In this document: piece by piece, positions 1-64,000 of the stretch | How the letters are laid out: each line of letters starts with the position of its first letter | Numbering within the stretch: the stretch's first letter is position 1 | Assembly (NCBI RefSeq): GCF_947499695.1 | Contig: NZ_CANMPQ010000002.1 | Location: 744,001 to 808,000, forward strand | Origin: an uncultured Allomuricauda sp. | GTDB taxonomy: Bacteria; Bacteroidota; Bacteroidia; Flavobacteriales; Flavobacteriaceae | Direction: 5' to 3' | Length of the DNA stretch: 64,000 nucleotides | Program-made: the position numbers and the translations under genes | Notes under the pieces: model-generated | Told to the model about the DNA's origin: nothing | Databases searched by the model: none | Seen by the model: only the letters and a program-made list of their open reading frames with translations

Positions 1-522
1 TGGGTTGTCTGGTTCTACCTTCATGAATATTTGGGTAAAGTATGGGCGTCCATCTTTATCCAGTTGTACACTCAAAGTAGTATGTGTGAAGGGTTTTTCT
101 AGGGTTTCTTTATGTGAGCTGCTGTTCAACCATCCGTCTACCACCAATTCTGCAGTGGTATAAAATCTAGCTACATTTTCTCCAATCTCAACCGCACTGA
201 TTTCTGAGGCAATTCCTGAAGCTCGCTGGGCAAAATTGTCATGACTCAATGTGTTTTTTGAAATCATATAGACATTATGGTCTTTAGCATATTTATAAGA
301 TGAAGGACTAGATATCAAGGTTGAAGCACCTATAGATAATCGATGTTCATTGACCATATCAAGAACCTCCTCTTCCATTTTGGAAGCGTCGATAATCACT
401 TTTTCATTACCAGGAAATGAACCTGAAAGATCGGTTTGCTCTTCAACTTCTGAAGATTTGCTGCATGTACTGAGCACCACCACGGAAGCCGCGGCTATAA
501 AAGCGTAATATATTTTTTTCAT
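1..522 (-). CDS. CAP-domain (SCP/PR1-like, YkwD-type) lipoprotein, 3' end outside window
   Basis: Reading the minus strand from the ATG at 522 gives 174 codons with no stop, so the gene runs off the left edge. The N-terminus is a lipoprotein signal with lipobox LSTC (Cys16). A CAP/SCP domain follows, shown by VNEHR, the HD in LSHDNFAQRAS, GENVA, VDGWLNSSSHKE and a late YFTQIF. YFTQIF is normally near the end of the fold, so only a few residues are likely missing. Bacterial CAP lipoproteins are extracytoplasmic and their biochemical role is mostly unknown. The family call is firm; the function is not. A hairpin at 540-559 lies in its 5' leader. Confidence 0.85.
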   Translation of the reverse strand, partial: MKKIYYAFIAAASVVVLSTCSKSSEVEEQTDLSGSFPGNEKVIIDASKMEEEVLDMVNEHRLSIGASTLISSPSSYKYAKDHNVYMISKNTLSHDNFAQRASGIASEISAVEIGENVARFYTTAELVVDGWLNSSSHKETLEKPFTHTTLSVQLDKDGRPYFTQIFMKVEPDNP

Positions 523-765
523 TTTCGGGGGCAATCGCTGGGATTTGTTCTCTAATCCCATGTGTTCTAAGGGCCTAAGCTAGAGGAGGAAATTGCGTTG
601 ACAATAATTCTTCCATAGGAGGATCAATTAATCCGATGAGTTGCAATAAATACCCTTTAACTACCAAAAAGTACGATGTATCGAATCCCATTCATCGGGA
701 AAAGCATGCAGTTCATATAGTGAAGTGAGGACGTTACTAACTATCTTCAATGCTCATGAGAAGGG

Positions 766-1278
766 TTACTCTTCTTCCGAATGCAAATTTTCTTTTTTCT
801 CCTTAAGAACAAAATCAAAAACAAAGGCTCCAATTTCCTTGACAGGCTCGTAAAAAATGGATTCTTTCTTGGTTTCCTCATTTATAAAACTGAAAGAAGA
901 TGTAAGTCTTTCAAAAAAAACAAGTAGAGCACCAAGAATAATGGCAACTTTTAATGCTCCAAAAATACCTCCGGCAATCTTGTTTAATAACCCAAGCATT
1001 GCAAAGTCTGCAATCTTGGTCAAAAACTTGCCCGCAAAATGAACCAACAGTACAATAGCAAAAAAGGTGATAAGAAACGCAGTTATGTTAATATAGGACG
1101 CACTCCAATCCATTTGGTCTGCGATGTAATCCCCAGTGATGTATGAAAAATGGATGGCTCCGTAAATACCGGCAATGAGAGCAACCAAGGAGGCGATTTC
1201 TACAAAAAGACCATTTTTAAGACCCTTGTAAAGTCCCCATACCAAAAGAACACCGATAACAATATCCAAAAACTCCAT
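766..1278 (-). CDS. cvpA: CvpA family membrane protein
   Basis: This 170-aa protein has about four hydrophobic segments and the typical CvpA start MEFLDIVIGVLLVWGLYKG, followed by a glycine-rich second helix region, and ends in a charged tail (KEKKENLHSEEE). CvpA was named for colicin V production, but in most bacteria it is an inner-membrane protein linked to envelope stress and its direct activity is unknown. The frame is open 54 codons further upstream, but that extension is polar, runs into the divergent gene and lacks the CvpA start, so the ATG at 1278 is chosen. It is divergent from the gene starting at 1334, with 55 bp between them. Confidence 0.85.
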   Translation of the reverse strand: MEFLDIVIGVLLVWGLYKGLKNGLFVEIASLVALIAGIYGAIHFSYITGDYIADQMDWSASYINITAFLITFFAIVLLVHFAGKFLTKIADFAMLGLLNKIAGGIFGALKVAIILGALLVFFERLTSSFSFINEETKKESIFYEPVKEIGAFVFDFVLKEKKENLHSEEE

Positions 1279-1313
1279 ACCCCTGTTTTGAACAAATATA
1301 GGATATTGATTTG

Positions 1314-1321
1314 TACCTTTG
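1314..1321 (+). promoter_or_regulatory. Candidate -7 promoter box TACCTTTG
   Basis: TACCTTTG matches the Bacteroidota -7 consensus TAnnTTTG exactly. A TTTG at 1287-1290 could be the -33 element, although the 23-nt spacing is slightly long. Transcription would begin close to the ATG at 1334 and give a very short leader. Confidence 0.45.
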
Positions 1322-1333
1322 GAACTTCTAAAA

Positions 1334-1696
1334 ATGAGTATGTCCAGGGACGATAAACTTAAAGAGCGATGGATGCTTTTGGTTGAAAAATTATCCGCAC
1401 AATTTTCCGATGGCGATCCTTTGGATTTAGACGGAATCATCTATTTGGTAGGAGTCCAGGAATTGGGAAAACTTCATAGGAACTTTAAAAAAGATGAGAA
1501 GGTCAATCTAATGCATATTGCAATCTGCAGACTACTTGAACCCTATGGGTATTATGATTTTGATTTTTTTGATGATGATGGCTGGCCACATTATAAGATT
1601 AAGGAGCAATTACCTCCGCTTAAGGCAGGTGAACAAACGGTGTTAATGAAAGAAGCACTGGTGAACTATTTTTTGGAAAAGCAATACATTATGTAA
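1334..1696 (+). CDS. Conserved hypothetical acidic protein
   Basis: This 120-aa soluble protein has no signal peptide. It contains a helical N-terminal half (DDKLKERWMLLVEKLSAQF, then DLDGIIYLVGVQELG) and an acidic stretch DFDFFDDDGWPHY near residue 80. Similar small proteins occur in Flavobacteriaceae beside cvpA, but I know no assigned function. The ATG at 1334 is preferred over a TTG at 1319 because a promoter-like box covers the TTG. The stop codon directly abuts the start of the next gene at 1697, so the two are very probably cotranscribed and translationally coupled. Confidence 0.75.
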   Translation: MSMSRDDKLKERWMLLVEKLSAQFSDGDPLDLDGIIYLVGVQELGKLHRNFKKDEKVNLMHIAICRLLEPYGYYDFDFFDDDGWPHYKIKEQLPPLKAGEQTVLMKEALVNYFLEKQYIM

Positions 1697-2011
1697 ATGG
1701 AGCTACAAAAACCCTATTATGCTGTAATCTTTACCAACACCCGTACCGATGGCGATAATGGATATGGTCAAATGGCCGTTGATATGGAAAATTTAGCCAA
1801 AGAGCAACCGGGATTTATACATTTTGAAAGTGCCCGCGACGAACTGGGAATCACCATAAGTTATTGGGAAAGCCTTGAGGCCATTGCCAATTGGAAGGCA
1901 AATATGGACCATAAAATTGCCCAAAAGAGGGGAATCCAGGATTGGTATTCTTGGTACAAGGTTCGCATTTGCGTTGTGGAAAGGGAATATGAGTTTACCA
2001 AGAAAAATTAA
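1697..2011 (+). CDS. Antibiotic biosynthesis monooxygenase (ABM) family protein
   Basis: This 104-aa protein has the dimeric ferredoxin-like ABM fold: YYAVIFTNTRTD, MENLAKEQPGFIHFESARDE, the family-typical ISYWESLEAIANWKANMDHK, and WYSWYKVRICVVERE. Many stand-alone members are cofactor-free monooxygenases or heme/quinone-related enzymes, while others have no known substrate. The start codon immediately follows the stop of the upstream gene. The name describes a fold; no antibiotic pathway is nearby, so a housekeeping detoxification role is more likely. Confidence 0.85.
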   Translation: MELQKPYYAVIFTNTRTDGDNGYGQMAVDMENLAKEQPGFIHFESARDELGITISYWESLEAIANWKANMDHKIAQKRGIQDWYSWYKVRICVVEREYEFTKKN

Positions 2012-2092
2012 TACAAACTTAATTCCATTAACACCATCACTCACAGGGTTTTTGCCTATCTTTTTCCTTTGCGATCGCAGAATTGAATAGCT

Positions 2093-3760
2093 ATGAAAGA
2101 GAACACCAGATTTTCCAATTTAGATAGAAAGAAAACCATTGAGAAACTTTCGAAGGAAGACTTCGATTTGGTGGTCATTGGAGGAGGTATCACTGGAGGA
2201 GGAATTGCCTTGGACGCTGCTTCCAGAGGCATGAAGGTTGCCTTATTGGAAAAGGGGGATTTTGCATCCGGAACCAGCAGTAAATCAACTAAATTGATTC
2301 ATGGAGGACTTCGATATCTAAAACAATTCGATTTTTGGTTGGTTAAGGAAGTAGGTTCCGAAAGGGCAATTGTGCATAAATTGGCACCTCATTTGGTACT
2401 GCCCGAAAAAATGTTGCTTCCTTTGATTGAAGGAGGCTCATATGGCAAATGGCTAACTTCAATCGGCTTAAAAGTATACGACATTCTTGCCCAGGTAACG
2501 GGTGATGATAAACGCCAAATGTTGGAGAAAAAAGAAGCTCTGAAACTGGAACCCCTTTTGCCGAAAAAGATTCTGAACGGGGCGGGCTATTATGCAGAAT
2601 ATAGAACCGACGATGCTAGACTTACTATTGAAAATATTAAAACTAGTCTTCAGTTTGGAGCAGAAGCACTGAACTATGCCAAGGTTGTTGATTTTATTTA
2701 TGAAGAAGAAAAAGTAGCCGGAGTTAAGGTAAGGGATGAAGCTTTAGGAGGTGAATTTCAGATTAAATCCAAATATGTGATAAGCGCTGCCGGGCCATGG
2801 GTAGATGAACTTCGGAGCATAAACAAGTCTAAAAAAGGGAAACGATTACACTTGACCAAGGGAGTACATTTAGTATTTCCGAAGGAAAAACTCCCAGTAC
2901 AACAATCAGTCTATTTTGATGTCCCAGACGGGAGAATGATGTTTGCAATCCCAAGGGGAAAGGTTACCTATGTGGGTACAACCGATACCAATTTCAATAC
3001 GGATAAGGACAATATTGATGTTGATTTGGCCGATGCCATTTACTTGATTTCAGCAGTGAACAATATGTTTCCTTCCATCAATCTCGAGATGGATGATATA
3101 ATCTCTTCGTGGGCAGGACTACGTCCGTTAATTCATGAGGAAGGAAAATCAGCGTCTGAATTATCACGTAAAGATGAAATTTTTACTTCCGATTCCGGAT
3201 TGGTCAGTATAGCTGGCGGAAAGTTGACAGGCTATCGAAAAATGGCCGAACGCGTAGTAAGTCGGATTGCAAAAAAAATGGAGGAGGACCATGAAATCGA
3301 GGTCGAACCTTGCGTTACCGATAAAATTCCACTTTGTGGAAGTGACTTTAAAAAGTTCAAACAGGTCAAAAAATATATTGCCCAAGTTTTTGAACGAATC
3401 AAAGCAGATGGATTTACCGAACACGATGCCTGGTATTTGGTAACCACTTATGGTAAACAAACCGATGAAATTTTAGAAACCTATTCCAATTTAAAGCATG
3501 AGGATGTACATGTTCGCATGATATGTGCTGAAACTCAATTTGGCATTGCCCATGAAATGGTGCTAAATCCCATGGATTTCTTCATCCGACGTACGGGAAG
3601 ATTGTATTTTGATATTGACAGCGTCAGAAATTTTATGAGTCCGGTTTTGGAGGAATTCAAGATAGTCTATGGCTATGATGACGCTCAAATTCAATCCTTC
3701 AAAGAGAACCTTTTAAACCAATTGGATTCTCATTCAAATTTTTCATTGGAACGGGCCTAA
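2093..3760 (+). CDS. glpD: Aerobic glycerol-3-phosphate dehydrogenase
   Basis: This 555-aa FAD enzyme oxidises sn-glycerol 3-phosphate to dihydroxyacetone phosphate at the inner face of the membrane and passes electrons to quinone. The dinucleotide-binding motif DLVVIGGGITGGGIALDAA lies near residues 24-43, followed by the GlpD signature TSSKSTKLIHGGLRYL. The C-terminal domain contains FGIAHEMVLNPMDFFIRRTG near residue 485. Length is normal for the family. No glycerol kinase or facilitator gene is adjacent. It overlaps the convergent gene at 3757 by 4 bp. GpsA, which catalyses the reverse conversion with NAD(P)H, is encoded about 2.2 kb away at 5959-6963. Confidence 0.95.
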   Translation: MKENTRFSNLDRKKTIEKLSKEDFDLVVIGGGITGGGIALDAASRGMKVALLEKGDFASGTSSKSTKLIHGGLRYLKQFDFWLVKEVGSERAIVHKLAPHLVLPEKMLLPLIEGGSYGKWLTSIGLKVYDILAQVTGDDKRQMLEKKEALKLEPLLPKKILNGAGYYAEYRTDDARLTIENIKTSLQFGAEALNYAKVVDFIYEEEKVAGVKVRDEALGGEFQIKSKYVISAAGPWVDELRSINKSKKGKRLHLTKGVHLVFPKEKLPVQQSVYFDVPDGRMMFAIPRGKVTYVGTTDTNFNTDKDNIDVDLADAIYLISAVNNMFPSINLEMDDIISSWAGLRPLIHEEGKSASELSRKDEIFTSDSGLVSIAGGKLTGYRKMAERVVSRIAKKMEEDHEIEVEPCVTDKIPLCGSDFKKFKQVKKYIAQVFERIKADGFTEHDAWYLVTTYGKQTDEILETYSNLKHEDVHVRMICAETQFGIAHEMVLNPMDFFIRRTGRLYFDIDSVRNFMSPVLEEFKIVYGYDDAQIQSFKENLLNQLDSHSNFSLERA

Positions 3761-5082
3761 GACTTTAAGCCTGTCATTTCTTGAGCCCATTCAATAATAA
3801 GATTGATGGTGCCTTCGTCCCATTTACCTGGTTTTCCCTCAAAAGAGTTTTTTGGGCTTTCATGAATGGTATTCCAATGATCTAATCCGGGATATTCATA
3901 GAGAAGATGGTCTTCATGGCCGTTTCTTTTCAAAACATCCATAATCATTTTGTTATCGAAAGAAGACATAATCCAATCATTGGTTCCGCGTAAAATCCTT
4001 ACTGGAACTTGTAGTTTTTCCCATTGCCCGGCCAAATCAAAATCTTGTAATTGTTGATAATAGGTTACTGGCCGGCCATACATATGAGCGGCTGAATGAT
4101 AGTTAAACTCATCCAAGGCTGGGTATGCATCTACCACCTCTTGATAGGTCTTTTTTTGAATGAGCATGCCATAATATAATGGGATATAGTACTTGTTCAT
4201 TTTCTTAACAATTTCAGCTTCGGTATTTCCTTGAAATTGAAGCAAACGGCGCTCTATTTCCAGCATATGTTCATACCACGTTTTGAAAAAAGTACCGTCT
4301 GAAATTACTCCAGCCAAATCAAATTCATTTGCAAATAATGGGGCAAGGACACTTCCCATACTTGATCCATAAACAATGATTTTGGATGCATCCACATAAG
4401 ATTTTGTTTTCAGTTTTTTGATGGCGGTTCGGAAACCTTCAATGTCAGTTTTAAAATCAGATTGACCGCAATCTCCTTCACTATCGCCGACACCTGGTTT
4501 TTCTATACGCAGGACCACCATGCCTGATTTTTCTACCAAATCCTTAATGGTCTGTACCCAATTTCCTTTTCTTCCAGGATACGTTTCGATACTGGAGCAG
4601 CTCAACCCTCCGATCAATACAATAGCAGGCTGTTTTCCTGATTTTTTTGGCTTTGTAATGATGATGCGTTGTGTTATGCCATAAGGGCTTGTGATTTCTT
4701 CATAATAAGTATCCAATCCAGGATGGCTTTCCTTTTCCAATGGATTAAATTGAACCATGGTTTCAATTACCTCAGCATTTCGAACAGCTTTGATTCTGGT
4801 TGAGGTATTTGCCCTTAAACCATAAGACACTTCGCTCCAAGCCTCCCCATCTGAGATTGGAATTCCATTTACTTCTATTATAATGTCATTGGCTTGGAAG
4901 CCTGCTTTTCCAAGTGGTGAACTAGCCTGCACCTCGATGATTTTGGAACCTGGAAGCGTACCTTCAGGCCCTTTAATATTGGCCTCCCATGAGCTTCGTC
5001 TGCCTAAAATTTGGCCACTTACGGTAAGGGATGAAAATAGAACAAGAATACTTAGCACGAATAGTCCGTTTTTTGATTTCAT
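3757..5082 (-). CDS. Secreted PDZ-domain alpha/beta hydrolase
   Basis: This 441-aa protein has a signal peptide (about residues 1-23), a PDZ domain at about 35-115 (ASSPLGKAGFQANDIIIEVNG), then an alpha/beta hydrolase domain from about 130. The nucleophile elbow is GSSMG with Ser241, and the catalytic His is probably in GLDHWNT near the C-terminus. ASP candidates include RGTNDW. The arrangement resembles secreted acyl-peptidase or esterase-like hydrolases of Bacteroidota; the substrate cannot be told from sequence. The PDZ-first architecture suggests peptide or protein-tail recognition, which is inference. It is convergent with glpD, with a 4-bp overlap. Confidence 0.85.
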   Translation of the reverse strand: MKSKNGLFVLSILVLFSSLTVSGQILGRRSSWEANIKGPEGTLPGSKIIEVQASSPLGKAGFQANDIIIEVNGIPISDGEAWSEVSYGLRANTSTRIKAVRNAEVIETMVQFNPLEKESHPGLDTYYEEITSPYGITQRIIITKPKKSGKQPAIVLIGGLSCSSIETYPGRKGNWVQTIKDLVEKSGMVVLRIEKPGVGDSEGDCGQSDFKTDIEGFRTAIKKLKTKSYVDASKIIVYGSSMGSVLAPLFANEFDLAGVISDGTFFKTWYEHMLEIERRLLQFQGNTEAEIVKKMNKYYIPLYYGMLIQKKTYQEVVDAYPALDEFNYHSAAHMYGRPVTYYQQLQDFDLAGQWEKLQVPVRILRGTNDWIMSSFDNKMIMDVLKRNGHEDHLLYEYPGLDHWNTIHESPKNSFEGKPGKWDEGTINLIIEWAQEMTGLKS

Positions 5083-5203
5083 ATTGATGATTTAAGTTTT
5101 CTTTAAAATTAGATTGCCTATTTTTAGATACTGGATGATTTATACGAAGACAGCCATTTTTTATGCGAATGAGGCTTTGACAATGACTTGAAATTTACAG
5201 CGC

Positions 5204-5956
5204 GTGAAATCCACCAATAATTTTTACCTATTTAATTCCAGAGTTGCAACCCATGCCATTTTCTGGGTACTGTATTATGTACTTTTTGGCTTGATTTGGG
5301 TGGGCGAAGGAGGCTATTTGGCGTCTTTTTATTTAGAGTTTGTTTTACTGCCCATTCGGATACTGGCAGTCTATTTTACCATTTACTTTTTATTGCCCCG
5401 CTTTTTGTTGAAGCGAAAGTTTAAGGAATTTTTTGTGGGGTATGCCATGACTATGCTTATTGGCGGGGTGTTACAGCGGGTTTTTATCCATCTATTTTAC
5501 GAAGAGCTATTGTTGAATGATTCAAGTGCTGGTTTGTTCAGTATCATGATGTTGGTCAGGTCGATTATTTTGATAAACACAACAGCCCTATTGGTTCTTG
5601 GGGCAAAATTATTTCAGTTATGGGCCATTGAACATGAAAAAAATGAAAGCTTGGAGACGGAAATTTTAGAGATTCGGTCCAATAGAAAAACACATAGGGT
5701 ACCGTTTGAAAACATTCTTTTTGTGGAAGGTCTTGGGAATTATGTAACGTATCATTTGGCCGATAAATCAAAGATTACTAGTTATGGAAGTGTAAAAGCA
5801 GCTTTAGAAGCTTTGCCCGATAATTTCCGAAGAGTCCACAAATCGTATATTGTGAACAAGGCACATATTAAATCTTATGATGCGATGTCCATAGACATTC
5901 ATGACAATTCAATTCCACGCGGGAAGAGTATCAGTGATGAGGTTTTGTTGAATTGA
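5204..5956 (+). CDS. Membrane-anchored LytTR-domain transcriptional regulator
   Basis: The first half of this 250-aa protein holds about four transmembrane helices (residues 14-130). The C-terminal 95 residues form a LytTR DNA-binding domain (PFENILFVEGLGNYVTYHL, then FRRVHKSYIVNKAHI). There is no receiver domain, so it is a one-component membrane regulator rather than a classical AlgR/AgrA response regulator. The best start is the GTG at 5204; no upstream ATG is in frame. It is divergent from the PDZ hydrolase and ends 2 bp from gpsA, convergently. Target genes are unknown; the divergent hydrolase is a reasonable guess. Confidence 0.85.
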   Translation: MKSTNNFYLFNSRVATHAIFWVLYYVLFGLIWVGEGGYLASFYLEFVLLPIRILAVYFTIYFLLPRFLLKRKFKEFFVGYAMTMLIGGVLQRVFIHLFYEELLLNDSSAGLFSIMMLVRSIILINTTALLVLGAKLFQLWAIEHEKNESLETEILEIRSNRKTHRVPFENILFVEGLGNYVTYHLADKSKITSYGSVKAALEALPDNFRRVHKSYIVNKAHIKSYDAMSIDIHDNSIPRGKSISDEVLLN

Positions 5957-5958
5957 CC

Positions 5959-6963
5959 TCAATCCAGTTTCTCAGTAAGTTTTTTAAATACTTTTTTTGG
6001 ATTTTTCTCTTGATAAAGAATTTGATACACGGCTGTGATAATCGGCAATTTTGATTTCTTTTTATTTTTTTCGTTTATCAGAAAAGCACTTTTTGTGGCA
6101 TAATACCCTTCAGCCACCATATTCATTTCCATCATGGCACTTTTCACGGTATAGCCTCTACCAATCATATTTCCGAACATGCGGTTTCTACTAAAAGTCG
6201 AATAACCGGTAACTAACAAATCACCTAAATAGGCAGAATTGTTGATGTTGCGTTTCATTTTATACACCTTCCCAATAAATCGTTTCATTTCACGTATGGC
6301 ATTGCTCATTAAAACACTTTGAAAATTGTCTCCATATCGAAGACCATGCGCAATTCCTGCGGCAATGGCATAGATGTTTTTGAGCATTGCGGCATATTCC
6401 GTTCCTATGATATCATCTGAAATTTTTGTTCGGATATAATGACTTTGCAACTTGGTTGCCAGCATTTCTGCTTTCACTGAATCAGCGCAGGCAATGGTCA
6501 GGTATGATAAACGTTCCAATGCCACCTCTTCTGCATGGCATGGACCAGTGATTACACCAATATTTTCAAAAGGGATTTGGTAAACATCATGAAAATGTTC
6601 CCCTACAATCAATCCGCTTTCTGGAACAATTCCCTTAATAGCAGAAAAAATGATTTTCCCACTCAGGGAAGCGGTAAGTTTTTTGAGTTCACCTTCTAAA
6701 AAAGCCGATGGAATGGCAAAAATCAGCACATCGCATTGGTCAACCACCTCATTGATATCATTGCTCAATTGAAGTTTGGATACATCAAACTCCGCGGAGC
6801 TGATATAATTTGGATTATGGCCTTCATTTTTTAGGTGCTCTATAACATACACACTTCGCATGTACCAGGCAACACTTTCCAAGTTTTCGGATAACATTTT
6901 AACAATAGCCGTTCCCCAGCTACCGCCTCCCAATACACCAAATCGAGGTTTTTGAATCATCAA
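5959..6963 (-). CDS. gpsA: Glycerol-3-phosphate dehydrogenase [NAD(P)+]
   Basis: This 334-aa cytosolic enzyme reduces dihydroxyacetone phosphate to sn-glycerol 3-phosphate for phospholipid synthesis. The Rossmann motif FGVLGGGSWGTAIVKML sits at the N-terminus. IFSAIKGI carries the conserved catalytic-site Lys region, and the second half includes the family motifs GTEYAAMLKNIYAIAAGIAHG and NAIREMKRFIG. Length fits GpsA. The start could be either of two adjacent ATGs (6963 or 6960). The neighbouring glpD runs the opposite reaction, but no operon links them. Confidence 0.95.
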   Translation of the reverse strand: MMIQKPRFGVLGGGSWGTAIVKMLSENLESVAWYMRSVYVIEHLKNEGHNPNYISSAEFDVSKLQLSNDINEVVDQCDVLIFAIPSAFLEGELKKLTASLSGKIIFSAIKGIVPESGLIVGEHFHDVYQIPFENIGVITGPCHAEEVALERLSYLTIACADSVKAEMLATKLQSHYIRTKISDDIIGTEYAAMLKNIYAIAAGIAHGLRYGDNFQSVLMSNAIREMKRFIGKVYKMKRNINNSAYLGDLLVTGYSTFSRNRMFGNMIGRGYTVKSAMMEMNMVAEGYYATKSAFLINEKNKKKSKLPIITAVYQILYQEKNPKKVFKKLTEKLD

Positions 6964-7084
6964 TAAAAATTATGGCATAAAGCTAAACAATCTAATTTTT
7001 AGAATGTAAAATGTTGATTAATAGAATATTATGAATTTTGGCATAATGCTTGGTCTTTACCATATGAATCAAAAAGCTGAAATT

Positions 7085-7999
7085 ATGAGAATTGGAAAAC
7101 TACTATTCGGAATATTATTTACAGGATTATTGGTCAGCTCTTGTTACACAGAAGTTGTGTTTGAGGATGACTTTATTGAAGCATCACCCATAAATACCGC
7201 CTTGGTATTGGAATCGTATGATTTGTGGTATATAGATATCAACGCAACTAAAGGAAATGGAGAAGTTCCATATTTACAACGGGCATTTACCGTTTCGTTT
7301 GATCGTGGTGTGGTTTATGCCAATAACAATATGGTGGGAATCGGGAAAACCGGAAACGGACTGGGAATAGATGTAGGTTCCTACGCTACCTTAAATGGTA
7401 TAGTTGAGATTGACCATGATGTAGATGGATTATGGTTGTTGGACGTATATGCAATAAACAATACTACTTTGGAATTATATGATTCTAGGTCCAATACCTC
7501 CTACGTACTTCGCGGTTATGATAGGAATAACTTTGATTATGATATGGTTTTCTATGACAACATCCATTATTTCTTGCAGGAATATGAAGCTTGGGGAAAA
7601 ACTTTTACAAGTGAAGTAGGTGCCGTAAACGATTTTGATGAGGAAAACCATCTCCAGTTCTTTTCTGATGAAAGTTTTAGATCATCTGTGGATGGGCCGG
7701 GTACATCCCTCGCTAATTTGGTTTGGGATTATGAGGGTAATTTTGAAGTCTTCGATGTAGCCAATGACGCCTCGCTTAAAACTTTAACATTGGATTACGA
7801 TTTTTTGGGCAATGATTATTTTGAGCTTTACGTTATTGATGATAGTACTATTGAATTGTACCATGTAGCCAGCGAGACGATTTATGAGTTCAACGGAAGG
7901 GGATACATTCGATATTTGAAAACAGGAAAAACAACGGGTAAAAAACGTTCAAAAGTTAAAAATTCTATAATGAACGTATCTCGACAAAGAAAAATGTAA
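7085..7999 (+). CDS. Lipoprotein with two tandem lipocalin-like repeats, function unknown
   Basis: The ATG at 7085 gives a 304-aa lipoprotein whose signal MRIGKLLFGILFTGLLVSSC ends in a lipobox. The frame is open from an ATG at 7031, but those 18 residues are polar and would bury the signal. The body is rich in Asp, Tyr and aromatic beta-strands and appears internally duplicated. NTTLELYDSRSNTSYVLRGYDR in the first half matches DSTIELYHVASETIYEFNGRGY in the second, about 130 residues apart. Similar proteins in Flavobacteriaceae carry unsupported enzyme names; no catalytic motif is visible. The last 25 residues are very basic and low complexity. A conserved RNA element lies right after the stop. 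Confidence 0.7.
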   Translation: MRIGKLLFGILFTGLLVSSCYTEVVFEDDFIEASPINTALVLESYDLWYIDINATKGNGEVPYLQRAFTVSFDRGVVYANNNMVGIGKTGNGLGIDVGSYATLNGIVEIDHDVDGLWLLDVYAINNTTLELYDSRSNTSYVLRGYDRNNFDYDMVFYDNIHYFLQEYEAWGKTFTSEVGAVNDFDEENHLQFFSDESFRSSVDGPGTSLANLVWDYEGNFEVFDVANDASLKTLTLDYDFLGNDYFELYVIDDSTIELYHVASETIYEFNGRGYIRYLKTGKTTGKKRSKVKNSIMNVSRQRKM

Positions 8000-8035
8000 G
8001 GATAAAAAAACGTCCTCGACTACGTATACAAGTTT

Positions 8036-8052
8036 TTTGGTTGGTTATTTAG
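8036..8052 (+). other. 17-nt box TTTGGTTGGTTATTTAG shared with the 37.6-kb sRNA
   Basis: This 17-nt string occurs identically at 37663-37679. In both places it sits 4-5 nt upstream of an intrinsic terminator stem. Here it lies in the 3' untranslated region of the lipoprotein gene that ends at 7999. I see no exact TAnnTTTG box immediately upstream (the closest is GATATTTG near 7909-7916), so it may belong to a 3'-UTR-derived RNA. Confidence 0.7.
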
Positions 8053-8056
8053 TTAA

Positions 8057-8097
8057 GAATCGCTTCAAGTACCTCAACTTGGGGCGGTTCTTTTTTT
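8057..8097 (+). terminator. Rho-independent terminator
   Basis: A 14-bp stem (8057-8070 with 8077-8090, including three G-U pairs) with a 6-nt loop is followed by seven T residues. It terminates the lipoprotein transcript and any RNA carrying the 17-nt box. Confidence 0.85.
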
Positions 8098-8127
8098 ATA
8101 GAAGATGTAAATAGAGCTAATTACCTG

Positions 8128-8991
8128 TTATATCTTTCTTTTAAGATGTGCCAAATGCTGCTTTTTAAAATCCGAAGGATTTTCTCCACTTACTTTTTTA
8201 AAAGTTCTGTTGAAATATGAAAGACTTTCAAAGCCACAATCATAGCAGGTCTCACTAACATTTTTCCCCATTAACAAAAGTCTCTTGGCCTGACTTATTC
8301 GATATTGGTTCAGGAAGGTGGTAAAGGTATTCCCTGTGGTCTTTTTAAAATACCGACAAAAAGCTTCTTTGCCCAAGCTGCATATTTGGGCAACTTCGTT
8401 GACCGCAATTCTCCGCTGATAATTCTTATCCACAAATTCGTGTATGCTTCTGAGGCGATCTTGTTCTTTTTTTCTGAATCGATTCACAAAAGGACGTTCA
8501 TGTAATAAAAAATACTCCGAACTATTGGCCAGTTCCTTCAATATCTGAATAGAAGCTATAAACAAATCAAAAGGAGAGAGCTCATGAAGTTTTTTTAATT
8601 GCTCTCCAATATGCTTTTTGGTTTCTCCTGTGAACACAATACCATGCTTCGATGTTTCAAAAAGACGAAGGACGGATTCAAGCTCGGGAATGTTGAGCAG
8701 CATATGTTCCCTGAAAGAAGGTTTTATGTGCAAGACTTCTTTAATATAATCGGTTTGCACGCCATAATCGAAATTTAGATGTGGAATGTTTGATCCGATA
8801 AAAACCAAGTCACTCTCAATAAAATTTGAAATATTATCGCCAACATGTCGGGTTGCGCTCGCTCCTTCGATGTAGACCAATTCATATTCGGGATGAAAAT
8901 GCCAATAAAAAAGATGGTTCAATCTAGGAAGGTGCAAAAGCCGGAAAGGGCTCTTGGTATTCGGCGCTATGGTTTCAAGTTGTATCTTCAA
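8128..8991 (-). CDS. AraC-family transcriptional regulator
   Basis: This 287-aa regulator has an N-terminal cupin-like sensing domain (HFHPEYELVYIEG around residue 31; SDLVFIGSNIPHLNF) and a C-terminal double helix-turn-helix AraC domain from about residue 185 (VNEVAQICSLGKEAFCRYFKK; VSETCYDCGFESLSYFNRTF; NPSDFKK). Such regulators usually activate a neighbouring catabolic operon when a small molecule binds the cupin. It is divergent from the PhyH/Dabb genes, and the shared intergenic region holds two identical 11-bp direct repeats one promoter-length from the PhyH promoter. It probably controls those genes. Confidence 0.92.
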   Translation of the reverse strand: MKIQLETIAPNTKSPFRLLHLPRLNHLFYWHFHPEYELVYIEGASATRHVGDNISNFIESDLVFIGSNIPHLNFDYGVQTDYIKEVLHIKPSFREHMLLNIPELESVLRLFETSKHGIVFTGETKKHIGEQLKKLHELSPFDLFIASIQILKELANSSEYFLLHERPFVNRFRKKEQDRLRSIHEFVDKNYQRRIAVNEVAQICSLGKEAFCRYFKKTTGNTFTTFLNQYRISQAKRLLLMGKNVSETCYDCGFESLSYFNRTFKKVSGENPSDFKKQHLAHLKRKI

Positions 8992-9033
8992 TTTTCACTT
9001 TAATACCTATTAAATTTATGAATTATATATAAA

Positions 9034-9065
9034 ATATCAATATGGTTCAAATATATATCAATATG
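9034..9065 (+). promoter_or_regulatory. Tandem direct repeats ATATCAATATG, probable AraC-type operator
   Basis: ATATCAATATG occurs at 9034-9044 and again at 9055-9065, exactly 21 bp (two helical turns) apart in the same orientation. AraC-family proteins bind such half-site tandems. The downstream half ends 4 bp before the candidate -33 element at 9070, the geometry expected for an activator touching RNA polymerase. Confidence 0.7.
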
Positions 9066-9069
9066 AGGG

Positions 9070-9100
9070 TTGAAGTCAGCTAAGGTTCGTGCTAGTTTTA
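9070..9100 (+). promoter_or_regulatory. Candidate promoter of the PhyH-Dabb operon
   Basis: TTG at 9070-9072 and TAGTTTTA at 9093-9100 are separated by 20 bp, the usual Bacteroidota -33/-7 spacing. The -7 box matches TAnnTTTG at 7 of 8 positions, a weak box that fits activator dependence. Confidence 0.5.
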
Positions 9101-9138
9101 TTCTATCGAAATTAGAAGCTAAATAAAAAAGTAGAATC

Positions 9139-10110
9139 ATGAAGCAAGAAGCAAAATTGGAGATGGCCAATAAGGCTCATGAAGAGATTCCTGGAAATCC
9201 TTCCACGGCAACAAGCAGCAAAATCAAATTGAACGATAGGTCCAATGGAGAAAATCTGAGGATACTTTCCGAAGAAGATTGGAATTTCTGGATCCATAAC
9301 GGATACATAGTAATAAAGAATGCTATAACAAGAGAACAGGCCCATGCAACGGCAGACTTCATTTGGGAGTTTGATGAAAAAGACCCAAATAACCCTGAAA
9401 CTTGGTATGCACCACCAAGGGCTGAAATGAAGATGAAAGAGCTTACGGGAACAGGAATGGTTGAGGTATATAACCATCAACATTTATGGAACAACAGACA
9501 AATGCAAAGGGTGTACGATGCCTTTGTTGATGTTTGGGGAACTGAAAAACTTTGGGTAACCATAGATCGGGCAAACCTGAACTTTCCGTTGAAACCTGGA
9601 GTGGAAAAGAAAGGATTTATTCATTGGGATTATGACCCGGAAACCCGCCCTCAAAACGTACAAGGTGTGTTGGCACTTGCTGACCAAACCGATGAAAATA
9701 TGGGAGGATTTCAATGTATTCCATGGCTATACCGAAACTATGACTCTTGGAAATTGACCCAGCCTGATGACCGCGATCATTTTCAACCGGACACAACAGG
9801 TTTAGAAGATAAAATCGTAAAAGTCAAAATGGAAGCCGGGGATCTCTTGATTTTTAACAGTACCCAACCACATGGTATTCGTCCCAACAAGTCAGGAAAT
9901 AAAGTGCGTATTGCCCAATATATTTCTATGATGCCGGCAGAAGAGCATAATGACGAATTGAAACAATGGAGGGTGAACTCATGGAAAAATAGGATTGCTC
10001 CTGAAGGATATGCTTTTCCCGGGGATCCCAGAAATTGGGAGCGGGACAAGTATGAAACAGCTGAGCTTACAGAATTAGGAGAGAAATTACTAGGACTAAA
10101 AAAGTGGTAA
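9139..10110 (+). CDS. Phytanoyl-CoA dioxygenase (PhyH) family Fe(II)/2-oxoglutarate oxygenase
   Basis: This 323-aa cytosolic protein has the double-stranded beta-helix iron site: H162-W-D164 (HWDYD) and the distal His245 in QPHGIRPN. An Arg at 257 (NKVRIAQYI) is placed to hold 2-oxoglutarate. PhyH-family bacterial enzymes hydroxylate diverse small molecules, so the name does not imply phytanoyl-CoA. The N-terminal 30 residues are Lys/Glu-rich and poorly conserved in appearance. It is divergent from an AraC regulator and followed by a Dabb-domain lipoprotein, which suggests an inducible catabolic or detoxification unit. The substrate is unknown. Confidence 0.88.
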   Translation: MKQEAKLEMANKAHEEIPGNPSTATSSKIKLNDRSNGENLRILSEEDWNFWIHNGYIVIKNAITREQAHATADFIWEFDEKDPNNPETWYAPPRAEMKMKELTGTGMVEVYNHQHLWNNRQMQRVYDAFVDVWGTEKLWVTIDRANLNFPLKPGVEKKGFIHWDYDPETRPQNVQGVLALADQTDENMGGFQCIPWLYRNYDSWKLTQPDDRDHFQPDTTGLEDKIVKVKMEAGDLLIFNSTQPHGIRPNKSGNKVRIAQYISMMPAEEHNDELKQWRVNSWKNRIAPEGYAFPGDPRNWERDKYETAELTELGEKLLGLKKW

Positions 10111-10226
10111 TTTTTAAACGTTGGTCAAACTTAAACAAACACAATGTTCGCCAATATCAGTACTACTATACAAATTTTAAAATAATGACATACTATAAAA
10201 TCAAATCAAATAGAAATAATAGAATT

Positions 10227-10661
10227 ATGAGAACAATTACCACTGCAATGATCGCATTAGTTTTAGCAAGTTTTTTGTTGACTTCCTGCGGAGAATCAAA
10301 CAAGAAAGAACCAAAAGTTGAAGAAATGGATATGGTGCAAAAAAAAGAAAAACTATTAAGGCATGTTGTAATTTTCAAATTCAATGATGACACTAGCGAG
10401 GAACAGGTTGAAAAACTAAATAGAAGTTTTATCGAACTACCCACTCACATTCCTGAAATACAAGATTTTGAATGGGGGTTGAATGATAGTCCTGAAGACT
10501 TTCATCAAAACTTTACGCATTGCTATATGCTTACTTTTAAGTCCGAAGAAGATCGGGACAGTATCTATTCGCCGCACCCAAAACATCAAGAATTTGTGGC
10601 TAGTTTAGGGCCACATGTGGAAAAGGTATTTGTGGTTGACTATTGGACAAATCCCGAGTAG
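10227..10661 (+). CDS. Dabb (stress-responsive alpha/beta-barrel) domain lipoprotein
   Basis: The ATG at 10227 gives 144 aa starting with a lipoprotein signal MRTITTAMIALVLASFLLTSC. A linker follows, then a Dabb domain from about residue 45: LLRHVVIFKFNDDTSEEQVEK, IPEIQDFEWGLNDSPE, THCYMLTFKSEEDRDSIYSP, HPKHQEFV. Dabb domains are dimeric ferredoxin-like folds found in cyclases and stress proteins. Here the protein is probably anchored on the periplasmic side of a membrane. An upstream in-frame ATG (10104) overlaps the PhyH gene but would bury the lipobox. It is likely cotranscribed with the PhyH gene. Confidence 0.82.
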   Translation: MRTITTAMIALVLASFLLTSCGESNKKEPKVEEMDMVQKKEKLLRHVVIFKFNDDTSEEQVEKLNRSFIELPTHIPEIQDFEWGLNDSPEDFHQNFTHCYMLTFKSEEDRDSIYSPHPKHQEFVASLGPHVEKVFVVDYWTNPE

Positions 10662-10759
10662 GAGTTTAGTTTTCTTTTGGAAAAACACAATTTATCGGAG
10701 CAATCCTTGCCAAAACCCTAAATCGGATGGTAAGATGCAGGTTATCTGGGTAATAGTGT

Positions 10760-10767
10760 TATTTTTG
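10760..10767 (+). promoter_or_regulatory. Candidate -7 promoter box TATTTTTG
   Basis: TATTTTTG is an exact match to TAnnTTTG, 20 bp upstream of the SulP start codon at 10788. No clear -33 TTTG is seen. Confidence 0.45.
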
Positions 10768-10787
10768 CCCGCTTCAAACAAGAAGCC

Positions 10788-12368
10788 ATGAAAAAGTACT
10801 TGAATCTTTTTGATTTTTCGCAGAAAGTAAATTATCGTACTGAAGTATTATCCGGATTGACCGTTGCGCTGGCATTGGTGCCCGAGGCCATCGCCTTTGC
10901 ATTAATCCCTGGATTTTCTCCGTTAACTGGATTGTATGCTGCGTTTGTCTTGGCTTTGGTTACCTCAATTTTAGGAGGTCGTCCAGGAATGATTTCCGGG
11001 GCAACTGGTGCTGTTGCCGTTATCTTTGTTGGGTTGATTCTAGAGCTAAAAAACACCTTTCCCGGAATAGAACCCACTACCATTCTTAACTATGTTTTCG
11101 CAACGGTAATCATTGCTGGGATAATCCAAATCTTGGCTGGAGTGTTGCGCTTGGGTAAGTTTATCCGCCTTGTACCACATCCTGTTATGTTTGGGTTCGT
11201 TAACGGTTTGGCAATCATTATTTTCATGGCGCAATTCCCGAATTTCTACGAAAAAGGAACCGGGGAATTACTATCCGGGTCATCTTTATATATTATGTTG
11301 GGATTGACTCTTTTAACTATGGTCATCATATGGGGCTTTCCAAAATTAACAAAGGCGATTCCTTCCTCTCTGTTGGCGATAGTTGTGGTTTCCGCAATTG
11401 TTCTTGGCTTTGGAATTGATACCTTGACGGTAGCGGATACGATGCAAGAAGGAGAGAGTATAAAAGGAGGTTTTCCACCGTTGTCTATACCCAATATTCC
11501 ATTTACATTGGAAACTTTTCTAATAATACTACCTTATGCTGGGATTGTTGCAGGAGTTGGACTAATTGAAAGTCTATTGACACTCAACATTATTGATGAA
11601 ATTACTGAAACACGCGGTAGTGGAAACAAGGAATGTGTTGCACAAGGAACGGCTAACATCCTTTCAGGATTTCTATCGGGAATGGGAGGTTGTGCGATGA
11701 TCGGGCAGAGTTTGATCAACACTTCCTCAGGAGCACGAGCGCGACTTTCAGGTATTACAGCAGCCATAATGCTTTTGGTATTTATTATGTTCGGAAGCAG
11801 TTTAATTGAACAGTTACCCATGGCAGCCTTGGTGGGGTTAATGTTTATGGTTGCCATTGGAACATTTGAATGGGCAAGCTTTAAGACCTTTAGAAAAATG
11901 CCCAATTCTGATGTAATTGTAATGGTTTTAGTGACTTTGATTACCGCAGTGACCCATAATTTAGCGGTGGCTGTTTTGTTAGGAGTTATTATTTCTGCAT
12001 TAGCCTATTCTTGGGAAAACGCCAAACGCATACGCGCCAGAAAGCATGTTGATGAAAATGGGGTAAAGCATTACGAAATCTACGGCCCATTATTTTTTGG
12101 TTCCACAACCTTGTTTGCTGAGAAATTTGATGTGCAAAACGATCCTACAGAAGTAATCATTGATTTTCAAGAAAGTCGGGTTGCCGATATGTCTGGTATT
12201 GAGGCTCTGAACAAGATTACCGAGCGCTATGCCAAAGCCGGTAAAAAAGTACACCTAAGACATTTGAGCAAGGACTGTATTCTTCTATTGAAAAATGCGG
12301 AAGACATTATTGAAGTCAATGTTCTTGAAGACCCAACCTACAAGGTGGTAGTTGATAAGGTGAAATAG
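10788..12368 (+). CDS. SulP family anion transporter with STAS domain
   Basis: This 526-aa protein has 10-12 transmembrane segments in the SulP fold. It begins with LSGLTVALALVPEAIAFALIPG and contains GRPGMISGATGAVAVIF, the SulP core region. A cytoplasmic STAS domain occupies about residues 430-526 (FFGSTTLFAEKF, VIIDFQESRVADMSGIEAL). SulP proteins move sulfate, bicarbonate or carboxylates, and the substrate cannot be read from sequence. It differs clearly from the second SulP gene at 56420 and is not linked to sulfur genes, so bicarbonate or another anion is as likely as sulfate. Confidence 0.9.
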   Translation: MKKYLNLFDFSQKVNYRTEVLSGLTVALALVPEAIAFALIPGFSPLTGLYAAFVLALVTSILGGRPGMISGATGAVAVIFVGLILELKNTFPGIEPTTILNYVFATVIIAGIIQILAGVLRLGKFIRLVPHPVMFGFVNGLAIIIFMAQFPNFYEKGTGELLSGSSLYIMLGLTLLTMVIIWGFPKLTKAIPSSLLAIVVVSAIVLGFGIDTLTVADTMQEGESIKGGFPPLSIPNIPFTLETFLIILPYAGIVAGVGLIESLLTLNIIDEITETRGSGNKECVAQGTANILSGFLSGMGGCAMIGQSLINTSSGARARLSGITAAIMLLVFIMFGSSLIEQLPMAALVGLMFMVAIGTFEWASFKTFRKMPNSDVIVMVLVTLITAVTHNLAVAVLLGVIISALAYSWENAKRIRARKHVDENGVKHYEIYGPLFFGSTTLFAEKFDVQNDPTEVIIDFQESRVADMSGIEALNKITERYAKAGKKVHLRHLSKDCILLLKNAEDIIEVNVLEDPTYKVVVDKVK

Positions 12369-12377
12369 AAATATTAC

Positions 12378-12656
12378 TTAGCTGAAAAAAATCAAATACC
12401 CCACAAAAACTAAGAGGCATAAAAGTAAAAAAGCACCAAGGTAATTTCGTATTTCCTGTAAGCGGTCTTTTTTGGCCTGAGCAATAATCTTGTCCCGTAC
12501 TTTTTTTTGCTCAAAAGGTGTAAGTTCCCTAAAATGTAGTTGCGTCTCCTTTGTATATCCTTCATAAGCCTCCCGAATGTCACTATAACTTCGTCTTTTG
12601 CGAAGTAAAGCACGATTTGCTTTAACAACTAACATTGGTTGACTTGCGGAGCCCAT
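12378..12656 (-). CDS. Small membrane-anchored basic protein, function unknown
   Basis: This 92-aa protein has a highly charged cytoplasmic part (KANRALLRKRRSYSDIREAY, PFEQKKVRDKIIAQAKKDR) and a single C-terminal transmembrane helix (YLGAFLLLCLLVFVGYLIFF). It lacks a signal peptide, so it is probably tail-anchored in the inner membrane. Similar small proteins occur in Flavobacteriaceae, but I know no function. It lies alone, convergent with the SulP gene. Confidence 0.7.
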   Translation of the reverse strand: MGSASQPMLVVKANRALLRKRRSYSDIREAYEGYTKETQLHFRELTPFEQKKVRDKIIAQAKKDRLQEIRNYLGAFLLLCLLVFVGYLIFFS

Positions 12657-12724
12657 ATTAAAACCTTTTAATAATAGGTATCCTAAAATAACCTTTTGTT
12701 ACATAAACAGGAAAGTACTCGTGG

Positions 12725-13315
12725 CTATTCCCTCAGCCTTCCATTGAAAACACTGATGTTAGGATTGATGGGGTTTCCGGAAGCGCGTCTTAGCAAGGTG
12801 ATTTGCCCTGTATGATAAATGCAATCTGATAGCATACCGTTCAACATATTCCAATAAGGATATGGAGTTTGCTTTTCCCCACGCTGAAAAATGACCTTAA
12901 AATCTTCAAAATCAGCGGCATTTTTATCGGCCATTGCTTGGCTTGCTGCTTGAAGGTTTTTTAAGGTTCCCTTTCGCAAATCTTCATAGGTAAGTTCGGA
13001 AATATCCATTGGACGAACGTTGGGGGTTGCCGTTGGGGCATTTTTTATCATTTCCGACATTCCATAGATATGGAACAGTGTTTCCATGATGTTTCTTCCG
13101 TCTTCTGAAGGTTTATAGGTCAAATCTTTTTCTGTGAGTCCCTTAGTGGCCCAATGATAACGAAATCCAAGCCCATCAATCATTCTGGCAACCACATTAC
13201 CAGGACTATAATTCTCTGGATATTCTGGAATTTGATGGTAGGGAAGTTCTTCGTTTTGTGCGTGCATGCTAAAAGTAAAAATGAGCGTAAGACTAAAAAG
13301 TATGCTTTTTTTCAT
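12725..13315 (-). CDS. Secreted DinB-superfamily protein
   Basis: This 196-aa protein starts with a signal peptide (MKKSILFSLTLIFTFSMHAQ). The mature part is a DinB/YfiT-like four-helix bundle with the spaced His residues that form the metal site: the His in METLFHIYGMSEM and the His in DCIYHTGQITLLRR. YfiT-like enzymes include metal-dependent thiol transferases, and the role of periplasmic versions is unknown. The ATG at 13315 places the signal correctly; a further upstream start would overlap the preceding gene. It lies 8 bp downstream of the YCII-like gene and is surely cotranscribed with it. Confidence 0.82.
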   Translation of the reverse strand: MKKSILFSLTLIFTFSMHAQNEELPYHQIPEYPENYSPGNVVARMIDGLGFRYHWATKGLTEKDLTYKPSEDGRNIMETLFHIYGMSEMIKNAPTATPNVRPMDISELTYEDLRKGTLKNLQAASQAMADKNAADFEDFKVIFQRGEKQTPYPYWNMLNGMLSDCIYHTGQITLLRRASGNPINPNISVFNGRLRE

Positions 13316-13323
13316 ATAAATAG

Positions 13324-13677
13324 TTATTCTAAACAACCTTTGTAAAAGGCATTAAATGGGTGGATTTCTACTGTGAAAAGTTTTTCTTGCAGCGCAACAT
13401 CTTGAAACAACATAGCTTTGGCCGCATCAAGATCGTCTGCAGATATGATTATCATTCCAGTATCGGAATAGCGAGCTCCCATTGCAATTTTTTTCTCCTT
13501 GCGTAGTTTGGACAAGAAACCGGAATGCTCCTTGAAATACTCCTGTTCATGAGGCTGTTTCTCCATATCCCAATGCTCTCCGATTGTATATAATGCAATA
13601 AAATGGGATTGCTTTTTTGTGTCTTCCTGCGAGAGGGCAAAGCATGGAAGCAAAAGCAAAAAAAGAAATAATCTCAT
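13324..13677 (-). CDS. Secreted YCII-related domain protein
   Basis: This 117-aa protein begins with a signal peptide (MRLFLFLLLLPCFALSQ) and then shows the YCII pattern: HFIALYTIGEHWD, EHSGFLSKLRKEKKIAMGA, TGMIIISADDLDAAKAMLFQD, VEIHPFNAFYKG. YCII domains are dimeric ferredoxin-like folds with a conserved His/Asp pair, some of them enzymatic. The start at 13677 is chosen because the signal begins there. It forms a two-gene operon with the secreted DinB-like protein 8 bp downstream. The pairing of two small secreted domains suggests a shared periplasmic role. Confidence 0.82.
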   Translation of the reverse strand: MRLFLFLLLLPCFALSQEDTKKQSHFIALYTIGEHWDMEKQPHEQEYFKEHSGFLSKLRKEKKIAMGARYSDTGMIIISADDLDAAKAMLFQDVALQEKLFTVEIHPFNAFYKGCLE

Positions 13678-13806
13678 TCGTTTAAAGTTTAGCAATGGGT
13701 TGATGTTCAATAATCATCACAAGATAAAAATAACGGTTGAAACTCAACCATTTCTTATTCAATGTCGTTTTTAACACTTATTCGATTAAAATGAGATCGG
13801 AATAAA

Positions 13807-13841
13807 CAAAAAATGCTGTCATCTGAAAAAAGATAACAGCA
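13807..13841 (-). terminator. Rho-independent terminator of the cytochrome c gene
   Basis: On the minus strand, an 11-bp stem with one mismatch (arms 13814-13824 and 13831-13841) is followed by a run of T residues (the A-run at 13807-13813). It lies just beyond the cytochrome c stop at 13864. Confidence 0.75.
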
Positions 13842-13863
13842 CGATATAAAACACTTTTCGCTT

Positions 13864-14343
13864 TTACAGGGTACGCAAATACTCTGCAACGTCACGAGCT
13901 TCTTCTTCAGTCAAATTTTGATTGAGCATAATAGCATTGTTATATTCTTTGAGCAATGCCTTGGCTATAGGGTCCTCTTTTAGCATTCCATCTGGATTAA
14001 GAATCATATTCATGACCCAAGCCGGACTGCGTCTTTCATAAACACCTTTCATAGCCGGACCTATCATGCGTTGATCAACCATATGGCAGGCTATACAAAT
14101 GGAACTGAAAGTGGCTTCGCCACGGGCCGCCATTTCCGAATCTATATCAGATGGAAATTCCAAATCTTTTATTGGTCCTACGCCGTTATTGTCCAAGTCC
14201 ACCGGAACACCTTCTTTGGACTGAGCTTTTTTGTCTTCTTTTTTGGTTCGACTTACTTCAAAGCCATCTTTCTTTTCTTCTTTTTTTCCACCGCAGCTTG
14301 CAATGAAGACCCCAAGGGTTAAGAACAGTACCAGTTTTCTCAT
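13864..14343 (-). CDS. Monoheme c-type cytochrome lipoprotein
   Basis: This 159-aa protein has a lipoprotein signal with Cys17 (GVFIASC) and a long charged linker rich in Lys and Glu (residues 19-60). A class I cytochrome c domain follows, with the heme site C83-I-A-C86-H87. The distal Met is probably in NPDGM near residue 120, and the C-terminal helix is LTEEEARDVAEYLRTL. It is exported, heme-loaded in the periplasm and membrane-tethered, where it would carry electrons. No oxidase or reductase genes are adjacent, so its partner is unknown. Confidence 0.92.
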   Translation of the reverse strand: MRKLVLFLTLGVFIASCGGKKEEKKDGFEVSRTKKEDKKAQSKEGVPVDLDNNGVGPIKDLEFPSDIDSEMAARGEATFSSICIACHMVDQRMIGPAMKGVYERRSPAWVMNMILNPDGMLKEDPIAKALLKEYNNAIMLNQNLTEEEARDVAEYLRTL

Positions 14344-14485
14344 GGATAATAAATTTGATTGTAGCTAAACTAAGGGCACTAATATAGCGAAATATTAGCA
14401 GTAAAATGGACGATACAGAGCGTTCGTAGCAGATTTATGAAGCGAAAACCTTTTCGTTGAACCATTCAAAACAAATGTTTCAAAT

Positions 14486-15445
14486 TTAGTTGGCATTGAA
14501 AAAATCCAGGGCCCTTCTTTCCGTGTAAGTTATGTTGTTTTTACCCCAAAACCCAACATGCCCTCCGTATTTGGGAATTTCTAGATGAAGGTTATCATTT
14601 TTCTCGGCCTCATCGATTGGGAAGCAATCCTTTCCCAAAAACGAATCGTTCTTGGCATTGATAATCAGGCTTGGAACATCAATTTTCGATAAGAATTGTA
14701 GTGAGCTGCATTTGTTATAATAATCTAGGGCATCCTTAAAGTGATGGGCTCTACTGGTGTAGATATCATCAAAATCTTTTAATGTTCGTATCGCCCTGAT
14801 GTCAGCATCTGGGATTAAATCAGGAAATAAGAATTGCTTCTGTCGTAATTTGGAGATTAAATGTTTTTTGAATCTTTTGGCATATAGCACATTTTGATTT
14901 GAAAGAAGCTGGTCACATGAATCTTTCAAACTGCAAGGAACTGAAATGGCCGCTGCAGCTTTTATTTCCTTTGGAATTCGATTGCCTTCGCCCAGGTATT
15001 TAAGAGCAAGGTTGCCGCCTAAACTGAATCCCTTAAGGTAGATTTCTGAATACTTCTTTGTTGACAAGATGTGGTTTATAACGTCAACCAAATCCTCCGT
15101 GGCGCCAGAATGATATGATCGATATAAACTATTGGGTTCACCACTACAGCTCCTGAAATTTACTGCACAAGCATCAAAGCCGTTTGTATTAAAGAGTTTT
15201 GCACTTCCGGTGATATACGGTCGTTGGGCATCACCTTCAAGACCATGCAGAAGTACTACCAATTTTTTGGTAGATGCATCGGATTTACTCCAATCCAAGT
15301 CAAGAAAATCACCATCGGATAGCGTTAACCTTTCCCGGGATTGTTCTGGACCCACAACCCTTCTGAAAAGCCCGTAATACATTGTGGATAAATGTCCATT
15401 TCTATAAAATAATGGAGGAGTGTAGTTTGATGGAATCAGTGGCAT
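14486..15445 (-). CDS. YheT family alpha/beta hydrolase
   Basis: This 319-aa cytosolic hydrolase has VVLLHGLEGDAQRPYITG (oxyanion region), nucleophile elbow GFSLGGN with Ser141, a late Asp in NAKNDSFLG and catalytic His in KYGGHVGFW. The N-terminus YTPPLFYRNGHLSTMY is typical of the YheT/EMB8 group. Bacterial members are poorly characterised esterases of medium-chain substrates, and the physiological role is open. It shares orientation with the nitronate monooxygenase gene upstream (21-bp gap), so the two may form an operon. Confidence 0.9.
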   Translation of the reverse strand: MPLIPSNYTPPLFYRNGHLSTMYYGLFRRVVGPEQSRERLTLSDGDFLDLDWSKSDASTKKLVVLLHGLEGDAQRPYITGSAKLFNTNGFDACAVNFRSCSGEPNSLYRSYHSGATEDLVDVINHILSTKKYSEIYLKGFSLGGNLALKYLGEGNRIPKEIKAAAAISVPCSLKDSCDQLLSNQNVLYAKRFKKHLISKLRQKQFLFPDLIPDADIRAIRTLKDFDDIYTSRAHHFKDALDYYNKCSSLQFLSKIDVPSLIINAKNDSFLGKDCFPIDEAEKNDNLHLEIPKYGGHVGFWGKNNITYTERRALDFFNAN

Positions 15446-15466
15446 TTATAAAAGAATACGATTATT

Positions 15467-16444
15467 TTACTCTTTCGGAAAAACTGCAAGTAATTTTGTT
15501 TGCTCTTCGATTGCCTCTTTAAATTCAGATTTTAGCGTATCGACCAATTCCGAAACAGGCATTACGTTTTCAATGGTTGTAACACCTTGCCCCGCTGACC
15601 AAATGGTTTTCCAAGCTTTTACTTCTGTATCCAGTTCTTTTCCAAAGTCAACCTTATGTTCCTTTTTGAGGTCTTCTTCAGTAATTCCGGCTGCTTGTAA
15701 ACTTGATGCCAAAAAGTTGGCGTGCACCCCTGAAATTGCCGCAGTATATACGATGTCATTGGCACCGGCTTCAATTATCATTTTTCGATATTCTTCAGGA
15801 GCTTTGCTCTCCTCGGTATTTATAAATCGTGTTCCCATATAGGCCAAATCTGCTCCCATTTGCATTGCTGAGGCGATATCCCTTCCAGTACTGATACAGC
15901 CAGAAAGTAATATGGTCTTCGAAAAAATCTTTTTGACCTCGGCTATCAAGCTCATTGGATTCAGATTACCACCGTGACCGCCTGCACCTGCAGAAACTAA
16001 AATAAGTCCGTCAACACCAGCTTCTGAAGCTTTCTCTGCATGCCTTTTTTTGATGATATCATGAAAAACCAGTCCACCGTAACTATGAATGGCATCAACA
16101 ACCATGCTCACCGCACCAAGCGAGGTAATTACCAAGGGAACTTTGTGTTTCATACAAAGTTTTACATCTGCTTCCAGCCTTGGATTAGTTGGGTGTACAA
16201 TGAGGTTAACCCCAAAAGGAGCTGGCTTTTTGCCCGTTTCCTTTTCAAATTTTTCCAATTCTGATTTGATTTCGATAAGCCATTCCTCAAAACCTTCACT
16301 AGTTCTTTGATTAAGTGCTGGAAAGGTTCCCACAATTCCATTTTTACAACATTCTATGACCAATTTGGGCCCTGAAATGAGAAACATTGGGGCTGCTATT
16401 GCTGGTAAGGAAAGATCTTTGATGAATTCGGCTTTTTCGCTCAT
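15467..16444 (-). CDS. NAD(P)H-dependent flavin oxidoreductase / nitronate monooxygenase family
   Basis: This 325-aa FMN-dependent TIM barrel has PAIAAPMFLISGPKLVIECC at the N-terminus, the FMN phosphate loop SAGAGGHGGN at 151-160, and ILLSGCISTGRDIASAMQMGADLAYMGTRF cut across the second phosphate-binding region. The family detoxifies alkyl nitronates such as propionate 3-nitronate, although many members have other flavin reductase roles. It sits upstream of the YheT hydrolase with the same orientation. Confidence 0.9.
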   Translation of the reverse strand: MSEKAEFIKDLSLPAIAAPMFLISGPKLVIECCKNGIVGTFPALNQRTSEGFEEWLIEIKSELEKFEKETGKKPAPFGVNLIVHPTNPRLEADVKLCMKHKVPLVITSLGAVSMVVDAIHSYGGLVFHDIIKKRHAEKASEAGVDGLILVSAGAGGHGGNLNPMSLIAEVKKIFSKTILLSGCISTGRDIASAMQMGADLAYMGTRFINTEESKAPEEYRKMIIEAGANDIVYTAAISGVHANFLASSLQAAGITEEDLKKEHKVDFGKELDTEVKAWKTIWSAGQGVTTIENVMPVSELVDTLKSEFKEAIEEQTKLLAVFPKE

Positions 16445-16518
16445 GGGTAATTTGTTAAAGTGTCTTTAAAAATAGATTAATTATTGCACTCGAATAGGTT
16501 CTATTCTCAAAACTATGG

Positions 16519-16546
16519 TAATTTTACAATTATTATGCATGCATAA
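16519..16546 (+). promoter_or_regulatory. Promoter-like box plus perfect 14-bp palindrome before the thioesterase gene
   Basis: TAATTTTA at 16519-16526 matches the -7 box at 7 of 8 positions. TTATGCATGCATAA at 16533-16546 is a perfect 14-bp palindrome beginning about where transcription would start and ending 14 bp before the ATG at 16561. The position suits a repressor site, but the regulator is unknown. Confidence 0.4.
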
Positions 16547-16560
16547 CAAATGAACAGCCA

Positions 16561-17034
16561 ATGTTTTTTAAAGAATTTGAGATTAGATGGAGTGATTTAG
16601 ATGCTAACCGTCACTTAGCTAATTCAGCCTACATCAATTTTATGAGTCACACCCGGATGGCCTATTTAGGTCAGTTGGGATTTAACCAAAAGTCCATGGC
16701 ACATTATAATATTGGTCCAGTGGTTTTTTATGAGCACATGTACTACTTCAAAGAAGTGTTTCCTGGAAAACCGGTAAAGGTCTCCTTGGGCTTTAAAGGA
16801 ATGAGCAAGGACGGGATGTTCTTTGAATTCCAACATGACTTTTACAACAGTGAGGGCAAAAACTTTGCAAGATGCGAAATGATGGGAGCTTGGATGGACC
16901 TAAAGGAACGCAAACTGACAGATTTACCACAGGTGTTCTTGGATGCTTTTCATAAAATGGAAACCACAGAAGACTTTAAAGTTTTGACAAAAGCAGATAC
17001 CCGTAAGCACGTTCAAATTCCGGTGGATTTGTAA
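16561..17034 (+). CDS. Acyl-CoA thioesterase, 4HBT family
   Basis: This 157-aa hot-dog-fold protein opens with RWSDLDANRHLANSAYINFM, the 4-hydroxybenzoyl-CoA thioesterase signature in which the Asp of SDLDANRH is the usual catalytic residue. It lacks signal or membrane segments, so it acts on cytosolic acyl-CoA. Length is typical. It is isolated, with genes on both sides on the minus strand. The natural acyl chain is not predictable from sequence. Confidence 0.88.
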   Translation: MFFKEFEIRWSDLDANRHLANSAYINFMSHTRMAYLGQLGFNQKSMAHYNIGPVVFYEHMYYFKEVFPGKPVKVSLGFKGMSKDGMFFEFQHDFYNSEGKNFARCEMMGAWMDLKERKLTDLPQVFLDAFHKMETTEDFKVLTKADTRKHVQIPVDL

Positions 17035-17082
17035 TTGTTCTAGCCCTTGGATAGGCGTGTGACCAAACCAACTAAATTAAAT

Positions 17083-17976
17083 CTAGGAACTTGGCTTTGG
17101 TTTTTTACTAGCCAAGTATACCCCTAACAATACTAAAGCTGTGGCCAAAATTTTGACCGTTGTCAAATGGTCCTTTCCAGAGATAATTGCAACTAAAATT
17201 CCCAACAAGGGCTGCAAATAGATAAAGGCCCCGACGGTAGAAGCTTTAAGTTGTGTCAATGCAAACACATTAAAAAGATAGGTAAAAAAGGTGGTGCCGA
17301 TGATGACAAAAGCTATGGAGCCATATACCCATAAAGGCATGCTGGACCATTGAATTTCCATGGCGGAGGGTAATGTAATTGGAAGATTAATGATAACGGC
17401 AATGGTGAACAGCCACTTCATTAAGGTGAAGGGATGGTATTTTTCAATCAACTTTTTGACTACTATCAAATAACCTCCGTAAGCTAATCCATTTACAATG
17501 AACAAGAAGTTGCCCAGCGGAATATTGGGAGCATCTTGCCGAATCTCTGCCCCGAATAAAATCAAGGCAACTGCTCCAACAAAACCTAAAAAAATACCAA
17601 ATCCTTTGTTCAAAGTGATCTTCTCTTTCAAAAAGAAAGCGGAAAGTGCCACCACAAAAATGGGTGTAATAGTGATAAGCACCGAACTGTTGATTGGAGT
17701 GGATAATTGCAAGCCTTTAAAAAAAGCAAGCATATTAATTACCATGCCCAATATGGCACATACCAATACCCGACCCCAGTCTTTTTTTTCAATTTTCTCT
17801 TTAGGTCCAAAAAGAGAAATACCCCAAAAAAGAATAGCAGCGCCTACCACGCGTAATAAAATAAACCCAAAAGGTTTAACGTAAGTAGGCATTACACCTT
17901 TGGCCACTGTATGGTTTATGGCATAAATGGTTGTGGCGCCAAGTGCGGCAAGTATGGCTAGGGTGCGTTTACTCAT
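17083..17976 (-). CDS. EamA/DMT family permease
   Basis: This 297-aa inner-membrane protein has ten predicted helices arranged as two EamA repeats. The first begins AALGATTIYAINHTVAKGVMP and the second at about residue 150 (IPLGNFLFIVNGLAYGGYL). Members export amino acids, nucleosides or other metabolites, and no substrate is implied here. It overlaps the start region of nothing but the ArsC-like gene upstream, whose stop overlaps its start codon by 4 bp, so the two are translationally coupled. Confidence 0.9.
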   Translation of the reverse strand: MSKRTLAILAALGATTIYAINHTVAKGVMPTYVKPFGFILLRVVGAAILFWGISLFGPKEKIEKKDWGRVLVCAILGMVINMLAFFKGLQLSTPINSSVLITITPIFVVALSAFFLKEKITLNKGFGIFLGFVGAVALILFGAEIRQDAPNIPLGNFLFIVNGLAYGGYLIVVKKLIEKYHPFTLMKWLFTIAVIINLPITLPSAMEIQWSSMPLWVYGSIAFVIIGTTFFTYLFNVFALTQLKASTVGAFIYLQPLLGILVAIISGKDHLTTVKILATALVLLGVYLASKKPKPSS

Positions 17977-18326
17977 GGGTGTAATGCCGCTTTTGCGGCT
18001 TCAACAACTTTTTTTGAATTTCCAACGAAAATCTGGTCATTTATTATCGTTACAGGTCTTTTTAAAAAGGTATAATGTTCCAATATTAAATTTCGATAAT
18101 CGTCTTCAGATAGCTGTTGCTCATGTAATCCTCTTTGACGAAAAAGCATGGCGCGTCTGCTGAACAAATCTTCATAACTTCCAGCAAGAGTCTTCATTTC
18201 TTCCAATTGCTCCGAAGTAATGGACATCGTTTTTATTTCTTGTAACTCCACCCCGGTTAAGGGTTCCAATTCTTTTAGAATGCGTTGACAGGTAGAGCAA
18301 CTACCCAAATGATAGATTTTTTTCAT
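17973..18326 (-). CDS. ArsC/Spx/YffB-family thioredoxin-fold protein
   Basis: This 117-aa protein has the ArsC-family start KIYHLGSCSTCQRILKEL with Cys10 and Cys13, and the later TFLKRPVTIIND motif in which Arg-Pro is conserved in arsenate reductases. FSRRAMLFRQRG corresponds to the region that binds the anion in ArsC. It may be an arsenate reductase, but no arsenite exporter is adjacent and many flavobacterial members lack a proven role. The stop overlaps the EamA start by 4 bp, so the pair is coupled. Confidence 0.85.
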   Translation of the reverse strand: MKKIYHLGSCSTCQRILKELEPLTGVELQEIKTMSITSEQLEEMKTLAGSYEDLFSRRAMLFRQRGLHEQQLSEDDYRNLILEHYTFLKRPVTIINDQIFVGNSKKVVEAAKAALHP

Positions 18327-18335
18327 TGGTTTTGA

Positions 18336-18677
18336 TTAGTTTTCAATGTATTCGGAGGTTCCTTTTTTTGATGAGTCTCCTAACCATTTCCAATCCAAAT
18401 GTAGGTGGATTTTCTTGTTTTCATCAACTCGAATTTGCGCATTTGCTTTCCCTGCTTTTAATTCACCTTCCACAGTTAAGCATTGATACAACATTTGCAA
18501 TTTGTCTCCATCGAGTTGCGCAATTATTTTCCCATATCGAATAGGACCTCCATCATATTCTGCTGTAACAAGATCGCCTTCTTGTTGGTACCTAAAAATC
18601 GTATCTGAATTAACTTTTCCGTTTTCAGAATTTTCAAGAAGCAAGAATGTCTTATTGTTTAGGTTAAAGCGTTGCAT
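18336..18677 (-). CDS. Conserved lipocalin-like small protein (often misnamed N-acetylglutamate synthase)
   Basis: This 113-aa soluble protein is mostly beta-strand: NNKTFLLLENSENGKVNSDT, FRYQQEGDLVTAEYDGGPIR, KIIAQLDGDKLQMLYQCL, KIHLHLDWKWLG. The alternating pattern suggests a single antiparallel barrel or sheet. Homologues in Bacteroidota are commonly labelled N-acetylglutamate synthase, but I see no acetyltransferase motif and consider that label unsupported. It lies 9 bp upstream of the ArsC-like gene in the same orientation and probably shares its transcript. Confidence 0.78.
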   Translation of the reverse strand: MQRFNLNNKTFLLLENSENGKVNSDTIFRYQQEGDLVTAEYDGGPIRYGKIIAQLDGDKLQMLYQCLTVEGELKAGKANAQIRVDENKKIHLHLDWKWLGDSSKKGTSEYIEN

Positions 18678-18764
18678 TTGTATAGCTTTTATGGTTTACA
18701 TTCCAGATTGCAAAATAAACCTATTTTAAGTAAGAAAGCAGCATGGATTTTGGTTGATTTATTT

Positions 18765-19457
18765 TCAAGAAAGTGCAAATTCCACCGCTTTTAGTGCATG
18801 TATTTTTGCAGTATCAAATGTTGGGATTTCGACTTCATGGGCTGGAATCAAAATGGGTAATTCCGTGCAACCCAAAATGGCCCCTTCTGCGCCTTGGTCC
18901 TCCAACTTTTTAATGATTTTTAGGCAAGTGTTCTTAGCCTCTTCAGTAAATACACCTTTTACCAATTGGTTATAGATCATATCCTGAAGTTTATCCATAT
19001 CCTCGTTGTTCGGAACCAAAACTTCCAATCCATATTGATCTTCCAGTATTTTGGTATAAAAATCTTTCTGCATAGTGAATTTGGTGCCCAAAAGGGCCAC
19101 TTTTTTTAGTCCTTTTGCCTGAATTGCCTCCCCTGTTGCATTGGCAATATGTAAAAAAGGAATGTCCACTGCATTGGTAATTGAATCACTTACCAAATGA
19201 ATGGTATTGGTGCAAAGAATAACTACTTCCGCTCCAGCCTTTTCCAAATTTTTGGAGTAAGAGGCCATGATGTCTCCAATTTTACTCCAATCGTTGGAGA
19301 AGGAATGACGTTCAATTTCATCAAAATCAACAGAAGAAAGAATGCTCTTAGCCGAGTGGGAACCACCCAACTTTTCACGAACCATTTCATTGATATGTTG
19401 ATAGTATATTTTGGAGGATTCCCAACTCATTCCACCTATTAATCCAATGGTTTTCAT
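18765..19457 (-). CDS. Aspartate/glutamate racemase family protein
   Basis: This 230-aa protein has the two-cysteine racemase site: Cys82 in VVILCTNT and Cys197 in GAILGCTELP. The N-terminus GLIGGMSWESSKIYYQHIN is characteristic of the aspartate racemase branch (YgeA/RacX-like) rather than MurI. It would interconvert amino-acid enantiomers in the cytosol; the preferred amino acid is uncertain. Six bp separate it from the small Cys-rich gene upstream, which together with the ArsR-type regulator forms a probable three-gene unit. Confidence 0.9.
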   Translation of the reverse strand: MKTIGLIGGMSWESSKIYYQHINEMVREKLGGSHSAKSILSSVDFDEIERHSFSNDWSKIGDIMASYSKNLEKAGAEVVILCTNTIHLVSDSITNAVDIPFLHIANATGEAIQAKGLKKVALLGTKFTMQKDFYTKILEDQYGLEVLVPNNEDMDKLQDMIYNQLVKGVFTEEAKNTCLKIIKKLEDQGAEGAILGCTELPILIPAHEVEIPTFDTAKIHALKAVEFALS

Positions 19458-19463
19458 AGTTTT

Positions 19464-19604
19464 TTATTTAGTTTTTGACATATGCTCTGCACCTTCTATG
19501 GTGAAGGTTTCCAGAAAGTTTGTTATTCGTTTAATTAAATTGTTCTTAGTCCTTTCAGATGCTAAAACTTCGTCGATACAGTTACAATTGATACAATTTT
19601 CCAT
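19464..19604 (-). CDS. 46-aa Cys-rich small protein
   Basis: A 46-codon frame starting at the ATG at 19604 encodes MENCINCNCIDEVLASERTK and a helical C-terminal half (NNLIKRITNFLETFTIEG), ending in a Lys-rich tail. Cys4, Cys7 and Cys9 form a CxxCxC motif that could bind a metal or an Fe-S precursor. It sits between an ArsR-type regulator gene and the racemase gene, same strand, with gaps of 48 and 6 bp. A palindrome ATATCGATAT lies just upstream. I do not recognise a family. The position, spacing and amphipathic second half support a real gene. Confidence 0.6.
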   Translation of the reverse strand: MENCINCNCIDEVLASERTKNNLIKRITNFLETFTIEGAEHMSKTK

Positions 19605-19628
19605 GTTTTCAAATTTACATTTCGCTAA

Positions 19629-19638
19629 ATATCGATAT
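19629..19638 (-). promoter_or_regulatory. Palindrome ATATCGATAT upstream of the Cys-rich gene
   Basis: This perfect 10-bp palindrome lies in the 48-bp gap between the ArsR-type gene and the 46-aa gene. It resembles the arms of the inverted repeat at 19980-20001 in the regulator promoter (both contain ATATC or its complement GATAT), so it may be a second site for the same regulator. Confidence 0.4.
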
Positions 19639-19652
19639 GTGGGGCAAAAAAA

Positions 19653-19955
19653 TTATAAATCCTTTTTTAAGCTATCCACATAAGCTTTGATTACTTTTTC
19701 ATTTCTTTTATAATAGGTCCATTTTCCATGCCGGGTCGGAATTACCAAATCGGCATTTTGCATGGAGTTTAAATATGTTGAAATAGTAGATTGTGAGAGT
19801 TCTGTTTTATCTTGAATGTATCCGACACAGACTCCATCATCAAAATGATCAATATCTTGGTGCGGCGGAAAATTAACTTCTGGATTTTTCAGCCATTTTA
19901 AAATATTTACTCGGGTTTTATTTGACAATACTTTACTAATTTCAACAATATCCAT
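19653..19955 (-). CDS. ArsR-type winged-helix transcriptional regulator
   Basis: From the ATG at 19955 this is a 100-aa protein with the ArsR fold: EISKVLSNKTRVNILKWLKN, the recognition region DKTELSQSTISTYLNSMQNA, and wing DLVIPTRHGKWTYYKRNE. A single Cys (DGVCVGY) and HQDIDHFDD lie before the recognition helix and could form a ligand site, but there is no classical CxC. An in-frame start nine codons upstream is less typical. It heads a minus-strand unit with a 46-aa Cys-rich protein and a racemase, and an inverted repeat in its promoter suggests autoregulation. Confidence 0.85.
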   Translation of the reverse strand: MDIVEISKVLSNKTRVNILKWLKNPEVNFPPHQDIDHFDDGVCVGYIQDKTELSQSTISTYLNSMQNADLVIPTRHGKWTYYKRNEKVIKAYVDSLKKDL

Positions 19956-19979
19956 ATTGCAAATATATGTAAATATAGA

Positions 19980-20001
19980 CATATCTAAAAATATAGATAT
20001 G
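19980..20001 (-). promoter_or_regulatory. Inverted repeat CATATCTA-N6-TAGATATG, candidate ArsR-type operator
   Basis: Two perfect 8-bp arms (19980-19987 and 19994-20001) flank a 6-bp AT spacer, 24 bp upstream of the regulator's start codon. ArsR-family proteins bind such imperfect ATA-rich dyads in their own promoters. Confidence 0.55.
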
Positions 20002-20035
20002 TTTTAACTTATATTTTAGAATTTAATACTCGCTT

Positions 20036-20779
20036 TTAAAGTTTCACCTTTCGCTTTAGATATTTGTTTGCCTCTGCGTAGGGGATGGTCAAATTTATGG
20101 GGCCATCGGCATAAGAAGCCACTTCATATTGATTGTACAATAATGTAATGCCCTTTTCGGTATAGCCTATACTCTCTGATAGATGAAAGGCATCTCTTTC
20201 AAACATAAACCCGGTGGCGTTGATGTTATCATCTTGTGGAATATCTTCTTGAATTCGGAATTTAATTTCGGCAAATTTTAAAAAACCTTCCAAATCTTCA
20301 AAGAGCTCCCAATTTTCAAGTTCAACAGCTTTTCGCTTATCAAAATTCAAAAAAGTAGTGGAACCATAGCCATGTGCCCCGCCTGTAAAAGAATATGCAT
20401 CGAACTCAAGGGTAAGTAGGGCGTTATCCTCAAACGAGATGTCACTTTCAACACTGGCCTCCCAACCTACCGTTTCATCTGGGAATTTTGACTTCAACTC
20501 TTTAAAACTATTGGTAAAGGAAGCGATGGCATCGTCAATAGAGCTAATTTCTTGATCTTCATCGAATGATAAAAGCAAGATGATTTCCTCTTCCAAAGCC
20601 GTATTTATTCGGTTGGATAAGATAGCCTCGTCCAAAGCTTTGGGAATATCTATATTTATTTTAGGACAACCTTCACAGGCCTCATTAGATAGATGTATCG
20701 GCTCAAAAGTAAGTTTATCGCCATTTTCGCAACCAAGGAGGGGCAGAAATAACAGGAGTAGGTAAAACGTTTTTTTCAC
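20036..20779 (-). CDS. DUF3298/DUF4163 domain lipoprotein
   Basis: The GTG at 20779 gives a 247-aa lipoprotein whose signal VKKTFYLLLLFLPLLGC has Cys17 in the lipobox. The mature part contains the DUF4163 region (CPKINIDIPKALDEAIL) and a DUF3298 region with SFTGGAHGYGSTTFLNFD, the family signature, and a C-terminal AYAEANKYL-like motif. The fold is related to the extracytoplasmic domains of RsiV and PdaC. It has no catalytic residues I can name. An ATG 60 bp further upstream would place 20 non-hydrophobic residues before the signal, so the GTG is preferred. Confidence 0.82.
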   Translation of the reverse strand: MKKTFYLLLLFLPLLGCENGDKLTFEPIHLSNEACEGCPKINIDIPKALDEAILSNRINTALEEEIILLLSFDEDQEISSIDDAIASFTNSFKELKSKFPDETVGWEASVESDISFEDNALLTLEFDAYSFTGGAHGYGSTTFLNFDKRKAVELENWELFEDLEGFLKFAEIKFRIQEDIPQDDNINATGFMFERDAFHLSESIGYTEKGITLLYNQYEVASYADGPINLTIPYAEANKYLKRKVKL

Positions 20780-20815
20780 AAGATGAGGTTTTAGGGTATT
20801 CAAAAATAAGACATC

Positions 20816-20847
20816 ATTGATTACTCCAAAAGATAACAATACATTTG
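20816..20847 (+). promoter_or_regulatory. Promoter of the cystathionine enzyme gene
   Basis: ATTG at 20816-20819 and an exact TAnnTTTG box, TACATTTG at 20840-20847, are 20 bp apart. The start codon is 19 bp downstream. This is one of the clearer promoters in the window. Confidence 0.6.
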
Positions 20848-20865
20848 TAGCCAGATTTAGACGAA

Positions 20866-22020
20866 ATGAGTAAAAAAGATTTGAAATTCAACAGTAAAAC
20901 CATTCACGGAGGGCAACATCCAGATAAAGCTTATGGAGCTGTTATGCCACCAATTTATCAAACCTCGACCTATGCGCAGTCCACTCCAGGAGGCCATAAA
21001 GGTTTTGAATATTCAAGGAGTGCCAATCCTACTCGAACAGCTTTGGAAAATTCGTTGGCGAGTATTGAGAATGGAACTTATGGACTTGCATTTGCCAGCG
21101 GACTATCGGCAATGGACGCCGTTATAAAATTGTTGAACCCTGGTGATGAGGTAGTGTCTACCAATGATTTATATGGTGGCAGTTATCGTCTTTTCAAGCA
21201 AGTTTTTGAAAAATATGGGATCTCATTCCACTTTGTTGGAATGCAAAGCATTGATGCCATAGAAAGACATATCAATGACAAAACCAAACTGATTTGGGTG
21301 GAAACGCCGACCAACCCAATGATGAATGTAATCGATGTAAAGGCCGTTTCGGACTTGGCTAAAAAACATGATTTACTTTTAGCTGTTGACAATACTTTTG
21401 CAACGCCTTATTTGCAACGTCCTTTGGATTTGGGAGCTGACATTGTCATGCATTCGGCCACCAAATATCTAGGTGGGCACAGTGATGTTGTTGTTGGGGC
21501 TTTGGTTGTGAGGGATAAAGATTTGGCAGACCAACTGTATTTCATTCAAAATGCCAGTGGTGCCGTTTGTGGTCCCATGGATAGTTTCTTGACCCTCCGG
21601 GGAATCAAAACCTTGCATGTGCGTATGCAGCGGCATTGTGATAATGGTAAAGCTATTGCTGAGTACTTGGCAAATCATCCGAAAATCGAAAAAGTATACT
21701 GGCCAGGATTTGATACCCACCCGAACCATGATGTGGCCAAGGCTCAAATGGATGATTTCGGGGGAATGATTTCTTTTGTTCCCGAGGGCAGTAGTTATGA
21801 AGAAGCCATTAAAATTGTAGAGAAATTAGAAGTATTTACCCTCGCTGAATCTTTAGGGGGCGTAGAAAGTTTGGCCGGTCATCCAGCCAGTATGACCCAT
21901 GCGAGTATCCCGAAAGAAGAACGTGAAAAAAGCGGAGTAGTCGATTCCCTTATTCGACTTAGCGTAGGAATCGAGGATGTCGATGATTTAATAGCCGATT
22001 TAGAACAAGCTATCTCTTAA
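20866..22020 (+). CDS. Cystathionine gamma-synthase / gamma-lyase family PLP enzyme
   Basis: This 384-aa Cys/Met-metabolism PLP enzyme has the Schiff-base Lys200 in MHSATKYLGGHSD. Family motifs include YEYSRSANPTRTALE-like residues 48-62, GLAFASGLSAMDAV and SLGGVESLAGHPASMTHAS. It catalyses gamma-replacement or gamma-elimination in transsulfuration. Sequence alone does not separate synthase (MetB) from lyase (MccB/CGL), so no symbol is given. It has its own promoter and no other methionine genes are adjacent. Confidence 0.92.
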   Translation: MSKKDLKFNSKTIHGGQHPDKAYGAVMPPIYQTSTYAQSTPGGHKGFEYSRSANPTRTALENSLASIENGTYGLAFASGLSAMDAVIKLLNPGDEVVSTNDLYGGSYRLFKQVFEKYGISFHFVGMQSIDAIERHINDKTKLIWVETPTNPMMNVIDVKAVSDLAKKHDLLLAVDNTFATPYLQRPLDLGADIVMHSATKYLGGHSDVVVGALVVRDKDLADQLYFIQNASGAVCGPMDSFLTLRGIKTLHVRMQRHCDNGKAIAEYLANHPKIEKVYWPGFDTHPNHDVAKAQMDDFGGMISFVPEGSSYEEAIKIVEKLEVFTLAESLGGVESLAGHPASMTHASIPKEEREKSGVVDSLIRLSVGIEDVDDLIADLEQAIS

Positions 22021-22071
22021 TTGTTTTTGAAAAATTTTTAAAAAACAAGGCTTTAAATTATGTAAATACCA

Positions 22072-22079
22072 TAATTTTG
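22072..22079 (+). promoter_or_regulatory. -7 promoter box TAATTTTG before gdhA
   Basis: TAATTTTG is an exact TAnnTTTG match. It gives a leader of roughly 65 nt before the ATG at 22152. The -33 element is weak (TTTA at 22052-22055). Confidence 0.5.
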
Positions 22080-22151
22080 CCGTCTAATTCCTAATTCAAT
22101 AAAATTGACCCCTATTAAGAAACTGGGGTCATTAAATCAGTAATCCGTTTT

Positions 22152-23495
22152 ATGGAAGCAAAAATCAAAGCATTTATGGATGAGATCATTGCCAGAAATG
22201 GCCATGAACCTGAATTCATCCAGGCGGTACAGGAGGTAGCGGAAACCGTTATTCCTTACATTGTAAAACATGACATCTACCACGGAAAAAATATCCTTTT
22301 AAGGATGGTTGAGCCAGAGCGATTAATTTCGTTCAGAGTTGCTTGGGTAGATGACCAAGGTGAGATTCACGTAAACCGTGGATATCGTATTCAAATGAAC
22401 TCTGCAATTGGACCATATAAAGGTGGACTTCGTTTTCATCCTACAGTAAATGCCAGTGTATTGAAGTTCTTGGCATTTGAGCAAGTTTTCAAAAATAGTT
22501 TGACAACATTGCCAATGGGTGGAGGTAAAGGAGGTTCCGATTTTGACCCCAAAGGAAAATCTGACGATGAGGTAATGCGTTTTTGCCATGCTTTCATGTT
22601 GGAATTGAACAGGCACATAGGTCCAAATACGGATGTTCCGGCTGGAGATATTGGTGTTGGTGCCAGAGAAATCGGATTCCTATTTGGGATGTACAAAAAA
22701 ATCAGAAATGAGTTTACCGGGGTATTGACCGGAAAAGGACGCTCGTGGGGTGGATCATTGATTCGTCCGGAAGCTACTGGATATGGTACCGTTTATTTTG
22801 CGGATAGCATGTTAAAGACCCAAGGTAAATCATTCAAAGATAAAAATGTTGTGATTTCAGGTTCAGGAAATGTTGCTCAGTATGCTGCCGAAAAAGTGAT
22901 GCACTTAGGAGGAAAGGTATTGACGCTTTCTGATTCTGGCGGTTACATCTATGATCAAGACGGAATAGATGAGGAAAAACTGGCCTTTGTCATGGATTTG
23001 AAAAACAACAGAAGAGGTAGGATTTCGGAATATGCCGATAAATATCCATCCGCCAAGTTTCACAAAGGAAAAACACCATGGGAAGTTGCATGTGATGTAG
23101 CCCTTCCTTGTGCTACCCAAAACGAACTAGATGGTGATGACGCAACTACCTTAATTAAAAATGGTTGTATCGCCGTGGCTGAAGGAGCAAATATGCCTTC
23201 AACACCAGAAGCTATCCATGCCTTCCATGAATCTAGAATACTATTTGCACCAGGAAAGGCTTCCAATGCAGGTGGTGTTGCTACTTCAGGGTTGGAAATG
23301 TCTCAAAACTCACTTCGAATCAGTTGGACACGCGAAGAAGTGGATGACAGATTAAAAGGTATTATGGAAGATATCCACGATTCCTGTATAGAATTTGGAA
23401 AAGAAGAAGATGGTTATTGCAATTACGTTAAAGGAGCCAATATTGCAGGTTTTGTAAAAGTTGCAGATGCTATGCTGGCACAGGGGGTAATTTAA
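22152..23495 (+). CDS. gdhA: Glutamate dehydrogenase, NADP-type hexameric
   Basis: This 447-aa enzyme aminates 2-oxoglutarate to glutamate. It has the active-site stretch GPYKGGLRFHPTVN, the catalytic Lys in LPMGGGKGGSDFDPKG and the conserved Asp in VPAGDIGVGAREIG. The Rossmann motif is VVISGSGNVAQYAAEK; this GSGNVA form is typical of NADP-dependent, 450-residue anabolic enzymes. It has its own promoter and is followed by a strong terminator, so it is monocistronic. Confidence 0.95.
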   Translation: MEAKIKAFMDEIIARNGHEPEFIQAVQEVAETVIPYIVKHDIYHGKNILLRMVEPERLISFRVAWVDDQGEIHVNRGYRIQMNSAIGPYKGGLRFHPTVNASVLKFLAFEQVFKNSLTTLPMGGGKGGSDFDPKGKSDDEVMRFCHAFMLELNRHIGPNTDVPAGDIGVGAREIGFLFGMYKKIRNEFTGVLTGKGRSWGGSLIRPEATGYGTVYFADSMLKTQGKSFKDKNVVISGSGNVAQYAAEKVMHLGGKVLTLSDSGGYIYDQDGIDEEKLAFVMDLKNNRRGRISEYADKYPSAKFHKGKTPWEVACDVALPCATQNELDGDDATTLIKNGCIAVAEGANMPSTPEAIHAFHESRILFAPGKASNAGGVATSGLEMSQNSLRISWTREEVDDRLKGIMEDIHDSCIEFGKEEDGYCNYVKGANIAGFVKVADAMLAQGVI

Positions 23496-23520
23496 ACTTA
23501 CACCAAATATCCAAATGATT

Positions 23521-23556
23521 AAGTGGGCGATTGGTTTACAATCGTCCACTTTTTTT
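23521..23556 (+). terminator. Rho-independent terminator of gdhA
   Basis: A 13-bp stem (23521-23533 with 23539-23551, one G-U pair) with a 5-nt loop is followed by a run of T. Confidence 0.88.
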
Positions 23557-23627
23557 ATCTTCATCAACCATTTAATGTCCCATTGAAGGGACTTTAGAGG
23601 TGTTTTTACAAAGGGCTATACTATTTT

Positions 23628-24347
23628 ATGCAAGTAACAACCAAAGCCATAGTGTTTTCTTCTCTTAAATACGGAGATACCAGCCTTATAGTTAAAGCAC
23701 TTACGGTATCGGATGGAATAAAATCTTATTTGCTCAAGGGAGTTTTGTCTTCCAAAAAAGGAAAATTGAAACCCGCTTATTTTCTTCCTTTGATGCAATT
23801 GGAAATCACGGCCACACATAAAAACAAGGGCACACTTGAAAGCATGCGCGAAGCCAAGGTCTCGGTGCCTTATAAAACAATACATACCGACATTGCCAAG
23901 AACAGCATGGTCCTTTTTTTAGCAGAAATGTTGGGCAATAGTATACAGGAAGAAGAACAGAATGAAGGCTTGTTTAACTATTTGGAATATGCTCTATATT
24001 GGCTGGATGTACATCCGTCCAACCCAAATTTTCATACCTTGTTTTTGCTGAATTTGACCAAGTATCTTGGTTTCTATCCCGACACCTCATTTCAAGACCA
24101 ATCTTATTTTGACCTTTTGGAAGGGGGCTTTTTTGGAACCCCCTCGTTGAACCCCCTGATTCAGGGAGAAGATTTAGATGACTTCAGGAAGCTTTTGGGC
24201 ATAAATTTTGATGCACTTCCAACAGTACGAATGAACAAGCCACAAAGACAAGAACTCCTAAAGAATGTTATTCTGTATTTTGAACTACATTTGCACGGAT
24301 TCAGAAAACCCAAGTCCTTGGCTGTTTTAAATGCAGTTTTTCAGTAG
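23628..24347 (+). CDS. recO: DNA repair protein RecO
   Basis: This 239-aa protein has the RecO N-terminal OB fold (TTKAIVFSSLKYGDTSLIVKAL, GIKSYLLKGVLSSKKGKLKP) and a helical C-terminal half. RecO anneals single-stranded DNA and loads RecA with RecR at gaps. The Cys4 zinc finger present in some RecO proteins is absent, as is common in Bacteroidota. The TonB receptor gene starts 2 bp after its stop codon, so they are likely cotranscribed even though unrelated in function. Confidence 0.93.
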   Translation: MQVTTKAIVFSSLKYGDTSLIVKALTVSDGIKSYLLKGVLSSKKGKLKPAYFLPLMQLEITATHKNKGTLESMREAKVSVPYKTIHTDIAKNSMVLFLAEMLGNSIQEEEQNEGLFNYLEYALYWLDVHPSNPNFHTLFLLNLTKYLGFYPDTSFQDQSYFDLLEGGFFGTPSLNPLIQGEDLDDFRKLLGINFDALPTVRMNKPQRQELLKNVILYFELHLHGFRKPKSLAVLNAVFQ

Positions 24348-24348
24348 T

Positions 24349-26763
24349 ATGCGAACCATAGGCTTTACCCTCCTTTTTTTGTTGGCTTGCGCAACCATTT
24401 CTGCCCAAGAAATAATGGTTTTGGATGCCACTACAGGGACACCTATTGCCAATATGGCCATCTACAATAAAGATAAATCCAAGACGGCTGTCACCAATGT
24501 TGAAGGAACCAGTGAATTGGATGTTTTTTCCAGGAATGAGCGCATTACATTCCGACATATCAGCTATGAGACCTATAATACCACAAAAGCGCAGATAGGT
24601 CGAAAAGGCAATCGTGTTTATCTTGACCTTAAGCCTGAGGAATTGCAAGAGGTTGTAATGTCCGTTTCCAAATGGGAACAACAAAAAAAGGATGTTCCGC
24701 AGAAAATCGAATCCATTGATGCACGTTCCATTGCATTTACAAACCCGCAAACCTCGGCTGACCTTTTGCAAAATAGTGGAAAAGTCTTTGTGCAAAAAAG
24801 TCAATTGGGAGGAGGCAGCCCAATGATAAGGGGTTTTGCAACAAATAGATTATTGCTTTCGGTTGATGGTGTGCGGATGAACAATGCCATATTTAGAGGA
24901 GGAAATGTTCAAAATGTTATTTCCATAGATCCATTCACTGTAAAAAATACCGAGGTGATTTTTGGTCCGGGGTCCGTAATTTATGGTAGTGATGCCATTG
25001 GGGGTGTGATGAATTTTTTCACCCAAAAACCACGCTTTTCATTTACGGATAGTCTCACATTTTCCGGAAACGTAAACTATAGATTTGCATCTGCCAATAA
25101 GGAAAACACAGCGCATGGCGATTTTAATTTTGGGCAACAAAAATGGGCTTCCTATACCAGTTTCAGCTATAACGATTTTGACAATCTGACTATGGGAAAG
25201 AATGGGCCCGATTCCTATTTGCGAAACAACTATGTGGTAAGAGAAAATGGAGTAGATGTTTTGATGACCAACAATGACCCTAGAAAACAAATTTCATCTG
25301 GTTATGATCAAATTAATTTTCTTCAAAAATTTACCTATCGCCCGAACAGCACCTGGAACTATGATTTAGGGTTGTATTATTCCGAAACTTCGGATTTTTC
25401 AAGATATGATAGATTGATTCGTCCAAACGCTTCTGGCGATGGACTAAGGTCCGCGGAATGGTTTTATGGTCCCCAAAAGTGGATGATGGGAAACTTCCAA
25501 CTTACTAAACAGGGGAAGAATAAATTTTATGATGGTGTAAAACTGACCACTGCTTACCAACATTTTGAGGAAAGTAGAAATGAAAGATTGTTTCAAGACC
25601 CTGACCGATTTACCACCGTTGATAAAGTAAATGCACTTTCCATCAATCTTGACTTTGAGAATAAGAAAATTGGGGACTTGCGTCTGTACTATGGAGCTGA
25701 GTATATTTTTAACAAAGTAAACTCTGAGGGAATTCAAACTAATATCGAAACCAACCAAGTAAGCGAAGCTGCTTCACGATACCCCGATGGCGCAACGTGG
25801 CAAACTTTTGCCGGATACATTAATGGAGAGTATAAATTAAAACCGAATTTCACACTATTGTCGGGCGCCAGATATAGCCAGGTTTGGGTGGATGCCCAGT
25901 TCGACCAAACTTTTTTTCCATTTCCTTTTGATGAGGCAGACCTCATAACCGGAGCATTCACGGGGAGTCTAGGATTCAGTTGGTTTCCGAGAGCAGACCT
26001 TCAAATTACACTGAATGGGTCCACAGGATTTAGAGCGCCGAATATTGATGATATTGGTAAGGTTTTCGACTCAGAACCCGGTTCTGTTGTAGTTCCAAAC
26101 CCAGAATTAGAACCCGAATACGCATATAACGGAGAAATAGGGATTCGTAAAAATTTCAATGATAAAGTGGTACTGAAAGGAGCTACCTTTTATACGTATC
26201 TGGTCGATGCACTGGTACGAAGGGACTTTACCTTCAATGGGGATAGGGAAATTTTATATAACGGAGAGTTGAGCAATGTGCAGGCCATCCAAAATGCGGC
26301 AAAGGCCTATGTATACGGTTTTGAATTGGGATTAGAAGCCTTTTTGGATGAAAACTGGTCACTGACATCCAACCTTACCATTACCGAAGGCACTGAGGAA
26401 GATGATAGTGGAGAGGACACCCCTGCAAGACATGCTGCTCCAACTTTTGGAGATTTTCATGTGATTTGGCAAAATCAGAAATTGAAAACCGACCTGTTCT
26501 TAAATTACAATGGTGAAATCAGCTATAGCGATTTGGCACTCTCGGAAAGAAGCAAAGATTATATCTATGATATAGATACGAATGGAAACCCATTTTCTCC
26601 ATCATGGTACACCTTGAATTTTAGATCACAATATCAAATATCCAATGCCTTTAAGGCGACTGTAAACCTTGAAAATATTACCAACCAAAGGTATAGAACC
26701 TATTCATCTGGAATAGCAGCTCCTGGAGCCAACCTTATTTTGGGATTGGGATATAGTTTTTAA
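24349..26763 (+). CDS. TonB-dependent outer membrane receptor (hemoglobin/heme-receptor-like subgroup)
   Basis: From the ATG at 24349 this is an 804-aa receptor with signal MRTIGFTLLFLLACATISAQ, a short carboxypeptidase-like beta-sandwich (ATTGTPIANMAIYNKD), a plug (about 105-225, including SPMIRGFATNRLLLSVDGVR and GPGSVIYGSDAIGGVMNF) and a 22-strand barrel ending in ...LGLGYSF with terminal Phe. MIRGFATNRLLL plus NNAIFRGGNVQN is the style of TonB-dependent hemoglobin/heme receptors, so iron or heme uptake is likely but not certain. An ATG at 24331 overlaps recO and is less likely. No partner lipoprotein is adjacent. Confidence 0.88.
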   Translation: MRTIGFTLLFLLACATISAQEIMVLDATTGTPIANMAIYNKDKSKTAVTNVEGTSELDVFSRNERITFRHISYETYNTTKAQIGRKGNRVYLDLKPEELQEVVMSVSKWEQQKKDVPQKIESIDARSIAFTNPQTSADLLQNSGKVFVQKSQLGGGSPMIRGFATNRLLLSVDGVRMNNAIFRGGNVQNVISIDPFTVKNTEVIFGPGSVIYGSDAIGGVMNFFTQKPRFSFTDSLTFSGNVNYRFASANKENTAHGDFNFGQQKWASYTSFSYNDFDNLTMGKNGPDSYLRNNYVVRENGVDVLMTNNDPRKQISSGYDQINFLQKFTYRPNSTWNYDLGLYYSETSDFSRYDRLIRPNASGDGLRSAEWFYGPQKWMMGNFQLTKQGKNKFYDGVKLTTAYQHFEESRNERLFQDPDRFTTVDKVNALSINLDFENKKIGDLRLYYGAEYIFNKVNSEGIQTNIETNQVSEAASRYPDGATWQTFAGYINGEYKLKPNFTLLSGARYSQVWVDAQFDQTFFPFPFDEADLITGAFTGSLGFSWFPRADLQITLNGSTGFRAPNIDDIGKVFDSEPGSVVVPNPELEPEYAYNGEIGIRKNFNDKVVLKGATFYTYLVDALVRRDFTFNGDREILYNGELSNVQAIQNAAKAYVYGFELGLEAFLDENWSLTSNLTITEGTEEDDSGEDTPARHAAPTFGDFHVIWQNQKLKTDLFLNYNGEISYSDLALSERSKDYIYDIDTNGNPFSPSWYTLNFRSQYQISNAFKATVNLENITNQRYRTYSSGIAAPGANLILGLGYSF

Positions 26764-26792
26764 CAAAAAAAGGCTTGGAATTTTCCAAGCCT
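26764..26792 (-). terminator. Terminator between convergent genes
   Basis: The 10-bp perfect stem AGGCTTGGAA / TTCCAAGCCT (26771-26792) has a 2-nt spacer. On the minus strand a T-run follows (A-run at 26764-26770), so it ends the lipoprotein gene at 26814, and it may also stop the receptor transcript. Confidence 0.8.
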
Positions 26793-26813
26793 CTTTAAAT
26801 CGGTTAGCTGAAT

Positions 26814-27155
26814 TTAATGATCTAGTTCGTCAACAGCTTTTTTAAGGTCATCTGCAGTTTCTTTAACTGCATCCTTTGCATCTTCTCCCATTTCTTTGGC
26901 CTTGTCCATGGCATCTTCTCCAGCTTTCTTGATGCTATCCAATGCTTGTTCTCCAGCTTCTTTTGCATCTTCTCCGGCCTCTTTAACCGCATCCATGGCA
27001 TCATTTGCCGCTTCTTTCATATCATCTCCCGCCTCTTCAAGTGATTTTTCCGCTTCTTCAGTGGCATCCTTGGCCTTGTTGGCCGCTTCTTTGCAAGAAA
27101 TAGTTGCCGACATTGAAAAACACAATGCTACAGCAACGATAAATACTCTTTTCAT
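26814..27155 (-). CDS. Lipoprotein made of an amphipathic Ala/Glu/Lys helix with LEA-like repeats
   Basis: The ATG at 27155 gives 113 aa: a lipoprotein signal (MKRVFIVAVALCFSMSATISC, Cys21) and then one uninterrupted, highly charged helix with recurring units such as KEAGEDAKEAGEQALDSI and KKAGEDAMDKAKEMGEDAKD. The near-11-residue periodicity (KEAGEDAxxxx) resembles group 3 LEA proteins and apolipoprotein-like helices. There are no aromatic residues after the signal. It is probably tethered at the cell envelope and may stabilise membranes or proteins; this role is inference. A long open extension upstream of 27155 is not used because it would bury the signal. Confidence 0.82.
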   Translation of the reverse strand: MKRVFIVAVALCFSMSATISCKEAANKAKDATEEAEKSLEEAGDDMKEAANDAMDAVKEAGEDAKEAGEQALDSIKKAGEDAMDKAKEMGEDAKDAVKETADDLKKAVDELDH

Positions 27156-27294
27156 TATAAAATGGTTTAGTGTTAGAGCTGGTAAGATATGGATTTTAAC
27201 GGAAAGCATCAGTTTTGTGATTTTACATTTCGACCAAGTGTGTTGCGAAGTCGCAAATACCTTGTTTACAGGGGGATTATTCCATCTAAATTTA

Positions 27295-27302
27295 TAATTT
27301 TG
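27295..27302 (+). promoter_or_regulatory. -7 promoter box TAATTTTG before ileS
   Basis: TAATTTTG matches TAnnTTTG exactly and lies 34 bp upstream of the ileS start. No convincing -33 element was found. Confidence 0.45.
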
Positions 27303-27336
27303 CAAACTTGGAAATCTAGAAGAAGTAGCAGTAGAT

Positions 27337-30300
27337 ATGAAGTTTGCGGAATATAAAGGATTGGACTTGCCCAAAGTATCGGAAGAGATTCTTGACTTCT
27401 GGAAAAACAACCAGATTTTTGAAAAGAGTGTCTCTACGCGAGAAGGAGGAGAAAGTTATGTGTTTTATGAAGGCCCACCTTCGGCAAACGGTATGCCCGG
27501 GATTCACCATGTAATGGCCCGTACCATAAAGGATATTTTCCCTAGGTACAAGACCATGAAGGGATATCAGGTAAAACGCAAGGCCGGATGGGATACCCAT
27601 GGACTACCCATTGAAATTGGAGTTGAAAAGGAATTGGGTATTACTAAAGAAGATATTGGTAAAAAGATTTCCGTAGAGGAGTACAATGCAGCCTGTAAAA
27701 AAGCAGTAATGCGTTATACAGATGTCTGGAATGAAATGACCGAGAAGGTAGGATATTGGGTAGATATGGATGACCCGTATATTACCTACAAGTCCAAATA
27801 CATGGAATCTGTTTGGTGGTTGCTCAAGCAGATTTACGACAAAGGACTTTTGTATAAAGGATATACAATTCAGCCCTATTCGCCAAAGGCCGGAACAGGT
27901 TTGAGCTCACATGAATTAAACCAACCGGGCACCTACCAAGATGTAACGGATACTACGGTGACTGCTCAGTTCAAGGTGGTTGAAAATACTGTGCCTGAGT
28001 TTTTAGAAAGATTTGACCATTTACATTTTCTGGCTTGGACCACTACTCCTTGGACACTTCCAAGTAACACAGCCTTAACCGTCGGTTCAAAAATTGACTA
28101 CGTAGTCGTTGCCACATATAACCAATATACTTTTGAACCTGTTCACGTAATCCTTGCCAAGAATTTAGTTGGAAAGCAATTTGGAGGGAAGTATGTAGAG
28201 ACAGATGATGTCTCGGTACTTTCCAGTTTTTCAAAAGAAAACAAGAAGATACCATTCCTTGTAGCAACAGAATGCAAAGGAGAAGATTTGCTTGGAATTA
28301 AATACGAGCAACTGATTGATTATGTACTGCCCTATCAAAACCCTGAAAACGCCTTTCGTGTTATCGCAGGAGATTTTGTGACCACTGAAGACGGTACAGG
28401 GATTGTACATACCGCACCTACCTTTGGTGCAGATGATGCCTTCGTTGCCAAGCAGGCAAAACCTGAAGTTCCACCCATGCTGGTTTTGGATGAAAACAAT
28501 AATCCAGTACCTCTAGTGGATTTGCAGGGAAGATTTAGACCAGAGCTTAAAGAGTTCGGTGGTAAATATGTAAAAAATGAATATTATGATGATGGTGAGG
28601 CTCCTGAAAAATCTGTGGATGTTGAGATTGCCATCAAGTTAAAAATAGAAAACAAAGCTTTTAAGGTTGAAAAGTATGTGCACAGTTATCCTAATTGCTG
28701 GCGTACTGATAAACCTATCTTATACTACCCATTGGATTCCTGGTTCATAAAGGTAACGGACGTTAAAGAACGTATGTTCGAATTGAATCAGAGCATCAAT
28801 TGGAAACCAAAAGCTACCGGCGAAGGTCGTTTTGGAAATTGGCTGGCCAATGCCAATGATTGGAACCTATCGCGTTCCCGTTACTGGGGCATCCCTTTAC
28901 CGATTTGGCGCACAACCGACGGAAAGGAAGAGATGATTATTGGTTCTGTTGAAGAATTGAAATCAGAAATGGCAAAAGCTGTTACCGCAGGAGTCTTGGA
29001 TAAGGATGTTTTTGAGGATTTTGTGGTTGGAGACATGAGCGAGTCTAATTATGATAAAATTGACTTGCATAAAAATATTGTTGACGGGATTACTTTAGTG
29101 TCCGCTTCTGGGCAACCCATGAAACGCGAATCAGATCTTATTGATGTTTGGTTTGATAGCGGTTCCATGCCCTATGCCCAATGGCATTATCCATTTGAAA
29201 ACAAGGAGTTGATAGATAATGGAGCTTCCTTTCCTGCAAATTTTATTGCAGAAGGTGTTGATCAAACAAGAGGATGGTTCTATACCTTACATGCTATAGC
29301 TACCATGGTATTTAATACTGTTTCCTATAAAAATGTTGTTTCGAACGGACTTGTTTTGGATAAAGAGGGCAAGAAAATGTCCAAACGCTTGGGCAATGCC
29401 GTAGATCCGTTCGAAGTGCTCCCCAAGCATGGCGCCGATGCCACTCGTTGGTATATGATTTCCAATGCCAATCCTTGGGACAACCTTAAGTTTGATATTG
29501 AGGGAATTGTTGAGGTAAAACGTAAATTTTTCGGCACCCTTTACAATACCTATTCTTTCTTGGTTTTATATGCCAATATAGATGAATTTACATACGCTGA
29601 AGAAGACATTCCATTAAAGGAAAGACCAGAGATCGATCAGTGGATTTTATCCGAATTAAACTCCTTGATTGAAAGAGTTGATAAAGCTTATGCAGATTAT
29701 GAAGCAACGAAGGCGGCAAGAATGATTTCCGACTATGTTCAAGAAAATTTAAGCAACTGGTACGTGCGTTTGAGCAGGAGACGCTTCTGGAAAGGAGATT
29801 ATCAGCAAGATAAAATTTCGGCCTATCAGACGTTGTATACTTCTTTGATTACCGTTGCAAAACTTTCTGCACCTATTGCACCTTTTTTTATGGAGCGATT
29901 GTACAAGGATTTAGATGCCGTCTCCCAGAAAGAAGGTTTTGAAAGTGTGCATTTGGCCAAATTCCCAACTTTTGATTCAGAAATGGTCAATAGAAAGTTG
30001 GAACGCAAAATGCAATTGGCACAAAAGGTGTCTTCGCTGGTATTGTCTATCCGTCAAAAGGAGAAGATAAAAGTACGTCAGCCACTGCAGAAAATCATGA
30101 TTCCGGTATTGGATGATGCCCAAAAAGAGGATATTGAAGCAGTTGCCGCTTTGATTAAGTCGGAAGTCAATGTTAAAGAGATTGAATTGTTAGATGATGC
30201 CTCAGGAATTTTGGTGAAGCAAATCAAGCCTAATTTTAAAGTTTTGGGCCCAAGGTTCGGCAAGGATATGAAAGATATTGCAGCTGCTGTAAGTCAGTTT

Positions 30301-30735
30301 GAGCAGGAGGATATCCAAAAAATTGAGCGTGATGGAGAATTAATGCTGCAATTGAAAAATAAAAGTATTATTTTACAGTTAACTGATGTAGAAATCAGTT
30401 CCCAGGATATTGAAGGTTGGTTGGTGGCAACATCGGGAGCACTTACCGTTGCATTGGATGTAACCATTGATGACAACCTTCGGAAAGAGGGAATTGCTAG
30501 AGAGTTGGTCAACAGAATCCAAAATCTTAGAAAAGAATCTGGATTTGAGGTAACCGATAAAATCGACATCAAAATACTGAAAGATGGCTTTGTGGAAAAT
30601 GCCGTTTCGAGCAATGAGGAGTACATTAAAACGGAAACCTTGACCGCGGAGCTTAATTTCGAAGAAAAATTAGAAGAAGGTATTGCGATTGCCTTCGATG
30701 AAGTGAACACAAAATTGTTTATCCAAAAACATTAA
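27337..30735 (+). CDS. ileS: Isoleucyl-tRNA synthetase
   Basis: This 1132-aa class Ia synthetase attaches isoleucine to tRNA-Ile. The ATP-binding signature appears as PSANGMPGIHHVMARTIKD (HxxH-type variant, normal in Bacteroidota) and the second as KKMSKRLGNAVDP. The editing (CP1) domain contains LAWTTTPWTLPSNTALTVG, and GVDQTRGWFYTLHA precedes the KMSKS loop. The length and these motifs fit the longer eukaryote-like IleS2 type. The dksA-like gene begins 3 bp after the stop, so the genes are cotranscribed. Confidence 0.96.
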   Translation: MKFAEYKGLDLPKVSEEILDFWKNNQIFEKSVSTREGGESYVFYEGPPSANGMPGIHHVMARTIKDIFPRYKTMKGYQVKRKAGWDTHGLPIEIGVEKELGITKEDIGKKISVEEYNAACKKAVMRYTDVWNEMTEKVGYWVDMDDPYITYKSKYMESVWWLLKQIYDKGLLYKGYTIQPYSPKAGTGLSSHELNQPGTYQDVTDTTVTAQFKVVENTVPEFLERFDHLHFLAWTTTPWTLPSNTALTVGSKIDYVVVATYNQYTFEPVHVILAKNLVGKQFGGKYVETDDVSVLSSFSKENKKIPFLVATECKGEDLLGIKYEQLIDYVLPYQNPENAFRVIAGDFVTTEDGTGIVHTAPTFGADDAFVAKQAKPEVPPMLVLDENNNPVPLVDLQGRFRPELKEFGGKYVKNEYYDDGEAPEKSVDVEIAIKLKIENKAFKVEKYVHSYPNCWRTDKPILYYPLDSWFIKVTDVKERMFELNQSINWKPKATGEGRFGNWLANANDWNLSRSRYWGIPLPIWRTTDGKEEMIIGSVEELKSEMAKAVTAGVLDKDVFEDFVVGDMSESNYDKIDLHKNIVDGITLVSASGQPMKRESDLIDVWFDSGSMPYAQWHYPFENKELIDNGASFPANFIAEGVDQTRGWFYTLHAIATMVFNTVSYKNVVSNGLVLDKEGKKMSKRLGNAVDPFEVLPKHGADATRWYMISNANPWDNLKFDIEGIVEVKRKFFGTLYNTYSFLVLYANIDEFTYAEEDIPLKERPEIDQWILSELNSLIERVDKAYADYEATKAARMISDYVQENLSNWYVRLSRRRFWKGDYQQDKISAYQTLYTSLITVAKLSAPIAPFFMERLYKDLDAVSQKEGFESVHLAKFPTFDSEMVNRKLERKMQLAQKVSSLVLSIRQKEKIKVRQPLQKIMIPVLDDAQKEDIEAVAALIKSEVNVKEIELLDDASGILVKQIKPNFKVLGPRFGKDMKDIAAAVSQFEQEDIQKIERDGELMLQLKNKSIILQLTDVEISSQDIEGWLVATSGALTVALDVTIDDNLRKEGIARELVNRIQNLRKESGFEVTDKIDIKILKDGFVENAVSSNEEYIKTETLTAELNFEEKLEEGIAIAFDEVNTKLFIQKH

Positions 30736-30738
30736 AAA

Positions 30739-31122
30739 ATGGCACAAGATTTAAAAGTAAGATACTCAGATAAAGATTTAGAGGAGTTCAGAGCATTAAT
30801 TGAAGAAAAAATAGAAAAAGCGAATAGCCATTTAGAGCTTTTGAAAAGCTCTTATATGAACGATGGAAATAATGGAACCGACGACACCTCACCGACTTTC
30901 AAGGCTTTTGAAGAGGGTTCGGAGACTATGAGCAAGGAAGCCAATACCCAGTTGGCCATTCGTCAAGAAAAGTTCATTAGGGATTTAAAAAATGCGCTTC
31001 TACGTATTGAAAACAAAACCTATGGTATTTGCAGAGTTACCGGCAAGTTGATAAACAAAGAACGTCTAAAACTTGTACCTCACGCTACCTTGAGCATTGA
31101 GGCGAAGAACATGCAAAAATAG
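30739..31122 (+). CDS. DksA/TraR-family protein lacking the Cys4 zinc site
   Basis: This 127-aa protein has the coiled-coil of DksA (EEKIEKANSHLELLKSSYMN, then DNGTDDTSPTF-like loop DDTSPTFKAFEEGSETMSKE) and the globular C-terminus LLRIENKTYGICRVTGKLIN. Canonical DksA coordinates zinc with four Cys (CxxC...CxxC), but only one Cys (Cys in GICRVTG) is present here, so no zinc finger can form. DksA-family proteins bind RNA polymerase through its secondary channel and modulate ppGpp responses. The acidic tip residues of the coiled coil are DD at about residue 45. It follows ileS with a 3-bp gap and ends in a strong terminator. Confidence 0.9.
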   Translation: MAQDLKVRYSDKDLEEFRALIEEKIEKANSHLELLKSSYMNDGNNGTDDTSPTFKAFEEGSETMSKEANTQLAIRQEKFIRDLKNALLRIENKTYGICRVTGKLINKERLKLVPHATLSIEAKNMQK

Positions 31123-31125
31123 ATG

Positions 31126-31147
31126 AAACGCCCTTGGGCGTTTTTTT
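31126..31147 (+). terminator. Rho-independent terminator after the DksA-like gene
   Basis: The stem ACGCCC / GGGCGT (31127-31140) with a TT loop is followed by seven T (31141-31147). It lies upstream of the next start codon at 31152, so the downstream genes need readthrough or their own promoter. Confidence 0.9.
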
Positions 31148-31151
31148 GTTC

Positions 31152-31772
31152 ATGAAAACCTTGTGCTTTTTTCTAGGATTTTTTGTGGCTGCACAGTTGC
31201 AAAGTCAAAAGCTGGTGAAAAAAGCATTGGTCAATAAGCAAACGGAGTACATTCAAATAGATTCCGAATTTTGTTATCAAGTAAATCTTTACACCTCCAA
31301 AGTCAAGGAAGTTATTGTTGAGGCGAGTATTGAAGGAGAGTATGCTAAAGATTTGATTGTTTCCATTGAGGAACAGGGAATCAATATGGAAATCAGCACC
31401 AAGTTTCAACCCAATTTCACCAACCCGAATGACAAATTAAGTGCTCACAAGGTCATTTCCATTGCTTTGGATGTAACGCTTCCAGAGTACAAAAATGTAT
31501 ATGTGTTTGGAACAAACAGTAATCTTAATGCAAGCGGAAACTATAAAAAACTTAGGGTTAAACTTTCTGACGGAAGGTGCAGCCTCTACAATGTGAATGA
31601 AATGGTAGAAGTAACCACCCAAAAAGGAGATATTTTGCTAACGACCCCTTCAGGAAACATAAATGCAAAGAGCACATATGGTAAAATATTTTCAGAGGAC
31701 ATCCCGGATGGGGATAACCAATTTACATTGAATACAATAGAAGGGGAAATCCATCTAAAGAAAACAAAATAA
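31152..31772 (+). CDS. Exported DUF4097-like beta-helical protein
   Basis: The ATG at 31152 gives 206 aa, with a signal peptide (MKTLCFFLGFFVAAQLQSQ) followed by a repetitive beta-strand pattern. Strand-turn units such as VFGTNSNLNASGNYKKLRV, KLSDGRCSLYNVNEMVEVTT, KGDILLTTPSGNINAKSTYG and GDNQFTLNTIEGEIHLKK resemble DUF4097/putative adhesin beta-helices. An earlier ATG at 31134 falls inside the terminator stem and is rejected. Its location is periplasmic or surface. It precedes lspA by 32 bp. Confidence 0.75.
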   Translation: MKTLCFFLGFFVAAQLQSQKLVKKALVNKQTEYIQIDSEFCYQVNLYTSKVKEVIVEASIEGEYAKDLIVSIEEQGINMEISTKFQPNFTNPNDKLSAHKVISIALDVTLPEYKNVYVFGTNSNLNASGNYKKLRVKLSDGRCSLYNVNEMVEVTTQKGDILLTTPSGNINAKSTYGKIFSEDIPDGDNQFTLNTIEGEIHLKKTK

Positions 31773-31804
31773 TATCCATATTTTTGCGCAATCTTTTAAA
31801 AGGC

Positions 31805-32440
31805 ATGAAACTACAAAAGTCCCTATTGATTATCGTATTGGTCCTGTTGATAGATCAGATCAGTAAAATCTATGTAAAGACCAATTTTTTTCTTGGGGAA
31901 TCTCATGAGGTTTTCGGTTGGTTCAAAATTCTTTTCATCGAAAACGAAGGAGCCGCTTGGGGAACCAAGCTTAGTGATTTACTTCCAGTGTCTGAGTCCG
32001 CCGGAAAGTTAATATTGACTATTTTCAGACTTTTTGCAATTATTGGGATTGGTTACTGGCTTTGGGACATTATCAAAAAACAATCTCCCAAGACATTGAT
32101 TTTGGCCGTTTCGCTGATTTTTGCAGGAGCATTGGGAAACATCATCGACTCAGTATTTTATGGATTGTTGTTTGATCATAGTAGTGGTCAGGTAGCCACA
32201 TTGTTTTCTGATCAGCCCTACGAAAGTCTATTTTATGGGAAGGTAGTGGATATGCTTTACTTTCCGCTTATAAACACATCATGGCCGGATTGGGTGCCTT
32301 TTGTTGGTGGAAATCAGTTCCGTTTTTTTGAGCCTGTTTTCAATATAGCTGACACGGCTATAAGCACAGGTGTCGGTATTTTGATAGTGTTTAATAAAAA
32401 GGCCTTTCCAAAAGCTGCTAAGGAAGAGTCCCAAGATTAA
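31805..32440 (+). CDS. lspA: Lipoprotein signal peptidase II (long Bacteroidota form)
   Basis: The ATG at 31805 gives a 211-aa inner-membrane aspartyl protease that removes signal peptides from prolipoproteins. The catalytic pair is Asp115 in GNIIDS and Asp183 in FNIADTAIS; ENEGAAWG near residue 47 is the usual third conserved block. The two aspartates are 68 residues apart versus about 27 in E. coli, so a roughly 40-residue loop is inserted, as seen in other Bacteroidota. With so many lipoproteins nearby it is central to envelope biogenesis. A TTG at 31784 is an unlikely start. Confidence 0.94.
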   Translation: MKLQKSLLIIVLVLLIDQISKIYVKTNFFLGESHEVFGWFKILFIENEGAAWGTKLSDLLPVSESAGKLILTIFRLFAIIGIGYWLWDIIKKQSPKTLILAVSLIFAGALGNIIDSVFYGLLFDHSSGQVATLFSDQPYESLFYGKVVDMLYFPLINTSWPDWVPFVGGNQFRFFEPVFNIADTAISTGVGILIVFNKKAFPKAAKEESQD

Positions 32441-32997
32441 AACTCGTAGACCTTTTTAGGAGTAACACAATAGTCGAGTTTTACATCATTGACATGTGTT
32501 TCTATAGAACCGTCTTCTGCATCAAATAATGACAGTCCAATTTTTATAGTCTCAGGTTTGCACTTGGCTAAGAATGTATCATAATATCCCTTGCCATACC
32601 CTACGCGATTGCCGTGTTTGTCAAAAGCCAAAAGTGGAATAAAGACGACATCAATTTTTTCTTCAGGTATTTGAATTCCGTCTACAGGCTCGGGGATGTG
32701 CCATTTATTTTTTTTGAGAACGGTATTGTCGGTAAGCAGGTAACTCTCCATTGAAGCGGCTCCACTAACTTTGGGAATAACCACATTCTTATCCTTTCCT
32801 TGTAAAAGTGTAATCAAGGGTAGAGTGTCAATTTCCTTGTTTTCTTCAATACTCAGAAAAATATGGAAATAAAAAAAATCCCAAATAGGGATTTGAAGTA
32901 CATGATTTGTTAAGTCAATACTCAAATCTGAAATGTAAGAACTTTCCAGTTCTGCCCTCAGATTTTTATACTTTATTCTTAGCTCATGTTTCAACAT
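32437..32997 (-). CDS. 5-formyltetrahydrofolate cyclo-ligase
   Basis: This 186-aa enzyme converts 5-formyl-THF to 5,10-methenyl-THF using ATP. The N-terminus LKHELRIKYKNLRAELESSY is standard; VDVVFIPLLAFDKHGNRVGYGKGYYDTFL contains the GYGKGYYD signature near residue 135, cut here as VGYGKGYYDTFL. Length is normal. The stop overlaps lspA by 4 bp, convergently. A 28-codon membrane peptide gene may lie upstream on the same strand. Confidence 0.94.
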   Translation of the reverse strand: MLKHELRIKYKNLRAELESSYISDLSIDLTNHVLQIPIWDFFYFHIFLSIEENKEIDTLPLITLLQGKDKNVVIPKVSGAASMESYLLTDNTVLKKNKWHIPEPVDGIQIPEEKIDVVFIPLLAFDKHGNRVGYGKGYYDTFLAKCKPETIKIGLSLFDAEDGSIETHVNDVKLDYCVTPKKVYEF

Positions 32998-33037
32998 TTA
33001 AATGTTGAAATTTTTTGGGGTTGTTTTGGGAAACTTT

Positions 33038-33124
33038 TTACTCTCTAGTTGAAACTGAGAAAAAAATCTTGAAGAAAAGCATCAAGATCAAATACATTCC
33101 CAAAACGATAATATAGTTCTCCAT
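33038..33124 (-). CDS. Putative 28-aa single-pass membrane peptide
   Basis: From the ATG at 33124 the minus strand encodes 28 codons: MENYIIVLGMYLILMLFF followed by KIFFSVSTRE and a stop. It is one transmembrane helix with a short, polar, charged tail, a common design for small regulatory membrane proteins. It lies 40 bp upstream of the 5-FTHF cyclo-ligase gene, same strand. No homologue is known to me, and at this size chance cannot be excluded; the clean hydrophobic helix and the charged tail argue for it. Confidence 0.45.
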   Translation of the reverse strand: MENYIIVLGMYLILMLFFKIFFSVSTRE

Positions 33125-33338
33125 AGAATTGTATTTATACGGTTAAAAATAAGTAAAACAATTGGAAATTTTACTATGAAATGCATTTTTAATCGATGAA
33201 ATGCACTTTTTTTAGCAGCAGTTTAACAAAAAAGCATGTTTTTCTAGACGATTGATGCTTTATGAAACGAAAACGTACTTCAATCAAAGCTTAGGGAACT
33301 CAGGTCAATTTTAACAAAAAAACACTATCATTAAGGTA

Positions 33339-33346
33339 TACCTTTG
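33339..33346 (+). promoter_or_regulatory. -7 promoter box TACCTTTG of uvrC
   Basis: This is an exact TAnnTTTG match, 28 bp before the chosen ATG at 33374. It overlaps an upstream in-frame ATG at 33344, which argues against using that codon. Confidence 0.55.
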
Positions 33347-33373
33347 TATAAGCGTCAATTTTTTGGAAATTAT

Positions 33374-35164
33374 ATGCCCAAACCTCCTTCCATCAGTGTT
33401 CAAATAAGCGCCCTGCCCAATAATCCCGGAGTCTATCAATTTTATGATACTGAAGGAAAAATTCTTTATGTAGGAAAGGCAAAAAACTTGAAGAAACGCG
33501 TTTCCTCATATTTCAATAAGAAACAGGAATATGGAAAAACAAGGGTACTTGTAAAAAAGATTGATAGTATAAAGCACATTGTGGTGGCTACAGAGTCGGA
33601 TGCACTCTTATTGGAGAACAATCTGATTAAAAAATTAATGCCACGTTACAACGTGTTGCTTAAAGATGACAAGTCCTATCCATGGATTTGCATAAAGAAA
33701 GAACGTTTTCCAAGAGTTTTTTCGACTCGGAAATTGATAAAAGATGGATCCGAATATTATGGCCCTTACACCAGCATGAAAACAGTCAGGACCTTATTAG
33801 ATCTTGTCAGAAGCCTGTATCCTTTACGGACCTGTAACTACGACTTGTCCGAAGAGAAAATTGCAGCTGGTAAATACAAAGTTTGTTTGGAGTTTCATTT
33901 GGGAAATTGTTTAGGTCCTTGCGAAGGATTACAAAGTGAGGAGGATTATCAAAAACAGATTGAGGATATTCGGCAGATTATAAAAGGGAATTTTAAAAGC
34001 TCTCTGCAATCCTTCAAGACACAAATGAAGGAGTTGGCAAACCAGATGGAATTTGAAAAAGCCCAACGTATAAAAGATAAGATTGAGATTTTAGAAAATT
34101 ACCAAGCCAAGTCAACGGTGGTCAACCCTAAAATCAACAATGTGGATGTATTCACCATAATTTCGGATGAGACCCACGCCTACGTCAATTTTTTGCAACT
34201 TTCCCATGGTGCAATAATAAGGTCACATACCATGGAAATAAAGAAAAAGTTGGATGAGACCAATGAAGAACTTCTTCAACTTGCAATAACCGAGATAAGA
34301 CAGCGGTTTAAATCCCAGTCCAGGGAAATTTACCTTCAATTTCCGGTGATGGTGGAAGAGGATTTAAAAATAACCCTTCCAAAGTTAGGAGATAAAAGAA
34401 GAATTTTGGAGCTGTCTGAGCGCAACGCCAGATTTTTTAGACAAGACCGATTTAAACAGATAAAAATTACCGATCCTGATAGGCATACCAAACGTATTAT
34501 GGCCCAAATGAAGGCCGACTTAAGACTTTCCTCAGAGCCAACACATATAGAGTGCTTCGATAATTCGAACATACAAGGAAGCGATCCAGTAGCCGCCTGT
34601 GTAGTCTTTAAGAATGGGAAACCTTCTAAAAAAGAGTATCGCCATTTCAATATCAAAACCGTCGAAGGTCCTGACGACTTTGCAAGTATGGAAGAAGTGG
34701 TTTTTAGAAGATACAAACGCTTGCTAAACGAAGATGAACCTTTACCGCAACTTATTGTGATAGACGGAGGGAAAGGTCAGCTATCATCAGCACTAAAAAG
34801 TTTGGATATTTTAGGGCTTCGGGGCAAAATAGCCATAATAGGAATTGCAAAAAGATTGGAAGAAATCTATTTTCCAGAGGATCCCATTCCCTTATATTTA
34901 GATAAAAAATCAGAAAGCCTAAAGATTATCCAACAACTAAGAAATGAGGCCCACCGATTTGGGATAACCCACCATCGGAACAAGAGGAGCAAAGCGGCCA
35001 TAGATTCTGAATTAGAAAATATAGAGGGGATTGGCAAGAAGACGGCAGAGCAACTTTTGCAACAATTTAAATCGGTAAAACGAATAAAGGAAGCAACCAT
35101 TGAGAGTCTTGCGGAATCTATAGGTATGGCCAAGGCAAAAAAAATCTATAAATCGTTCCACTAA
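33374..35164 (+). CDS. uvrC: UvrABC excinuclease subunit C
   Basis: This 596-aa nuclease makes the 3' and 5' incisions in nucleotide excision repair. The GIY-YIG domain is at the N-terminus (NPGVYQFYDTEGKILYVGKA, YGKTRVLVKKID). A UVR region (FEKAQRIKDKIEILENYQ) lies near residue 230. The RNase H-like endonuclease domain is central (IECFDNSNIQGSDPVAACV), and a helix-hairpin-helix is at the C-terminus (ENIEGIGKKTAEQLLQQF). Length is normal. The next gene starts 3 bp after the stop. Confidence 0.96.
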   Translation: MPKPPSISVQISALPNNPGVYQFYDTEGKILYVGKAKNLKKRVSSYFNKKQEYGKTRVLVKKIDSIKHIVVATESDALLLENNLIKKLMPRYNVLLKDDKSYPWICIKKERFPRVFSTRKLIKDGSEYYGPYTSMKTVRTLLDLVRSLYPLRTCNYDLSEEKIAAGKYKVCLEFHLGNCLGPCEGLQSEEDYQKQIEDIRQIIKGNFKSSLQSFKTQMKELANQMEFEKAQRIKDKIEILENYQAKSTVVNPKINNVDVFTIISDETHAYVNFLQLSHGAIIRSHTMEIKKKLDETNEELLQLAITEIRQRFKSQSREIYLQFPVMVEEDLKITLPKLGDKRRILELSERNARFFRQDRFKQIKITDPDRHTKRIMAQMKADLRLSSEPTHIECFDNSNIQGSDPVAACVVFKNGKPSKKEYRHFNIKTVEGPDDFASMEEVVFRRYKRLLNEDEPLPQLIVIDGGKGQLSSALKSLDILGLRGKIAIIGIAKRLEEIYFPEDPIPLYLDKKSESLKIIQQLRNEAHRFGITHHRNKRSKAAIDSELENIEGIGKKTAEQLLQQFKSVKRIKEATIESLAESIGMAKAKKIYKSFH

Positions 35165-35167
35165 CGC

Positions 35168-37438
35168 ATGAGGTTTAAAAGCATAATAGTAAGCAGCATA
35201 TTCATCGTATTTGGAGTTTTTGGCTGGAGCCAAACATCAAATACAAATGAAGACCTAAAGGTGGGACTGGTACTGAGCGGAGGAGGAGCTAAAGGATTGG
35301 CCCATATCGGTGCACTTAAAGTTATTGATGAGGCAGGCATAAAGGTAGATTATGTTGGCGGCACAAGCATGGGTGCTATAGTGGGGGCCCTATATGCTTC
35401 AGGATATTCAGGAATAGAATTGGACTCTATTTTTAGGGAGACTGAGTTTTCTCAACTCATTCAAGATAATGTGCCTAGAGGGGCTAAGACCTTTTATGAA
35501 AAGGAAGATTCAGAACGTTATGCGCTTAGTCTTCCTTTCACCAATTTTAATGTGTCTTTTCCACAGGCCATTTCTGGTGGACAAAACATATATAATGAAT
35601 TGGTAAAACTTCTTTTCCATGTAAAGGACGTTCAAGATTTTAATAAACTTCCTATCCCATTTTTATGCATTGCAACCAATGTGGAAACCGGGGAAGAAGT
35701 TTTACTGGATTCAGGATATCTGCCAGAAGCTATAATGGCAAGTGGCACTTTTCCTTCCCTATTTGAGCCAGCTGAGATTGAAGGCGAAATTTTAATCGAT
35801 GGGGGTGTGGTAAATAATTATCCCATAGATGAGGTTAAGGCTCTTGGTGCTGATCTGGTAATCGGGGTGGATGTCCAACACGGATTGTCAACTCGCGAAT
35901 CCCTTTCATCGGCCACAGAGATTCTACTTCAAATAAATAATTATAGAACCGTAAACGATATGAAGGTCAAAGCCGAGAAAACGGATGTATACATTAGGCC
36001 CGATATTGATGATTTTTCGGTTATCGATTTTGATCGCGGAAACGAAATTATGGATATTGGAGAGGAAGCAGCTTCATTGAATATCATGGAACTCAAGAAA
36101 GTGGCCCAAAAACAGCATAATACTGCACGAAGCCACAAGAAGATCGAAGTGATGGACAGTTTGACCATAAATCGATTGATCATAAGGGGCAATGATCAAT
36201 ACACTCGGGGTTATATAAAAGGGAAACTACGGTTTAACCTTGCTGAGAAAATCCCATTTAATAAGCTAAAGCAAGGGATTAACAATCTATCGGCTACCGG
36301 CAACTTTAAAGCAATTCGATATGAGTTGGTATCCAATGGATTGGGAACAGACCTTATTTTGAAGCTGAAAGAAAACCCTACTAAAATGTTCATCAAAATG
36401 GCAGCACATTATGATGACCTTTATAAAAGTTCTGCCTTGATCAATCTCACCAAAAAGAATTTTCTGCTGAAAGATGATGTAGCCTCTTTCGATTTTATTC
36501 TCGGCGATCATATAAGGTATAATTTGCAATACTATCTTGACAAGGGTTTTTATTGGAGTTTTGGTTTTAATTCAAGATTCGCTGATTTTGATGAAGAAGT
36601 GGACTTTGGACTCATTCAGTCCAACTTCGATGCTCCCAACGACCCCAACATCAGGGAAATCAACCTTGATGTTACCGATTGGACCAATCAAATTTATCTG
36701 CAAACCGTTTTCAGGGAAGAATTTGCCTTTACGGTTGGAGCTGAGCACAAACTTTTAAGGTATAGCACTCGCACCCTAAATCAGTTTGATGGGGAACCAG
36801 AAGCGGCATTGCAGCTATCCTCCTCAGAACGAACATACTTTGATGACTCAAGTTATTTTAGTGTTTACGGAAAGATTACTTTGGACACCTACGATGACAA
36901 GTATTTTCCGACCAAAGGACTGTTTTTTGATAGCGATTTCCATTTGTATCTCCTTTCCTCTGATTTTAACAACAACTTTAAAGAATTCTCGATTGGTAAA
37001 GCAAAATTAGGAACAGCATTTTCTCTGGTGGACAACCTTACTTTGAATTTGGAAACTGAAGGTGGATTTAAGTTGGGTACCTCGGGGGTAACATCTTTCG
37101 ACTTTGTACTTGGTGGTTTCGGTAATGATCTCGTAAATAATTTTACACCCTTTATAGGGTACGATTTTTTAAATCTACCTGGGAATAGCTACGTGAAAGC
37201 CTATGGTAGGTTGGATTATGAATTTACCAACAAGAACCATTTTTTGTTTAGTGCCAATTTTGCAAATGTCGATGACGACCTCTTCAGAACCGGGGATTGG
37301 TTTTCCGAACCCACCTTTTCAGGGTATGGTATCGGGTATGGGCTAGAATCCTTTTTAGGCCCTGTTCAAATCTATTATTCCTGGTCTCCAGAAAGTGATA
37401 ATAGCAACATATTCTTTAGTGTTGGATATTGGTTTTAA
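35168..37438 (+). CDS. Patatin-like phospholipase fused to an outer-membrane barrel
   Basis: This 756-aa protein has a signal peptide (to about residue 21), a patatin domain with oxyanion loop SGGGAKGLAHIGAL, nucleophile Ser67 in GGTSMGA and catalytic Asp in LIDGGVVNNYP, then a POTRA-like segment (DSLTINRLIIRGNDQYTRGY onward) and a C-terminal beta-barrel of the BamA/Omp85 type ending in ...VGYWF. The layout matches patatin-POTRA-barrel proteins of the PlpD/type Vd kind, where the barrel anchors or exports the lipase. Residues 430-750 show the alternating aromatic pattern of barrel strands. It is cotranscribed with uvrC but functionally unrelated. Confidence 0.9.
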   Translation: MRFKSIIVSSIFIVFGVFGWSQTSNTNEDLKVGLVLSGGGAKGLAHIGALKVIDEAGIKVDYVGGTSMGAIVGALYASGYSGIELDSIFRETEFSQLIQDNVPRGAKTFYEKEDSERYALSLPFTNFNVSFPQAISGGQNIYNELVKLLFHVKDVQDFNKLPIPFLCIATNVETGEEVLLDSGYLPEAIMASGTFPSLFEPAEIEGEILIDGGVVNNYPIDEVKALGADLVIGVDVQHGLSTRESLSSATEILLQINNYRTVNDMKVKAEKTDVYIRPDIDDFSVIDFDRGNEIMDIGEEAASLNIMELKKVAQKQHNTARSHKKIEVMDSLTINRLIIRGNDQYTRGYIKGKLRFNLAEKIPFNKLKQGINNLSATGNFKAIRYELVSNGLGTDLILKLKENPTKMFIKMAAHYDDLYKSSALINLTKKNFLLKDDVASFDFILGDHIRYNLQYYLDKGFYWSFGFNSRFADFDEEVDFGLIQSNFDAPNDPNIREINLDVTDWTNQIYLQTVFREEFAFTVGAEHKLLRYSTRTLNQFDGEPEAALQLSSSERTYFDDSSYFSVYGKITLDTYDDKYFPTKGLFFDSDFHLYLLSSDFNNNFKEFSIGKAKLGTAFSLVDNLTLNLETEGGFKLGTSGVTSFDFVLGGFGNDLVNNFTPFIGYDFLNLPGNSYVKAYGRLDYEFTNKNHFLFSANFANVDDDLFRTGDWFSEPTFSGYGIGYGLESFLGPVQIYYSWSPESDNSNIFFSVGYWF

Positions 37439-37524
37439 TTTTTTTGGACTACTAAAAAACCCTGTTTTATAGAGGTAAATGTAGATTAGGTAAAGCGGGA
37501 ATCCCCTATTTTTTCTTAATTAAT

Positions 37525-37547
37525 TGCCAAATGTTGACTATTTGGCA
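37525..37547 (+). repeat. Inverted repeat TGCCAAAT-N7-ATTTGGCA
   Basis: A perfect 8-bp inverted repeat lies upstream of the sRNA promoter and about 60 bp before the -7 box. It lacks a flanking T-run on either strand, so it is not an obvious terminator and could be a regulator-binding dyad for the sRNA promoter. Confidence 0.45.
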
Positions 37548-37572
37548 AAAAATAGTTAAAGTACGTTAAAAC

Positions 37573-37604
37573 TTACATTTCTCTAGAGGCAAAATGTATC
37601 TTTG
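37573..37604 (+). promoter_or_regulatory. Promoter of the candidate sRNA
   Basis: TATCTTTG at 37597-37604 is an exact TAnnTTTG box. TTAC at 37573-37576 is in the -33 position (20-bp spacer) but is not a good TTTG. The first hairpin of the RNA begins about 7 nt after the box, where transcription should start. Confidence 0.65.
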
Positions 37605-37609
37605 TTTCA

Positions 37610-37711
37610 CATAAGGGGTGGTTCCCTTATAACTTTAAGTATTGGTTTTTCATAATTTAAAGTTTGGTTGGTTATTTAGGAAAAGCCCAGTTCAGAGACT
37701 GGGCTTTTTTT
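37610..37711 (+). ncRNA. Candidate ~100-nt small RNA with three hairpins
   Basis: The 365-bp gap between the patatin gene and the DUF3108 gene contains a promoter (box at 37597-37604) and then three structures in a row. The first is a 5' hairpin with 7-bp stem ATAAGGG/CCCTTAT (37611-37630) beginning at the predicted transcription start. The second is AACTTTAA/TTAAAGTT (37631-37638 with 37657-37664). The third is the terminator AAGCCCAGT/ACTGGGCTT (37683-37706) with a T-run to 37711. Between the last two lies TTTGGTTGGTTATTTAG (37663-37679), an exact 17-nt match to 8036-8052, also beside a terminator. No ORF of note is present. I do not recognise an Rfam family. Confidence 0.7.
37683..37711 (+). 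terminator. Rho-independent terminator of the sRNA
   Basis: A 9-bp stem (37683-37691 with 37698-37706) with a 6-nt loop is followed by T residues to 37711. Confidence 0.9.
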
Positions 37712-37803
37712 GTATATAATATTTTGGAACAAGATTTGTTAAGTATATGTAAAGTACTGAATTCGAGATGTGATTTTAGTAATTTTATACCGACATATAG
37801 ATT

Positions 37804-38583
37804 ATGAAAAAAATCGTTACCATATTCGCCCTCCTACTTATGATGCCGTTAATGGCTCAAAATAACCACCCTGCATTCAAGGCTGGGGAATGGTTGAAGT
37901 TCCGAATACACTACGGATTTTTAAACGCCAGTTATGCAACACTTCAGCTTAGCAGTGATTCAATCGATAGTATTCCTGTCTACCACGTAGTTGGTATAGG
38001 TAAAACCACAGGATTTGCCAGTATCTTTTTTAAAATAGATAATAGATTCGAAAGCTATTTTGATAAAAATGATGGCAAACCGTATCGCTTCATTAGAAAT
38101 ACCTACGAAGGTGGTTATACAAAAGATATCGAAATTGATTTTGATTACAATAAAAAAATGGCCTTGTTGACGGATAACAAGAATTCGAAAAAAGTTGATA
38201 TTCCAGTACATAATGAAGTTCAGGACCTACTTTCGGCGGCATATCAATTAAGAAATAAATACAATTATCAAGATTTACAAAAAGGAGAGTCCCTGGATAT
38301 GGATATGCTCTTCGATGACGATGGTATTTTTAAGTTTCAACTCAAGTTTTTGGGAAAAGAAATCATCCGAACCAAGTTCGGCAAAGTAGAATGTCTTAAA
38401 TTTAGGCCCTTAGTTCAATCTGGAAGGGTTTTTAAAGAAAAAGAAAGCCTTACTTTGTGGGTTTCCAACGATATGAACAGAATTCCGGTTCGAATCAAAG
38501 CAGATTTGGCCGTAGGATCCCTTAAAGCTGATTTAGAAGCGTATAATGGGTTAAGAAACCAGTTTAAAATTATAATGAAATAG
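37804..38583 (+). CDS. DUF3108 domain exported protein
   Basis: This 259-aa protein has a signal peptide (MKKIVTIFALLLMMPLMAQ) and the DUF3108 core: AGEWLKFRIHYGFLNASYAT, VVGIGKTTGFASIFFKIDNR, FRFIRNTYEGGY-like residues YRFIRNTYEGGY, DLLSAAYQLRNK and VECLKFRPLVQSGRVF. It is a mostly beta protein expected in the periplasm, and its function is not established. It is first in an operon with tryptophan dioxygenase, an M23 peptidase and Pgi, with gaps of 5, 5 and 1 bp. Confidence 0.87.
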   Translation: MKKIVTIFALLLMMPLMAQNNHPAFKAGEWLKFRIHYGFLNASYATLQLSSDSIDSIPVYHVVGIGKTTGFASIFFKIDNRFESYFDKNDGKPYRFIRNTYEGGYTKDIEIDFDYNKKMALLTDNKNSKKVDIPVHNEVQDLLSAAYQLRNKYNYQDLQKGESLDMDMLFDDDGIFKFQLKFLGKEIIRTKFGKVECLKFRPLVQSGRVFKEKESLTLWVSNDMNRIPVRIKADLAVGSLKADLEAYNGLRNQFKIIMK

Positions 38584-38588
38584 CTTGA

Positions 38589-39551
38589 ATGAAGAATGAT
38601 GAGCGAATTGAGTCCCAAATCAATAAGCTTGAAGAGAAGTACAAAAACTCTGGACAAGATTTAAGCTCTTACCTCGACGGACTCCTGTATCAACGATACC
38701 TTACCTATTGGGATTATATCCATTTGGATACTTTATTGAGTATTCAAGTGCCGCGCACACATTTTCCTGATGAGGAGATTTTCATCATGTACCATCAGAT
38801 TACGGAACTGTATTTCAAACTAATTTTGCACGAGCAAAAACAGATTGTTGAAGATAAATCTCAGGACCTAGCTTTTTTCATTGAGAAGACAAATCGAATA
38901 AACAACTATTTTAAAGCACTGACGTCTTCCTTTGGAATTATGATAAAGGGGATGGAACGCGAACAGTTTTTGAGATATCGCATGGCATTATTGCCAGCAA
39001 GCGGATTTCAATCAGCACAATACCGGATGATTGAGATCTATGCCACACCTTTAGAAAATTTGGTGCATTTTTCGGAAAGGGACAACTTCTCCAAAAAAGA
39101 TAGTATAGAAGAACTTTTTGAGCATATTTATTGGAAAAAAGGAGCAACGGATCTTTCGAGTGGAGAGAAGACATTGACCCTTAAACAATTTGAGTTTCGG
39201 TATACTCCAAGGCTATTGCGAATATCCAACCAGGTCAAGCAGAGCAATATCTACATGAAGTATCTTCAATTGCCGGAAGCCTCGAGAAATGATGAAACAT
39301 TGATCAAATCATTAAAGGAGTTGGATTTGAATGCCAATGTAAATTGGCCTCTAATGCATATGGGTTCTGCATACAGGTATTTGGCCAAGGAAAATAAGGA
39401 AGTTGACGCCACCGGAGGTACAAATTGGAAAGACTTTTTACCCCCGAGTTTTCAGAAAATAATATTTTTCCCAACTTTGTACTCTGAAGAAGAGCTGGAA
39501 ACATGGGGAAAACAATGGGTTGACCATATTTTTAATCCCGCTAATAAGTAA
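38589..39551 (+). CDS. Tryptophan 2,3-dioxygenase
   Basis: This 320-aa heme enzyme opens the indole ring of L-tryptophan to N-formylkynurenine, the first step of the kynurenine pathway. Family blocks are LTYWDYIHLDTLLSIQVPRT, HFPDEEIFIMYHQITELYFK and LILHEQKQI; FRYRMALLPASGFQSAQYR-like residues carry the substrate-site Arg (FLRYRMALLPASGFQS). The heme His is probably that in NWPLMHMGSAYRYL. No other kynurenine genes are adjacent. It sits 5 bp after the DUF3108 gene. Confidence 0.93.
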   Translation: MKNDERIESQINKLEEKYKNSGQDLSSYLDGLLYQRYLTYWDYIHLDTLLSIQVPRTHFPDEEIFIMYHQITELYFKLILHEQKQIVEDKSQDLAFFIEKTNRINNYFKALTSSFGIMIKGMEREQFLRYRMALLPASGFQSAQYRMIEIYATPLENLVHFSERDNFSKKDSIEELFEHIYWKKGATDLSSGEKTLTLKQFEFRYTPRLLRISNQVKQSNIYMKYLQLPEASRNDETLIKSLKELDLNANVNWPLMHMGSAYRYLAKENKEVDATGGTNWKDFLPPSFQKIIFFPTLYSEEELETWGKQWVDHIFNPANK

Positions 39552-39556
39552 ATAAA

Positions 39557-40840
39557 ATGCAAAGATTTTTTGGGGCAATCTTGGCACTGTTGGTATTGGT
39601 GTCGTGCAAGGAAAAAAAAGAATTAGTACAACAACTGGAACCTAAAGACCCAGTACAAAAGCCAATAGTAAAGCATTTTGGGTTTAATCTCGAGGACTTT
39701 AACGTTGTTTACGATACCATAAAAAAAGGGGAAACCTTTGGTGAGCTAATGCTCAAAAACAAAGTGGATTATCCTAAAATAATCCATATCGCAGAAGAAT
39801 ACAAGGACACTTTCGATATTCGACGCATCGATAGAAAACCTTATTTACTTTTAAAATCTAAGGATACCTCCGAAGCTGCGCAGGTTTTTATCTATCAAAA
39901 CGGGAAGATCAACTATACAGTTTTTGATTTTAGAGATAGTACGGCCATTGCTTACAAAGGAAAGAGAACGGTCAAATCCGTGGAGCGTGAGGTTGCAGGA
40001 ATAATTGAAAATAATCTATCCGAGACACTCGATAACCTTGGTGTGGATTATAATGTGACTATAGACCTTTCTGAAATCTATGCATGGACCATCGATTTCT
40101 TCAGATTGGAAAAAGGAGACAAGTTTAAGATTATCTACGACGAGCATTTTATCAACGATACCATTTATGCTGGACGTGGGGCTATCAAGGCAGCGCTTTT
40201 TGAACATAAGGGCACACCCATCTATGCATTTCCGTATGTAACGGATTCTCTTAAGAATATTTTGGATTATTATGACCAAGATGCCAACAATTTAAGAAGT
40301 ACCTTCTTAAGAGCTCCAATAAAATTTGGATATCGACTTTCCTCCAGATATAATTTACGAAGGAGAATAGCGTATTATGGATATAAAGTAAGACCGCATA
40401 AAGGAACAGACTATGCTGCTCCAGTCGGTACTCCTATAATTGCTACTGCAGATGGTACGGTGACCGAATCTACCCGGAAAGGTGGAAACGGAAGGTATGT
40501 TAAGATTAGACATAACGGAACTTACAGTACCCAATACCTTCATATGAAAAAGCAAAAGGTAAAACGAGGCGAGTTTGTAAGACAAGGAGATGTCATCGGT
40601 TGGGTTGGAATGACGGGAAATACAGGAGGCCCCCATGTATGTTATAGGTTTTGGAAACATGGAAGACAAGTAGATCCGCTAAGAGAAAAACTACCATCGG
40701 CCGAACCCATTGTAGACTCCTTACGAACGGAATATTTGGCTCATATTGATCCTTTAAAAACCCAAATAGACTGTATAGAATTCTTGGAAATGGCACCTAT
40801 TCCCATTGAACAAGAAAACCAAATAACACTGAACCAATAG
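39557..40840 (+). CDS. M23 family murein endopeptidase lipoprotein
   Basis: This 427-aa lipoprotein has lipobox LVLVSC, an N-terminal LysM/OapA-like segment ([20 protein letters not shown]), and a C-terminal LytM/peptidase M23 domain. Zinc residues are seen in [16 protein letters not shown] (His and Asp) and [29 protein letters not shown] carries the final His. It would cleave peptide cross-links in peptidoglycan to allow wall growth. It lies 5 bp after the tryptophan dioxygenase gene and 1 bp before pgi. Confidence 0.92.
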
Positions 40841-40841
40841 A

Positions 40842-42479
40842 ATGAGATTGCCTACTACCAATCCTACGAACACAAAGAGCTGGGAAAAACTACTAGAAAA
40901 TTATAACAACACAAAAGACAAACATTTAAGAGAGCTATTTGCTTCTGATACCGAAAGAGGGCAAAAATTTTCATTGCTTTGGAAGGATTTCTTCGTGGAT
41001 TACTCCAAAAATCGAATTACAGAAGAAACTTTTTCTCTTTTATTGGATTTAGCCGAGGAAATTGGCTTGAAAGAAGCTATTTCCAGCTATTTCGGGGGTG
41101 AGCCAATCAATCAGACTGAAGGAAGAGCTGTTCTTCATACCGCGCTGAGAGCTAAAAAAGAAGATGAGGTTTTTGTTGATGGAAAAAACATTGTTCCCGA
41201 GGTTTACGAAGTGAGAGAGCAAATAAGAACTTTCACTCAAACCATAATTTCTGGAGACAAAAAAGGTTTCACGAACAAAACTTTTACCGATGTTGTAAAT
41301 ATTGGTATCGGAGGGTCTGACCTGGGTCCTGTTATGGTGGCCGAAGCTCTTAAATTTTATAAAAATCATTTAAACATGCACTTCGTCAGTAATGTAGATG
41401 GCGACCATGTGCATGAAGTAATAAAGAATCTTAATCCAGAGACCACCTTGTTTGTGGTGGTATCCAAAACCTTTACTACACAGGAAACATTGAGCAATGC
41501 AATGACCATTAAAAAATGGTTTTTGAAATATGCATCTCAATCAGATATTGCAAAACACTTTGTTGCAGTTTCAACAAATACACAAAAAATCAAGGAATTC
41601 GGAATCGCGGATGAAAATGTCTTTCCGATGTGGGATTGGGTAGGAGGACGTTTTTCGCTTTGGAGCGCCGTTGGACTATCCATAGCCCTATCCGTAGGTT
41701 ATGAAAATTACGAGGCACTTTTGGATGGAGCCAATGAAATGGACACACATTTCAAGGAAACCCCTTTTTCTGAGAATATCCCGGTGACATTGGCATTGTT
41801 AAGTGTTTGGTACAATAACTTCTTTGGAGCAGAAACTGAAGCAATCATACCGTATACCCAATACTTACATCGCTTTTCAGCCTATTTGCAGCAAGGCATT
41901 ATGGAGAGTAATGGTAAAAGCGTTGATAGGGCAGGAAACAGGGCCAACTATGAAACAGGAACAATCATTTGGGGAGAACCTGGCACAAATTCCCAGCACG
42001 CTTTTTTTCAATTGATTCATCAGGGAACAAAGTTGATACCCACCGATTTCATTGGGTTCAAGGAATCACTTCATGGGGATAAGGACCACCATAATAAACT
42101 TATGGCGAATTTCTTTGCCCAAACCGAGGCCTTAATGAATGGAAAAACCCCTGAAGAGGTAAAATCTGAACTTGAAATTCAGGGTCTGAACCAAAATGAA
42201 ATATCGTCCTTACTCCCTTTCAAGGTATTTGAAGGAAACAAACCTACCAATACCATTTTAATCAAGAAATTGGACCCTAAGAACTTAGGTTCTTTAATTG
42301 CGCTTTATGAGCACAAAATCTTTGTACAGGGCATTATTTGGAATATTTTCAGTTATGATCAATGGGGAGTTGAGTTAGGGAAGCAGCTTGCCAAAAATAT
42401 ACTTCAAGACATAGAAAGTTCGGAAATTGGCAAACATGATAGTTCTACCTTGGGACTTTTGCAATTTTTTAAGAAATGA
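40842..42479 (+). CDS. pgi: Glucose-6-phosphate isomerase
   Basis: This 545-aa cytosolic enzyme interconverts glucose 6-phosphate and fructose 6-phosphate. Signature 1 is [18 protein letters not shown], signature 2 [12 protein letters not shown], and the sugar-phosphate loop is [30 protein letters not shown] and [14 protein letters not shown] are also typical. Length fits the bacterial long form. It is last in the DUF3108-TDO-M23 operon, with a 1-bp gap to the peptidase gene. Confidence 0.96.
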
Positions 42480-42553
42480 TTTAAGGTTTCTTAAAATCCA
42501 AAATACACATAACACATTGTTTTTCAGCAACATAAAGAATTGTTGAGATTTGT

Positions 42554-42561
42554 TATATTTG
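42554..42561 (+). promoter_or_regulatory. -7 promoter box TATATTTG before the TonB receptor gene
   Basis: TATATTTG matches TAnnTTTG exactly and implies a leader of about 80 nt before the ATG at 42647. No clear -33 TTTG at the expected distance. Confidence 0.5.
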
Positions 42562-42646
42562 ATTTTCTTAACGTTAAATTAACATTTCGATTGTTAAAAA
42601 ACGGGACTTTTGCAATGCTATTCAAATAACTTAAACACTACTGAGA

Positions 42647-45361
42647 ATGAAAAAACTGTATGTATTGCTTGTCGCACTTTTTAGTGCTGCAATTATGTTT
42701 TCGCAAGGAACGGTTTCCGGTACCGTTATGGACGGTGATCTAGGAAGTCCACTTCCAGGTGCAAGTGTTGTGCTTGAGGGCACAGACAATGGAGCTTCAA
42801 CAGATTTTGATGGAAAATTTGCCCTAGAGGTTTCCGATAGTTCCGGAACCCTAGTAGTTTCTTACATCGGATTTGTGACCAAAAGGGTCTCTTTCAGTTC
42901 TTACGGAGATTTGGGGTCTATTACTTTAAATCCCGATGCAGAAGAACTTGAAGGTGTTGTTGTAACCGGAATCTTGGATATTGCCAAGGACCGTGAAACA
43001 CCTGTTGCCGTGTCAACCATCACAGCAACGGAAATTCAAGAAAAAATCGGGTCGCAAGAACTACCCGAAGTATTGAAATCAACGCCATCAATTTACGCTA
43101 CTAAAACCGGTGGTGGATTTGGAGATGGTAGGATCAACGTAAGAGGATTTGATTCTCAGAACACAGCGATCATGATTAACGGAATTCCAGTGAACGACAT
43201 GGAAAACGGTCGAGTTTTCTGGAGTAACTGGGCTGGACTTAGTGATGTAACCACGGCTATGCAAGTACAAAGAGGTCTAGGTTCTTCTAAATTGGCTATT
43301 AGTTCGGTTGGTGGTACCATCAACATTCTTACCAAATCAACTGACAAAGAAGAAGGTGGATCTGTTCGCTTTGGAGGTGGTAACGATGGATACTTGAAAA
43401 CCACAGCTTCATACAATACAGGAAAAAATGAAAACGGTTTTGCTGCTTCTATCTTATTGGGAAGAACAGCAGGAGATGGATATGTACAAGGAACTAAATT
43501 CGAAGGTTTCAACTATTTTATTGGATTGGGATACGAGCCTAACGATAGGAACAGTTTCCAATTTGTTTTAACTGGTGCGCCACAGGTACACAACCAAAGA
43601 ACATCAAGCTTTTTTAACGTTGCAACCTTGGCTGACCACGTTCAATATGGAGCACTTTACAACTTTAACCACGGGTTCTTGAATGGAGAGGAATTTGGAT
43701 GGAGAAGAAACTTCTACCATAAACCAATCGCTTCCTTGAACTGGGATCATAAGTTTAACGATAAGACTACTCTTTCCTCATCAATTTATGCTTCTGTTGG
43801 TAGAGGTGGTGGAACAGGTGATATAGGTGTTGGACCAGGTTTTGGTTTCGCAAGCTCAAGCAGATATCGTATTCCTGAAACAGGACTGGTTGATTATGAT
43901 TTGATTTCAAGATTTAACAGTGGAGAATCTGTTACTTTTTACAATGGCGATAACGGAGGAAATCCACGTCAATTGGCCCCTACTAATGGTGAGCAAATCG
44001 TAACTAGTTTTGGTGATGGTATTATCAGAAGAGCGTCCATGAACTCTCACAACTGGTTTGGCCTTATTGCCAACTTGCATACTGAAATCAACGACGAATG
44101 GAGCTGGGATGTAGGATTGGATGCTAGAAGCTATAAAGGAATTCACTACAGAAGGGTGGATAACCTTTTAGGAGCTGATGGTTACTTTGATGATGATGAT
44201 ATCAATAACCCAAATCATACAGTAAGACAAGATGGTGCAATTGATTCTGACTTTGGATCTATTGTCAACATTTTCAAGAATATTGATGATGAGGAAAAAA
44301 TTGATTACTACAATGACGGAATTGTAAGATGGATAGGAACTTTCGGCCAATTGGAATATAGTAATGGAACTGTTTCCGCATTTGTACAAGGTGGTGTTTC
44401 GCAACAAGGATTCAAGCGTATCGATTACTTTAATTACTTGGATTCCGACCCAATGCAAGAAACTGATTTTGAAAACAGACTTGGAGGAAACATTAAAGGT
44501 GGAGCTAACTTTAATCTAAACGAAGCTCATAATGTTTTCTTTAATGCTGGATACTACTCTAAGCAGCCATTGTTCGATGCTGTTTACTTGAACTTTAGAA
44601 ATGACCTTAACCCTGATTTGACCAATGAAAAAATCTTGGGTCTTGAAGCAGGTTATGGAATCAACCTAGGAGATTTCAGAGCAAAAATCAATATCTACAG
44701 AACTTCTTGGAAAGACAGATTTGAGGACCTAAGTATTGAAACTCCAGCAGGTGACGAAGGTAGAGCAAACATCAATGGAGTTGAGCAAATTCACTCTGGG
44801 TTTGAGCTTGAAACCAGCTATAGAGCTTCTGAGGTTGTACAATTTAAAGGGATGCTTTCCATGGGTAACTGGGAATATGGTGGAAACGCCACAGGAGCAG
44901 CTTTGGATGATGACAGAAATGTTATTGACCCTGATGTAACCTTGTATTTGGATAATGTAAAAGTGGGTGATGCAGCGCAGTTCACAACCAACTTGGAAAT
45001 GATTATCAGACCAGTTGAAAACTTGAAGTTAAGCACCAATCTTTATTCTGCATCTAGATTGTTTGCTCAGATCAATGCTGAGGATTTCGATACTCCGGAC
45101 CATCAAGGTTCTTTGAGATTGCCAAGCTATAGCTTAGTTGATTTTGGAGCATACTACACGTTTGATATTGGTGGTGGAAACGATGCCATTAGTATTGCAG
45201 CAAACGTTTACAATGCCTTCGATACGGAGTACATCGCGGAATCATTGACAAATACTTTTGCAGATCCTGGTGACGAAACCTTCAGAGGATTGAATACAAG
45301 TAACAAAGTGTTCTTCGGATTTGGAAGAACATGGAACATAAGCATGAGGTATAACTTCTAA
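42647..45361 (+). CDS. TonB-dependent receptor with carboxypeptidase-regulatory-like N-domain
   Basis: This 904-aa receptor has a signal peptide (to about residue 20), a CarboxypepD_reg-like domain (about 22-105: VSGTVMDGDLGSPLPGASVV), a plug (about 110-230: RINVRGFDSQNTAIMINGIP, then LGSSKLAISSVGGTINI) and a barrel ending in FGRTWNISMRYNF. There is no SusD partner, so it is not a classical glycan PUL receptor. It is a clear paralogue of the receptor at 47722: both share RGxDSxN, MxNGIPxN and WSNWAGLxDVT-like motifs. High codon regularity and its own promoter suggest an abundant protein. The ligand is unknown. Confidence 0.93.
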   Translation: MKKLYVLLVALFSAAIMFSQGTVSGTVMDGDLGSPLPGASVVLEGTDNGASTDFDGKFALEVSDSSGTLVVSYIGFVTKRVSFSSYGDLGSITLNPDAEELEGVVVTGILDIAKDRETPVAVSTITATEIQEKIGSQELPEVLKSTPSIYATKTGGGFGDGRINVRGFDSQNTAIMINGIPVNDMENGRVFWSNWAGLSDVTTAMQVQRGLGSSKLAISSVGGTINILTKSTDKEEGGSVRFGGGNDGYLKTTASYNTGKNENGFAASILLGRTAGDGYVQGTKFEGFNYFIGLGYEPNDRNSFQFVLTGAPQVHNQRTSSFFNVATLADHVQYGALYNFNHGFLNGEEFGWRRNFYHKPIASLNWDHKFNDKTTLSSSIYASVGRGGGTGDIGVGPGFGFASSSRYRIPETGLVDYDLISRFNSGESVTFYNGDNGGNPRQLAPTNGEQIVTSFGDGIIRRASMNSHNWFGLIANLHTEINDEWSWDVGLDARSYKGIHYRRVDNLLGADGYFDDDDINNPNHTVRQDGAIDSDFGSIVNIFKNIDDEEKIDYYNDGIVRWIGTFGQLEYSNGTVSAFVQGGVSQQGFKRIDYFNYLDSDPMQETDFENRLGGNIKGGANFNLNEAHNVFFNAGYYSKQPLFDAVYLNFRNDLNPDLTNEKILGLEAGYGINLGDFRAKINIYRTSWKDRFEDLSIETPAGDEGRANINGVEQIHSGFELETSYRASEVVQFKGMLSMGNWEYGGNATGAALDDDRNVIDPDVTLYLDNVKVGDAAQFTTNLEMIIRPVENLKLSTNLYSASRLFAQINAEDFDTPDHQGSLRLPSYSLVDFGAYYTFDIGGGNDAISIAANVYNAFDTEYIAESLTNTFADPGDETFRGLNTSNKVFFGFGRTWNISMRYNF

Positions 45362-45380
45362 GCTTAGGGATATAAATTCT

Positions 45381-45409
45381 AAAAAACCCGCCATATGGCG
45401 GGTTTTTTT
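45381..45409 (+). terminator. Rho-independent terminator
   Basis: AACCCGCC ATAT GGCGGGTT forms a perfect stem (45385-45404) flanked by A-run and T-run, so it can end transcription on either strand. It follows the receptor stop by 20 bp. Confidence 0.92.
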
Positions 45410-45448
45410 ATGGGCAAAATCCGTATTTTTAAGATTCAAACTATACAC

Positions 45449-45886
45449 ATGGAAATTCTACACACCCTTCACTCATACTTTGCATATATCGTACTCCTAC
45501 TATTGATTTTAGCCGTCTTCAATGCCCTAATGGGTTGGTTAGGTAAAAAGGAGTTTACCATGCATAAAGATTTAAGAATAAGCCTCTTTGCCTTGATTTT
45601 ATCGCACATACAGTTGATTATTGGGCTAATAGTATTCTTTGTTTCGGCCAACGGCCTTAAAGCTATTCAAACTTTGGGGATGGGGGGATTAAATTCTGCT
45701 GCGCGTTTGTTGGCTGTAGAACATCCCTTTACTAACATTTTGGCCATTGCCCTAATTACAATCGGATGGTCGCGCCATAAGAAAAAAATGGAAAGCAGTG
45801 CCAAGTTCAAAAGTATTGCCATTTTCTATGGTTTGGGACTGTTGCTTATTTTATTGAGAATTCCGTGGGGACAATGGTTTAATTAA
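45449..45886 (+). CDS. Four-helix membrane protein, cytochrome-b-like
   Basis: From the ATG at 45449 this is 145 aa, with four predicted transmembrane helices. MEILHTLHSYFAYIVLLLLI opens the first, LRISLFALILSHIQLIIGLI the second, LLAVEHPFTNILAIALITIG the third and FYGLGLLLILLRIPWGQW the fourth. Conserved-looking His residues (HSYF, SHIQL, VEHP, RHKK) could bind heme, and homologues are sometimes called cytochrome B. The 50S L27 label seen in some databases has no sequence support here. The earlier start at 45395 lies inside the terminator region and is rejected. Confidence 0.78.
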   Translation: MEILHTLHSYFAYIVLLLLILAVFNALMGWLGKKEFTMHKDLRISLFALILSHIQLIIGLIVFFVSANGLKAIQTLGMGGLNSAARLLAVEHPFTNILAIALITIGWSRHKKKMESSAKFKSIAIFYGLGLLLILLRIPWGQWFN

Positions 45887-46001
45887 GCAACAATTTTCAT
45901 TTCCGTGACCATGTATCGCCTAAAGCCTTTGTGGAGGCGCAAGGTGGAAATCTCAGCTTACCCCCACTGTATAGAACAAGTAGTTTATTTAATAGGTTGG
46001 T

Positions 46002-46523
46002 ATGAGATTTTTTACCCTTTTATTTTTTGTTATACCATTTTTTGCGGGCGCAATAATAACCTATATATGGGGTGTTTGGATGCCAAACCCTGATTGGAAG
46101 GGATTCTTTATTTTGTTATTAGGGTTGTCCATATTCCCATTTTTATTTTATAGAAAAGAAATTCAGAATTGGACTCTAATATACCCAGAGCTAGGTGGTT
46201 ATAATGAATCAGAAAAAGAGCTTGAAAAAATCAAAATACTGGAGCAACTTGAAAAGATTAGAGAAAGAAATAGAAAATTGATAAGTTGCTTCATTTTGTT
46301 GATTACCTCCATTCTAGTATTCATCTATCTCTATACGACAATTGCGCACAACTACAAACCTCCAAAAATGGCGATAGTTGGTGGAGCTTTTATCCTTTCC
46401 CTAGGGTTTGCATCGATTTATCATGTTAACAACCCCAATAATATTAGAACAATTCCTGAAAAAGTAAGTTTTTATTCAGGGGTTTCGCTTGGACCACCAA
46501 CGATTATTAATTTTTTGTTTTGA
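46002..46523 (+). CDS. Membrane protein of unknown function
   Basis: This 173-aa protein has about four hydrophobic segments (FFTLLFFVIPFFAGAIITYI, FFILLLGLSIFPFLFY, LISCFILLITSILVFIYLY, VGGAFILSLGFASIYHV) separated by a charged coiled stretch in the middle (EKELEKIKILEQLEKIRERN). No domain is recognised. The central charged helix would lie in the cytoplasm. It stands alone, 115 bp after the previous gene and convergent with the nuclease gene, and I see no clear promoter or terminator. Confidence 0.65.
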   Translation: MRFFTLLFFVIPFFAGAIITYIWGVWMPNPDWKGFFILLLGLSIFPFLFYRKEIQNWTLIYPELGGYNESEKELEKIKILEQLEKIRERNRKLISCFILLITSILVFIYLYTTIAHNYKPPKMAIVGGAFILSLGFASIYHVNNPNNIRTIPEKVSFYSGVSLGPPTIINFLF

Positions 46524-46576
46524 CCTTAGGGTAACTTTAATAGTATTTAATTTACGTTACTGCGAAGGTGAGAATC

Positions 46577-47614
46577 TCATTCCGTTTCCTTGATCAAAAA
46601 AAGATATACCGGAAAGTGGTCGCTATAACCTCCAGTATAACTACCTCCTGAATAAGTTCTAAGCGGGTATCCTTTGAATCTTCCCTCTTTGGTTTTCAAA
46701 TAGGATGGTGCATAAACTCCAGCTTTCCAGAAGGTAAAATCCTTTTCACTCTTTTCCACAAGATTTTGTGTCATAAAAAATTGGTCAAATAAGTTCCATT
46801 TATCGCGATAAGCGAGAGAACCTACTCCTTTTTTATAAAGCTTTTCCATGGGATTAAAGAGGGCCGTACTATCCAGCTTTTTAATTCTCCCAGTCGTCTT
46901 TAAAATCTTCTTAAAACTGTCGTCTCGCGGGTCATCATTAAAATCGCCCATGCTTATGATTTTTGCATCCGCATTTAATCTTTGAACAGAATCAATTATA
47001 CGTTTATTCAACAAAGCGGCCCTAATACGATTGGGTCTACTTTTGGTTGAGCCTCCTCTTCGAGAAGGCCAGTGGTTGACCAAAAAATAAAATTCTTCAT
47101 CGTCCAACATGCCCCCGACAACAAGTTGATCGCGAGTATAATTCCTCTTCCCCATATCATCGAACAGTAGTAGCCGATGGCTATTAAAGGATGTTGGCAG
47201 ATAGACATTTTTTTTATAAAGCAAGGCCACATCTATTCCGCGTTCGTCAGGAGAATCATAGTGAACGATGCCGTACCCGATGTGTTTGAGATTTGAATGT
47301 TGAATCAAATCTTGTATTACCCCTTTGTTCTCCAATTCACAGAGTCCAATGATATCTGGAGAAGTTTTAGAGGTGTCTTTTCCAATTTTTGCAATTACTT
47401 CGGATATGCGTTCAATTTTCTTAAGATATCTCGTTTCGGTCCAATGATAGCTACCATCTGGGGTGCGTTCATCATCAAAGACCAAGGAGTCATTTACTGT
47501 ATCAAAAAGGTTCTCCACATTATAAAAAGCAACAGTTCTCAGCTTATACTTTTTGGAAGATTGCGCAAATAGGGGAAGCGTGACAAGCACGAGGAAGTAG
47601 GTTAAAAATTTCAT
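46577..47614 (-). CDS. Exported endonuclease/exonuclease/phosphatase (EEP) family protein
   Basis: This 345-aa protein has a signal peptide (MKFLTYFLVLVTLPLFAQ) and the EEP metal-dependent phosphoesterase fold: VAFYNVENLFDT, IIGLCELENKG (catalytic Glu), LVNHWPSRRGG (His), IISMGDFNDDPRDD (Asp/Asn) and YSDHFPVYLFL (final Asp-His). Such periplasmic or surface enzymes hydrolyse DNA, RNA or other phosphoesters. It is divergent from a TonB receptor and a DUF5689/lamin-tail lipoprotein, which suggests a shared scavenging role. The ATG at 47614 is used because the signal begins there. Confidence 0.9.
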   Translation of the reverse strand: MKFLTYFLVLVTLPLFAQSSKKYKLRTVAFYNVENLFDTVNDSLVFDDERTPDGSYHWTETRYLKKIERISEVIAKIGKDTSKTSPDIIGLCELENKGVIQDLIQHSNLKHIGYGIVHYDSPDERGIDVALLYKKNVYLPTSFNSHRLLLFDDMGKRNYTRDQLVVGGMLDDEEFYFLVNHWPSRRGGSTKSRPNRIRAALLNKRIIDSVQRLNADAKIISMGDFNDDPRDDSFKKILKTTGRIKKLDSTALFNPMEKLYKKGVGSLAYRDKWNLFDQFFMTQNLVEKSEKDFTFWKAGVYAPSYLKTKEGRFKGYPLRTYSGGSYTGGYSDHFPVYLFLIKETE

Positions 47615-47721
47615 TCGGATTTGGATTTTTACTCGAAAATAAGTAAGATTGTTCACTTTTCTTACAAAAAAAGAAAACCAATAACCCCAAAGTCTTATTA
47701 ATTAACCTACGGTTCAAGCTT

Positions 47722-50451
47722 ATGAGAACAGCTTTGTTCTTTGTGCTTTTATGCTGTCCAATAGTACATTACGGGCAACAGAGCATTATAATTTCGGGGG
47801 CAGTAAAAGATGCAGCCACCCAAAGTCCAATAGGCAATGCTATTCTTCGAATTGAAGGTTTGGCAAAGGAGTTTTTTACTGATGACAATGGTATTTTCAA
47901 CATTAAAACCGAGCAAAAAGGAGAACTGATACTGATTGTTCTGAGTTCCGACTACCTGTCAAAACGGATTCCCATTTTTTTAGAAAATAACGCACTGAAT
48001 TTGGGTGAAATTTATCTAGACCAAGATTTTACCTTAGATAAAACGGATAACCTTATCACGTTAACAGAAACTGACATTTCAAATGACGGTGAGACGATCA
48101 CGGGGTCCTCTGGTTTGTTGCAAGCAACACGCGATATTTTTTTGAGCCGGGCGGCATTTGATTTTGGACAGGCCTTTTTTAGGGTTAGAGGTTATGACTC
48201 ACGTAACGGACTTGTAATGCTGAATGGAATTCCAATGAATAAGTTATTCAATGGTAGACCTCAATGGAATAATTGGGGCGGACTTAACGATGTAACCAGA
48301 AATCAAGAATTTACCCATGCGCTTGACCAGAATCCGCTAGCATTTGGAGGTATTCTAGGGAACACAAATATTGATACAAGACCTTCAGGTTTAAGGCCAG
48401 GTATCCGGTTGTCTGGATCAGCTTCAAATCGCACTTATGCAGGTCGAATTATGACAACCTACAATTCTGGTATTACAGAGAATGGACTTTCCTATTCTGT
48501 TTCTGCTTCCAGAAGATGGGCAGACTCAGGATATGTTGCGGGAACGCTATATGATGCTTATTCTTTCTTCGGAGCGGTGGAGTACGAAATAAATCCAAAC
48601 CAAAGTTTGGTTGTTACTAGCGTTTTGGCAAAAAACCGAAGAGGACGTTCAGCTGCCCTCACCGAGGAGGTTTTTGAGTTAATGGGCAACCAATACAATC
48701 CCTATTGGGGGCAACAAAATGGGAAAACAAGAAACTCTAGGGAGCGTGAAGTTTTTGAGCCCATGTTTTTGTTCAACCATTATCTAAAATCTAAAAATTG
48801 GAATTGGAATACAGGAGTTGCATACCAATTGGGAACCTCTGCACGAAGCAGGGTCGGTTATTATAACGCGCCAAGCGCGGACCCAACCTATTATAGATAC
48901 TTGCCAAGTTTTTACATAAACAGTTCCATAGGGGCGGACTTCAACAACGCAAACCTTGCAAGGCAAGGGTTTTTAGCTAGCCCACAAATGGATTGGGAAT
49001 CTTTATATGATGCAAATGCAGGTCAAAAAGCTGCCTATTTACTTTATGATGATGCAACCAAAGACAATAGAATTATGCTCTCGAGTAGTTTCAATTTTGA
49101 TATTAGTCAACATATAAAAGTTGGAGGTGGAGCATATTATCAGACATTGAAATCTGAAAACTATGCACAAATCCAGGATTTATTGGGGAGTGATTTTCAT
49201 GAGGACATCGATACATTTTCAAATACGCAAAACGATTTGAACGGGGCCCTTACAAAATTCGAAGGAGAACAGTTTAACTACAATTATTTACTAGAAGTAT
49301 CGGAATGGGAAGGGTTTGGGCAGCTAAAGGTTGATTATGATAAAATAAATGGATTTGTTTCTGCGGCAATTGGCAATTTCAATGCTCAAAGGGATGGTAT
49401 GTTTCAAAACGAACGCTTTTTGGATAACTCCGTTGGAAAAAGTGAAACAGTGGATTTTTCGAATGTAAAGGTTAAAACTGGCGTAACCTACTTCATTTCC
49501 GGAAGACACAGGTTTAATATAGCAGGAGCGTTTGTGCAAAGACCTCCTACGGTCCAAAATATATTTATTAATCCAAGAGAGAATAATGATGTTGTCCAAG
49601 AAATTTTAAATGAGTCTGTTACCGCTGTAGACATCAATTACCACATTCGGTTACCAGATTTAACAGGTAGAATAAGCGCCTTCTATACTCGATTTATGAA
49701 TACCACGGATATCAACTTTTTTTATGTGGATTCTGGTTTGGGCTCCGATTTTGTTCAAGAGGTAATCACGGGATTGGACAAACTTCATAAGGGGATTGAA
49801 TTTGGGGTGCAATATGAGCTTTCATCAAGTGTAAAAATGTCATTAGCTGGCAATTTTGGTGAATATGTGTTTGCAAGCGATCCATCGGTTCAGATAAATT
49901 TTGACACCGCTGCGGCCGACGAAGACCTTATTAATGTTGAAGGAATTCAAGACTTGGGAATTGCAAAGCTCAAAGGATTAAAACTTGCCCAAGGACCGCA
50001 AATAGCCTGTGCGGTTGGTGTGGAATACAGAAGCCCAAAGTATTGGTGGATGGGAGCTACTACCAATTATCTATCCAATAGCTATATCGATATTTCTGCG
50101 ATTAGACGCACAAATAGTTTTCTTATAGACCCAGAAACGGGAGATCGTTTTCCTGAAGCAACTGACGAAAATGTACAGGCCATACTAAAGCAACGATCGC
50201 TGGACGATTTCTATTTGCTCAATTTGGTAGGAGGAAAGTCATGGTTGTTCAACAAAAAATATGTGAGTGCATTTATTAGTGTGAACAATCTGTTCGATGA
50301 GGTCTACAGAAGCGGTGGTTATGAGCAAGGAAGAAATGGGAACTACGGACAACTATACCAGGATAATTTAAGTGGTACACCTTCGTTTGGACCCAAATAT
50401 TGGTATGGATTCGGGCGCACATACTTTTTAAATCTAGCAGTTAGTTTTTAA
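47722..50451 (+). CDS. TonB-dependent receptor, paralogue of the receptor at 42647
   Basis: This 909-aa receptor has a signal peptide (to about residue 18), a CarboxypepD_reg-like domain (IISGAVKDAATQSPIGNAIL), plug with RGYDSRNGLVMLNGIPMNK and NNWGGLNDVTRNQEF, and barrel ending FGRTYFLNLAVSF. It shares its plug motifs and C-terminal FGRT-type ending with the receptor 2.4 kb upstream, so both belong to one subfamily. The DUF5689 lipoprotein follows after 31 bp and is the likely surface partner, in place of SusD. The divergent EEP nuclease points to nucleic-acid or phosphoester import. Confidence 0.92.
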   Translation: MRTALFFVLLCCPIVHYGQQSIIISGAVKDAATQSPIGNAILRIEGLAKEFFTDDNGIFNIKTEQKGELILIVLSSDYLSKRIPIFLENNALNLGEIYLDQDFTLDKTDNLITLTETDISNDGETITGSSGLLQATRDIFLSRAAFDFGQAFFRVRGYDSRNGLVMLNGIPMNKLFNGRPQWNNWGGLNDVTRNQEFTHALDQNPLAFGGILGNTNIDTRPSGLRPGIRLSGSASNRTYAGRIMTTYNSGITENGLSYSVSASRRWADSGYVAGTLYDAYSFFGAVEYEINPNQSLVVTSVLAKNRRGRSAALTEEVFELMGNQYNPYWGQQNGKTRNSREREVFEPMFLFNHYLKSKNWNWNTGVAYQLGTSARSRVGYYNAPSADPTYYRYLPSFYINSSIGADFNNANLARQGFLASPQMDWESLYDANAGQKAAYLLYDDATKDNRIMLSSSFNFDISQHIKVGGGAYYQTLKSENYAQIQDLLGSDFHEDIDTFSNTQNDLNGALTKFEGEQFNYNYLLEVSEWEGFGQLKVDYDKINGFVSAAIGNFNAQRDGMFQNERFLDNSVGKSETVDFSNVKVKTGVTYFISGRHRFNIAGAFVQRPPTVQNIFINPRENNDVVQEILNESVTAVDINYHIRLPDLTGRISAFYTRFMNTTDINFFYVDSGLGSDFVQEVITGLDKLHKGIEFGVQYELSSSVKMSLAGNFGEYVFASDPSVQINFDTAAADEDLINVEGIQDLGIAKLKGLKLAQGPQIACAVGVEYRSPKYWWMGATTNYLSNSYIDISAIRRTNSFLIDPETGDRFPEATDENVQAILKQRSLDDFYLLNLVGGKSWLFNKKYVSAFISVNNLFDEVYRSGGYEQGRNGNYGQLYQDNLSGTPSFGPKYWYGFGRTYFLNLAVSF

Positions 50452-50482
50452 CCAAAAAACCCCCAATAGAGAAAACAAATAC

Positions 50483-51844
50483 ATGCAAATTGATAGGAAG
50501 ATAAGATGGGCTTTTATTTTGATAACAATGATGTTGAGCTGTGTTGAAAATTCAGATTTTGACATTCCAAAACAGGATTGCAATTCCGATTTAGAGGCAA
50601 ATATTGGTTTTTGGGAATTAGATGCCTACTTCAAAGGAGAGACCATACAGGTTCAGGAAGATTTAATAATTGAAGGTTATGTGATTTCTTCGGATAAAGA
50701 CGGGAATTTTTATAATGTGCTTTTTGTTCAAGACAAACCTGTCAATCCGGATTTTGGAATCCAATTGGAAATCGATTTGAGGGAATCGCATCTCTTTTAT
50801 GAAGTCGGGAGCAAAATTTTTATCAAGCTGAAAGGATTGTTTCTGGGGAAAAGTAAGGAAACGCTAAAGCTTGGAGGGACATTTTCTTCCTTTGGAAACA
50901 TCTCCGTAGGAAGGTTGCCCTCGCATAAAGTAGGACAACATATTTTTAAGACCTGCGATGCTATCGATGCATTGCGCCCAACCGAAGTATCTATTTCAGA
51001 ATTAGATAGTATTACTTTAAATACCTTGATTAAGATTGACAGCTTAGAAATTGTGGAAGAAGAATTGGGTAATCCTTTTGCAGTTGAAGGAGAAGACTCA
51101 GAATGGCGATTGAAAGACTGTGAGGAAAACGAAGTACTATTGTTGAACAGCGGTTTTTCTGATTTTTATACGGAAATTTTACCATCTGGAAATGGTTCTG
51201 TTACAGGGGTTTTGCAGAAAGACGGCAAAAATTATCAATTAGTAATCCGAAATAAAGAGGACATGAATTTCGTGAATGACCGTTGCCCTGAAATCATTAC
51301 AGAATTTACCTCAACACAATTTTTCATCTCTGAATTGGCAGACCCGAATAATAATTCCGGTGCTCGATTTGTAGAATTATATAACGCTGCTACTGAACCT
51401 TTGGACCTTAACAAATGGACGCTAAGACGATATACCAACGATAAATCTGAAATAAGTTCATCAATTGATTTGTCAGGATTTATTGTGGAAGCCGAAAGGA
51501 CTTTGATTATATCTCCCAATGCTACTGAATTTGAGTTAGTGTATGGTTTTCCGCCGGACATGGGCATTTCTACCAATAGTCCGGCGGATTCCAATGGAGA
51601 TGACAATTTGGAATTGGTAGACCCTTTTGGAGTTGTAATCGATTTGTTCGGAGTGATCGGTGAAGATGGCTCGGGCACCAATCATGAATTTGAAGATGGC
51701 AGAGCAGTTAGGAGGCCAGAGGTAATTGAAGGGAATCCTATTTTCACTTTTGCAGAATGGACAATTTTTAATGATACCGGAGATTCAGACACCATAAAAC
51801 AACCTCAAAACGCACCAGAAGATTATACCCCAGGTGTACGATAA
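50483..51844 (+). CDS. DUF5689 / lamin-tail domain surface lipoprotein
   Basis: This 453-aa lipoprotein has lipobox TMMLSC. The first part is an OB-like DUF5689 region (VQEDLIIEGYVISSDKDGNF, FVQDKPVNPDFGIQLEID, LKLGGTFSSFGNISVGRLP). The C-terminal part is a lamin-tail domain (FISELADPNNNSGARFVELY, LDLNKWTLRRYTN, GDDNLELVDPFG). Such proteins are usually found beside extracellular nucleases and TonB receptors in Flavobacteria. It probably binds substrate on the cell surface. It lies 31 bp after the TonB receptor gene and is surely cotranscribed. Confidence 0.9.
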   Translation: MQIDRKIRWAFILITMMLSCVENSDFDIPKQDCNSDLEANIGFWELDAYFKGETIQVQEDLIIEGYVISSDKDGNFYNVLFVQDKPVNPDFGIQLEIDLRESHLFYEVGSKIFIKLKGLFLGKSKETLKLGGTFSSFGNISVGRLPSHKVGQHIFKTCDAIDALRPTEVSISELDSITLNTLIKIDSLEIVEEELGNPFAVEGEDSEWRLKDCEENEVLLLNSGFSDFYTEILPSGNGSVTGVLQKDGKNYQLVIRNKEDMNFVNDRCPEIITEFTSTQFFISELADPNNNSGARFVELYNAATEPLDLNKWTLRRYTNDKSEISSSIDLSGFIVEAERTLIISPNATEFELVYGFPPDMGISTNSPADSNGDDNLELVDPFGVVIDLFGVIGEDGSGTNHEFEDGRAVRRPEVIEGNPIFTFAEWTIFNDTGDSDTIKQPQNAPEDYTPGVR

Positions 51845-51936
51845 TAAGTGGAATTTTGGGCTTTACTACAATTAGCAAAACATCCAATCAGCTCCACATG
51901 TACGTAAATTATTTCAGTAACTTAATAACTATAACT

Positions 51937-52422
51937 ATGAAACATGTACTATTAACTCTGATTTTTGGACTTGCTTTGGTCTTTCAAGCCGAGGCCCAAC
52001 AAATTTCAAAACACGCTCTAGGACTTCGTCTTGGTGACGATGATGGTTTTGATTCCCTGGGAGGTGAAATCAGCTATCAACTAGGACTTTCCGATAACAA
52101 TAGGTTGGAATTTGCCCTCGGGATTCGAAGTGGAGACACTTATGATGCTTTTAAGGCCGTGGGTCTTTACCAATGGGTAATGCCTTTGGACCGATCTTTC
52201 CATTGGTATGTGGGTGCAGGTGCTGGACTTGGAAGTGTAGATGTTGATGGTGCGGGGTCAAGTACCTTTGCTTTATTGGCCGGGGACATCGGAATCGAAT
52301 ACAACTTTAAAATTCCATTGCTGTTATCCTTGGATGTCAGGCCGGAAATAGGTTTTGGAGATGAAGGCTATGGCAGTGATTTTGACTTTGACCTGGGATT
52401 GGGAATTCGTTATCAATTCTGA
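51937..52422 (+). CDS. Small outer-membrane beta-barrel protein
   Basis: From the ATG at 51937 this is 161 aa. A signal peptide (MKHVLLTLIFGLALVFQAEAQ) is followed by eight short amphipathic beta-strands with Gly/Asp turns (HALGLRLGDDDGFDSLGGEI, NRLEFALGIRSGDTYDAF, HWYVGAGAGLGSVDV, FALLAGDIGIEYNF), ending in LGIRYQF with terminal Phe. This is an OmpX-like eight-stranded barrel of unknown role. An earlier start would bury the signal. A terminator follows. Confidence 0.82.
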   Translation: MKHVLLTLIFGLALVFQAEAQQISKHALGLRLGDDDGFDSLGGEISYQLGLSDNNRLEFALGIRSGDTYDAFKAVGLYQWVMPLDRSFHWYVGAGAGLGSVDVDGAGSSTFALLAGDIGIEYNFKIPLLLSLDVRPEIGFGDEGYGSDFDFDLGLGIRYQF

Positions 52423-52449
52423 TAGAAATAGCATATAGATAAAAAGAAA

Positions 52450-52487
52450 AATCCCAAGAAGGCAGTCCTTTCTTGGGATTCTTTTTT
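52450..52487. terminator. Bidirectional terminator
   Basis: AATCCCAAGAA (52450-52460) pairs with TTCTTGGGATT (52470-52480) around a 9-nt loop. T-rich tracts follow on both strands. It separates the barrel protein from the convergent SYLF gene. Confidence 0.88.
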
Positions 52488-52504
52488 TGGATTCTAATAG
52501 TCTC

Positions 52505-53035
52505 TTAAAACGGCTTGTAGCTGAATTTTTGACCACCCACAGAAGCATCGGCCATTAGGCCAGCTTTAGGAAGTGCAAAAACTGCAACACCATCTTTATA
52601 TTTTGCATTAAAAGCAATTCCTGATTTTAAAGCTACGGCAGAGGTTTCCGCGGCAAAGGCAAACTTTCCTTCCTTAAAGCGTTGCAAGTCCACCGAAGTT
52701 TCAAAGAAAATCACCTCAATAATAGCCTGTCCACCAGCTTGTAATCCGATGTTCAATTTTTTAAGGCCAGCCATTCCAACGCTTGTCCCTTCTTCATAAA
52801 CCACCCCATTTCCCGAGGCACCACCGATAATAAAACCACCTTTACCAACATTTGGAAAAATGACATAACCTGCCGAATTATCAAAGAATCGTTCAAGTCC
52901 CGAATCAGCCTTTAAAAGAGTCTTTTTAGCCTTTTTGGCATCATTCATTATTTTTCTATCCTTCTTATTTTGTGCAAATGTTGCTGAGGTGACCAGGACC
53001 AGGCAAATCAACACAAGAGGTCTAACAAATTTCAT
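52505..53035 (-). CDS. SYLF-domain (Ysc84-like) lipid-binding protein
   Basis: This 176-aa protein has a signal peptide (MKFVRPLVLICLVLVTSATFAQ) and the SYLF domain: FFDNSAGYVIFPNVGKGGFI, GGASGNGVVYEEG, LNIGLQAGGQAIIEVIFFE, KFAFAAETSAVALKSGIAFN and FALPKAGLMADASVGGQKF. SYLF domains bind phosphoinositides in eukaryotes. The bacterial exported ones are of unknown role but are common in Bacteroidota. It is monocistronic. Confidence 0.9.
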   Translation of the reverse strand: MKFVRPLVLICLVLVTSATFAQNKKDRKIMNDAKKAKKTLLKADSGLERFFDNSAGYVIFPNVGKGGFIIGGASGNGVVYEEGTSVGMAGLKKLNIGLQAGGQAIIEVIFFETSVDLQRFKEGKFAFAAETSAVALKSGIAFNAKYKDGVAVFALPKAGLMADASVGGQKFSYKPF

Positions 53036-53189
53036 ATAGTACTGTATTTAGATAGGGTCAAAGTTAAAGAATAAACCTGTGCTGGTTTGAAAAGGAATTG
53101 CCAATAAGTGTTAATGGAAACCGATTAATAAAATGCCTTGCACTGAAAACTTAATAATGGATTCACGTTAAGCTGGATTTGTACAATAA

Positions 53190-54230
53190 CTAAACAAAAG
53201 AATAACGGTAGCTATCCACATTTTCTGAATTGATAATTTGAATGGGCAACAAATTTTCTTTGGAAAAAGATTTTCCCAAAAGAAAGTTGTCCACCAATGC
53301 TTTCAAACCTAGTGAAGCTTGAAGTTTGGGAGATTGATGAATCAAAAATTTGATATCACCGGCTCGAAGGGCCTTGACATTTTCTTCAAGAAGGTCGTAA
53401 CCCACTAAAACTTTGGATTTTCCAATTCCCCTTAACGCTTTCACAATTCTATAGACCTTTGAAGTACACACAAATATGGCGTCAACTTCAGAATTACTCT
53501 CAATAAAAGAAGCGAATTTTTGTTCAAACCCATTGACTCCTAAGGTCAATGTGATTACCTCGTAACCCTGTATTTCATCAAAAAATTGTCGGAACCCTCG
53601 TTCTTTTTCTCGCAAATGGACAGCATTTTCGGATTCCTCATCAATATGCACAATTACAATCTTGGACGGTGCGTTTAATGCGTCGAATAGTAATTTGGCG
53701 GCTACTCTGCCGCTCATAAAAAGATTTAGACCCACGTATAGATCTACAGTTCCATCATGGAAACTGTTAAATGTAGCCGTAAGGATGTTTCTTTTCTTCA
53801 ATTCATCCAAAAGAAGATCACTTTCCTTTTCAAACAATGGAACAAACAGGAAAGCATCAATATGTTTAGCGAGAAGATCGAATCCATTGTCCAAAAAAGA
53901 CGTGGGTTCTGAAGGGTCATAATAATGAACTGTGATTTCGATGTCGAACGCAGAATATTCATCGATTACCTCTTTGATACCCTGCTGTCCTGGCAACCAA
54001 AACGAATCTTTAGAGGGATCAGGAAGAAACACTTGTATACTATATACTGTATTGTTCTTAAGCGTTCTCGCAATGGGGTTGGGTTTATAATTGAATTCTT
54101 TCAATGCAGTATTTACATTGAGCAAGGCCTTTTGGGATACTTTACCACGATTGTGAAGGACTCTGTCAACAGTTCCTATGGAGACACCTGCGGCATCGGC
54201 GATATCCTTTATGGTATATCTTTTTTTCAT
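53190..54230 (-). CDS. LacI-family transcriptional regulator
   Basis: From the ATG at 54230 this is a 346-aa LacI-type regulator. The helix-turn-helix is YTIKDIADAAGVSIGTVDRV with hinge-helix residues NPIARTLKNN, followed by a periplasmic-binding-protein-like sugar sensor domain (SIQVFLPDPSKDSFWLPGQQ, FVPLFEKESDLLLDELKKRN, VLVGYDLLEENVKALRAGD). It is divergent from a GHMP kinase and nucleotidyltransferase, and the 124-bp gap has a LacI-type palindrome. It probably represses the kinase operon and responds to its sugar substrate. A TTG at 54239 is an unlikely alternative start. Confidence 0.92.
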   Translation of the reverse strand: MKKRYTIKDIADAAGVSIGTVDRVLHNRGKVSQKALLNVNTALKEFNYKPNPIARTLKNNTVYSIQVFLPDPSKDSFWLPGQQGIKEVIDEYSAFDIEITVHYYDPSEPTSFLDNGFDLLAKHIDAFLFVPLFEKESDLLLDELKKRNILTATFNSFHDGTVDLYVGLNLFMSGRVAAKLLFDALNAPSKIVIVHIDEESENAVHLREKERGFRQFFDEIQGYEVITLTLGVNGFEQKFASFIESNSEVDAIFVCTSKVYRIVKALRGIGKSKVLVGYDLLEENVKALRAGDIKFLIHQSPKLQASLGLKALVDNFLLGKSFSKENLLPIQIINSENVDSYRYSFV

Positions 54231-54262
54231 GCCGTACAAAGATATAAAAAGAGAATCTCAAA

Positions 54263-54278
54263 ATGTGTACGTTAACAT
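54263..54278. promoter_or_regulatory. LacI/CcpA-type operator-like palindrome ATGTgtACGTtaACAT
   Basis: The 16-bp dyad has central CG, as LacI-family regulators require, and symmetrical arms ATGT..ACGT..ACAT with two symmetric mismatches. Its core TGTGTACGTTAACA fits the Gram-positive cre consensus at most positions. It covers the -33 region of the kinase promoter (-7 box at 54285), so binding would block transcription. Confidence 0.65.
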
Positions 54279-54284
54279 TTTTAT

Positions 54285-54292
54285 TATATTTG
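54285..54292 (+). promoter_or_regulatory. -7 promoter box TATATTTG of the kinase operon
   Basis: TATATTTG is an exact TAnnTTTG match. Transcription would start near 54300, giving a leader of about 55 nt. The operator-like dyad at 54263-54278 overlaps its -33 position. Confidence 0.6.
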
Positions 54293-54354
54293 CCTCGATT
54301 TGAAAGTTATTGGTTTCGTAATGTTTCTAGAGATTGAACGTATTTTAGCCCCGA

Positions 54355-55434
54355 ATGAATAAAATTGTAGTCAAAGCACCCGGAAGAACTTGTTTGTTTG
54401 GTGATCACCAAGATTATTTGGGTCTACCAGTAATTGCATGTGCAATTGATAGACACATGATTCTCACTGGAAAGCAAAATAATAGTAACAAGCTAATCGT
54501 CAATATGCCGGATGTTGGAAAGCAAAGAACTTTTAGCATTGATGCCGATAATGGCCAACCCAAACAAGGCGATTTCTTACTTACAGCACTTAAGGTGTTG
54601 GAGCAGTATGCATGTGTTCCGGATACAGGTTACGATATTCAGATTACCAGTAACATTGCCATAAACGCTGGGACTTCGAGTTCAAGTGCGTTGCTATTGG
54701 CATGGATCAGGTTTTTAATTGAAGCTTTTGGATGCAATCAAGAGGCAACCAGTGAATTTCTATCCCGGATTGCCTATGAGGCGGAAGTAATCTATCATGG
54801 CAACCCTGGTGGAAAGATGGATCAGTATAGTATTGGAATGGGCAATATAATTTATTTGGAAACTGGAGATGAGCTTTCCTATGAGCTGTTTGACAAACCG
54901 ATTGCTGGGCTGATTGTTGCAGAATCTGGAATTCCAAAACAGACCACTGGAGTTTTGGGTGAGCTAGAAACCAAGGCACGGAGGGGCATTAATGAAGTCA
55001 AAGAAAAAAGTTCGGAATTTGAGTTGGAAAAAGCCACAGAAGAGGACATCCCAAAGTATTTGGAATACATTTCTGAAGATTCTAAAATTTACTTTTCTGC
55101 GGCTATCATCAATCATAGTATCACACAAAAAGCTTTACAGGAGTTTAGAAAACCTGAATTGGATTTGAATAAAATTGGTGAATTGATGAACCGTCACCAT
55201 CATATACTCAAAGATTATTTGGATTTAACGGTTCCCAAAATAGATGATATGGTCAATGCCGCTCTAGAGGCGGGAGCCCTTGGAGCTAAAATAGTTGGAT
55301 CAGGAAGAGGTGGAAGTATAGTGGTGTTGGCAAAGGATGGGGAACAAGATCAAGTTGTCAAAGCATTGATGGCTGCTGGGTCAGACAACGCCTATGCAGT
55401 TTCCGTAGATCAAGGCGTTCGAATTATAGTATAA
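54355..55434 (+). CDS. GHMP family sugar kinase
   Basis: This 359-aa kinase has all three GHMP motifs: sugar-binding APGRTCLFGDHQDYLGLP (motif 1), ATP loop INAGTSSSSALLLAW (motif 2, near residue 104) and C-terminal AKIVGSGRGGSIVVLAKDG. GGKMDQYSIGMG is the galactokinase-like core residue block. The motif 1 FGDHQDYLG differs from true galactokinase GEHxDY, so the sugar is not necessarily galactose. The next gene is a sugar nucleotidyltransferase 15 bp downstream. Together they would make a sugar 1-phosphate and then an NDP-sugar. Confidence 0.88.
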   Translation: MNKIVVKAPGRTCLFGDHQDYLGLPVIACAIDRHMILTGKQNNSNKLIVNMPDVGKQRTFSIDADNGQPKQGDFLLTALKVLEQYACVPDTGYDIQITSNIAINAGTSSSSALLLAWIRFLIEAFGCNQEATSEFLSRIAYEAEVIYHGNPGGKMDQYSIGMGNIIYLETGDELSYELFDKPIAGLIVAESGIPKQTTGVLGELETKARRGINEVKEKSSEFELEKATEEDIPKYLEYISEDSKIYFSAAIINHSITQKALQEFRKPELDLNKIGELMNRHHHILKDYLDLTVPKIDDMVNAALEAGALGAKIVGSGRGGSIVVLAKDGEQDQVVKALMAAGSDNAYAVSVDQGVRIIV

Positions 55435-55449
55435 AAATCATAAAGATAC

Positions 55450-56337
55450 ATGGGCAACCGTACAACAAGTTTAGTGGTTTTAGCTGGTGGAGCATCATCC
55501 AGAATGAAGAAACCGCCGAAAGAAGGTAAAAACCTTTCCGAAAAAGAGATTCAAGAAGCCAATCAGCGAAGCAAAAGTTTGATCAGTGTGGGTAATGACG
55601 GCCGCCCCATGATGGATTATGTACTGTACAATATCAAGAAAGCTGGGTTCACCAATGTCTATATAGTTATTGGTGCAAATGGAAGTCTTTTCAAAGCCTA
55701 TTATGGAGATAAAGACAAAGACAATGACTTTCATGGATTGAAGCTATCTTTTGCTGTTCAACACATTCCTGAAGGGCGCGAAAAACCCTTTGGCACTGCG
55801 GATGCTCTTTACCAAGCGGTGGAACAGTTTCCCGAACTGAACAAGACCAGCTATGTGGTGTGCAATAGTGATAACCTCTATTCAACTGTGGCTTTGAGAT
55901 TATTATCAGAAAATGAAGCACCACATGCTTTTATTGCTTATGATAGGGATGCCCTTAGTTTTTCTTCAGAACGTATTGCCAGATTTGCCCTAGTTGAACT
56001 GGATGCAAGTAGTAATTTGACCTCAATTGTTGAAAAACCATTGGAAACTGAAGTGGAAAACTACAGAGACGCTTCTGGAAAATTAAGAGTCAGCATGAAC
56101 ATCTTTAAATTTGATGGGCGAATCATGTATCCCTATCTTAAAGATTGTCCTGTGCATCCATCAAGAAACGAAAAAGAGCTGCCATCAGCTCTTATGAATA
56201 TGCTTAAAGATAACCACGCCACGATGGAAGGATTACCATTGTCTGAGCATGTACCCGACCTCACGTCTAAAGAAGATATTCAAGAAGTAAAAAAATATCT
56301 GGAAAAACACTATCCCAAATTGGATTGGGATTTTTAG
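55450..56337 (+). CDS. Sugar-phosphate nucleotidyltransferase
   Basis: This 295-aa enzyme has the NTP-binding start SLVVLAGGASSRMKKPPKEG, where the GGxxSRM loop holds the nucleotide. NLSEKEIQEANQRSKSLISV supplies an unusual charged insertion before GRPMMDYVLYN. VVCNSDNLYS is the acceptor-site Asp region, and FIAYDRDALSFSSERIARFAL, IVEKPLETEVENY follow. It would transfer a nucleotide to a sugar 1-phosphate. The sugar and nucleotide cannot be told from sequence. It is cotranscribed with the kinase. Confidence 0.87.
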   Translation: MGNRTTSLVVLAGGASSRMKKPPKEGKNLSEKEIQEANQRSKSLISVGNDGRPMMDYVLYNIKKAGFTNVYIVIGANGSLFKAYYGDKDKDNDFHGLKLSFAVQHIPEGREKPFGTADALYQAVEQFPELNKTSYVVCNSDNLYSTVALRLLSENEAPHAFIAYDRDALSFSSERIARFALVELDASSNLTSIVEKPLETEVENYRDASGKLRVSMNIFKFDGRIMYPYLKDCPVHPSRNEKELPSALMNMLKDNHATMEGLPLSEHVPDLTSKEDIQEVKKYLEKHYPKLDWDF

Positions 56338-56419
56338 TCTCCCATTAGCTTTTTAACTTTTGATAGTTTAATAGCGTATTCCCCATTTTGAACCTTATTT
56401 TTACATAAAGTTACTTTGA

Positions 56420-58153
56420 ATGCTCAAAAAGCTTTTTCCAATTTTTTCATGGATAAAGGAATATGACCGTTCCTATTTGTCCAGTGACCTAACAGCAGGC
56501 GTCACTTTAGGGATTATGTTGGTTCCGCAAGGTATGGCATATGCAATGATTGCAGGGATGCCTCCCATTTATGGGCTTTATGCAGCTTTGGTACCCCAGC
56601 TTATATATGCGATTACCGGAACGTCAAGGCAACTTGCCGTTGGACCTGTGGCTATGGACTCACTTTTGGTTGCAGCCGGAATAGGAGCATTGCAACTTTC
56701 CAACATCCAAGATTATATTTCAGCCGTGTTGCTCCTAACATTCATTATAGGTGGATTACAACTTCTTTTGGGGTTTCTAAAAATGGGCTTTTTCGTCAAT
56801 TTCTTGTCAAAACCCGTTATTAGCGGTTTTACTTCCGCAGCTGCAATTTTAATTGGGCTGGGCCAATTGAAGCATATATTGGGGATTGAACTTCAGCAAT
56901 CCAGTAAAATATACACTCTAATAACCAATATTTTTAGCGAACTAAATGAGATAAATCCATATACACTTAGTATAGGTGTAGCTGCAATCCTATTGATACT
57001 TTTAGTGGGAAGAATAAGCAAGAAAATACCCGCACCGCTTTTACTGGTAATTCTGGGAATTGCTACCGTTATTGTATTTAGATTAGAGACTAAAGGAATC
57101 GAGGTCGTGGGAGACATTCCTAGCGGACTTCCTGGATTTCTACTACCGAATTTTAGTATTGAAGGTATCGGGCAATTGATGCCAATAGCAATAACAATAG
57201 CACTTTTTGGGTACATGGAATCCATTTCAATTGCAAAATCGGTTGAAGAAAAACATACCGAATATGAAATTGATGCCAATCAAGAACTACGGGCGCTTGG
57301 CTTATCCAATTTGTTGGGGTCATTTTTTCAATCCTTTCCCGTTTCGGGAAGCTTTTCAAGATCTGCTGTGAATCATCAGGCCGGGGCCAAAACAGGTGTA
57401 AGTCTCATTATAAGCGCTGTGATAATCATAGGGACCCTATTGTTTCTTACCCCGTTCTTTTACAATCTTCCTTCCGCTGTGCTTGGTGCGATAATAATTG
57501 TTTCTGTTTTTGGATTGATAGATGTAAAATATCCAACGGTCCTTTTTAAACATAGAAAAGATGAGTTCTTCCTATTGATAACCACTTTTATATTGACACT
57601 TTTCGTTGGTTTGATTGAAGGAATCTTGCTTGGGGTATTGTTATCCTTGTTGCTTTTGGTATACCGCACTTCGCACCCGCATATGGCAATTTTGGGAAGG
57701 ATCAAAGGGTCTGATTATTTTAAAAATGTGCAACGGTTTGCGCAGGAAGTGGAGATAGAGGAGGACAAGCTTATTTTCAGGTTTGATGCCCAATTGTATT
57801 TTGGAAATAAGGATTACTTCAAAAAAGAACTGTACAAGCATATCCACCAAAAAGGACACCACCTTAAATATGTAATCTTGAATGCTGAGGCTATAAATTA
57901 CATAGATAGCAGTGCGGCTGTTATGCTGGACCGGGTGATAAAAGATTTGCACGCCAAGGACATTCGTTTTTTTGTGGCAGGAGCTATCGGACCCACCCGA
58001 GATATTTTTTATAGTAGTGGACTGATAAATGTCATTGGAACGGAAAACCTTTTTGTGCGAACTTTCGAGGCTGTTGCTTATTGCACAGATCAAAGAGAAA
58101 GAAATGAAATTCAAGAAAAAATATCATTACAATCCAAAGCAAAGCATTTGTAA
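56420..58153 (+). CDS. SulP family sulfate permease with STAS domain
   Basis: This 577-aa transporter has the SulP core: YLSSDLTAGVTLGIMLVPQG, MAYAMIAGMPPIYGLYAALV and TSRQLAVGPVAMDSLLVAAG. FQSFPVSGSFSRSAVNHQAG is the signature. A STAS domain occupies about residues 445-560 (FRFDAQLYFGNKDYFKK, YVILNAEAINYIDSSAAVML with the conserved Asp-Ser). It is closer to true sulfate transporters than the SulP at 10788. It opens the sulfur module, with the CstB-like gene 46 bp downstream. Sulfate, sulfite or thiosulfate may be the cargo; I infer sulfur from context. Confidence 0.92.
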   Translation: MLKKLFPIFSWIKEYDRSYLSSDLTAGVTLGIMLVPQGMAYAMIAGMPPIYGLYAALVPQLIYAITGTSRQLAVGPVAMDSLLVAAGIGALQLSNIQDYISAVLLLTFIIGGLQLLLGFLKMGFFVNFLSKPVISGFTSAAAILIGLGQLKHILGIELQQSSKIYTLITNIFSELNEINPYTLSIGVAAILLILLVGRISKKIPAPLLLVILGIATVIVFRLETKGIEVVGDIPSGLPGFLLPNFSIEGIGQLMPIAITIALFGYMESISIAKSVEEKHTEYEIDANQELRALGLSNLLGSFFQSFPVSGSFSRSAVNHQAGAKTGVSLIISAVIIIGTLLFLTPFFYNLPSAVLGAIIIVSVFGLIDVKYPTVLFKHRKDEFFLLITTFILTLFVGLIEGILLGVLLSLLLLVYRTSHPHMAILGRIKGSDYFKNVQRFAQEVEIEEDKLIFRFDAQLYFGNKDYFKKELYKHIHQKGHHLKYVILNAEAINYIDSSAAVMLDRVIKDLHAKDIRFFVAGAIGPTRDIFYSSGLINVIGTENLFVRTFEAVAYCTDQRERNEIQEKISLQSKAKHL

Positions 58154-58199
58154 CTTTGACCTTTGGATTGCAGTGGTTGAACCCAAAAATTTTGAGTAG

Positions 58200-59609
58200 A
58201 TGAGAATAGAACAAATATATACTGGATGCTTGGCCCAGGGAGCCTATTATATAGAAAGTGAAGGCGAAGCGGCCATAATTGACCCATTACGTGAAGTAAA
58301 ACCATATATCAAACGAGCCGAAGGTGATGGTGCCGAGATTAAATATATCTTCGAGACCCATTTTCATGCCGATTTTGTGAGTGGACATGTTACCTTATCA
58401 AAAGAAACAGGTGCTCCAATTATTTTCGGCCCCAATGCTAATCCATCTTTCGATGCCATTATTGCTGAGGATGGTCAAGAATTCAAACTGGGCAAAATAA
58501 CGATTAAGATTTTGCATACACCGGGCCACACCATGGAAAGCACCACCTTTCTTTTGAAGGATTCAACTGGAAAAGATTATGCTATTTTTAGTGGGGACAC
58601 CCTCTTTTTAGGAGATGTCGGGAGACCCGATTTAGCCCAGAAGGCGGCAGACATGACCCAAGAAGAATTGGCTGGTACATTATATGACAGTCTTCGAAAT
58701 AAAATAATACCTCTAGCCGATGATGTCATCGTGTATCCAGCTCATGGAGCAGGATCCGCGTGCGGTAAGAATATGATGAAGGAAACTGTGGATACTTTGG
58801 GGAATCAAAAGAAAATGAACTACGCCCTCCGGGCTGATATGACAAGGGAAGAGTTTATTAAAGAAGTTACCGATGGACTCTTACCTCCGCCACAGTATTT
58901 CCCATTCAATGTAAAAATGAATAAGGAAGGATACGAAGATATCGATACCGTGTTGGAACGTGGTACCCAAGCATTATCTCCTGAGGCTTTTGAAACAGCT
59001 GCCAATGAAACTGGGGCCGTGGTCCTGGATGTTCGCCACCAAGACGATTTTTCCAAAGGACATGTCCCAAGATCCATTTTTATTGGATTGGGAGGCAGTT
59101 TTGCACCGTGGGTCGGAGCTTTGATCGCCGATGTGGAACAACCTATTCTTTTGGTAGCCCCTGAGGGGAAAGAAGAAGAAACCATAACTAGACTGTCCAG
59201 AGTTGGGTTCGATGGAACATTGGGCTATTTGGATGGTGGGATAGCCGCTTGGAAATCCGCTGGTAAGGAGGTGGACACCGTAAAAAGCGTTAAAGCCGAG
59301 GTGCTTAAGGAAAAATTGGAGGCTAAGGTCCCTGTGTTCGATGTTAGAAAAGAATCGGAATATAGTGCCGAGCATATTGAAGATGCCAAACTCACACCAT
59401 TGGATTTTCTCAATGACCACTTATCCGAATTTCCAGGAGAAGAAACCTTCTATGTGCATTGTGCAGGGGGATATCGAAGTATGATTGCTGCCTCAATTTT
59501 GAAAAGTAGAGGAATACATAATCTGGTAGATGTGGCCGGAGGATTCAAGGCCATTAAAGAAGCAGGCATTCCGGTGACCGATTTTGTTTGTCCAACAACA
59601 CTTAAATAG
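58200..59609 (+). CDS. CstB-like persulfide dioxygenase / double rhodanese protein
   Basis: This 469-aa protein has an N-terminal metallo-beta-lactamase domain with iron site ETHFHADFVSGH (His54, His56, Asp58, His63), GHTMES and SGDTLFLGDVGRPDLA. Then come two rhodanese domains. The first (from about residue 255) has VVLDVRHQDDFSKGH but no catalytic Cys (LLVAPEGKEEE), so it is a pseudo-rhodanese. The second has active Cys421 in YVHCAGGYRS. This three-part order, MBL / pseudo-rhodanese / active rhodanese, is that of CstB of Staphylococcus aureus, which oxidises persulfides and releases thiosulfate. A rhodanese lipoprotein gene starts immediately after its stop. Confidence 0.92.
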   Translation: MRIEQIYTGCLAQGAYYIESEGEAAIIDPLREVKPYIKRAEGDGAEIKYIFETHFHADFVSGHVTLSKETGAPIIFGPNANPSFDAIIAEDGQEFKLGKITIKILHTPGHTMESTTFLLKDSTGKDYAIFSGDTLFLGDVGRPDLAQKAADMTQEELAGTLYDSLRNKIIPLADDVIVYPAHGAGSACGKNMMKETVDTLGNQKKMNYALRADMTREEFIKEVTDGLLPPPQYFPFNVKMNKEGYEDIDTVLERGTQALSPEAFETAANETGAVVLDVRHQDDFSKGHVPRSIFIGLGGSFAPWVGALIADVEQPILLVAPEGKEEETITRLSRVGFDGTLGYLDGGIAAWKSAGKEVDTVKSVKAEVLKEKLEAKVPVFDVRKESEYSAEHIEDAKLTPLDFLNDHLSEFPGEETFYVHCAGGYRSMIAASILKSRGIHNLVDVAGGFKAIKEAGIPVTDFVCPTTLK

Positions 59610-59981
59610 ATGAGGTTTCAGAATATATTCATCGTTTTTTTCTTGTTCATTTTCATGGGATGTGGAGAAAAAAAGACCCCTGAAGTTACCATAGTTACAA
59701 AGACCGAACTCAAGGCTGCTTTGGAGGATGAGGACATTCAACTATTAGATGTTAGAAGACCTGAGGAATATGATCAAGGACATATTGACGGTGCTGTGAA
59801 CGTGAATGTCCTGGACACTATCAGCTTTAGAAAAGGACTAACTTCCTTTGATAGGCAAAAACCGATTTATATCTATTGCCAAGCGGGCAAACGGAGTAAA
59901 AAAGCTTCCGAAAAACTCAAAGAAATGGGATTCTTGACCATCTATGACTATTCTGACGGTTACGGTTCTTGGGAAAACTAG
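59610..59981 (+). CDS. Rhodanese-like lipoprotein
   Basis: This 123-aa lipoprotein has lipobox FIFMGC and one complete rhodanese domain: LLDVRRPEEYDQGHIDGAVN and the active Cys in YIYCQAGKRSKKASEKL. It is thus a periplasm-facing, membrane-bound sulfurtransferase. It starts 1 bp after the CstB-like stop, so both are translated from one message, linking a cytosolic persulfide enzyme to an envelope sulfur carrier. The last 4 bp overlap the convergent desaturase gene. Confidence 0.92.
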   Translation: MRFQNIFIVFFLFIFMGCGEKKTPEVTIVTKTELKAALEDEDIQLLDVRRPEEYDQGHIDGAVNVNVLDTISFRKGLTSFDRQKPIYIYCQAGKRSKKASEKLKEMGFLTIYDYSDGYGSWEN

Positions 59982-60856
59982 ACTCCTTTTTTTGTCTTGA
60001 ACCCATAGATCAGTTGTCTCCAAAAACCCTTTGGAACCGATTGGTCACCTGGAAATCCAAGTGGAATGGTGCCACTCTGCTCAGGAATATAATTGGTCTT
60101 AAACAGATAGTCCCACAAACTCAGGCTAATGCCAAAGTTGACACCATACTTTCCTTCAGGCAAGGTATACGAATGATGGTATAAATGCATCACAGGATTG
60201 TTCAGTAGATATTTTAGTGGTCCCCAGGTCAATTTAATGTTCGCATGGTTCAAGTGCCCAATGGCGATAGCCGCAAAATGGACAATGTAGGCTTGTTCTG
60301 GTTCAAAACCGCCTAAAAGCATAACCCCCAATGTCTTTAATGGTTTATACAGAATATTCTCCATCCAATGGTATCTTAAATGGGCGGCGAAGCCCATTTC
60401 CTTAACGCTGTGATGGATTTTATGAAATTGCCACAAAACCGGAAATTTGTGCAAACAAACATGGGTGAACCACTGGACAAAGTCCAACACGATAAAGAAT
60501 ACAATGAGTTGCGCCCACTGTGGCCAAGAAGACGGATCAACAACGGCCAAGCTTTTGGAAGTAATGCCGAGGTCTAGGAAAAGTACTTCGAGCAGCTTAT
60601 AAAAACCGCTGATAATAATGGCAAAAATGAAGAAATTGAAGAACATATAAAATGCGTCCAACCAAAAGTCCTTTCGAAAAATAGACTGCTCTTTTCGCCA
60701 TGGAAAAAGAATTTCCAACCCCCAAACCAGTAGTGAAATGGCAATGAGTCCCCAGAAATAATTGGTATACCATGGCACATCGAACAATATGGAATTCCAG
60801 GTCCAACGGGTAGCACCTCCAAAGCCATCCAAAAGGGCATTTACATATGCATTCAT
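59978..60856 (-). CDS. Sterol desaturase / fatty acid hydroxylase family membrane protein
   Basis: This 292-aa integral membrane di-iron enzyme has the eight-His pattern: His132/136 in THVCLH, His145/148/149 in FHKIHH, His201/204 in HLNH, and His224/227/228 in HLYHH. There are about four to five transmembrane helices. Family members oxidise sterols, carotenoids, fatty acids or sphingolipids. In marine flavobacteria a carotenoid or lipid substrate is plausible, but nothing nearby identifies it. It interrupts the sulfur module on the opposite strand, and its 4-bp tail overlap with the rhodanese gene suggests insertion into that unit. Confidence 0.9.
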   Translation of the reverse strand: MNAYVNALLDGFGGATRWTWNSILFDVPWYTNYFWGLIAISLLVWGLEILFPWRKEQSIFRKDFWLDAFYMFFNFFIFAIIISGFYKLLEVLFLDLGITSKSLAVVDPSSWPQWAQLIVFFIVLDFVQWFTHVCLHKFPVLWQFHKIHHSVKEMGFAAHLRYHWMENILYKPLKTLGVMLLGGFEPEQAYIVHFAAIAIGHLNHANIKLTWGPLKYLLNNPVMHLYHHSYTLPEGKYGVNFGISLSLWDYLFKTNYIPEQSGTIPLGFPGDQSVPKGFWRQLIYGFKTKKGV

Positions 60857-60950
60857 AATTGAAAGATAGAACTATTTTCATCCAAAAATAAGCAGTAAAG
60901 TATCCGTATTTTGTTTAAAGGGTTAATTTTATCAAAACAAGAGTTACACT

Positions 60951-61508
60951 ATGGAAATGATATATCAACCCTGGCCCTGGTACGTTTCGGGTCCTTTGAT
61001 TGCCCTAGTCATGTTTATATTGATCATGACAGGAAAACGTTTCGGGATGTCTTCGAATCTAAGAACGCTCTGTACCATTTGTGGTGCAGGAAAACACGCT
61101 GACTTTTTTCGGTTCGATTGGAAGTCACAGCGCTGGAATCTTATCGTTGTGGTGGGAGTAGTTATCGGAGGATTTATCGCAGCAAATTTTCTATCACCAG
61201 AAACATCGGTTGCTATAGCAGATGATACTATTACTAAGTTGCAGACCCTGGGAATAGAAAGTGCTGGGTCGGCCTATATGCCTACAGAGCTCTTTGGAAA
61301 TACCGTTTTTTCAAATTTTAAAGGCCTGATATGTTTAATTGTTGGTGGATTTTTGGTCGGTTTTGGAGCGCGATATGCGGGTGGTTGTACCTCCGGTCAT
61401 GCCATTTCCGGACTCAGCAATTTGCAATTACCCTCGTTAATTGCGGTAATTGGGTTTTTTATCGGAGGCCTGTTCATGGTTCATGTTTTATTTCCAATGA
61501 TTTTTTAA
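60951..61508 (+). CDS. YeeE/YedE family half-transporter, N-half
   Basis: This 185-aa membrane protein has the YeeE/YedE sulfur-transporter pattern: IGGFLVGFGARYAGGCTSGH contains the core Cys-Thr-Ser-Gly-His motif (GGCTSGHAISGL), and RTLCTICGAGKHADFF provides an extra Cys-x-x-Cys near the N-terminus. YeeE imports thiosulfate in E. coli, passing the sulfur past conserved Cys residues. Here the protein is half the usual size and its partner gene starts 1 bp after the stop. The two together would form one full transporter. Confidence 0.88.
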   Translation: MEMIYQPWPWYVSGPLIALVMFILIMTGKRFGMSSNLRTLCTICGAGKHADFFRFDWKSQRWNLIVVVGVVIGGFIAANFLSPETSVAIADDTITKLQTLGIESAGSAYMPTELFGNTVFSNFKGLICLIVGGFLVGFGARYAGGCTSGHAISGLSNLQLPSLIAVIGFFIGGLFMVHVLFPMIF

Positions 61509-61509
61509 G

Positions 61510-61923
61510 ATGAAAACATTTATACATTTATTGATAGGGATATTTTTCGGGATTTTATTGTTCAAATCGGAGGCAGCTTCGTGGTTTCGAATCTATGAGA
61601 TGTTTCAGTTCGACTCCTTCCATATGTATGGTATTATAGGCTCGGCCTTGGTGCTTGGCATTATTTTGATTCAATCCATCAAGAGATTCAACCTCAAGTC
61701 TTTTTACGGAGAACAAATCGACATTCCTCCCAAAGAAAAAAGCGTTAAAAGATATCTATTTGGAGGTATCTTATTTGGATTGGGATGGGCTTTGGCAGGG
61801 GCATGTCCGGGACCAATTTTCACCTTATTGGGAGCTGGATTTCTTCCTATAGCGGTGGTGTTGATATCGGCAATTTTGGGAACGTTTGTCTATGGTATCC
61901 TAAAGCATAGATTACCACATTAA
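61510..61923 (+). CDS. YeeE/YedE family half-transporter, C-half
   Basis: This 137-aa protein has about four helices and the second repeat motif GGILFGLGWALAGACPGPIF, where the Cys of GACPGP is the second conserved sulfur-site Cys. It complements the half protein encoded 1 bp upstream. The two-gene form (about 140-185 aa each) is common in Bacteroidota, and the halves probably make a heterodimeric pore. Adjacent CstB-like and rhodanese genes suggest the pair handles thiosulfate or another sulfane-sulfur compound. Confidence 0.9.
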   Translation: MKTFIHLLIGIFFGILLFKSEAASWFRIYEMFQFDSFHMYGIIGSALVLGIILIQSIKRFNLKSFYGEQIDIPPKEKSVKRYLFGGILFGLGWALAGACPGPIFTLLGAGFLPIAVVLISAILGTFVYGILKHRLPH

Positions 61924-62010
61924 ATAGGTCTTGACCGGATATTTGAACGAGACGACGAATTTGACTGGCCGTTTAAGCCCAAGATAGTAGCTTTACCCGC
62001 TTGTAAAGAT

Positions 62011-62403
62011 TTGAACGTGCAAAGAACCGTTTGTATAATCGATGATGATATGGTATCGCAGTTTGCTACGCGATACTGTATACAGCAATACGAGGAAGAA
62101 TTCAACATTCTAACCTGCGCCAGTGGTGAAGAGGGTATATCTACATGCCTTAGTCTGGTAGAAAACCAAAAGGACCTCCCAGATATCATTTTCCTGGACT
62201 TGGTAATGGATGGAATGGACGGCTGGGCCTTTTTGGAAAACCTACAAAACCTGTTTAAAGAGCATGAGCTACCTAAAGTCTACGTACTTTCTGCTTTTTC
62301 AAACGCCAAGGACCGTACCATTGCCAAAGAACACAAATTGGTTTCTGGGCATATCGATAAACCCCTTTCCAGAAATCGTTTGGAAATCATTTTTGCCAAA
62401 TAG
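62011..62403 (+). CDS. Stand-alone response-regulator receiver protein
   Basis: This 130-aa protein is a complete receiver domain with no output domain. The acidic pocket is IIDDDM (Asp11-13), the phospho-acceptor Asp63 is in IIFLDLVMDGMDGW, the switch Ser is in VYVLSAFS and Lys117 in IDKPLS. It is a CheY/Rcp1-style shuttle protein that could relay phosphate to another protein. The start is unusual: TTG at 62011 or GTG at 62017, with no ATG in frame. No histidine kinase gene is in the window. Confidence 0.88.
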   Translation: MNVQRTVCIIDDDMVSQFATRYCIQQYEEEFNILTCASGEEGISTCLSLVENQKDLPDIIFLDLVMDGMDGWAFLENLQNLFKEHELPKVYVLSAFSNAKDRTIAKEHKLVSGHIDKPLSRNRLEIIFAK

Positions 62404-62443
62404 TTTTTAAAAAAACATATTTTTGCTTTCCATTTTCTAGAAT

Positions 62444-62515
62444 GGCCCCGTAGTTCAATGGATAGAATAGAAGTTTCCTAAACTTTAGATGCAAGTTCGA
62501 TTCTTGCCGGGGCTA
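62444..62515 (+). tRNA. tRNA-Arg (anticodon CCU)
   Basis: The 72-nt cloverleaf is complete. Acceptor 62444-62450 pairs with 62508-62514 (one G-U). The D stem is 62453-62456 with 62465-62468. The anticodon stem is 62470-62474 with 62482-62486 (one G-U), and the anticodon CCT at 62477-62479 lies in loop TTCCTAA. T arm 62491-62495 pairs with 62503-62507 around TTCGATT. The discriminator is A62515 and CCA is not encoded. It reads AGG arginine codons. Confidence 0.95.
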
Positions 62516-63281
62516 CTTTTTAACATTTGAAGGGACTTCAACTATATTAAAATTAATTGATTCTAAGTCATTTAAGATTTTACGAACTCAAATGACATCA
62601 TTGGAAACCAATGATTGCAGTTCACAAATTTTCAACATTTTCTATCCTATTTTGCATATACTCCAAAAGAACTTAACTTTTCACATGGCCAGACATACTT
62701 TTGCTATCACTGTTACTTTGACCAATCGTGTACTCATCCAAACAATTTCCAAAATATTGAATCTTTCCATACTGACTACCAACTAGATTTCTGCGAAGGT
62801 TATTGAGAGGAAGGTCTGTTCGATTTGCAAATACATAGTTTAAGACTTGGAAAAACAATTGAATTCAAAATGTGAAAGCACTACATATTATGAGCCCCAA
62901 AAAACGTTGATTTTATCGTCCCCTTAGTATATAGGATATCATGGTACCTGTTATCGTTTTACTAGGCTAAAGTTTTAATCGAAATATAATAAAGGGAATT
63001 TAAACCGCTTCATTCGATTAATATCCGTTTCTTTACTAAACCTTGCAGACTATCACGAAAATTGAGCCAGTCTTGAAATAAAAAAGAGAGCCCTCTCCAT
63101 CACCACAAAGGGCCCGGTCCAAGCTATTTTTTGAAAGTTTCAACATTCATAACCAAATGCCGTAAAGGCTGGCGTTGTACTGCTTTTGCTCTACTTTTTA
63201 CCAGAAAAGTGCTTTTATGTGTTCATAGGTCCTGTGTATGAACAACTGTTTTTTAATTGAACGAAATAAAAATTGATAGAT
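62516..63281. other. 766-bp gap without a convincing gene
   Basis: The region between the tRNA and the bS21-like gene is AT-rich and has stops in all frames within about 65 codons. A perfect 8-bp hairpin ATCATTGG-AAA-CCAATGAT lies at 62597-62615. A G/C-rich partial dyad lies at 63085-63117. Short open frames in this stretch have irregular composition and no recognisable motif. I saw no repeat of the tRNA 3' end, so there is no evidence for an integrated element. Confidence 0.7.
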
Positions 63282-63476
63282 ATGCTTATAACAAAAATAG
63301 CTCCTGGCGAGAATATTGAAAGAGCCCTGAAAAGGTATAAAAGAAAGTTTAAGAAAACACAACGTTTGAAACGAATTAAAGATATTGGAGAGTTCAAGAA
63401 AAAATCCAAACTACATAGGGATAAAGTGGCTAGAGCGGTCTATCGAGAAAAGTTTTTGAGATTAGCGGAGGATTGA
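63282..63476 (+). CDS. 30S ribosomal protein bS21-like protein
   Basis: This 64-aa very basic protein has the bS21 pattern: MLITKIAPGENIERALKRYK, RKFKKTQRLKRIKDIGEFKK, and a C-terminal KVARAVYREKFLRLAED. GENIERALKRYKRKFKKT is the family hallmark. In Bacteroidota, bS21 sits by the 3' end of 16S rRNA and helps sequester the anti-Shine-Dalgarno sequence. The ATG at 63282 is preferred to the TTG at 63273 by alignment with bS21. Its own leader has no Shine-Dalgarno. A NYN-domain nuclease gene follows after 4 bp with a good one. It may be the only rpsU or a paralogue. Confidence 0.88.
   Translation: MLITKIAPGENIERALKRYKRKFKKTQRLKRIKDIGEFKKKSKLHRDKVARAVYREKFLRLAED
63467..63471 (+). promoter_or_regulatory. 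Shine-Dalgarno GGAGG before the NYN gene
   Basis: GGAGG lies 9 nt upstream of the ATG at 63481, inside the last codons of the bS21-like gene. Strong Shine-Dalgarno sites are unusual in Flavobacteriaceae, and its position right after a bS21 gene is notable. Confidence 0.65.
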
Positions 63477-63480
63477 TGCT

Positions 63481-64000
63481 ATGGACAAGGACCTAAACCT
63501 TGCTGTCTTGATAGATGGTGATAATATTCCCTCGAAATATGTAAAAGAGATGTTGGAGGAGATTGCTAAATATGGCAAGCCTGGCATTAAAAGAATCTAT
63601 GGAGATTGGACAAAACCCAGCTTAGGAAAATGGAAAGATGTGCTGTTGAAATATGCAATCACCCCTATACAACAGTATGGGTATACCACTGGAAAAAATG
63701 CCACGGATAGCGCAATGATAATAGATGCCATGGATATTCTCTATTCAGGAAAGGTAAATGGATTTACCTTGGTTTCCAGTGATAGTGACTTTACAAGACT
63801 TGCCATACGCTTAAGGGAAGCAGGGATGACAGTTTTCGGTATTGGGGAGAGAAAAACCCCAAATCCTTTTATTGTTGCCTGTGACAAATTCATATATCTT
63901 GAAATCTTGCAAAAAACTGAAGTTGGGGCTTCTCCAGTATCATCAAAAGATGAAAAGAACAAGGTTGATAGAATTACACCAAAGGTCGTTGACCTAATAT
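63481..64000 (+). CDS. NYN-domain (LabA/DUF88) nuclease-like protein, 3' end outside window
   Basis: 173 codons are present with no stop before the edge. The NYN (PIN-like) nuclease fold is clear: NLAVLIDGDNIPSKYVKEML with the catalytic Asp pair, KNATDSAMIIDAMDILYSG, and FTLVSSDSDFTRLAIRLREA with the second Asp pair, then GMTVFGIGERKTPNPFIVAC. NYN proteins cleave RNA with Mg2+. The sequence after about residue 150 (KVDRITPKVVDLI) may begin an OST-HTH/LOTUS RNA-binding domain, as in related proteins, but it is cut off. It is probably cotranscribed with the bS21-like gene. Confidence 0.88.
   Translation, partial: MDKDLNLAVLIDGDNIPSKYVKEMLEEIAKYGKPGIKRIYGDWTKPSLGKWKDVLLKYAITPIQQYGYTTGKNATDSAMIIDAMDILYSGKVNGFTLVSSDSDFTRLAIRLREAGMTVFGIGERKTPNPFIVACDKFIYLEILQKTEVGASPVSSKDEKNKVDRITPKVVDLI

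Follow-up and report, generated by a model that had tools for sequence, protein, structure and literature searches.

A candidate small RNA family of Flavobacteriaceae that shares a terminator-adjacent sequence box with several other transcript classes

The 365-nt gap between the end of a patatin/Omp85 gene (37438) and the start of a DUF3108 gene (37804) in the window, the 64,000-nt stretch of Allomuricauda DNA analyzed here, raises two questions: what is encoded in this gap (locus A), and why 17 nt of it are repeated in front of another terminator in the same window (locus B). A preliminary description had placed at locus A a small RNA (sRNA) candidate with a promoter box, a 5' hairpin at the predicted start site, a second stem of 8 bp, the 17-nt box, and a strong intrinsic terminator. 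Inspection of the gap confirmed this layout (Table 1): the promoter box TATCTTTG is present where it had been put, a predicted hairpin begins at the predicted start, and the box TTTGGTTGGTTATTTAG is followed by a strong terminator, all within the gene-free gap. The second stem exists as well, although not with the proposed length, as it has 10+3 bp in the predicted fold. By its sequence, A possesses both its own promoter and its own terminator. The predicted fold (-37.2 kcal/mol, z -5.5, better than all 200 shuffles) has three predicted hairpins, an unpaired box, and a terminator. The motif UGGU is found in the loop of hairpin 1 and twice in the box, giving three conserved copies in A. The GG-N10-GT element downstream of the A terminator is called sigma54-like on the basis of its spacing, which we take to follow the -24/-12 rule.

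Table 1. Predicted features of loci A and B in window coordinates
Feature	Position	Strand	Basis
Lipoprotein-like gene, host transcript of locus B	7031..7999	+	lipoprotein reading by eye from N-terminus
Second box copy, in 3' UTR (locus B)	8036..8052	+	identical 17-mer
Terminator of locus B	8055..8098	+	
Direct repeat GTTAAAGT-NN-GTTAAA, candidate activator site, 5' of promoter	37555..37570	+	relaxed repeat in A copies
TAnnTTTG promoter -7 box, here TATCTTTG	37597..37604	+	read in sequence
sRNA A, about 102 nt (predicted ends)	37611..37712	+	conservation, fold z -5.5, covariation
Hairpin 1	37611..37630	+	UGGU in loop invariant (44 aligned sequences), stem covaries
Hairpin 2	37631..37664	+	no pair changed on both sides
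17-nt box TTTGGTTGGTTATTTAG	37663..37679	+	nt 37665-37676 unpaired in predicted fold
Intrinsic terminator, arms covary	37677..37712	+	
Sigma54-like element (GG-N10-GT), 5' of DUF3108 gene	37724..37741	+	sequence; other genera by eye

Two exact copies of the box occur in the window, and the second copy lies where it had been reported, in the 3' untranslated region (UTR) of a gene for a lipoprotein-like protein, with a terminator next to it. Beyond the window, the exact 17-mer was found in 24 of 39 genomes, namely in all 24 of the window's genus and in none of the 15 that represent other families of this order. Exactly two copies are present in 22 genus genomes, a single copy in one, and three copies in one. 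The reversed pattern had no match in the same 39 genomes. With at most one mismatch allowed, 145 of the 199 family genera had a match to the box, compared with about 38 of 199 for the reversed pattern. These comparisons agree with the earlier statement that a chance recurrence is very unlikely. The accompanying suggestion of a spread across Bacteroidota had to be narrowed: in a class-wide sample, the exact box TTTGGTTGGTTA[GT]TTAG was present in one of 198 genomes, the window's own, and thus looks restricted to Flavobacteriaceae (five other family members in this sample are without the exact form).

The box is closely associated with terminators. Among 30 family loci representing the best 17-mer matches, 26 read TTTGGTTGGTTA[TG]TTAG, one of these being an A copy, and a terminator was detected after the box in 23 of these 26 loci, which were chosen by the 17-mer alone, versus 93 of 2791 random control positions. 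In one of the three loci without detection (L044), a terminator is visible by eye. No terminator was detected in the four loci with other box letters, or after the one-mismatch matches in the window genome (L091 and L092); an order-level match outside the family (G295, L306) also lacks a terminator and was taken as a chance hit rather than a true box. The sequence common to the transcript classes described below is about 12 nt long, TTTGGTTGGTTA; the proposed sharing of a box was upheld, whereas its length of 17 nt was not. In one genus, g143, the box reads GGTTAGTTA in eight of nine A orthologs, and all nine loci (L299-L305, L307, and L308) are syntenic with DUF3108. Judging by species richness in the order sample, g143 is probably Flavobacterium.

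A search with an 81-nt query against 199 family genomes identified homologs of A in 42 of the 199 sampled genera (E<=2.6e-8), with 79-100% identity in the aligned portion; for 31 of them, identity is at least 92% over most of the query. Altogether, 136 of 199 matched at E<=0.01, the weaker matches being mostly short and left uncounted. Among the matches listed, named copies of A belong to Maribacter, Arenibacter, Cellulophaga, Zobellia, Robiginitalea, Croceitalea, Galbibacter, Kordia, Capnocytophaga, and others. In 44 aligned sequences, 25 of the 28 positions from the loop of hairpin 2 into the box are invariant and three are nearly so, and the UGGU loop of hairpin 1 is retained even in the divergent homologs. 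Close and distant homologs differ in the conserved core by a one-base length change (TTT to TTTT), which breaks a shared reading frame. For the 44 sequences, RNAalifold gave 14 pairs, 11 of them changed on both sides, in hairpin 1 and the terminator. When 29 diverse sequences were scored with a structure of 20 pairs set by hand, the covariation score was 0.164, compared with 0.124 (sd 0.007) for shuffled and at most 0.097 for slid controls; the number of further pair types did not exceed that of the shuffled sequences (18 vs 17.3), and the six pairs changed on both sides were all located in hairpin 1, with none in hairpin 2. Hairpin 1 and the terminator are therefore characterized by compensatory change while the loop of hairpin 1 stays fixed. 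A count of 171 of 171 paired was rejected as support for the structure, since the arms were picked by pairing and the wrong stem was taken in L072, L077, and L081. The anticipated conservation of stems and box in related genomes was found for hairpin 1 and the terminator, which covary, and for the box, which is kept; hairpin 2 is without two-sided changes. A appears to be a genuine conserved RNA family with a putative function, and the case for it is strongest in its conservation and modularity.

Other transcripts that carry the box fall into several classes. Locus B is, by the comparison of its neighborhoods, a 3'-UTR element behind an orthologous lipoprotein-like gene: in 19 of the 29 non-A loci among L031-L060 the box is preceded by a protein with the C-terminal motif of this lipoprotein. 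The protein of the window has no relative in Pfam, NCBIfam or PDB; its family is kept in the genera examined, and one of 12 homologs has a weak match to DUF6129 (E 0.0022). The locus B fold (-32.5 kcal/mol, z -5.7) beats all 200 shuffles, and the gene that follows is on the opposite strand. The box had been proposed to be exposed; it is mostly unpaired in the predicted fold of A but partly paired in that of B. Class C is a predicted standalone RNA with the same box and terminator, a sigma54-like promoter (which a script detected in 14 of the 16 loci), and a loop GAGURGUUA in 12 aligned sequences (members L275-L278, L281-L285, L291-L294, L031, and L052). The class C model finds matches in 46 of 199 genera, and these do not overlap with the 42 genera that have A (hypergeometric p 3e-6, without correction for phylogeny).

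In class D, the box occupies 3' UTRs of genes for proteins that begin with a signal-peptide-like stretch and end in long basic tails rich in Ser, Arg, and Asn (L279, L280, L287, L288, L289, L058, and L112). The host proteins of B and E likewise end in basic stretches. Class E has a shorter core, TGGTTGGTTA, which precedes the terminator in the 3' UTR of a gene for an outer-membrane beta-barrel protein (PF14905), and was found in four of five genus genomes examined (L413, L419, L446, and L450); by eye, its core lies in a hairpin loop whose arms vary. No class E element was present among the sites read in the window genome (13 of 16). The box is, according to these comparisons, a putative module placed beside the terminators of several transcript classes.

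The promoter region of A is conserved as well. Among the matches listed, a search of 100 nt located the pattern TAnnTTTR in 116 of the 117 named A copies with enough upstream sequence; the corresponding promoter consensus, TAnnTTTG, is given in the accessible text of an F. psychrophilum study (PMC9723704). All 117 copies have at least one upstream GTTAAA, 100 of 117 have a relaxed GTTAAA direct repeat, and the distance from the repeat to the -7 box is 42-43 bp in 98 of 99 measurable copies, again among the matches listed. This fixed spacing suggests that the GTTAAA direct repeat is an activator site. In its strict form, the repeat has a single occurrence in the window genome, the one at A, and its reversed control also has one, so the count alone is no proof.

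Comparison with Rfam (release 15) revealed no family at the gathering threshold at A or B, and only a tRNA was matched in the window. The lowest E-value for the RNA was that of BTnc231 (21.9 bits versus a threshold of 80.4). When eight loci were searched, there was no match on the RNAs, and one tRNA and two DUF805b elements were found elsewhere. Weak matches to MicC, rteR, BTnc231, and Thr_leader were rejected, as they aligned mainly via the terminator. No Rfam family at threshold explains A, in line with the preliminary description, and no description of this box was found in the open PMC text searched, where 20 of the 275 papers with the box core string were listed. The preliminary proposal of a regulatory RNA family with an exposed box by the terminator is supported by the conservation, the stems, and the lack of an Rfam family, except for the Bacteroidota-wide extent.

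Several kinds of regulatory RNAs have features in common with these loci. The 3'-UTR-derived sRNAs of enterobacteria resemble locus B, a candidate with a conserved element between the stop codon and the gene's own terminator; they differ in that the window genome has no Hfq match. For the same reason, the lack of a PF17209 match, A does not fit among the Hfq-dependent sRNAs, which presuppose an encoded Hfq. CsrB and RsmZ are protein-sequestering RNAs with a GGA motif; A likewise repeats a short motif in a loop and in a single-stranded stretch, but this motif is UGGU, in three conserved copies, and not GGA. The nearest in kind are FopS and GibS of Bacteroides, which, according to the accessible parts of the reports, are paralogous sRNAs with one short conserved sequence in common in bacteria without an obvious Hfq; FopS RNAs number 12-15 per genome, carry the shared seed close to the 5' end, bind RbpB, an RRM protein, and include one 3'-UTR-derived member (PMC11697453, PMC7366714). 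A and B are similar in sharing a short sequence in a member of Bacteroidota without an obvious Hfq and in including a 3'-UTR-derived candidate. However, as far as these reports are accessible, three defining features of FopS fail: (i) the window genome has one A and one B, (ii) the A box lies at the 3' end before the terminator, a distinction drawn from the description and not from the letters, and (iii) no protein of the window genome matches RRM_1 (PF00076), the domain of RbpB.

The partner contacted by the box could be an mRNA or a protein. In four genomes, both strands considered, AACCAACC was counted within 25 nt before ATG and compared with its reversed control (78/94, 76/90, 116/116, and 109/100), and it exceeded the control in only one of the four (109 vs 100). 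The complementary 10-mer TAACCAACCA had 186 occurrences on both strands of 13 genus genomes, A and B included, versus 290 for the reversed pattern, a deficit that could reflect avoidance or codon bias. The positions of the complementary 10-mers were more suggestive: in five genomes, 10 of 61 sites lie just before start codons, compared with 3 of 90 reversed-control sites (Fisher p 0.007), where 61 is the number of sites fetched out of 69 non-A/B sites, and 90 control sites were used out of 104. Five of the 14 omitted control sites overlap a complementary site; their addition gives 10/61 versus 4/95 (p 0.018). Restricted to non-coding sites, the proportions become 10/26 and 3/11 (p 0.71). As the complementary pattern contains a TAA stop, it avoids coding frames and is biased to gaps, and the start-site contrast is thus confounded.

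Start-proximal sites were found in two species each for two MFS transporter genes (L425/L452 and L418/L445) and for a small-protein gene without a Pfam match (L440/L454), and in one species for a sodium:solute symporter gene; there were none among the 13 sites read from the genome of the window. Four further sites, L413, L419, L446, and L450, were rejected as a conserved target, since they turned out to be copies of the box read on the opposite strand, within another 3' UTR and before a terminator. When the 61 sites were read as boxes, a terminator was detected after 7 of them, versus 4 of 90 controls (p 0.12, not a significant excess), and two of the seven (L403 and L417) look like coding sequence. 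On the protein side, a search of five genomes, the window's included, yielded no match to Hfq (PF17209; control rings, 5/14). RRM_1 had no match in the window genome (control rings, 2/14, Bacteroides ihuae among them), and one of the five genomes, from g143, encodes two RRM proteins. With neither domain matched, a reading of the box as an RRM/RbpB or Hfq site lacks support in the window genome.

Taken together, these data are best explained by a family of sibling trans-acting RNAs in Flavobacteriaceae in which the shared box is a contact site, most likely an antisense seed, a reading that we hold tentatively and rate at close to an even chance. According to this explanation, A would be a standalone sRNA gene that has a terminator and a regulated promoter to itself, and it would represent in the window a family united by a 3' module in which the box UUUGGUUGGUUA immediately precedes an intrinsic terminator. 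A would act in trans through the box, aided by the UGGU loop of hairpin 1, and the contact would most likely consist in antisense pairing of the box to mRNAs close to the start codon. Locus B would then supply either a sibling RNA derived from a 3' UTR or a decoy directed at the partner of A. The conservation, the structure of hairpin 1 and the terminator, the promoter- and terminator-like elements, and the sibling classes are read directly from the genomes compared, and from them we infer the transcription of A, its action in trans, its base pairing, and a product of B. In favor of this explanation are the two exact boxes in most genus genomes together with the presence of A across genera, the covariation and the invariant core together with the copies away from DUF3108, the recurrent pairing of box and terminator together with a class C under another promoter type, and, as suggestive though confounded evidence, the start-proximal excess with three genes each supported in two species.

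Three alternatives were assigned lower probabilities. That two ordinary terminators share 17 nt by chance can practically be dismissed: no point in support of it was found, and it is contradicted by the box counts in the genus and family, the A homologs, the covariation, and the frequency of terminators after the box. A might instead act in cis and not in trans, as a leader or attenuator for the DUF3108-TDO-M23 genes that follow it. This would agree with the position of DUF3108: of the 76 copies for which sufficient sequence is available, 72 have this gene no more than 600 nt downstream, as do all nine g143 orthologs (a patatin gene is upstream in 53 of 64 copies). Such a role is nevertheless very unlikely, given that four copies are located away from DUF3108 (three in Kordia and one in Capnocytophaga), that locus B carries the box although its next gene is on the other strand, and that in many genera, by eye, conserved promoter-like elements, GG-N10-GT included, stand between the A terminator and DUF3108. 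The sigma54-like element before DUF3108 argues that A is a separate transcript, and this is what A looks like from its surroundings. A conserved block resembling CAATACTTTGGAAYAAATTTTGTTTAAG, with sigma54-like spacing, was observed ahead of DUF3108 in many genera (37724-37741 in the window; L126-L205). Finally, A could be an ortholog of the published Flavobacterium sRNA Rfp18, in which case only its breadth and sibling classes would be new. In the accessible text, Rfp18 is one of 85 new RNAs reported in F. psychrophilum, is required for precise protease expression, and is widely conserved in the genus and strongly folded, with a third stem-loop (PMC9723704). A has a similar description as a structured sRNA with a third stem-loop conserved in other flavobacteria, and divergent, syntenic A copies occur in g143, probably Flavobacterium. 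The accessible description of Rfp18, the only basis of this comparison, does not include the shared box, 3'-UTR siblings or family-wide spread, and another of the 85 RNAs could match instead; we consider the identity improbable.

The strongest competitor concerns the nature of the contact. The box and terminator could be a docking module for a sequence-specific RNA-binding protein or chaperone doing the job of Hfq; the sRNAs (A and C) and the 3' UTRs (B, D, and E) would then share a protein and not targets, and A could titrate this protein. We regard such docking as a real contender, although short of an even chance. It is favored by the occurrence of the same 12 or so nucleotides beside terminators of unrelated transcripts, which counts against a seed and is at least as compatible with a protein site, by the UGGU copies, one in the loop of hairpin 1 and two in the box, and by the lack of enrichment of anti-box sites. 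The absence of Hfq and RRM_1 matches from the window genome means that the protein would be another one. Against docking, no candidate protein was found, and the conserved stretch of A exceeds what a short protein site needs. The antisense seed, in turn, is weakened by the same lack of overall anti-box enrichment and by the changed box in g143. Since the start-site contrast is confounded and the window genome has no start-proximal site, antisense pairing is placed only slightly ahead of a protein site. A bolder proposal, on the whole unlikely, is that box and terminator form a family-wide RNA address label, carried by sRNAs under different promoters (A with a TAnnTTTG box, C with a sigma54-like one) and by several 3' UTRs, and read by an undiscovered RNA-binding protein that would take the place of Hfq in Flavobacteriaceae. 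Little of the post-transcriptional control in this family has been mapped, and neither an Hfq nor an RRM protein was matched in the window genome. A short motif marking sRNAs and 3' UTRs across many genera would be a direct handle on the partner, whether mRNA or protein, and one labelled oligonucleotide could capture it in a laboratory strain of Zobellia, Maribacter or Cellulophaga.

The A core had no matches in viral_contigs, whereas the box string was found in 28 stretches of this set, one of which, in the viral contig L388 (IMG/VR, 11401-11417), has a box followed by a clear terminator, by eye. With no core match and a single such stretch, a phage-borne sRNA was rejected. In bacterial genomes, A was observed to be duplicated: three copies are present in G061 (probably Capnocytophaga, by sequence; L103-L105), and tandem copies occur in G217 (L102), Kordia jejudonensis, and Cerina litoralis (L130 and L158).
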